IMG/VR virus record: IMGVR_UViG_3300042878_003363
Location: 1-23,350 of that record
Strand: one strand, 5' to 3'
Length of the DNA stretch: 23,350 bases
Origin: a virus
The translations under genes and the position numbers were made by a program. This document shows positions 1 to 23,350 of the stretch, piece by piece; position 1 is the stretch's first letter, and the number at the start of each line of letters is the position of its first letter. Under the pieces are notes generated by a model that saw only the letters and a list, made by a program, of their open reading frames with translations, was not told the DNA's origin and did no database searches.

Positions 1-2
1 AG

Positions 3-332
3 ATCTTCGCCATCCACATCCGCCGCCGCAAACGCAAGCCCGCCACCTTTGACCTCAACTCCCTGGCCCGCGCGAGCGATGGCTTCTCTGGCCGTCAGAT
101 CGAACGTGTCTGGCACAAAGCCATGGCCGCCGCCTTCAACGACAACGTCCGCGAACCCACCACCGCTGACGTGCTCGCCGTGCTCGCCAAAGAAACCCCG
201 ACCGCCACCACCATGAAGGAACAGATCGAGGCCCGCCGCCACCGTCTCAATGGCAAGGCCCGCCCCGTCACCACCGCCACCCTCGCCATCACCACCGCCC
301 CCAAAACCCGCAAACTCGCCGCCGCCGCGTAG
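3..332 (+). CDS. AAA+ ATPase, C-terminal part (5' end outside window)
   Basis: The frame is open from the first bases, so the protein starts upstream of the window. The visible 109 residues match the end of a single-domain FtsH/CDC48-like AAA+ ATPase. An IFxIHxRRRKRKP stretch is followed by FDLNSLARASDGFSGRQIE (the lid and sensor-2 region) and then a TTADVLAVL...TMKEQIEARR helix. Such ATPases remodel or unfold protein complexes using ATP. The Walker motifs would lie upstream and cannot be seen. A shorter ATG at 123 is internal to the lid and is probably not the start. The C-terminus is RKLAAAA, one of several Ala-Ala endings in this window. A tandem heptamer repeat separates it from the next gene. 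The fold is fairly sure; the substrate is unknown. Confidence 0.75.
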   Translation: MFAIHIRRRKRKPATFDLNSLARASDGFSGRQIERVWHKAMAAAFNDNVREPTTADVLAVLAKETPTATTMKEQIEARRHRLNGKARPVTTATLAITTAPKTRKLAAAA

Positions 333-338
333 TTCCCG

Positions 339-359
339 TTCGTCATTCGTCATTCGTCA
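339..359 (+). repeat. TTCGTCA heptamer, three tandem copies
   Basis: Three perfect TTCGTCA units fill the gap between the AAA+ ATPase stop and the ATG at 366. The same heptamer recurs at 2997-3024 in an equivalent position before another start codon. There is no Shine-Dalgarno sequence, so the leader of the next gene consists mostly of this repeat. Confidence 0.9.
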
Positions 360-365
360 TTTCCT

Positions 366-1037
366 ATGTCTCCCACCCCTTTCCAGCGCGTGCTTAACAG
401 CACCGCCCTGACCTATCAGGACTGGTGGTATTGCATGAAATACTGCCGCACCGCCGCCACCGCTGCCAAGCTCATCAACAGCGAGCACGCCCGCATCGCC
501 AAAGGCTGCACCACCAACCGCTACGGCGACCTAACCAGCCACGCCCTTGATCTCACCCGCATCGATGGACGCCACGGCATCGGCGCACCGCATGACATCC
601 TTAATGGATTCAGCCGCCGCCGTGGCAAATACTACCCGCAAAAATCGAAGTGCTGGATCACCACCCCGCTGCTCGATGCTGTGACCCGTGCCCGCAACCT
701 GGCCAATGCCATCGAAGCCGAAGACCGTCAGCTCCGCCTGGCTCGACTGCAAGGTTTTGTCAGCATCAAAGCCATGCAGCGCCATGAGAAGCATCTCGAC
801 GCCATCCGCGCCGGTTGTGAGCACCTGTTCATGGCCCGCAAGAAGACGCAGGAACACCGCCTGCTCACCCTCGTCCACACCCTCGACCAGCTCCGCACCG
901 GCAAAGTATCGGTGTCCAAACTCGACATCGCCGACATCGACCTCCTGCTCCAGCGGGCCGAAAAAGAAGTTGCCGCCGCACGCACCAGCCTCACTCTCAC
1001 CTTCGCCACCCTCGGTAAACGTAAACTCGCCGCTTGA
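366..1037 (+). CDS. hypothetical protein, helical, basic
   Basis: This 223-residue protein is not recognised. It is rich in Arg, Lys and Ala. The second half (about residues 105-215) looks like long amphipathic helices, possibly coiled coil, with LANAIEAEDRQLRLARLQGF and a later DLLLQRAEKEVAAARTSL stretch. The first half has several aromatic and Cys residues (WWYCMKYC near residue 19). The ATG follows the heptamer repeat directly, without a Shine-Dalgarno sequence. The C-terminus is KRKLAA. It is co-directional with the AAA+ gene 33 bases upstream, so it may be a partner or substrate of that ATPase, but this is inference. Confidence 0.75.
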   Translation: MSPTPFQRVLNSTALTYQDWWYCMKYCRTAATAAKLINSEHARIAKGCTTNRYGDLTSHALDLTRIDGRHGIGAPHDILNGFSRRRGKYYPQKSKCWITTPLLDAVTRARNLANAIEAEDRQLRLARLQGFVSIKAMQRHEKHLDAIRAGCEHLFMARKKTQEHRLLTLVHTLDQLRTGKVSVSKLDIADIDLLLQRAEKEVAAARTSLTLTFATLGKRKLAA

Positions 1038-1043
1038 AACACT

Positions 1044-1167
1044 ATGACCATGGTTCACCGATCAGTCCACCTTCATCACCGCCCAGCTTGAAGCTGGCAT
1101 CGAACCCGCCAGCACCATGGCCCGCCTCATCCGCGAGGCCTCCGACTTCGCCCGCGATTGCCTCTAA
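1044..1167 (+). pseudogene. short ORF, possibly frameshifted
   Basis: Frame 1 encodes WFTDQSTFITAQLEAGIEPA followed by STMARLIREASDFARDCL and a stop at 1165. Its composition is protein-like, but there is no start codon before the ATG at 1117. An ATG at 1044 (ATG ACC) lies one base out of frame and would supply MT just before it. The gene is therefore either broken by a one-base indel near 1050, starts at 1117 (16 residues), or is not a gene. No function is suggested. Confidence 0.25.
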
Positions 1168-1178
1168 CTCCACCCACC

Positions 1179-1325
1179 ATGAAAAAACGCCCAAGCTCCC
1201 GCGCCTGCATCGCCTGCCGCGGCCACGACCATGAACCCGATACCAGCACCCGCCAAGTGCGGGTGACCGACCGCGTCCGCCAGTTCCGCAAAAAATTCAA
1301 TGCTCTCATCCGTAACATTAAGTAA
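1179..1325 (+). CDS. small basic protein with a CxxC pair
   Basis: This is a 48-residue ORF, ATG to TAA. It begins MKKRPSSRACIACRGHDHEP and ends in a basic helix (VRQFRKKFNALIRNIK). The CIAC pair followed by two His residues could bind a metal, but only two Cys residues are present. It sits in a 310-base gap between two larger plus-strand genes, in the same direction. The composition looks coding. Family unknown. Confidence 0.45.
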   Translation: MKKRPSSRACIACRGHDHEPDTSTRQVRVTDRVRQFRKKFNALIRNIK

Positions 1326-1349
1326 ACTGTAACAGAAAAAGCCGTCACC

Positions 1350-1655
1350 ATGTCTCTCCATCTCCGCTCTCTGCGCAACCTGATCGTGCTCAACAAGCAC
1401 TGCACCGAACACGACATCTCCCTGCGCCAACTGGCGCTCATGACCGTCCTACTCCAAGAAGGTCCGCGCCGACCGACCGATCTGGCCCGCCGCCTGCACA
1501 TCAGCACCGCCGCCATCACCGGCCAACTTGATGCCCTAGAGGTCAAAGGCTTCACCGAACGCAAACTCGTCTCAGAGGATCGCCGCGCCAACGCCATCCA
1601 CCTGACCTCGCGTGGCAAAACCTTGATCGACCACGCCGATCAGCTTGCTGCGTAG
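1350..1655 (+). CDS. MarR-family winged-helix transcriptional regulator
   Basis: This 101-residue protein matches the core of MarR regulators. It has ISLRQLALMTVLLQEG (entry helix), PTDLARRLHISTAAITGQLD (helix-turn-helix, about residues 48-67) and KGFTERKLVSEDRRANAIHL (the wing with its DRR signature), followed by TSRGKTLIDHAD. MarR proteins usually have about 140 residues, so the N-terminal dimerisation helix and especially the C-terminal one are short. It probably binds operator DNA as a dimer; the ligand is unknown. The C-terminus is DQLAA. There is no Shine-Dalgarno sequence; the ATG follows GCCGTCACC. Confidence 0.85.
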   Translation: MSLHLRSLRNLIVLNKHCTEHDISLRQLALMTVLLQEGPRRPTDLARRLHISTAAITGQLDALEVKGFTERKLVSEDRRANAIHLTSRGKTLIDHADQLAA

Positions 1656-1772
1656 CCGCATAACTTTCCGTCACACTTAACCCATGTGACTTCGACTTTG
1701 GAGCCGCCGCCTTGCCGGACAGCGGTTTCATTCACCCCATCCGGCCGCCCACATACCCCAAACACCACCGAT

Positions 1773-2936
1773 ATGGCTAAAACCAAACCTGCTACCACCC
1801 CCACGGCGTCCTCCACCGACGCTTCTGCCCCGCTCTCCATCGCCGCCATCACCACGATGGCGCCCGCTGAACGGGTCAACCTCTACGTCTCCACCGAGCG
1901 CCGCGTCAATGCGAGCTTCCTGCTGCAAGGCAAGATCCTCAGCACACTCGACAAGGCGGAGTCGCTGCTGAAGGCCGCTGGCATCAAACCCACCAGCCTC
2001 GGCAACGCCCGCTGCGCTGAATGGGTGCTCAGCACCCTGCCCGCCCTCGACAAGCCCGTCCTGTTCGCCGTCCAGGCCAACCGCGAAGGCGATCTCACCA
2101 CCGTGCCTTTCACCGAAGGTTTCTACGACCAGCTCACGCTCCGCCAGTGCGAGATCCTGCGCAAGTCGCTGACCCTCATGGGCACGGTGAAACACCGCCC
2201 GACCGTCACCGAGTCCCGCGCCATCTGCGCAGGCCATGCCGATTGGGATGACCAACTGGAGTCCTTCCTGGACACCGGCCTCACCCTCGCAGGTCTCGCC
2301 GCCCGTGAAGTGGCCCAAGCCCAGGAAGCCGCCACCGAACGCCAGCGCATCATCGACATGGAAAGCTCCATGGTGGCCATGCAGGCTCAGATCGCCGCGC
2401 AGGCTGCCCACGCTGCCGCCAACCCGCCACCGCCGCCACCCGTGGTCACCGCCCCTGTGGTCGTGGCTGCTGTTGCTCCGGTTGTGACCGTGGCCACCGT
2501 CACCGCGACCGATGCCGCTCCCGATGAGGCCGATCAGGAAGACGAGGTCGAGACGGTCGAGGAAACCCCGGCCAACATCGTGGCCTTCACCGCCCCAGCG
2601 GCAGAGGATGAGCAGGAGCAAGAACAGGAGCAGCCCGCTGAAATCGAAGACGATGCCGAAGATCACCTCACCCCTGAGGAAGTCGGCGCCGCCGTCGCTG
2701 ATGCCATGGATGGCGTGCCTTCCACCGACATCATCACGCAGTCCATCGCCGGATTGCAGGACGATCTGGTGGACTGCATCGAGATCGCTGACCTCAGCGA
2801 ACTCCGCCAGTGGGAGATGGAGTTGCAGCAGATCCTCAACCTCGTCCGCACCCACATCGCCGCGAAAGCCGAGCCGCAGGACGAACTGCCCGCCACCCCC
2901 GCCAAGAAGGCCAAAAAAGCCAAACTCGCCGCTTAA
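1773..2936 (+). CDS. hypothetical acidic protein with Pro/Ala/Val linker
   Basis: This 387-residue protein is not recognised. The ATG at 1773 (MAKTKPAT) was chosen over an in-frame ATG at 1686, because the residues upstream have low complexity and the leader before 1773 matches other starts here. Residues about 15-200 form a conserved-looking helical region (ERVNLYVSTERRVNASFLLQ, AESLLKAAGIKPTSLGNAR). A Pro/Val/Ala linker with six consecutive prolines follows, then a very acidic Glu/Gln stretch (EDEQEQEQEQ), a helical domain ending in a Trp-containing helix, and a Lys-rich tail ending KKAKLAA. The layout suggests a scaffold or single-strand-DNA-binding type of protein with a flexible tail, but nothing proves it. 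Confidence 0.7.
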   Translation: MAKTKPATTPTASSTDASAPLSIAAITTMAPAERVNLYVSTERRVNASFLLQGKILSTLDKAESLLKAAGIKPTSLGNARCAEWVLSTLPALDKPVLFAVQANREGDLTTVPFTEGFYDQLTLRQCEILRKSLTLMGTVKHRPTVTESRAICAGHADWDDQLESFLDTGLTLAGLAAREVAQAQEAATERQRIIDMESSMVAMQAQIAAQAAHAAANPPPPPPVVTAPVVVAAVAPVVTVATVTATDAAPDEADQEDEVETVEETPANIVAFTAPAAEDEQEQEQEQPAEIEDDAEDHLTPEEVGAAVADAMDGVPSTDIITQSIAGLQDDLVDCIEIADLSELRQWEMELQQILNLVRTHIAAKAEPQDELPATPAKKAKKAKLAA

Positions 2937-2950
2937 CCGCCGAGCGCCGC

Positions 2951-2981
2951 ACCGTGGCCATGCCCCCCGCATGGCCACGGT
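2951..2981 (+). terminator. 12-bp perfect hairpin after the 387-residue gene
   Basis: ACCGTGGCCATG (2951-2962) pairs perfectly with CATGGCCACGGT (2970-2981) around a CCCCCCG loop, 14 bases after the stop codon. Only three T residues follow, so it is a weak intrinsic terminator or an RNA-processing or stabilising hairpin. Confidence 0.55.
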
Positions 2982-2996
2982 TTCATCCTCCCCCCA

Positions 2997-3024
2997 TTCG
3001 TCATTCGTCATTCATCATTCGTCA
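2997..3024 (+). repeat. TTCGTCA heptamer, four tandem copies (one variant)
   Basis: Copies lie at 2997, 3004, 3011 (variant TTCATCA) and 3018. The array ends nine bases before the ATG at 3033. It is the second occurrence of the heptamer found at 339-359, again in a 5' leader. Confidence 0.9.
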
Positions 3025-3032
3025 TTCTCATC

Positions 3033-3377
3033 ATGCCCGAAGACATCATCGTCTGTGAGGAAGACGGCCCCTGCCGCCTCATCCTGCTCCAAGCTGGCAT
3101 CCTTGGCGACTTTGAGCGCCGCCTCGCCCCCGGTCAGAACGCCTGCACCTACTACCACCGCGGCTTCACCCTGCACGGCACCGTCGGCCACCTCGTCGCT
3201 CAGTATTTTATCGGCTTCCGCAACCCTGCCGACAACGGCTACTTCCTGGTCTTTGTCCCTGCCAGCCTCATGTCCTGGGACCAGTTCACTGAAGAGTTCG
3301 TCCGTGGCCTACTAATCGCCCACAAGGTCACCAACGTCATCACCCACTTTCCCGACCAATACCTACACCATAACTAA
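3033..3377 (+). CDS. hypothetical protein
   Basis: This 114-residue protein is not recognised. It begins MPEDIIVCEEDGPCRLILLQ and contains a mixed alpha/beta pattern with many aromatics (YYHRGFTLHGTVGHLVAQYF and FLVFVPASLMSWDQFTEEFV). No signal peptide or metal-binding motif is evident. The start lies directly after the heptamer array. It is followed after three bases by a 58-residue ORF, so it is probably the first gene of a small-gene operon (3033-4102). Confidence 0.65.
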   Translation: MPEDIIVCEEDGPCRLILLQAGILGDFERRLAPGQNACTYYHRGFTLHGTVGHLVAQYFIGFRNPADNGYFLVFVPASLMSWDQFTEEFVRGLLIAHKVTNVITHFPDQYLHHN

Positions 3378-3380
3378 GCC

Positions 3381-3557
3381 ATGTTCATCCTCATCACCGA
3401 TTATGCCCCCGACCTCTACGCTGCCCGAGCCGAAGTCCGTGCCACCCGCGATGGCCCGGCTCTGTTTAGCAGTCACGCCGACCATCCCGTCACCGACTGC
3501 AAACGCTGGCTCCACGCCCAAGACCCCAACTGCCGCCCAACAATCATTTGGACCTAA
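3381..3557 (+). CDS. small hypothetical protein
   Basis: This is a 58-residue ORF starting MFILITDYAPDLYAARAEVR and ending CRPTIIWT. It has a beta-strand-like start (FILITDY) and end (TIIWT). It is tightly packed: three bases after the previous stop and three bases before the next ATG. The spacing and composition support a real gene. Function unknown. Confidence 0.6.
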   Translation: MFILITDYAPDLYAARAEVRATRDGPALFSSHADHPVTDCKRWLHAQDPNCRPTIIWT

Positions 3558-3560
3558 CCC

Positions 3561-3680
3561 ATGCCACATCTAGCCATGCTCCACCGCCTTGTTTTCATCG
3601 CCCTCTGGGCCATCGCCATTGCCCTCACCACCGGCGTCATTATCGTCGTCCGCGCCTACCACAAACAATTCAAACACTGA
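3561..3680 (+). CDS. small single-pass membrane protein
   Basis: This 39-residue ORF begins MPHLAMLHRLVFIALWAIAI and continues ALTTGVIIVVRAYHKQFKH. About 22 hydrophobic residues form one membrane helix, followed by a short basic tail, which predicts the C-terminus in the cytoplasm. Its TGA overlaps the next ATG by one base, indicating translational coupling. Small phage membrane proteins can act as holins, superinfection-exclusion factors or membrane anchors. Nothing here separates these options. Confidence 0.6.
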   Translation: MPHLAMLHRLVFIALWAIAIALTTGVIIVVRAYHKQFKH

Positions 3681-4102
3681 TGAACTCCATTCACACACTT
3701 CACATCCGCCCCAAAGGTAGCATCTACGTTTTCAGTGACCCCCGCTTCGATCTCGTGGATGAACCCTTTGTGTTGGCGGCTAACACCTCTATCGCGCACC
3801 TGGCCCTGCATTTTGGCCTATCACCCAGGCATGATTTTTTAATGCTTGCTTCCAGCCAGCCCTTTCCCTCTGCCCTGCATTACAGCTTTATCCGCAAGGA
3901 TATGGGCGGGTTTGTTTACCTTGATAAAGCCCATCTCAAGGACGGTCTCACCTTCTGGCTCTGCCCAGCACTCCTGCATTATTTTCCGGCACCGCCGCCA
4001 GTCTTGTATGTCAGCGCAGTTTCGGCTTCCTCATCAAAGCTCCCAGCGCTCCCAGCTTATCCTTGCGTCGAAACGCTGCCGCAAGATCCGCCCTCGGCTT
4101 GA
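3680..4102 (+). CDS. hypothetical protein, possibly DUF6717-like
   Basis: This 140-residue protein starts at the ATG overlapping the preceding stop (TGATG). Its body, IRPKGSIYVFSDPRFDLVDE followed by PFVLAANTSI and later GLTFWLCPALLHYFPAPP, recalls a family of about 100 residues (DUF6717). In that family, as I remember it, a VFDD...EPFV block precedes a conserved WLCPAL motif. The resemblance is from memory and moderate. The last 30 residues or so are low-complexity Ser/Pro/Ala and overlap 92 bases of the convergent gene at 4011, so the true conserved part probably ends near residue 110. Confidence 0.6.
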   Translation: MNSIHTLHIRPKGSIYVFSDPRFDLVDEPFVLAANTSIAHLALHFGLSPRHDFLMLASSQPFPSALHYSFIRKDMGGFVYLDKAHLKDGLTFWLCPALLHYFPAPPPVLYVSAVSASSSKLPALPAYPCVETLPQDPPSA

Positions 4103-4556
4103 TCTTTTGGAACCCTTCCCGCTGATACATTTTTAGCAGCGACTCAACGGGCATCCGCCCAAATGGCACTGGATCTGTGTAGGCTTTCATCTTCATCTTG
4201 TCAGCCCGCCCGAGGACTTTCTTTGTCACTCGCTGAACCGATGCCACCTGCCCACGGGTCGGCATCCCATTCATGTTTTTTTCGTGCACAAGCCAGTCCA
4301 CTGACATGCGCTTCTTATTCTTGCCCTGATGAGTCGAATACCTCGCGTGCGCCCCACCGGGATCTTCCACCTTGTAATACCGCGATTGGGCCCGCGGCTC
4401 ATCACGCTTCACGGTGACCACGCTGCCATCTTTTAGCCTGAACTTATCTGTCCTCAGTCCATCGACATACTTTTTGTCATCGATCTCCCTCGACCACAGC
4501 TCCGTCAGATACTCATCCAACCGCTCCGCCAACATCGTCAGTCTAATCAAAGTCAT
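4011..4556 (-). CDS. minus-strand THQG-motif protein 1 (candidate cargo protein)
   Basis: This basic 181-residue protein is encoded against the surrounding operon. Its N-terminus MTLIRLTMLAERLDEYLTEL aligns without gaps with the N-termini of the minus-strand proteins at 8964 and 12903 (L, LD and LT positions conserved). A THQG tetrapeptide occurs at residues 75-78 (ARYSTHQGKNKK). The middle has KDGSVVTVKRDE and SVDWLVHEKN; the C-terminus is very basic (AFRRKDKLGALGALMRKPKL). No known catalytic motif is evident. Only 21 bases separate its ATG from the divergent clamp gene. Its 3' end overlaps the convergent gene at 3680. The function is inferred only from the shared motifs. Confidence 0.7.
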   Translation of the reverse strand: MTLIRLTMLAERLDEYLTELWSREIDDKKYVDGLRTDKFRLKDGSVVTVKRDEPRAQSRYYKVEDPGGAHARYSTHQGKNKKRMSVDWLVHEKNMNGMPTRGQVASVQRVTKKVLGRADKMKMKAYTDPVPFGRMPVESLLKMYQREGFQKIKPRADLAAAFRRKDKLGALGALMRKPKLR

Positions 4557-4577
4557 ACACCTAATCCACCATCAACT

Positions 4578-5735
4578 ATGAAACTCACCACACCCACCCT
4601 GCGCCGCCTGCGCGCCCTGCTCACCCCGCTCAACCTCAAAACCACGCTCCCTTTCCTCACGCATCTGCACATCCTGCCGCAGCTTGAGTCTAACAAACCC
4701 TCCGTCACCCTTACGGCCACGGATCTCGACGTCCACTTCTACTGGCCACTCTCCCTCTCCGAACCGACCACACTGACCACACCCACTTCCTGCAGCATCG
4801 AATGGCTGCTCATGCTCACCCGCTCTTTGCCCAAAGACGGCTGGATCGAGTTCAAGGAAGTCAATGGCCGGCTCAGCGCGATGTCCTCTGGCGGCATCTC
4901 CACCCTCTGCCCACAGCCCCGCGCCGACTCCACTCAAATGCCCGCCTTTGAAACGGGTAGATTCAACTGTGGCGGCTGGCTCAACCCTCAAACTCTGCAA
5001 GATGCCACCGCTTCCAGCGCCTTCATGAGCACCGATGAAACGCGCTATGTGCTCACCGGCGTCTTCTTTAACTCGGACGGCACCACCGTCGCCACCAATG
5101 GTCGCTTCCTCGGATTCACACCACCGCGACACGGCACCGCCATGCCGTCTGACTGCAACTTCATCCTGCCGCACCGCGCTCTTAAAATCCTGAGCGGTCC
5201 ACTACTGCCAACCGAAGACCAGCCCTTCCCAATCTGGGTTCAGCACGCCCCCGAAAACCAGCACCACGATCAATGGTCACCCAAGGACTTGCTGGCCATC
5301 CCGTTCGACACCTGCATGGTCAAGGTCAAACTCATCGACGGCAACTACCCCAACTACCGCCAAGTCATCCCCACATCCGAACAGATGGATGTCTATGTGA
5401 CGCTGGCAGACAGCACCCGAGACACCCTGGCTTATCACTCGCGCAGCACCAAGCTGGACTGCCAGACCTCTCTGCACCTGCACGCCGATCACAGCGTCAC
5501 CGCCGTCTGCATGACTGGCGGCAGCCAGCCTAAAACCCCACTCTGTGATCCCTTCCCAGCAGGCACCTGGACTGGCACAAGCCAACCCTTCGATGCCTGC
5601 TTCAGCACCGAGTTGTTGCTGCCCTGCCTGGACTTCTCCGGCAACTACATCCGGTTGCGCGATGCGATGAGCCCCATGCTCGGCGGCTACCCCGGCCAGC
5701 GCCAGACCGTGCTCATGCCCATGCGTGCCAACTAG
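4578..5735 (+). CDS. dnaN: DNA polymerase III beta subunit-like sliding clamp
   Basis: This 385-residue protein has the layout of bacterial beta clamps (usual length about 370). Near residues 152-180 it has STDETRYVLTGVFFNSDGT followed by VATNGRFL, matching the start of domain 2. KLIDGNYPNYRQVIP (about residues 248-262) matches the conserved beta-clamp IEGxFPdYxxvIP motif. The C-terminus is VLMPMRAN, close to the typical PMR(L/M) end. The protein would form a ring on DNA and tether a polymerase. Domain 1 is divergent but begins MKLTTPTLRRLRALLTPLNL like a clamp. A phage copy suggests replication partly independent of the host clamp, or capture of the host polymerase. There is no Shine-Dalgarno sequence; the leader is A/C-rich. 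Confidence 0.88.
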   Translation: MKLTTPTLRRLRALLTPLNLKTTLPFLTHLHILPQLESNKPSVTLTATDLDVHFYWPLSLSEPTTLTTPTSCSIEWLLMLTRSLPKDGWIEFKEVNGRLSAMSSGGISTLCPQPRADSTQMPAFETGRFNCGGWLNPQTLQDATASSAFMSTDETRYVLTGVFFNSDGTTVATNGRFLGFTPPRHGTAMPSDCNFILPHRALKILSGPLLPTEDQPFPIWVQHAPENQHHDQWSPKDLLAIPFDTCMVKVKLIDGNYPNYRQVIPTSEQMDVYVTLADSTRDTLAYHSRSTKLDCQTSLHLHADHSVTAVCMTGGSQPKTPLCDPFPAGTWTGTSQPFDACFSTELLLPCLDFSGNYIRLRDAMSPMLGGYPGQRQTVLMPMRAN

Positions 5736-5765
5736 GTGACAAGTGGGTAAAACCGAAACTATAAA
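5736..5765 (+). promoter_or_regulatory. possible promoter overlapping the start of the ACP-like gene
   Basis: GTGACA (5736-5741) and TATAAA (5760-5765) are separated by 18 bases, resembling a sigma-70 promoter. The TATAAA box ends three bases before the ATG at 5769, so transcription would begin at or inside the start codon and give a leaderless message. The match may be chance. Confidence 0.2.
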
Positions 5766-5768
5766 TCT

Positions 5769-6029
5769 ATGTCCCCGCCCACCTTCCCCGAACTGCAGTC
5801 CCTCCTCCTGAGCCATCTCGACCACACCGGCTGTGATCTCAGCGACCTCACTCACGGTGCCCTCTTCACCGATCTCGGCGCTGACCCCACCGACATCCTC
5901 GACATCGCCCTCGACCTGGAATCCAGTTTCCAACTCGAATTCGGCATCCCCGAAGATGTGATCGAAACCTTCACCACCCCCGGCGCCATCTTCCGCTGGC
6001 TGGAAGACACACTGGATCCCCAACCGTGA
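5769..6029 (+). CDS. acyl carrier protein-like protein lacking the modified serine
   Basis: This acidic 86-residue protein aligns along its length with acyl carrier proteins. It has GALFTDLGADPTDILDIALD, then LESSFQLEFGIPEDVIETFT, TPGAIFRWLED. E. coli AcpP has [20 protein letters not shown] in the same place. The serine that carries 4'-phosphopantetheine (DSL) is replaced by proline at residue 40 (D39-P40-T41-D42), so the protein cannot be a normal acyl carrier. It may be a structural or decoy ACP fold binding an ACP partner. It lies between the sliding clamp and a group of small genes. The fold call is fairly confident; the role is unknown. Confidence 0.75.
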   Translation: MSPPTFPELQSLLLSHLDHTGCDLSDLTHGALFTDLGADPTDILDIALDLESSFQLEFGIPEDVIETFTTPGAIFRWLEDTLDPQP

Positions 6030-6043
6030 CTTGCGCATTTGCT

Positions 6044-6304
6044 ATGACCACGATAACCCGAGACGACACACTCCACGATGTTGAATACGTCACGAAACAC
6101 GAAGCACAACTGGAGATCGACGCTGCACATCATCGCGGCATGATCGCTGTGGCAACCCTCCGAAACGAACTCACCTCCATCAAAGGAGAACTCAAACACC
6201 ACCTAGCCGCCTTCGACTGGATGGACGGCCCCGAAGGCTGGGCGGAATCCTGCCAACGCCTCGCTGCGTTCATTGATGCGAACGTGGAGGTATGCCAGCC
6301 ATGA
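6044..6304 (+). CDS. hypothetical protein
   Basis: This 86-residue protein begins MTTITRDDTLHDVEYVTKHE. It could also start at the GTG at 6026, which overlaps the preceding stop; the ATG at 6044 is preferred. The middle is helical (ATLRNELTSIKGELKHHLAA) and ends in a Trp-rich acidic turn (FDWMDGPEGWAESCQRLAAF). It is the first of three coupled genes with less C-rich codon use than the surrounding operon. Function unknown. Confidence 0.6.
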   Translation: MTTITRDDTLHDVEYVTKHEAQLEIDAAHHRGMIAVATLRNELTSIKGELKHHLAAFDWMDGPEGWAESCQRLAAFIDANVEVCQP

Positions 6305-6660
6305 GCGCCCCTGACACACTATCGCCAATGCAGTCCGCCGCGAATGGATTGGCATCACCGTTTTGTTATCGCGCCGTTGCCTTCGATTGCGGCGATGGCG
6401 TCACGATCCGACTCTGCCCTGAACTGGTGCAAACGAGGACGTATCCCGAATACTGGTTCATCCGTCGCGACCTTCATTCGTGGGATGATGTCGAACTGTG
6501 GAGGTCTGGATTCAAAACGCTCTATTGGTCGGAGGTCGGATGGCAGCACCACACCCCGAAGCAGTTCACAACGGCTCAAAAGGCGATGGACTACCACCGC
6601 GCCACTCTGAGCGATAACGATCAAACTCTGCCGACCGAAGGGGCGGCGAAAAAGCCATGA
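6301..6660 (+). CDS. hypothetical protein
   Basis: This 119-residue protein starts at the ATG overlapping the previous stop (ATGA). A GGAGG at 6286-6290 lies ten bases upstream. It is one of the few good Shine-Dalgarno sequences in the window, and it favours 6301 over the in-frame ATG at 6292. The protein is rich in Trp and Tyr (TYPEYWFIRRDLHSWDDVEL and KTLYWSEVGWQHHTPKQFTT). The family is not recognised. It overlaps the following gene by four bases (ATGA). Confidence 0.65.
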   Translation: MSAPDTLSPMQSAANGLASPFCYRAVAFDCGDGVTIRLCPELVQTRTYPEYWFIRRDLHSWDDVELWRSGFKTLYWSEVGWQHHTPKQFTTAQKAMDYHRATLSDNDQTLPTEGAAKKP

Positions 6661-6935
6661 AATCAGAAAATACTACACTTGCCCCGAAGGTTGGCAGCAG
6701 TGCCTTGTTCCCCGAGTTGGTGAACAAGGCCGCGAAGATGACCCGCCCCCAAGTGCAATCCGCAATAGATGCGTGTCATCCCTGCACACTGGAAACCGAT
6801 GAATCCTATGCTGCCGATGCGCTGGCAATGGAGTTGATTCACGGGCGGCATGATAAGCGGGAAATTGTGAACATGATCCGGTGGGTGCTGATGGGCTGTC
6901 CTTCGGAGAACAGTACAGATCATCCAACGATTTGA
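6657..6935 (+). CDS. hypothetical protein
   Basis: This 92-residue, mostly helical protein begins MKSENTTLAPKVGSSALFPE. It contains paired Cys and His residues (AIDACHPCTL) and ends IRWVLMGCPSENSTDHPTI. It is coupled to the preceding gene by an ATGA overlap. Third-position usage is more G/A-rich than in the flanking genes. An intrinsic terminator follows 39 bases downstream and closes this group. Confidence 0.6.
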   Translation: MKSENTTLAPKVGSSALFPELVNKAAKMTRPQVQSAIDACHPCTLETDESYAADALAMELIHGRHDKREIVNMIRWVLMGCPSENSTDHPTI

Positions 6936-6974
6936 CTTAATATCACCACCCGTCCGGTGCAAACCCACAACCAC

Positions 6975-6998
6975 AACCCGCCTCACGCGGGTTTTTTT
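6975..6998 (+). terminator. Rho-independent terminator / possible attenuator
   Basis: AACCCGC (6975-6981), loop CTCAC, GCGGGTT (6987-6993) and a run of seven T residues (6992-6998) form a textbook intrinsic terminator. It ends only five bases before the ATG of the methylase-like gene at 7004. That gene therefore has no room for its own leader after the hairpin. Confidence 0.85.
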
Positions 6999-7003
6999 AT
7001 GCC

Positions 7004-7816
7004 ATGAAATCCACCTGGTTCAGCCAAAAACATCACCACACTTTTGCCAAATGTCTGGAAGAGACCAGCTTCGGCTCCCGCTCGATGTGGGAGACGTTCA
7101 GCGACTTCCTCAACCTGGCCTACCTCAGCTTGTCCCAGGCGGTCTGCAAATTCCAAACGGGCGAAATGAACGCGGAAAAGGAGAAGGAGTTTCTTGCGAT
7201 CGAAGCCCGCTACAAATACCCGGCCAAGTTCAGGGAGGCCATGGCCCACCTCGTCATGGGACTCGACCGCGAACGCTATGACTTTCTCGGCAGCGTGGCC
7301 GGGGAACTGGAACTGCTGAGTTCCTGGAACGGCCAGTTCTTCACGCCCAAGGCTGTCTGCGACCTGATGGCCCGCATGACGATGGGTGAACAACTGCCCG
7401 ATCCTGACCGTCGCCTCACCATCTGCGAACCCGCCTGCGGCGCCGGAGCGATGGCGATCGCCGTCACCAACGTGCTCCATGAAAAAGGCTTCATGCCCTG
7501 GAACTACTGGCTCACCGCGGTGGATGTCGATCCCAAGATGTTCATGGCCACCTACATCCAACTCACGCTCTGTGGCGTGCCGGCCAATGTGATCTGGGGC
7601 AACTCCCTGAGCCTGGAAGAACACCGCAACGAAACCACCCTCGTCGGTGTGCTCCACCCCTACCGCCGCAGCGCCGTGGAACTGCTCGAAGACGCCAACC
7701 GCAGCACCCACAACAAACAGCAAAAAGCCGCCCAAGCTCTCGCCCAAGCCACCGCCACCCGCGAAGCCCGCATCACCCAAAACAAAGGCCAACTCGACTT
7801 CGACTTCGCCGCTTAA
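7004..7816 (+). CDS. N-6 adenine DNA methylase-like protein without a visible NPPY motif
   Basis: This 270-residue protein has the SAM-binding half of HsdM-type methylases. It shows WNGQFFTPKAVCDLMARMTM (about residues 108-127; the family usually has GQFYTP), CEPACGAGAMAIAVTNVLHE (motif I, about 143-162) and LTAVDVDPKMFMATYIQLTL (motif II/III). After GVPANVIWGNSLSLEEH, where a catalytic (N/D)PP(Y/F) motif should follow, none is visible. The chain continues into a Gln/Ala-rich helix. Similar short methylases occur on phages and plasmids, so this may be a natural non-catalytic or differently catalytic subgroup. No specificity subunit or endonuclease is nearby. The C-terminus is DFDFAA. Confidence 0.8.
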   Translation: MKSTWFSQKHHHTFAKCLEETSFGSRSMWETFSDFLNLAYLSLSQAVCKFQTGEMNAEKEKEFLAIEARYKYPAKFREAMAHLVMGLDRERYDFLGSVAGELELLSSWNGQFFTPKAVCDLMARMTMGEQLPDPDRRLTICEPACGAGAMAIAVTNVLHEKGFMPWNYWLTAVDVDPKMFMATYIQLTLCGVPANVIWGNSLSLEEHRNETTLVGVLHPYRRSAVELLEDANRSTHNKQQKAAQALAQATATREARITQNKGQLDFDFAA

Positions 7817-7831
7817 CCCAACCAACACCCC

Positions 7832-8074
7832 ATGAAATACGCCCTCGGATTTTTTGATTCTGCCACCCGTGAATACGTCTGGGCTACCCAGCGCCAAATC
7901 GGCGTGCCAAGCCTGACTGGCAACATCCACCTGCGCTACACCTGGCTCAGTGAAGAAGACGCTGAACGCCAGCGACCCCTCTACGAAGCCGCCCTCAACT
8001 GCCCCCTCGAAGTCGTGTCCGATGCCCCGGACTGCCGACTGGAAGAAGAGTCCGAAACATTCAAAGCCTGCTGA
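7832..8074 (+). CDS. hypothetical protein
   Basis: This 80-residue acidic protein begins MKYALGFFDSATREYVWATQ and ends CRLEEESETFKAC. It has a beta-rich first half and an acidic helix (LSEEDAERQRPLYEAAL). The leader before the ATG is CCAACCAACACCCC, typical of the A/C-rich leaders here. It is followed one base later by the next ATG at 8076. No function recognised. Confidence 0.6.
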   Translation: MKYALGFFDSATREYVWATQRQIGVPSLTGNIHLRYTWLSEEDAERQRPLYEAALNCPLEVVSDAPDCRLEEESETFKAC

Positions 8075-8075
8075 T

Positions 8076-8462
8076 ATGACACACCTCCTCCGCGCCTCCC
8101 CCAAAGAACCGATCACGATCTACTACTGCAAAACCAATGTGAAAAGCGGTCTCACCGTCCGCATCATTCAAGGCAAGCAAATCCACGACTGCACCGGCGT
8201 CCTGCTGCAAGCCGCCCACGCCAGCATGATCCACGGCAACAGCACCGGCAAACCCAAGGCCAGCGGCGCCCGCTGCGTGCTGGAAGTCACACAAGGCCTT
8301 GTCGGTTTGGTTCACAGGTCTGCAGGGCCAAACCAACCCCTTGAGCCCGACGAGATGAACGCCCTCGAACGCGACTGCCTCATCTTTGAGACCTGGAGCG
8401 GCGAGGAAAACCGCTACTTCGATGACGCCTTCGATCGCAGCTACTACTGCAAATGTCTGTAA
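8076..8462 (+). CDS. hypothetical protein
   Basis: This 128-residue protein was started at the ATG one base after the preceding stop, although its frame is open further upstream. It has ITIYYCKTNVKSGLTVRIIQ, a Cys/His-containing centre and an acidic C-terminal part (LERDCLIFETWSGEENRYFD), ending DRSYYCKCL. The five Cys residues are spread out without a classic zinc motif. Not recognised. Confidence 0.6.
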   Translation: MTHLLRASPKEPITIYYCKTNVKSGLTVRIIQGKQIHDCTGVLLQAAHASMIHGNSTGKPKASGARCVLEVTQGLVGLVHRSAGPNQPLEPDEMNALERDCLIFETWSGEENRYFDDAFDRSYYCKCL

Positions 8463-8487
8463 CCCGAACCCACCAAACCATCAAACC

Positions 8488-8772
8488 ATGAGCGACCCCA
8501 TCTACCCAACCATCTGGAACGATCAGCCCAACATCGTCACCCACGCCAAGCCACTCCTCTGCTTCAATCATGAAAGCCGCATGATCGAGGTGCGACGTAA
8601 CGGCGCGGATTTCTTTGTCTCCACTGGCAATTTGTTTGGCTCTCAAACCATCACCACCACCGACTTTGATACGATCTTTCAAGTCATTGCCCTCGCCGTC
8701 AAAGCCAAGAAGGAGGCCACCCTCCCTAAACTCGCTTTCATCGTAGAATCAACCCCTTCAACCACTCCCTGA
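8488..8772 (+). CDS. hypothetical protein
   Basis: This 94-residue protein begins MSDPIYPTIWNDQPNIVTHA. It has a beta-strand-rich centre (RMIEVRRNGADFFVSTGNLF) and a helix (DTIFQVIALAVKAKKEATL). The ATG follows ACCAAACCATCAAACC, another A/C-only leader. One base separates it from the next gene. Function unknown. Confidence 0.6.
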   Translation: MSDPIYPTIWNDQPNIVTHAKPLLCFNHESRMIEVRRNGADFFVSTGNLFGSQTITTTDFDTIFQVIALAVKAKKEATLPKLAFIVESTPSTTP

Positions 8773-8773
8773 C

Positions 8774-8983
8774 ATGGCCTACGACGACATCCATTGCCCC
8801 TGCGGCGGTAAAAAACTGACAGGCACCATGCTCTGTGGCGCCTGCATGGACCACTTTGACCAACGACCTGAGCTGTCCATGTTCATGGACACGACCTTCT
8901 CTGTGTCCGAGCGACGCTCCGCCGCCATGATCCTACTCACCCTGGCACGCGAACGGCGGAAGATTAAAACTTCTTCCGCATGA
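8774..8983 (+). CDS. small zinc-ribbon-like protein
   Basis: This 69-residue protein starts MAYDDIHCPCGGKKLTGTML and continues CGACMDHF. A CPC pair and a CGAC pair about 14 residues apart form a plausible four-Cys zinc ribbon at residues 8-24. The second half is a basic helix (SERRSAAMILLTLARERRK). The codons for AAMILLTLA are identical over 26 bases to a segment of the ParB-like gene at 10931. The last 20 bases overlap the convergent minus-strand gene. Confidence 0.6.
   Translation: MAYDDIHCPCGGKKLTGTMLCGACMDHFDQRPELSMFMDTTFSVSERRSAAMILLTLARERRKIKTSSA
8921..8946 (+). repeat. 26-bp exact repeat, copy 1 (partner at 10931-10956)
   Basis: The 26 bases beginning GCCGCCATGATCCTACTCAC are identical to 10931-10956. 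Both copies are read in the same frame and encode AAMILLTL plus the start of Ala. Confidence 0.9.
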
Positions 8984-9641
8984 CATCCCCCAGCGGCACG
9001 GGCTCCCAATGAATCTTGCGTGCGCCCGACTTCACGGCCCGTGGTCGCAAAATCGTCCGAACTTCCCGCGCTGCAATGCCACCGCGCAAAGGTGCCGTCC
9101 GTGCAAAATCACCGATCGCACCACGCACCTGATTGTCTGACCGCTTGAGTGCCTGACCACTGACTCCAACAATTCTGGCTTTGGGCAAATGCTCGATCAC
9201 TTTTTTGCGAGTATCATCTGACGGAAACATGCCCCGTGAGGATTGCAAAACTCCACGATCATTGGCGTGTGCTGCCGCCGTGCCCGCATAGTGTTCCGTC
9301 ATCTGCGGATTGCCGGCCACATACGTTCGTTTTTTCCCTGGGTGATACGGTGTCGTCCATGCCGATTTGAAACGCCCTTTGGCAATTTTCTCCACCTCAC
9401 CCTGATGCGTCCCCCTCCACAGCAACCCTGATTTGTTGCGCAAGTGTTTGTTGCCGTCTGGCAATTCAACATCCCCACCACCAATGCGCTGCAAGTCACC
9501 CTTGGCCTTCTTCATGCGCTTGTAGTGGTGCCGCCAGACCGCCTTGAACGTGTCCTCCGACATCTTGGCAAACTCCGTCACTCCAAACTGAGTCAGCCCA
9601 CGATCCAACTGCGCATTAAGGAGAATCAATTCACGGATCAT
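8964..9641 (-). CDS. minus-strand THQG-motif protein 2 (candidate cargo/effector)
   Basis: This very basic 225-residue protein is isolated on the minus strand. Residues 8-20 (LNAQLDRGLTQFG) match residues 8-20 of the protein at 12903 (LNAKLDAALTFFG) at 9 of 13 positions. A THQG motif at 78-81 is followed by FKSAW at 91-95; the 12903 protein has THQG and FKRVW at nearly the same spacing. The region GLLWRGTHQG...FKSAWTTPYHPGKK...HYAGTAAAHA vaguely recalls an R...T...YA pattern as in ADP-ribosyltransferase-type folds, but the catalytic Glu is not identified. It overlaps the zinc-ribbon gene by 20 bases. A virion-delivered effector is a hypothesis. Confidence 0.7.
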   Translation of the reverse strand: MIRELILLNAQLDRGLTQFGVTEFAKMSEDTFKAVWRHHYKRMKKAKGDLQRIGGGDVELPDGNKHLRNKSGLLWRGTHQGEVEKIAKGRFKSAWTTPYHPGKKRTYVAGNPQMTEHYAGTAAAHANDRGVLQSSRGMFPSDDTRKKVIEHLPKARIVGVSGQALKRSDNQVRGAIGDFARTAPLRGGIAAREVRTILRPRAVKSGARKIHWEPVPLGDVMRKKF

Positions 9642-9722
9642 ACCAACGCCTCTTCATCAACCCATTCACTGCTTTCCATTGTAACTAATCGTGATATTTA
9701 ACATTTCGTGAATCCCACAACC

Positions 9723-9935
9723 ATGCCCAACCCAAAACCCATGCCCCACGTCGCCGTCCACGCCAACCTGCCCGCCGCTGAAAAACTCCGCCTCCTAAAA
9801 CGCGCCAAAGCCATCCTCTGCGCTGGCTACACGATCGCCGTCATGGAGCGAAATGTAAAACTACACATCGAGACCCTGCGCCTCTGGGCGCGTGAACTCG
9901 ACTTCGATCTCAACCGCCCAAAAGTGAAACGCTAA
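9723..9935 (+). CDS. small helix-turn-helix protein
   Basis: This 70-residue basic protein could start at the GTG at 9708 or, preferred here, at the ATG at 9723 (MPNPKPMPHVAVHANLPAAE). Residues about 20-60 (LRLLKRAKAILCAGYTIAVM, then LHIETLRLWARELDFDLN) look like a resolvase-type helix-turn-helix in which a W-A-R-E helix recognises DNA. It lies 14 bases before the ParB-like gene, so the two may form a partition or regulatory pair. An AT-rich patch just upstream (9678-9705) separates it from the divergent THQG gene and may hold promoters. Confidence 0.6.
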   Translation: MPNPKPMPHVAVHANLPAAEKLRLLKRAKAILCAGYTIAVMERNVKLHIETLRLWARELDFDLNRPKVKR

Positions 9936-9949
9936 CCAAACCTACGCCC

Positions 9950-11731
9950 ATGAAAACCACCGCCAAACCTGCCGCCAAACCTGCCGCTAAACCTGCCGCC
10001 AAACCCGCTGCCAAGGTCACCCCCAAAGTCACCGATCCCGCTCCAACCAACATCGCCGATGGCACACGCACCTGGATTCCCACAAAGCTGATCGACCCGC
10101 ATCCGCACAACCGCCAGATCACCCCTGAATCCTGCCGTGGCCTGGCCGACTCCATGAGTTCGCACGGCCAGATCCAGCCCGTCACCGTCCGACCTCACCC
10201 CACCCACCCCGTCCGCTACCAGCTCGGCGCCGGTGCCCGACGCTGGCACGCCGCCAAACTCGCCGGTCTCTCCCTGGACTGCATCGTCCGCGACCTCTCC
10301 GATGCTGAGATCGAAGCCATGCTCGCCATCGAAAACCTGCAGCGCGAAAACCCCGAACCGCGCGAGGAAGCCGCGCAGATCCGCCGCCTCTTTGATTTGC
10401 CCGAGTCCACCCCCGCCAGTGTCGCCGCCATGCTCGGCAAACCGGATGCCTGGGTGAAACGCCGGATGCGCCTGCTGGCCCTGATCGACCCCGTCCATGA
10501 GGCCTGGCAAGACTCCGAAAGCGGCATCTATGGCTTGTCGATCGCCACCATGGAACTCATCGCTGCGCTGAGTCCCGAACTGCAGCTCCACTTTCAGAGC
10601 GAGTGGGGCGACGACGGCTACGACACGCCGACTCATGCCAACATCACCTCCTGGATCGCCGACCTGAGCTGCTCGCTCAAAGACGTCAAATGGCTCGACA
10701 ACCCCGCCACCTTTATCGAAGGCTGCGGGCCCGGAGGCTGTGCCACCAGCAGCGACGCCGCCGACCTGTTCAGCAACACCGAGTTTGCCGATGCCAAGCA
10801 GTCCAAGTGCGCTCAATGCCTGAACCCGGCCTGCTTCAACAAGCGCAAAGACCTGGCCCACAATGATGCCTGGCAGACCGCCCTCGCCAAAGCTCCCGAA
10901 GGCTACTACGCCACCACCGACTCCTATCAGGCCGCCATGATCCTACTCACCCTGGCCGATCAAAGCACCCTGAAACTGCGGCGGGAATATGAGTTCAACG
11001 GCTGGAAGAACTGCAAAAAGACCGACCCGAACGCCAAACCCTTCCTGGAAGAGAAGAACGGTGCGGTCAAACTGAACTGGAAGACACCGCCTGCCAACAG
11101 CAGCGGCAGCCCCCAAATCCTGCTCAAAACCGCCGGACAAGTCGACCTCAAAACGCCGGAAGAATCCGTGCAAGCCAGTATCGATCGCGTGAACGGCAAA
11201 CGCTACACCCTCGTCCTCGCCGAACTCAGAGCGCATCTGGAAAAGGCCCCGATGCCGCTGCCTGATCCTGATCCGCGCTACACGCCCACGGAACAACTCA
11301 ACGAGCGGATGCTCAAACTCGCCGCCACCTTTGGCACCAATCACTCCGCCAAATCCGCCTGCACCACCCTCTACGAAGACGACGCCGAGGCGATCGATGA
11401 AGAGGAAGAGGCTGAGGACGCCGAGCCGACCCCTGATGAACTGGCCGAAGCTAAACTCACCGCCTGGCAGAGTTTCCGCCAACTCGGGCAGGACAGCGCC
11501 TGTGAACGGCTATGGAAACAAGTCCGCCGAGTCCTGCTCCACCGCCTTGCCACCCGCTCCTACACCGACCGCAAAAGCGACCTGATCAAGACCGAATTCA
11601 TCAACGAACTCCATCACATTGCCACCCTCACTCGCTTCGACTTTGCCGCATCCTACGTCAAAGCCGCCGCCGCCTGCAAACCACCCGCCAGCCTCAAGCA
11701 CCTCAACCCCACCACCCTGAAAGCCGCCTAA
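9950..11731 (+). CDS. ParB/RepB-like protein with Lys/Pro/Ala repeat tail
   Basis: This 593-residue protein begins with four KPAA repeats, a histone-H1-like basic tail. It is followed by a ParB nuclease/CTPase-type domain at about residues 40-140. That domain shows RGLADSMSSHGQIQPVTVRP, YQLGAGARRWHAAKLAGL (the GERRxxA box) and AIENLQRENPEPREEA (the ENLQR box). A helix-turn-helix region follows (STPASVAAMLGKPDAWVKRR). A Cys cluster near residues 260-305 (CGPGGCATSS, then KCAQCLNPACFNKRK) suggests a metal site. The second half is helical with an acidic EEEEAEDAE linker and ends TTLKAA. Larger phage and plasmid ParB-like proteins of this layout act in partition, replication control or DNA cutting. 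No ParA was found in the window, so a simple partition role is not assured. Confidence 0.82.
   Translation: MKTTAKPAAKPAAKPAAKPAAKVTPKVTDPAPTNIADGTRTWIPTKLIDPHPHNRQITPESCRGLADSMSSHGQIQPVTVRPHPTHPVRYQLGAGARRWHAAKLAGLSLDCIVRDLSDAEIEAMLAIENLQRENPEPREEAAQIRRLFDLPESTPASVAAMLGKPDAWVKRRMRLLALIDPVHEAWQDSESGIYGLSIATMELIAALSPELQLHFQSEWGDDGYDTPTHANITSWIADLSCSLKDVKWLDNPATFIEGCGPGGCATSSDAADLFSNTEFADAKQSKCAQCLNPACFNKRKDLAHNDAWQTALAKAPEGYYATTDSYQAAMILLTLADQSTLKLRREYEFNGWKNCKKTDPNAKPFLEEKNGAVKLNWKTPPANSSGSPQILLKTAGQVDLKTPEESVQASIDRVNGKRYTLVLAELRAHLEKAPMPLPDPDPRYTPTEQLNERMLKLAATFGTNHSAKSACTTLYEDDAEAIDEEEEAEDAEPTPDELAEAKLTAWQSFRQLGQDSACERLWKQVRRVLLHRLATRSYTDRKSDLIKTEFINELHHIATLTRFDFAASYVKAAAACKPPASLKHLNPTTLKAA
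9964..10014 (+). repeat. 12-bp tandem repeat coding the KPAA tail
   Basis: Four near-identical 12-base units (AAACCTGCCGCC and variants) at the 5' end of the ParB-like gene encode KPAA four times. The unit length is a multiple of three, so gain or loss of copies would change the tail length without breaking the frame. Confidence 0.85.
10931..10956 (+). repeat. 26-bp exact repeat, copy 2 (partner at 8921-8946)
   Basis: Identical to 8921-8946 and in the same reading frame, inside the ParB-like gene. The flanking bases do not match, so the identity is sharply bounded. Confidence 0.9.
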
Positions 11732-11732
11732 C

Positions 11733-12320
11733 ATGACCAAAAACGCCTACCGCGAGCAACAGCTCCATGAAATCGAAACCCGTTGGTTCAAAACCCACGT
11801 TGCCACCATCTTCCCAGCCGAGTCAGACCATGGCCCCGTCTGGCTGCGCTGGGCCAAGCCTGGCACCAACGTCTATCGCGTGGACTACCTCATTCACCGG
11901 AACAACCTGCATGTGTCCGGTGACATCGGCCACTCCAGCTTTTGCTGGTCGGAACAGATCAGCCTCAACATGCTTGCCAGCTTCGACTGGCATTACTTCC
12001 TCGGCAAAGCCCAGGGCATCGACGGCTACATCGAACATCACGAATGGTGCCACGAACACGCTGAGAAGTGGATTCGTGAAGTTATCGGCGAGTCAGAGGA
12101 TCTCGCTAATTGTCTGGAAGATGACTGGCCTCGCTGCCTCGAATCACAAGATAGATGGCAGCAGCATTTGAATAGCTGTTATGAGTCCAACGACATGGAC
12201 GGTGAAGACCTGACCCACCTGCTCGAAGCCGGCCAGTGCTGGAATATGCGCGCCCTGGCTCACTGGAAAGGCCTGCAGATGGCCCACGCCCAACTCAACC
12301 CACCCCTGAAAGCCGCATGA
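11733..12320 (+). CDS. conserved phage-type hypothetical protein
   Basis: This 195-residue protein begins MTKNAYREQQLHEIETRWFK. A central block, YRVDYLIHRNNLHVSGDIGH followed by SSFCWSEQISLNMLASFDWH and YFLGKAQ, resembles phage proteins of unknown function with a strand-turn LxVxGDxG...W motif and a YFxxK motif. This is my recollection of a pattern, not a database match. The second half is acidic and rich in Trp, His and Cys (HHEWCHEHAEKWIREVIGES). It starts one base after the ParB-like stop and overlaps the next gene by four bases, so all four genes 9950-12906 are probably one transcript. The C-terminus is PPLKAA. Confidence 0.7.
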   Translation: MTKNAYREQQLHEIETRWFKTHVATIFPAESDHGPVWLRWAKPGTNVYRVDYLIHRNNLHVSGDIGHSSFCWSEQISLNMLASFDWHYFLGKAQGIDGYIEHHEWCHEHAEKWIREVIGESEDLANCLEDDWPRCLESQDRWQQHLNSCYESNDMDGEDLTHLLEAGQCWNMRALAHWKGLQMAHAQLNPPLKAA

Positions 12321-12535
12321 TCGCCGACCTCTACCACTACGCCACGATGCCTCTGGCCGTGGTCCAACCCATGCTCACGGTGCCCATCCCCGATGGCTCC
12401 TACCTGTCCCAAGACGAAAACTCCGCAGCACTCGGTCACCTGCTCAAATCCGGCTACCGCTGGATTCGCACCGATGGCGAAACCTGCGTCTTTGAAAAGA
12501 AACTCCGCGAAGGAATCCCCGCCAACAAATCATGA
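12317..12535 (+). CDS. small hypothetical protein
   Basis: This 72-residue protein starts at an ATG overlapping the upstream TGA (ATGA). The sequence MIADLYHYATMPLAVVQPML, followed by PDGSYLSQDENSAALGHLLK and SGYRWIRTDGETCVFEKKL, looks like a compact alpha/beta domain. The last four bases overlap the next start. No family recognised. Confidence 0.65.
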   Translation: MIADLYHYATMPLAVVQPMLTVPIPDGSYLSQDENSAALGHLLKSGYRWIRTDGETCVFEKKLREGIPANKS

Positions 12536-12906
12536 CCACCCCAGCCGAACAAGTCGCCACCGCCCTCTGCTACGTCCAGCACCATCAGAGTTTCAACAGC
12601 GGCCAGCAGCAACCACCACCGCGCCACACCGAACTTTTCCGGTCCAACCACGGCCGGCCGTCCGAAGGTGCGAAACGCATGGGCAAAACCGAATACGAGA
12701 CCCTGCCATTCCGCACCATGATCGTCCTCGCCGCTGAGGTGATTCGCCTGCGATCCGTGGCGGCCGATCTGCAGGAGTCTTTGCAACGCATACTCCAAGC
12801 CTCAAACGAGCGAATGGCCGCTGCCGGAGATCTACTGGATTACCAAGACACCAATCGGCAATCTGGCGACATCGCCCGTGCCGCCATCGCCAAAGCCCAA
12901 GCCTAG
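12532..12906 (+). CDS. hypothetical helical protein
   Basis: This 124-residue protein is coupled to the previous gene by an ATGA overlap. The N-terminus is MTTPAEQVATALCYVQHHQS and is followed by a Gln/Pro-rich stretch. Residues about 60-95 form a long amphipathic helix (MIVLAAEVIRLRSVAADLQE, SLQRILQASNERM), likely a coiled coil. The C-terminus is AIAKAQA. Its stop overlaps the stop of the convergent minus-strand gene by four bases. Function unknown. Confidence 0.6.
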   Translation: MTTPAEQVATALCYVQHHQSFNSGQQQPPPRHTELFRSNHGRPSEGAKRMGKTEYETLPFRTMIVLAAEVIRLRSVAADLQESLQRILQASNERMAAAGDLLDYQDTNRQSGDIARAAIAKAQA

Positions 12907-13307
12907 ACAATTTTAGATTTCCACACCCGCTTAAAGTCGGCATTCGCCACCGTCCGAAGTGACCGGCCCTGATGTGTTTCTTTCTTGAAAATATTTCCAG
13001 GAGGCTGAACCGGAACAAGTTTGCCAAGATGCCTAGCAGCTATGACCCGGTGATGCCCATCGACCACACGGAATTTTCCATAAGCCTTATCGACTGAAAC
13101 CGGAGGCGGCTCCGAGCCTTTTGCCCATTTCTTAGCATACTCCATCGCCCGCGATTTTTTGTGCTTAGAAACTCCGCTCCAACCCTCTTTCCAACCCCTC
13201 TCACCAACAGCGGGAAGTAAGGAGTGCGGTGAGACATAAACTGCCCGACCAAAAAACGTCAAAGCAGCGTCCAGTTTGGCATTCAATCGCGTCAAATCTA
13301 GGCTCAT
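12903..13307 (-). CDS. minus-strand THQG-motif protein 3 with ParB-like DGHHR domain
   Basis: This basic 134-residue protein begins MSLDLTRLNAKLDAALTFFG, sharing the N-terminal motif of the other two isolated minus-strand proteins. Residues about 68-100 (PPVSVDKAYGKFRVVDGHHR, then VIAARHLGKLVPVQ) match the start of a ParB/sulfiredoxin-like nuclease domain with its conserved DGHHR box. THQG lies at 111-114 and FKRVW at 125-129. The protein could be a small nuclease or nucleotide-hydrolysing effector. It lies downstream of the terminase genes and in their direction, separated by a 490-base non-coding stretch. The start sits directly behind GGAGG (GTGGAGGATG), too close for normal spacing. Confidence 0.72.
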   Translation of the reverse strand: MSLDLTRLNAKLDAALTFFGRAVYVSPHSLLPAVGERGWKEGWSGVSKHKKSRAMEYAKKWAKGSEPPPVSVDKAYGKFRVVDGHHRVIAARHLGKLVPVQPPGNIFKKETHQGRSLRTVANADFKRVWKSKIV

Positions 13308-13375
13308 CCTCCACGCCTATTATCAACCCCATACCAGTGCCAGAACCACCTCCGGCACCCGTCCTGCAGACCCCT

Positions 13376-13737
13376 ATGCCTACCTTCAAAAGCATCCCAG
13401 GGGTGCGCAAACTGGCGCGAATGTCCTGAAACCGGACGTTCCACGCGCTCAAAGCTGCGCAAACATTGGTGAATCAAGGCTCGAAGGTAGGTATGCGCTG
13501 TGGAACGCCTAGAAACTCAGGCGTCCGCCTGAGTTGACGCCTACCTTGCGACCTTTTTGCTCCATCCAGCCCTATACATAGATGATACTTGCCTCCGTGT
13601 TTACCCTTTCCCCAATATAAAAAAGGTATGCAAGGTATGCAAGGTATGAACAAAGCCCGTTCCTCACCCCGAATAAGAGCGTTCCACACGGCATACCCCA
13701 AAAACCAAAGGTCTGCTTTTTGGCGCACAAGGTATGC
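13376..13737 (+). repeat. iteron-like array of AAGGTATGC / AAGGTAGG elements
   Basis: Three direct copies lie head to tail at 13623-13631, 13632-13640 and 13641-13649 (AAGGTATGC, AAGGTATGC, AAGGTATGA). Further copies are at 13729-13737 (AAGGTATGC), 13484-13496 (AAGGTAGGTATGC), 13691-13697 inverted (GCATACC), 13538-13547 inverted (CGCCTACCTT) and 13376-13386 inverted (ATGCCTACCTT). At least eight related elements occur within about 360 bases of non-coding DNA. Confidence 0.65.
13514..13535 (-). terminator. perfect hairpin, possible terminator for the terminase transcript
   Basis: AACTCAGGCG (13514-13523) and CGCCTGAGTT (13526-13535) are perfect complements with a two-base spacer. Outer arms AAGGTAGG (13484-13491) and CCTACCTT (13540-13547) can pair as well. 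On the minus strand the stem is followed by TTTCT, so it may end the terminase message. It could instead be a cruciform or binding site. Confidence 0.45.
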
Positions 13738-13799
13738 ACGATTTTCCCAAAATGATGGGAAACACGCGATTTAGCGAGAAATCGTGAAAAACCGTCAAC

Positions 13800-15575
13800 T
13801 CAGATCAGCGGGAGCTGAGCCGCGCCGTCTGACGCCTCGAACAATCCGCACATGGCGGCACAGGCAATCTGCATTCGCTCACAGGCCTCCAGATGGTCGT
13901 CCACGCGCTTCTGATACCAGATGTAACTGGCACCGCCCCGACCGCCTTGGACGAGTTTGCGCTCCCAGGCGGTGACCTGCCGCTTGTATTCGTGGTCTTC
14001 GTTCAGCGGCAACTGCCAGTCGCCCAGATCGCCATACATCATCATCACCAACCTCTCGCGTGTCGCCGGTGCCGAGAACAACCACAACGGCTGCGCGGCC
14101 ACCTGACCCTGCATCCGCGTGCCCATGGCCGGATCGAATTTCGACAGCGCCCAGATCGCCTTGACGCCTTTGTCCTGCGTAAAAAATTGTTTTTCCTCAC
14201 CACGGATGGCTTTCCACAGTCCGCCGCTCTCCATGACCAACTTGTAAATCTCCGCAGTCGAGTAAGCCGAGTCGATCGCCACATTGCGGGGATCTACGCC
14301 CCACTCTTTCTGCAGCCGCACCAGATCCTCACGCGTGTAAACTTTTTCGTGGTGCAGTTTCCGCGACTGTCCATACTGACCCCAGGCGCGGATGACCACC
14401 CAATAATGCCGGCCACCTTTGCCTTGCACATCGATCGTCATGAAGCGCCGGACTTCGTTTTCCCACGCATCACCTGGCAGGTAATTGTGCTCGCGCTCTT
14501 TCAGGAACTCATCGTCCTTGGCGAAGCGCATCCGGTCCGCCCACACTTTGCCACGGGTTTCGTTCCAGTGATCTTTGAGCGGCGTGATGTCACCGGACTT
14601 CAAGGCCTGTGAGGCGCGCAGAAACTCCTGGAACTGTTCCTCCCAACTGGTGAAGTGCGGGAGCAGCGCGTTCCATGTGTAGCTTTTGTAGTCCGCTGGC
14701 GCCGTGAGATTGTAGGCCACCCAATCGCCTTCACGACTGAACCATTTCCGATCCGCGCCCGATGGCCGGATGTCGCGATGCTGATGCTGGCAAGCCTCGC
14801 ACTCAAACCGCAATGTCTTGCACGCTTCATCGACATTCCACACACCATTCGGGTGCGTGATCTCGTTGTCGTCCCACTTGATGCCACCTGGCTTTTTCTT
14901 CTCTCCCCAATCGAGCACCTGCATGTGACCGCACGATTTGCATGGCACATGCCAATGCTCCTGACTGCCCGCCAAGAAGGCACGATCCATCATGTCCTCC
15001 TCCATGTCCGGACACGACACCATGAACTGCTTGTAGTTATGCGGGTAAGAGCGCGTGCGCTTGCTCACCATCTCCAACGCCCCAGGCCGCCACTGCCGCA
15101 CCTCATCGAGAAACAAGTAACGGTAAGGCAGCGACTGAATCGAAGCCTTGGCATCGGCGCCGGTGATGTTGAAGTAGAAGCCGCCAAAGTCCGCCGAGAG
15201 CTTGCGCTTTTTGTCGCGCTTTTTCGGCAGCTTCTCTAGCAGCTTCGGCGTGTTTTCCCAGAACGGCCACAGGTAGGCCTCAGCCATCTTCTTGGCCTCC
15301 GGCAGCGATTTGGTCACCCACAAAAACGGACCGGGATCTTCCAGAAACGCGTAGCCCATGCAGCCATACATGAGCACGGTCTTCGTGCTCTGCGCACTGC
15401 ACTGGCACGCCTGCTTGCGGATCGCCGGGTCGGCGAAGTCACGCATGATCTTCTCCTGAAATCTCAGGTCAGGGTCCCATCGGTCTCCGTTATGCAGCCT
15501 GAAGTTGGCTCGTGCATAAACGTGTGGAGCAACGGTGGTAGGCGGCTTGCAAGTTTCGCAGATACGTTCCTCCAA
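13800..15575 (-). CDS. phage terminase large subunit (GpA-like)
   Basis: This 591-residue protein matches lambda GpA-type packaging motors. It has RWDPDLRFQEKIMRDFAD (N-terminal conserved block), a deviant Walker A near 60-66 (CSAQSTKT), Walker B YRYLFLDEVRQW (about 151-162) and a zinc ribbon (CKSCGH, CEACQH). The nuclease half has metal-site Asp residues in FMTIDVQGKGGRHYWVVIRA and VAIDSAYSTAEIYKL. It cuts concatemeric DNA and pumps it into proheads. The only plausible independent start is TTG at 15573-15575, without an upstream Shine-Dalgarno sequence. The frame is also reached from the small-subunit gene by a -1 slip on an A10 run. No portal gene follows downstream. Confidence 0.9.
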   Translation of the reverse strand: MEERICETCKPPTTVAPHVYARANFRLHNGDRWDPDLRFQEKIMRDFADPAIRKQACQCSAQSTKTVLMYGCMGYAFLEDPGPFLWVTKSLPEAKKMAEAYLWPFWENTPKLLEKLPKKRDKKRKLSADFGGFYFNITGADAKASIQSLPYRYLFLDEVRQWRPGALEMVSKRTRSYPHNYKQFMVSCPDMEEDMMDRAFLAGSQEHWHVPCKSCGHMQVLDWGEKKKPGGIKWDDNEITHPNGVWNVDEACKTLRFECEACQHQHRDIRPSGADRKWFSREGDWVAYNLTAPADYKSYTWNALLPHFTSWEEQFQEFLRASQALKSGDITPLKDHWNETRGKVWADRMRFAKDDEFLKEREHNYLPGDAWENEVRRFMTIDVQGKGGRHYWVVIRAWGQYGQSRKLHHEKVYTREDLVRLQKEWGVDPRNVAIDSAYSTAEIYKLVMESGGLWKAIRGEEKQFFTQDKGVKAIWALSKFDPAMGTRMQGQVAAQPLWLFSAPATRERLVMMMYGDLGDWQLPLNEDHEYKRQVTAWERKLVQGGRGGASYIWYQKRVDDHLEACERMQIACAAMCGLFEASDGAAQLPLI

Positions 15576-16243
15576 AACACTTTTTTTTTTGCGCCCTCAG
15601 GAATCGCAAACTGAGACAGCACCTCGTCAACGGCAGCACCAATACGCTTACCCGCCTCTGGCACCGTTTCACCAACCACGGACGGAGCCAGTGAATGCTT
15701 CATCGCTCGAAGGCCTTGCACCATGCGAGCAAACTGCTCGACCACGATCCGCACGACATCGTCTGTCTGCGCACTACGCCCCTCCATCTCGTCCACCTCC
15801 ATCTGCTTTATCCGCAGATCGAGTTCAGCGTGATTCTTCTTGATGCTCTCCAGATCGCTCCCCTTTGCACGCTGCCCAAGCCCGCTCGCGTGCATCCAAG
15901 CACGCCAAGCATTCACTTCATAGCGACCATCATCAGTCGGTTGTGGTGCTCCAGGTTTCCGCATCCACCGCTGAATGGTTTTGCGGTCACTCAAGCCCAA
16001 CGCTTCCGCCAGCATCGTTTGGTTCGCCACATAGATAGCACCAGCACTCGCCTCAAGATTCAAACTCGGCTGGCCACGATCCGCAGCCTCCAGCCTTCTG
16101 AGTTGTTCGGCCGTTAGCGGTCGGCCTGATCTGGCAAAGGCACGGATATTCGCCAAGTCCGTTTGCCGGATCGTCTCTAAATCCTCCGCAATACAAGACT
16201 CGCCCTCATCCTCTTCTTGATGGCCTTCCACTTCACTCATCAT
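15464..16243 (-). CDS. phage terminase small subunit (Nu1-like DNA-binding)
   Basis: The reading frame gives 259 residues. Residues about 73-117 (NQTMLAEALGLSDRKTIQRW, MRKPGAPQPTDDGRYEVNAW) form a Nu1-like winged helix-turn-helix that would recognise the packaging site. A long helix (LESIKKNHAELDLRIKQMEV) follows, then a dimerisation-type region. Around residue 220 the frame crosses a run of ten A residues (KKK). Beyond it, about 37 residues overlap the terminase large-subunit frame and look non-native, so the functional protein may end or shift there. The start is ATGATGAGT, at the edge of a palindrome. Confidence 0.8.
   Translation of the reverse strand: MMSEVEGHQEEDEGESCIAEDLETIRQTDLANIRAFARSGRPLTAEQLRRLEAADRGQPSLNLEASAGAIYVANQTMLAEALGLSDRKTIQRWMRKPGAPQPTDDGRYEVNAWRAWMHASGLGQRAKGSDLESIKKNHAELDLRIKQMEVDEMEGRSAQTDDVVRIVVEQFARMVQGLRAMKHSLAPSVVGETVPEAGKRIGAAVDEVLSQFAIPEGAKKKVFWRNVSAKLASRLPPLLHTFMHEPTSGCITETDGTLT
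15581..15590 (-). promoter_or_regulatory. A10 slippery run joining the terminase frames
   Basis: The minus-strand message reads GCA AAA AAA AAA GTG in the small-subunit frame. A -1 slip gives AGT GTT TTG GAG GAA, the large-subunit frame. GGAGG lies a few bases downstream. Runs of nine or more A are known sites of transcriptional slippage and ribosomal frameshifting. A homopolymer assembly error is the alternative. Confidence 0.5.
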
Positions 16244-16269
16244 GAGACAAGTCCCGTCAACTTGTCTCA
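16243..16269 (-). promoter_or_regulatory. 10-bp inverted repeat at the terminase start (operator-like)
   Basis: TGAGACAAGT (16243-16252) and ACTTGTCTCA (16260-16269) are perfect inverted copies with a seven-base spacer, touching the start codon of the small terminase gene. Binding there, or a hairpin in the message, could block expression. It may be an operator for the XRE repressor, the terminase itself or a host regulator. Confidence 0.55.
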
Positions 16270-16464
16270 GTGGTCATTTTACAGACTGATGCCACTCAAG
16301 TTATAGGACAAGAATGGGACATTATGAAAAAAACCAAACTCTGCGCGATCTTTCCCCTTCGGTATAACCCAACGTGTCCCACACAATAAAAGATTCCTTG
16401 CTCCGGTGGTGGTCAACTCTGTAATCACGGATAACAAACAGACCTTCGATCTTGTGACCTCATC

Positions 16465-16836
16465 CTAAACTGGGGGAAGGGGACGATCTCCTTGCATCTC
16501 CATTGCCATCCCGAGCTGTCTGCTCGCCAGCAAGACCACAAGCCAACAGATAGCAATACCCATAACGAAAATTAGAAAATATTCAAAACTGACCCCACGT
16601 CGTCTTGCACAATCAATCCAATAACCCAGCCAAACAAAACCCACCGCCATCGCACATGAAGCCCACCCCAGCCTTGCCGACCCATGGCTGTCCACACAAT
16701 CACGAGGATACCACACACCTGCCTTCAAGTGCGTCACCAAAGCTGTTTCAGGCCACACACCAAGATCACTCCAGCTACAAGGCCCCACAACGCCGGAATC
16801 AGGCGTATAAACATACCATTCAGCGATTGCACTCAT
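16465..16836 (-). CDS. GYF-like domain membrane protein
   Basis: This 123-residue protein begins MSAIAEWYVYTPDSGVVGPC. The WYVY...GP...DL...T.L....WYPRD pattern over residues 7-47 resembles the GYF_2 domain of bacterial membrane proteins (WYY...GP...L). Two hydrophobic segments follow: about 57-75 (LGWASCAMAVGFVWLGYWI) and 86-105 (YFLIFVMGIAICWLVVLLAS). The GYF-like part and the tail would lie on the same side of the membrane. Its ATG overlaps the stop of the upstream repressor gene by four bases, so both come from one message. A lysogenic conversion or superinfection-exclusion role is possible but unproved. Confidence 0.65.
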   Translation of the reverse strand: MSAIAEWYVYTPDSGVVGPCSWSDLGVWPETALVTHLKAGVWYPRDCVDSHGSARLGWASCAMAVGFVWLGYWIDCARRRGVSFEYFLIFVMGIAICWLVVLLASRQLGMAMEMQGDRPLPPV

Positions 16837-17243
16837 GACTCTTGGTTAAACCCCAAACGTGCGGACAAAGCAAGGAACATCGTCTCCATTTCGCGATCCC
16901 TCAGCATTTGCTCCCCCCACCAGATCAACGCCGCGTCCACACCCTTGCCTGGAATAATTTTCTGCCTCGCTACCTCGCCCCACTCTTTTCCATTATTCAG
17001 TGCCATGAGGATTTTTGCATCGAACACATCCTGCATCCATGCTGCCAGTAGCCTCACACTCTCGGCCTGAGGGAGCACACGCATATACTTTGAAAGATGA
17101 TCATCACGGATAGGCCTAGCGCCGGAAAGATGACATGATATCTGCGGTCTAGCTAACTTTACTCGCATAGCAATTTCACTTTGGTCCCAGCCGAGTTCTG
17201 TGATTATTTGTTTCAATACTTTAGCGGAGAGAGGTGTTTTCAT
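16833..17243 (-). CDS. XRE-type phage repressor-like regulator
   Basis: This 136-residue protein has an N-terminal helix-turn-helix: LSAKVLKQIITELGWDQSEI, then AMRVKLARPQISCHLSGARP (about residues 5-44), in Cro/CI style. The rest is helical (SVRLLAAWMQDVFDAKILM) with no visible autocleavage site, so it would not be inactivated in the LexA manner. It is transcribed divergently from 17348, across a control region with two palindromes that are its likely operators. This is the natural candidate for the lysogeny switch of the element. The start ATG follows an AT-rich leader. Confidence 0.75.
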   Translation of the reverse strand: MKTPLSAKVLKQIITELGWDQSEIAMRVKLARPQISCHLSGARPIRDDHLSKYMRVLPQAESVRLLAAWMQDVFDAKILMALNNGKEWGEVARQKIIPGKGVDAALIWWGEQMLRDREMETMFLALSARLGFNQES

Positions 17244-17274
17244 TTTTATCTTTAGGGTTTTGGATTTGATTTAT

Positions 17275-17289
17275 GTAACTATAAGTTAC
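17275..17289. promoter_or_regulatory. palindromic operator-like site GTAACT-ATA-AGTTAC
   Basis: Perfect six-base inverted arms with a three-base spacer lie 32 bases upstream of the XRE gene start. The arms share the AGTTA core with the larger palindrome at 17315. Confidence 0.6.
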
Positions 17290-17314
17290 GAATACGATTT
17301 AATAAAGTTTTATT

Positions 17315-17332
17315 TGAGTTAATATTAACTCA
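17315..17332. promoter_or_regulatory. 18-bp perfect palindrome, likely repressor operator
   Basis: TGAGTTAATATTAACTCA is a perfect palindrome in the AT-rich gap between the divergent XRE and 17348 genes. A possible -35 TTGAGT (17314-17319) for the rightward gene overlaps it. Its position is classical for an operator that shuts off the divergent excision genes. Confidence 0.7.
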
Positions 17333-17347
17333 TTGTAAACAGAGCCA

Positions 17348-17539
17348 GTGAGTTTATCAATTTTCCCATTACCCCGACTACAAACTGCCCGCAGAATTGT
17401 GCTAGACGAGTTTACCGCCATAGTGCGCCTGAGTGTCAGGCGAGCCAGCGGAGCGGAACAAATCGCGTCTATCGAGCTGCTCGAACAACTCTCCTTGGTC
17501 GCCGCAGACTGGAAAAAGAAAGGTTTGGTAGCTTCGTGA
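17348..17539 (+). CDS. small hypothetical protein in the lysogeny switch
   Basis: This 63-residue ORF uses a GTG start. It reads LSIFPLPRLQTARRIVLDEF, then a helical basic stretch (IVRLSVRRASGAEQIASIEL) and ends WKKKGLVAS. It is the first gene rightward of the operator region, in the position of cro or an antirepressor, but no helix-turn-helix is obvious. Its TGA overlaps the next GTG, indicating coupling. Confidence 0.5.
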   Translation: MSLSIFPLPRLQTARRIVLDEFTAIVRLSVRRASGAEQIASIELLEQLSLVAADWKKKGLVAS

Positions 17540-17775
17540 ATGCTATCTCTCTCCCTGTAGCGGCAGGACTGAATACACGCGCCGCTCGTGAATATGTAGG
17601 GTCGCGCGCCCTGTTTGAATACCTCACCCAAGCTTGTGGTCTGGCGCCCATTTGGAAGGGCAAAGGTCACCGCGAAATCATCTACCGTGTGGCTGACCTT
17701 GAGGTAGCCCTCAAGGTGCTCAAAATAAATGGAGGGTTTGATGCCGATAGTCATCACAGCCCCGCATTGACGTGA
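17536..17775 (+). CDS. excisionase-like DNA-binding protein
   Basis: This 79-residue protein starts at a GTG overlapping the preceding stop. The pattern RAAREYVGSRALFEYLTQAC, GLAPIWKGKGHREIIYRVAD, LEVALKVLK fits a MerR/excisionase-type winged helix (an x-EYVGS-x-F helix, a wing with KGKG and a YR..DLE helix). Such proteins bind attachment DNA and direct integrase towards excision. The gene is convergent with the integrase and overlaps its 3' end by 22 bases. Being under the repressor operator fits an Xis role. Confidence 0.6.
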   Translation: MNAISLPVAAGLNTRAAREYVGSRALFEYLTQACGLAPIWKGKGHREIIYRVADLEVALKVLKINGGFDADSHHSPALT

Positions 17776-18866
17776 TCCCGCTCCGGCAGGCAGCCCACAT
17801 AGTTTTTGTAAGTCACCTCGATCCCATCACCCAACCATCGCGCCACCGACGCGACTGGACACCCACCCATAACCAACAACGTCGCATAAGTATGTCTCAG
17901 CGTATGCCAGCCCACCCAATCCAATCCCGCCGCCTTCACCACCCTACCAAATGGTTTTCTTGGTTCCCAGCGGTATTTATGCTTTTGCCGAGCAACATCA
18001 TCACGCACCAGATAAACACCCTCAAAGGTAATGTTTTTCAGGTAAGTATAGAGGACATCATTCAGTGGCACCCGACGCGACTCGCTATCTTTGGGTTTGA
18101 AAGTTTCAGTCGCCTTGACCACAAGCTCTCCCCCGCCCTCCCAAAAGCGAAGCCAGTCCACACGGGCCTCCAGCATCTCATTGAGTCGCAAACCGGCATG
18201 GAAACCCAGCATCAGCATCAGTCGGATGTCATCACGATCACATGCCGAGATCAGCCTCTCCCGTTCGTCTTTAGTGAGAAACTTTTCCACCCGCGTCTGC
18301 CGAACCACTGGCAAATCAATGCCATCCATAGGGTTGCGTCTCATTCCACCATCTTTAGTTATCCAAGCAAAGAAAGCATGGATGCGCAGCATGTAGGTTT
18401 TGACAGTTGCCTCAGACAATCCATCGCCTCGAAGGCGATCCATCCAAACTTCAAATTTATGTTTGGTGAACCCAGCCACCAGAGATTCACCGCCATGATG
18501 CCTCGCGAAAATCCTCAATGCGCTCTCGTCGGATACCGTTGTCCATCGGCTCAACTTCTTTGTCTTCCTGCCCGCCAAAAAACGCTTCACCTCGAAAGCC
18601 AGAGTCCCCGGCGTGTAGCCCGGCTCCCTATTCGTTCGCAAGTCCAAAGCCATCGCCACAGCCTCACTGAAATCCGTGGTGCCAAGAGCGACCCTTGGAG
18701 GCCTGATGCCACCCTTTTGAGGAGGCCTGAAATAATAAGCAGCGCCGATCCGCGTGAGTCCGCGCACCTTGACTCCATCTTGACCACTTTTCTTGACCAC
18801 TTTCTTCATTCTGATGTGGGTTATATCGCTAAAAGTTGGGATTTGGAAAGTCAATTCTCTCTGCAA
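17754..18866 (-). CDS. tyrosine recombinase / phage integrase
   Basis: This 370-residue protein has a core-binding N-terminal region (KFEVWMDRLRGDGLSEATVK) and the catalytic domain. R227 lies in GFHAGLRLNEML and a Lys (K251 or K257) in the KATETFKPKD strand-turn. H321 and R324 lie in HTLRHTYATLLVMGG, and the nucleophile Tyr is probably Y356 in LGDGIEVTYKNYVG. Asp occupies the place of the usual His/Trp after LG, as in many integrases of this type. It would integrate and excise the element at an att site not identified here. The start could also be M20 (MKKVVKK). It is convergent with the excisionase-like gene. Confidence 0.92.
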   Translation of the reverse strand: MQRELTFQIPTFSDITHIRMKKVVKKSGQDGVKVRGLTRIGAAYYFRPPQKGGIRPPRVALGTTDFSEAVAMALDLRTNREPGYTPGTLAFEVKRFLAGRKTKKLSRWTTVSDESALRIFARHHGGESLVAGFTKHKFEVWMDRLRGDGLSEATVKTYMLRIHAFFAWITKDGGMRRNPMDGIDLPVVRQTRVEKFLTKDERERLISACDRDDIRLMLMLGFHAGLRLNEMLEARVDWLRFWEGGGELVVKATETFKPKDSESRRVPLNDVLYTYLKNITFEGVYLVRDDVARQKHKYRWEPRKPFGRVVKAAGLDWVGWHTLRHTYATLLVMGGCPVASVARWLGDGIEVTYKNYVGCLPERDHVNAGL

Positions 18867-18962
18867 TCACTCCTTGCCGAGAGCGATAGCACCACTGACC
18901 GTCTCATTCGCAATGAGAATACTATCTTTGCAATCCCTTGTAATTCAATGGTTTGCGGAACA

Positions 18963-18988
18963 CTTGACCAGAATGCTTGACCAAAATG
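18963..18988 (+). repeat. 13-bp tandem direct repeat at a gene start
   Basis: CTTGACCAGAATG (18963-18975) and CTTGACCAAAATG (18976-18988) are adjacent and differ at one base. The second copy contains the ATG start at 18986. It lies upstream of the divergent integrase gene and may be a regulator site or an arm-type integrase site. Confidence 0.7.
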
Positions 18989-19585
18989 AGCAGTTCTACC
19001 TACCAGGATCATGCCCGCCGCCAAGAGGCAGCCGCCCGTGAAGCCCATAAATTGTGGTGGGAAAGCTTGTCTCCCGCTGACCGCTCCAATGCCCTCGCCC
19101 TCGGGTTAGACACACCCTCACACGACACCTCCCATTCATCAGGGCACGCTCCTGGAGAGACCCGTGATGCCGCTGAGTCCTCCCGCGCCAGCACCACTTT
19201 CGATTACGCCGCCATTGATCCATCCGACGCTCCGCACGGATCTCTGTCCTCCTCAGGTTTCGACTCCACCATGATCCAGCGTGTCATTGGTATGTTGTTG
19301 ATCGAGCAAAACGTCCTCATCAGCGTCGCTGGCTTGTGCTTCGCTCTCAATCTCGATGCCCTTAATGGCCTTGGCTCCATCCGCGAATACGCCATCAAAA
19401 TCGGCGTCAGTCCCGAAGCCATCAGCAAGAAAAAACGCCAGTGGGAAGCCGAGCTAGGCATCAGCAGCACCACCTTTGGCAAGACCTCCAAAGCCAAAGC
19501 AGCACTCTCAAAAGCGCAACTCGCTAAACACTGGCGAAACAAAATTTGGAACAAAACTACACCCAATAATCCTACCCACTTTTAA
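18986..19585 (+). CDS. hypothetical protein with C-terminal helix-turn-helix
   Basis: This 199-residue protein was started at the ATG at 18986 (MSSSTYQDHARRQEAAAREA); a TTG at 18977 is also in frame. The N-terminal part is hydrophilic and Ser/His-rich. Residues about 125-165 (LNGLGSIREYAIKIGVSPEA, ISKKKRQWEAELGI) have a helix-turn-helix pattern, and the tail is basic (KHWRNKIWNK). It is divergent from the integrase and opens the rightward replication cluster, so it may be an early regulator or origin-binding protein. The ATG is inside the 13-base tandem repeat. Confidence 0.7.
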   Translation: MSSSTYQDHARRQEAAAREAHKLWWESLSPADRSNALALGLDTPSHDTSHSSGHAPGETRDAAESSRASTTFDYAAIDPSDAPHGSLSSSGFDSTMIQRVIGMLLIEQNVLISVAGLCFALNLDALNGLGSIREYAIKIGVSPEAISKKKRQWEAELGISSTTFGKTSKAKAALSKAQLAKHWRNKIWNKTTPNNPTHF

Positions 19586-19587
19586 TC

Positions 19588-20421
19588 ATGTCCGTCTCCA
19601 TCAATCCACGCCTCCTTTATCTCTTCGATGCCATCCGCAACTTGCCAGTGCCGGAGGCCGATCTCGACCCCGACCTCATCACCCTCGGTTTAGAAGCAGG
19701 CGTCATCCGCCGCATCATCCCTCTTGATGCCAGTGGCGTCGTCACCGTCTGGCTGACCGGCACCGGAGTCGAGACCGCCCTCGCCATGCGCTCAGAGGGC
19801 CAACTCCTTCTCAATCTCGACATCACACGCCATGGCTTGCGCCTCTCCCGCGATCTCACCGCAGAGGAATGGTCCACCACCCTCTCACGCATCCGCGTCG
19901 TAAAAGAAGCCTACCACACCGCCTTGGCCGACCTGCTCAATTATGGCCGCGCACAGTTCGGCTCCGAATTTGTTGAAGAGAAAATCACCCAGCTTGCCTT
20001 CCCGTTTGACGACATCAATCATGCCGTCTCCATCGGTTGCACTCACCTTTCCTTGCGCGAAAAATGGCGTCTCTCCTCCGAGCACTATTACATCCTCGGC
20101 CTCAAGTTTCCCACCGACTCAGTCTCTCAGGAATTATGGGCGCAGCGCAGCAGCGAGCATAAGCTCACACCCCTGGCACTGCGCCGCTCCATCGAAGCGG
20201 GCACCATCATCACCGACACCGCACTCACCACTCAGACCGGCAAAGACAGCGGCGTGCTACTCATTCAGGGACTCACCTTAAAGTTCCGCCAGTGGAAAAC
20301 ACAAGTCGGCGGAATTGATAACATCATTGGTTGGTCCATCGATCGCCGCATGGCCTTCCTCACCGAGATTGAAGACATGGTCGATACCGCCATCAAAGTC
20401 CGCGACTCCCTTCCAGCTTAA
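19588..20421 (+). CDS. replication/partition-associated phage-plasmid protein
   Basis: This 277-residue protein is separated from the previous stop by two bases. The segment LTAEEWSTTLSRIRVVKEAY (about residue 90), then LLNYGRAQFGSEFVEEKITQ, and LREKWRLSSEHYYILGLKFP with a later LRRSIEAG, resembles a domain in phage and plasmid proteins. In that domain a W..GdwLnYg..yG element is followed by LS..H...La and LR..I motifs. I know it only as a replication/partition-associated domain of unclear mechanism. The tail ends VRDSLPA. It sits upstream of the primase in the same direction. Confidence 0.6.
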   Translation: MSVSINPRLLYLFDAIRNLPVPEADLDPDLITLGLEAGVIRRIIPLDASGVVTVWLTGTGVETALAMRSEGQLLLNLDITRHGLRLSRDLTAEEWSTTLSRIRVVKEAYHTALADLLNYGRAQFGSEFVEEKITQLAFPFDDINHAVSIGCTHLSLREKWRLSSEHYYILGLKFPTDSVSQELWAQRSSEHKLTPLALRRSIEAGTIITDTALTTQTGKDSGVLLIQGLTLKFRQWKTQVGGIDNIIGWSIDRRMAFLTEIEDMVDTAIKVRDSLPA

Positions 20422-20423
20422 CC

Positions 20424-20759
20424 ATGTTTGCCATTCCCGATTCCATCCCTCCATCACCCGCCCTCTCAGCAGTCGTTTATCTCTCAGGCCCCATCACCGA
20501 CAACCCAGATTTCAAAAGGCATTTCGCGTCGGCCAAGAAGCTGATGCACCGCTATTACAAGCCAAAGCTCATCCTCACGCCAGCCATCTTCCCTCCCGGC
20601 TGGGACTATGATCACTACATGGAGCACTGCCTCATTATGGTTCGCCGCTCCACAGCCATCGTCATGCTTCCAGGCTGGCGGTTAAGCAGAGGTGCCTGCA
20701 CCGAGCGCGCCTATGCCGAGAGTTTACGCCTGCACGTCCATCACCTTTCATTCGCCTAA
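20424..20759 (+). CDS. DUF4406-family protein (nucleoside deoxyribosyltransferase-like)
   Basis: This 111-residue protein matches the family closely. VVYLSGPITDNPDFKRHFAS is the strand and SGP(M/I)T turn, LILTPAIFPPGWDYDHYMEH the middle block, and AIVMLPGWRLSRGACTERAY the LPGWxxSxGAxxE signature with its conserved Glu. The fold is that of nucleoside 2-deoxyribosyltransferases, so it may act on nucleotides or modified bases. Phages often carry DUF4406 proteins of unknown substrate. It starts two bases after the previous stop and ends two bases before the primase. Confidence 0.82.
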   Translation: MFAIPDSIPPSPALSAVVYLSGPITDNPDFKRHFASAKKLMHRYYKPKLILTPAIFPPGWDYDHYMEHCLIMVRRSTAIVMLPGWRLSRGACTERAYAESLRLHVHHLSFA

Positions 20760-20761
20760 CT

Positions 20762-22108
20762 ATGAGTGATACCGCCACCCTCATCGCCGAGCTTAAAGTT
20801 CGGCACCCGCTCGCCAAATGGCTCCAGGATGACGGCCACGTCCTCCGCCGCCACAGTGCCGGGCGCTTCCTCACCCTCTGCCCATTCCATTCAGAGAAGA
20901 CACCCAGCTTCCACATCTGGGAGGCAGATCACCATTACCATTGCTACGGCTGCGGCGTGCATGGCGACCTCCTTGACTACCTCATGGAAAAGCGCGGCCT
21001 AACCAAAGCCGAATCCATCAATGCTTTACTCAGCGACTCACCCGACCTACGCAGGGGAGACTTCACCCCCACCCCAGCACCCGTTGTCGCCCCCGTTCTC
21101 CTGGAGCCCCTCAAGCCCCAGCGCCTATCCTCATGGTTAGACAAATGTGCCCAGCTCGCCACCGACACCCGCGAGATCCAGCGCCTTGCCGACTGGCGCG
21201 GATTCAGCCCAGACACCATCATTGGCGCTGCCAAAGCCGGACTCATGGCCCGCTGGCAATACTTCGGCGCCCCACGCGAGGCCTTTCTTGTTCAGGCACC
21301 CACACACGCCCTCACCGGCCATGAGGGGGAAGGGGCCGCCCTCCAGCCCATCAGTATTCACTGCCGCCTTGGGCCACACACCCCCGGCAATGAGCACGCC
21401 AAGCCCTCCTGGCGCTTCGATCCCAGCGGCACACGCGCATGGCCCTTCTTCTGGGGCGATCCCATCGGCGCACGCTGGATCTTCTTTGTCGAAGGCCAGT
21501 GGGACGCCATGGCCATTGCCGACATTTGCGGCTGGCATTGGCCCAGCGCCATGCCTCCAGGTTGCTGCATCATCGGCCTCCGTGGTGCCCAGAGTTGGCG
21601 TCTCTTCCTCGACCCCAAGATCGGCATCCCCATCGCCCCCAAAGCCTGCGCCATCGCCATTGGAGATGCCGACACCGCAGGCACCAAATGGTATGAGGCA
21701 GACGGCTTTCTTGACCAACTCGCCCCGCGCCTGCAGCGCCTCGTCACCCTCCTACCCACCGCCCCAGGGTGCAAGGACCTCAACGATCTCATCAAAGCCG
21801 GCCACCTCACCGGAGCCGACTTTTTAGAGCAGATCCGGCCACGGCTCCAGGCCCCCAAACTGCCAGACGCACCCCCCATCACCCTCATTCAGTGGTGCAA
21901 AATCGCCGCCTATGCCGAGACCCCACTCAGCATCACCGCCCGCCAGATCCTCAGTCATGATGGCCGACCCAAGGGCCGCCGCTCCCCGAGTTATTGGCGC
22001 ACCTACTGGCGCACACTCAGTCTCACCGACTTGGAATGGACTGACCACCTCCATCTTCTCAGCCAGTGGCAGCAGGGATCACCGCCCCCGCAGCCCGCCA
22101 CCCGTTGA
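20762..22108 (+). CDS. DNA primase with CHC2 zinc finger and TOPRIM-like domain
   Basis: This 448-residue protein has a complete zinc-finger signature: C40-x2-H43 (CPFHSEKTPSFHIWE) and C61-x2-C64 (HYHCYGCGVHGDLLDYLME). The TOPRIM part has E244 in FFVEGQWDAMAIADI and D302/D304 in AIAIGDADTAGTKWYEADGF. The stretch between them, about residues 95-235, is divergent. The C-terminal part (RQILSHDGRPKGRRSPSYWR) is basic and may bind DNA or a helicase. It synthesises RNA primers for lagging-strand synthesis, consistent with the phage-encoded sliding clamp. No replicative helicase is fused. It forms a tight cluster with the DUF4406 gene. Confidence 0.9.
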   Translation: MSDTATLIAELKVRHPLAKWLQDDGHVLRRHSAGRFLTLCPFHSEKTPSFHIWEADHHYHCYGCGVHGDLLDYLMEKRGLTKAESINALLSDSPDLRRGDFTPTPAPVVAPVLLEPLKPQRLSSWLDKCAQLATDTREIQRLADWRGFSPDTIIGAAKAGLMARWQYFGAPREAFLVQAPTHALTGHEGEGAALQPISIHCRLGPHTPGNEHAKPSWRFDPSGTRAWPFFWGDPIGARWIFFVEGQWDAMAIADICGWHWPSAMPPGCCIIGLRGAQSWRLFLDPKIGIPIAPKACAIAIGDADTAGTKWYEADGFLDQLAPRLQRLVTLLPTAPGCKDLNDLIKAGHLTGADFLEQIRPRLQAPKLPDAPPITLIQWCKIAAYAETPLSITARQILSHDGRPKGRRSPSYWRTYWRTLSLTDLEWTDHLHLLSQWQQGSPPPQPATR

Positions 22109-22155
22109 CTCGCCCATGAACATGCCCACCCCGTCCGCCACCCTTTCCCACTCCC

Positions 22156-22689
22156 GTGCCCAACGCCGCGCTCACCGAAACCACCCGCAGGCTACCCGCT
22201 CGGCTCCGCCGCGCACCCATCACCAGGCCCAGACTGCGCGTGCAGATGCCCGACGAGGAGCGCGACCTTGCCGACACCGCGCATGATCTTGGCGCCGCCC
22301 TGCGGGGCCTCACCACTCCCATCCTCTTCCGCCGTGGCCGCATCATCGTCTATCCAGATTTACTGCCCGAAGGCGATGGCCTCTTCCGCATCGGCCTCAT
22401 CGAGCTAGACCCCGCCACCGCCCGCACCCACTTCGCCGATTATGTTGAACTCTGGCGCGTCAAATTTGGTGCCAATGGCCAGACACGGGAAATCACCGTC
22501 ACCCTCAGCAAGTCAGAAGCCGAAGGCATCCTCAGTTCCAGCCAGTTCATCATGCAACTGCCCGAAATCAATGCCGTTCACGCCCGCCAACTCCCCGTGA
22601 TCGATCCCCTCACGCAAGCCATCCGCCTCCTCCCCACCGGCTATGACCCCACCACCCGAATCTACACCTACCCCACCACCAGCGCCTAA
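22156..22689 (+). CDS. stand-alone protein resembling a primase/helicase N-terminal domain
   Basis: This 177-residue ORF uses a GTG at 22156; ATG at 22246 is the alternative. After a basic leader it has TPILFRRGRIIVYPDLLPEG. Its last part, QLPEINAVHARQLPVIDPLT followed by QAIRLLPTGYDPTTRIYTY, resembles a segment of phage and plasmid primase/helicase proteins (NxVxPxRLPVM...I.LLP.GYD...Y T). No ATPase motifs follow, because the frame stops directly after this block. It could be a split or truncated primase-helicase, or a loader-like domain. It lies 47 bases after the primase. Confidence 0.6.
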   Translation: MPNAALTETTRRLPARLRRAPITRPRLRVQMPDEERDLADTAHDLGAALRGLTTPILFRRGRIIVYPDLLPEGDGLFRIGLIELDPATARTHFADYVELWRVKFGANGQTREITVTLSKSEAEGILSSSQFIMQLPEINAVHARQLPVIDPLTQAIRLLPTGYDPTTRIYTYPTTSA

Positions 22690-22745
22690 CTTGTCGAGTG
22701 AAGCCATCGCTTCGCTAGAACGCCTCGCCAACAACCTTCACTCTT

Positions 22746-22985
22746 ATGACCTCCGACCCACCGCTTGATCTCATCACCCTTGATCGGCTCATCACCAATG
22801 TCGGCACCGAAGTCAAACGCTGCCAACCCCTCCTAACCAAATACGCCAGCGCCCTCACCAGTCCCACCGCCAGCTACAAATTTACCCACCTGCAGCAGCT
22901 ACTCGCACGCACCGCCACCGCACTCGAAACCACCGATCCCACCCAATTACAAACCTGCATCACCCAGCTCCTCACCTTCAAATGA
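22746..22985 (+). CDS. small helical protein, paralogue A
   Basis: This 79-residue protein has LDLITLDRLITNVGTEVKRC followed by QPLLTKYASALTSPTASYKF and a second helix (LQQLLARTATALETTDPTQL). The RCQPLLTKYAS part matches RCQELLTQYAA in the next gene at the equivalent position. It ends LTFK, and its stop overlaps the next ATG (ATGA). Function unknown; probably a two-helix hairpin. Confidence 0.65.
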   Translation: MTSDPPLDLITLDRLITNVGTEVKRCQPLLTKYASALTSPTASYKFTHLQQLLARTATALETTDPTQLQTCITQLLTFK

Positions 22986-23203
22986 CCCTTCCCACCCAAG
23001 AGACAACAACCCTCGCTGACTCACTCCTTAGTGAGCTATCCCGCTGCCAGGAATTACTCACTCAATACGCCGCCATTGGCCCAGCGGGATTAGTGGGAGC
23101 CATGTTCATCAAGCAGGACATCGCCGCCGCCAATAAAGCCATGATCGAAGGCGATCCTGTTGGAATGATTCGAGCACACGCAAAACTGCAAGGCTGTAAA
23201 TAA
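22982..23203 (+). CDS. small helical protein, paralogue B
   Basis: This 73-residue protein (MTLPTQETTTLADSLLSELS, RCQELLTQYAAIGPAGLVGA, MFIKQDIAAANKAMIEGDPV) shares the RCQxLLTxYA motif and overall helix pattern with the preceding gene. The second helix matches in style but not closely. An ATGA overlap couples the two genes, so they are probably a tandem duplication that has diverged, perhaps forming a heteromer. Confidence 0.65.
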   Translation: MTLPTQETTTLADSLLSELSRCQELLTQYAAIGPAGLVGAMFIKQDIAAANKAMIEGDPVGMIRAHAKLQGCK

Positions 23204-23211
23204 ACACCCAC

Positions 23212-23350
23212 ATGCCCACCCCACTCGAAACCGCCCAAGAACAGCGCCTCAACATCCTGCGCACCACCCTCGCCCGCGAGCGCATCGTCTTCACCGACAT
23301 CATCGCCGAAATGAACCAGCGCCTCATCGACCGCACCGATGGTTTCATGT
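23212..23350 (+). CDS. partial gene running off the window
   Basis: The ATG at 23212 opens a frame (MPTPLETAQEQRLNILRTTL, ARERIVFTDIIAEMNQRLID) that continues past the end of the window. The 46 visible residues are helical and hydrophilic. It begins eight bases after the previous stop. Nothing further can be said about the family. Confidence 0.55.
   Translation, partial: MPTPLETAQEQRLNILRTTLARERIVFTDIIAEMNQRLIDRTDGFM

Follow-up and report, generated by a model that had tools for sequence, protein, structure and literature searches.

Programmed slippage at a run of nine or ten adenines very likely (with a probability of roughly 0.82) leads to the production of both the terminase small subunit (TerS) and a fusion of TerS with the terminase large subunit (TerL) in a clade of phages. 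This is inferred from the sequence alone, with the caveat that there are no transcript, peptide or reporter data. The run was found in the window, which is the whole 23,350-nt stretch of viral DNA that was analysed, and it lies on the minus strand between the two terminase genes. The presence of the run and the frame relation of the genes on either side of it are shown. The features of the locus are as follows:

15581..15590, minus strand: A10 run, the putative slippage site (GC-AAAAAAAAAA-GTG), with A9/A10 kept in 24/25 clade lineages
15464..16243, minus strand: TerS open reading frame, 259 aa, ATG start, phrog_57 match
13800..15587, minus strand: TerL frame, which lies -1 with respect to TerS and is entered from the run
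15573..15575, minus strand: TTG, the only ATG/GTG/TTG before the TerL conserved block, not conserved as a start
15464..15580, minus strand: dual-coded overlap of the TerS tail (VFWRNVSAKL...) in frame 0 and the TerL N-terminus (SVLEERICE...) in frame -1
13800..16243, minus strand: predicted TerS-TerL fusion, 814 aa, a computed translation that has not been observed experimentally

The A10 run and its two reading frames

The window TerS was identified by a profile match to phrog_57, the terminase small subunit (6e-11), and this match was obtained for 21/21 clade TerS, with TerS adjoining TerL. A PDB fold search with the TerS model gave no significant match. TerL matches both Pfam GpA_ATPase PF05876 (1.8e-33) and phrog_15 (2.1e-62) and is a GpA-type large terminase, of which the ATPase domain starts at approximately residue 39 of the TTG-started TerL ORF.

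A preliminary description of the window had claimed that an A10 run separates the two subunits near TerS codon 220 and that a -1 slip there enters the TerL frame exactly. These claims held: re-reading the sequence confirmed A10 at 15581-15590, which corresponds to TerS codons 218-221, with 217 TerS codons before GCA and with ...GAG GGC GCA AAA AAA AAA GTG TTT TGG AGG AAC... as the minus-strand context. In the TerL frame, the same stretch reads TGA GGG CGC AAA AAA AAA AGT GTT TTG GAG GAA; the TGA closes the frame just upstream of the run, and from this codon onward the frame is open to 13800. Also confirmed was the claim that no ATG is present near the TerL N-terminal block, as the first ATG in the frame is Met44 of the TTG-started ORF and lies within the conserved block.

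Two main products are predicted for the window, TerS of 259 aa and the fusion of 814 aa, the latter resulting from one added A or a -1 shift. Further predicted products are an 813-aa fusion (two A lost) and a 250-aa third-frame product. TerS residues 1-217 are common to both main products, A218-K219-K220-K221 are encoded on the run, and residues 222-259 form the C-terminal tail of the unslipped product. The predicted fusion junction is ...IPEG-AKKK-SVLEERICE..., with AIPEGAKKKSVLEER as the junction-spanning peptide.

The A10 run is the sole stretch of at least 8 identical bases in the window. Across 25 related loci (171,508 nt), A/T runs of at least 9 were counted 24 times at the junction and just twice elsewhere, so that the junction runs exceed what is expected by chance.

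The preliminary description had also suggested that the TerS residues after the run merely reflect out-of-frame coding of TerL, and this held only partly. The overlap is real and its dual coding is shown, and both frames after the run look functional, based on three lines of evidence: third-position differences are suppressed in the overlap (0.30, versus 0.41 in the following TerL and 0.53 in the upstream TerS, over 12 pairs), the Trp of the FW motif that follows the run in TerS is nearly invariant, and TerS tail residues 222-241 are modeled as a confident helix by AlphaFold2. It is therefore likely, again judged from sequence alone, that unslipped TerS is a real product and that slippage adds the fusion to it.

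Several other elements were observed around the locus. Almost every clade member carries a GTTGAC(A/G) motif ~18-24 nt ahead of the TerS start codon. In the window (16243-16269, minus strand), it is part of a perfect 10-bp dyad, TGAGACAAGT-TGACGGG-ACTTGTCTCA, reaching into the start codon, and in lineage L012 both dyad arms are changed (GGGACA/TGTCCC); the dyad could be an operator, a TerS site or an RNA hairpin. Further upstream of TerS (16310-16420, minus strand), a non-coding block, TGACCACCACC...GGGACA...GTTTGGTTTTTTT...TGTCCCATT, is conserved in the window, L003, L006 and L012, and is a candidate cos/pac or promoter region. A second GTTGACG directly follows the TerL stop (13793-13799, minus strand), on the same strand as the one before TerS. 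In addition, the ORFs at 9950-11731 (plus strand) and 12903-13307, 4011-4556 and 8964-9641 (minus strand) are ParB-related or short; these include a large ParB_N protein and a small ParB-like match adjoining TerL (phrog_1033), and further short ORFs among them open with a similar LxxxLDxxLT and are apparently repeated small genes.

Conservation of the run and the lack of TerL start codons in some lineages

The same virus was found with A10 in two further metagenomes, giving three assemblies in all, each with A10. Seven viral contigs with TerL relatives of 73-100% identity all retain GC-A10-GTGTTYTGG while the flanking sequence varies, and relatives detected by protein homology still carry the run at TerL identities as low as ~40%. 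L007 (73%) has CTG in place of the window TTG, and L012 (69%) carries A10 in another register (GCC AAA AAA AAA ACA), again without ATG/GTG/TTG.

Loci selected by pattern are biased towards the run, and the statistics were therefore taken from homology-selected loci. Distant homologues were fetched, regardless of the run, using a profile of divergent TerLs in searches that covered viral contigs, bacterial genome contigs and Verrucomicrobiota genomes, and the junctions were analysed at 90% dereplication; a repeat scan with another profile yielded no new clade members. In a maximum-likelihood tree of 61 TerL rows, 25 lineages form one clade with 100/100 support, comprising 14 lineages with A10, 10 with A9 and one (L057) without the run. 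Of the run-bearing lineages, 23 have TerL in the -1 frame with respect to TerS and one (L133) has it in +1. No run was present in any of the tree rows outside the clade, in any of the 50 outgroup lineages (where the longest A run near the start is 6), in Verrucomicrobia phage P8625 (L127) or in further homologues outside the clade (L229-L253). When the run is placed as a label on the TerL tree, two changes are needed, most simply a single gain and one loss, the latter in L057. Clade members were also found in Akkermansiaceae and Verrucomicrobiales MAGs (L123, L124, L125), which indicates Verrucomicrobia as hosts. Among the isolated phages in INPHARED, no TerL with >60% identity was found, and no isolate has the system.

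It is shown that the run is kept at the nucleotide level throughout the clade, beyond what the protein needs, and that the A count is what is conserved. Lys codons within the run are AAA in 67/67 cases (24 runs), versus 30% elsewhere (424/1400). At least nine A's are present in every run-bearing lineage, whatever the codon phase, which can be GCA AAA AAA AAA, GCT AAA AAA AAA, GCT CAA AAA AAA ACT, GAT GAA AAA AAA ACT or GAT CAA AAA AAA AAC. The encoded residues vary with it (AKKK, AQKK, TQKK, DEKK, DQKKN, FKKK and LKKK), and since at least nine A's are kept across these different phases, a KKK protein motif cannot explain the run. The spacing after the run also varies, with a 12-nt insert between the run and the FW motif in L114 and a longer spacer in L064/L069. 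L133 (G222), in which the run is A9, is the only clade member with TerL in +1 with respect to TerS, and this may reflect either an indel in the MAG or a lineage that is served by the loss of one A.

Start codons were counted as ATG, GTG or TTG within 36 nt of the junction on either side (-36 to +36). None was present in 8/25 clade lineages (L007, L012, L048, L052, L054, L059, L069 and L124), versus at least one in 47/50 outgroup lineages, and it is thus shown that several clade lineages have no usable TerL start codon. At the place of the window TTG (+12), 13 lineages have TTG, ten have CTG, one has ATG (L057) and one has no such codon (L059). The earlier claim that this TTG is the best independent TerL start in the window held insofar as it is the only ATG/GTG/TTG ahead of the conserved TerL block. 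The replacement of TTG by CTG does not prove that a start is missing, because TerL in outgroup lineages L080 and L086 seemingly starts at a CTG overlapping the TerS stop (CTGA), where their relatives have ATGA, GTGA or TTGA. In some clade lineages, an NTG is present just before the run (ATG in L047/L123).

L057 and L059 are sister lineages. In L059, TTT stands before A9 in frame 0, and the sequence in the TerL frame is TAA AAA AAA AGT AGG CTT CGC, after which ATG, GTG, TTG and CTG are all absent until +96. With a TAA inside the run and no start-like codon, even CTG, the TerL frame of L059 begins in the run. L057 has no run, with GGA CGA CGG CGG GAC CAA ACA TGG at this place and a TerL ATG at +12, which is likely a secondary loss of the run with an ATG at the junction instead. 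The pair offers a naturally occurring exchange of putative slippage for ordinary initiation.

Proposed slippage and the rival explanations

In the proposed mechanism, most transcripts or ribosomes would pass straight through the run and give TerS ending in its own C-terminal tail. Some would slip by one base, because the mRNA gains one A or loses two or because the ribosome shifts by -1, and would enter the TerL frame to give the TerS-TerL fusion, which might also be cleaved later. The joint of the fusion would fall at the place where, in other phages, the C-terminus of TerS contacts the N-terminus of TerL. In P22, TerL residues 1-58 bind TerS residues 140-162 (PMC9611059), which makes joining of the two subunits plausible. 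Against the proposal, no gene that already joins TerS and TerL in the DNA was observed. The occurrence and rate of slippage, the fusion as the chief form in which TerL is made and its ability to work in packaging are inferences only. The slippage-made fusion that the preliminary description had proposed is thus supported as the best explanation, with the fusion, its yield and the slipping agent unproven.

If slippage is the right reading, RNA polymerase is the likely slipping agent rather than the ribosome, by a clear but not decisive margin. The locus meets two sequence criteria for programmed transcriptional slippage, namely a homopolymer of about nine or more A/T at the frame switch and conservation at the nucleotide level. 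Bacterial RNA polymerase is documented to slip where 9 A or T follow one another (PMC5009743), and dnaX genes with 10 A have been assigned to transcriptional slippage (PMC3711429). This reading is favored by the threshold of at least nine and by the absence of both AAG variants and downstream structure. The +1 frame of L133 adds to it, since transcriptional slippage, acting in one direction or the other, could reach that frame as well.

Programmed -1 ribosomal frameshifting on A_AAA_AAA would give the same fusion without a role for RNA polymerase, and as a sub-case of slippage it remains possible. An in-phase A AAA AAA heptamer is present in every -1 lineage, and heptamers of this kind (A_AAA_AAG or A_AAA_AAA) serve in E. 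coli dnaX and in many IS elements (PMC5009743, PMC3711429). However, seven A's would be enough, yet all run-bearing lineages keep 9 or 10; AAG, the last codon favored in E. coli, is used by no lineage; and TerL of L133 is in +1. A downstream stimulatory RNA structure beyond shuffled controls was not found either (mean z -0.13, 24 lineages), although this is not disqualifying, as some tailed-phage frameshifts lack one (PMC5009743). A ribosomal contribution can thus not be excluded. Less likely is separate translation of TerL from a YTG after the run or an NTG before it, with the A-rich stretch aiding ribosome binding and encoding KKK. A-rich leaders can help initiation without a Shine-Dalgarno sequence, TTG is present at +12 in 13 lineages and ATG in L057, and several lineages have ATG/GTG/TTG at -9. 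Against this, L059 has neither start, eight lineages lack ATG/GTG/TTG, and a TAA within the run blocks the -9 start in the GCT-AAA lineages. Moreover, the A count is conserved and KKK is not (QKK, EKK, QKKN), and an A-rich leader would not need an exact run of at least nine. With a YTG after the run in most lineages and an NTG before it in some, independent initiation could still add to or replace the product.

Phase variation at the DNA level, in which replication slippage to A11 gives an in-frame fused gene in some genomes, is very unlikely. Homopolymers do slip in replication too, and the frame relation has changed in L133, but neither A11 nor a TerS-TerL gene fused in frame occurs in any clade contig, the three assemblies of this virus agree on A10, and on/off switching makes little sense because TerL is essential. 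A search of viral contigs for GCN+A10 gave no match, but the pattern was ill-built (requiring A11 if N = A), and its result speaks only weakly for an absence of A11 versions. A sequencing or assembly artefact, with a true A9 or A11 and ordinary genes, can be all but dismissed and is already refuted for the clade. Homopolymers are error-prone; however, assemblies and lineages that are independent of each other share the identical tract, and the sequence flanking it is in frame on either side. The preliminary description had named two refuting outcomes, an assembly error and homologues that lack the run but start normally. Neither was borne out: three assemblies of the virus and another 23 lineages have the run, in several phases, and a normal start without a run was found only outside the clade and in L057.

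Known systems and significance

The dnaX gene of Thermus thermophilus and the poly-A dnaX genes of Chlorobi use programmed transcriptional slippage on 9-10 A/T. The terminase locus similarly has 9-10 identical bases in a coding frame, a shared N-terminus and no required RNA structure, but it belongs to an unrelated gene family, its predicted second product joins two normally separate packaging subunits, and experiments are lacking. Like lambda gpG/gpGT, the tail assembly chaperone, it is a phage structural gene pair, here predicted to give a short protein and a -1 frameshift fusion; in lambda, a tail gene, the ribosome and a short slippery site are involved, whereas here a long A run lies in a terminase. 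A-run slippage in IS transposases (OrfA/OrfAB) also yields a small DNA-binding N-terminal protein and a fusion that adds the catalytic part, although transposase and terminase are unrelated proteins. Recoding in a phage terminase gene has been proposed for Streptomyces phage Hau3, where the suggested translational bypassing (PMC5009743) involves a UUA codon and not an A run. Finally, the contact between the TerS C-terminus and the TerL N-terminus would be shared with the lambda and P22 holoenzymes (mapped in P22, PMC9611059), in which the subunits are separate chains, whereas covalent joining at this interface is predicted here. The preliminary description had called such a fusion unusual, and this held: no report of a slippage-made TerS-TerL fusion was found in the open-access literature searched (supplements excluded), and the review in PMC5009743 describes none.

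If TerL is reached by slippage, gene callers mis-start it in these phages. A bolder reading, that the whole Verrucomicrobia phage clade makes TerL mainly or only as the fusion via transcriptional slippage, could as readily prove wrong as right; if true, the ratio of small to large subunit would be set by the rate of RNA polymerase slippage at A9/A10. Terminase subunits are known as two separate chains, of which the ratio and contact are hard to pin down. If the slippage reading is correct, a clade with a slippage-set ratio and a covalent TerS-TerL chain would make this stoichiometry directly testable, and packaging would join the functions that are under programmed slippage control.
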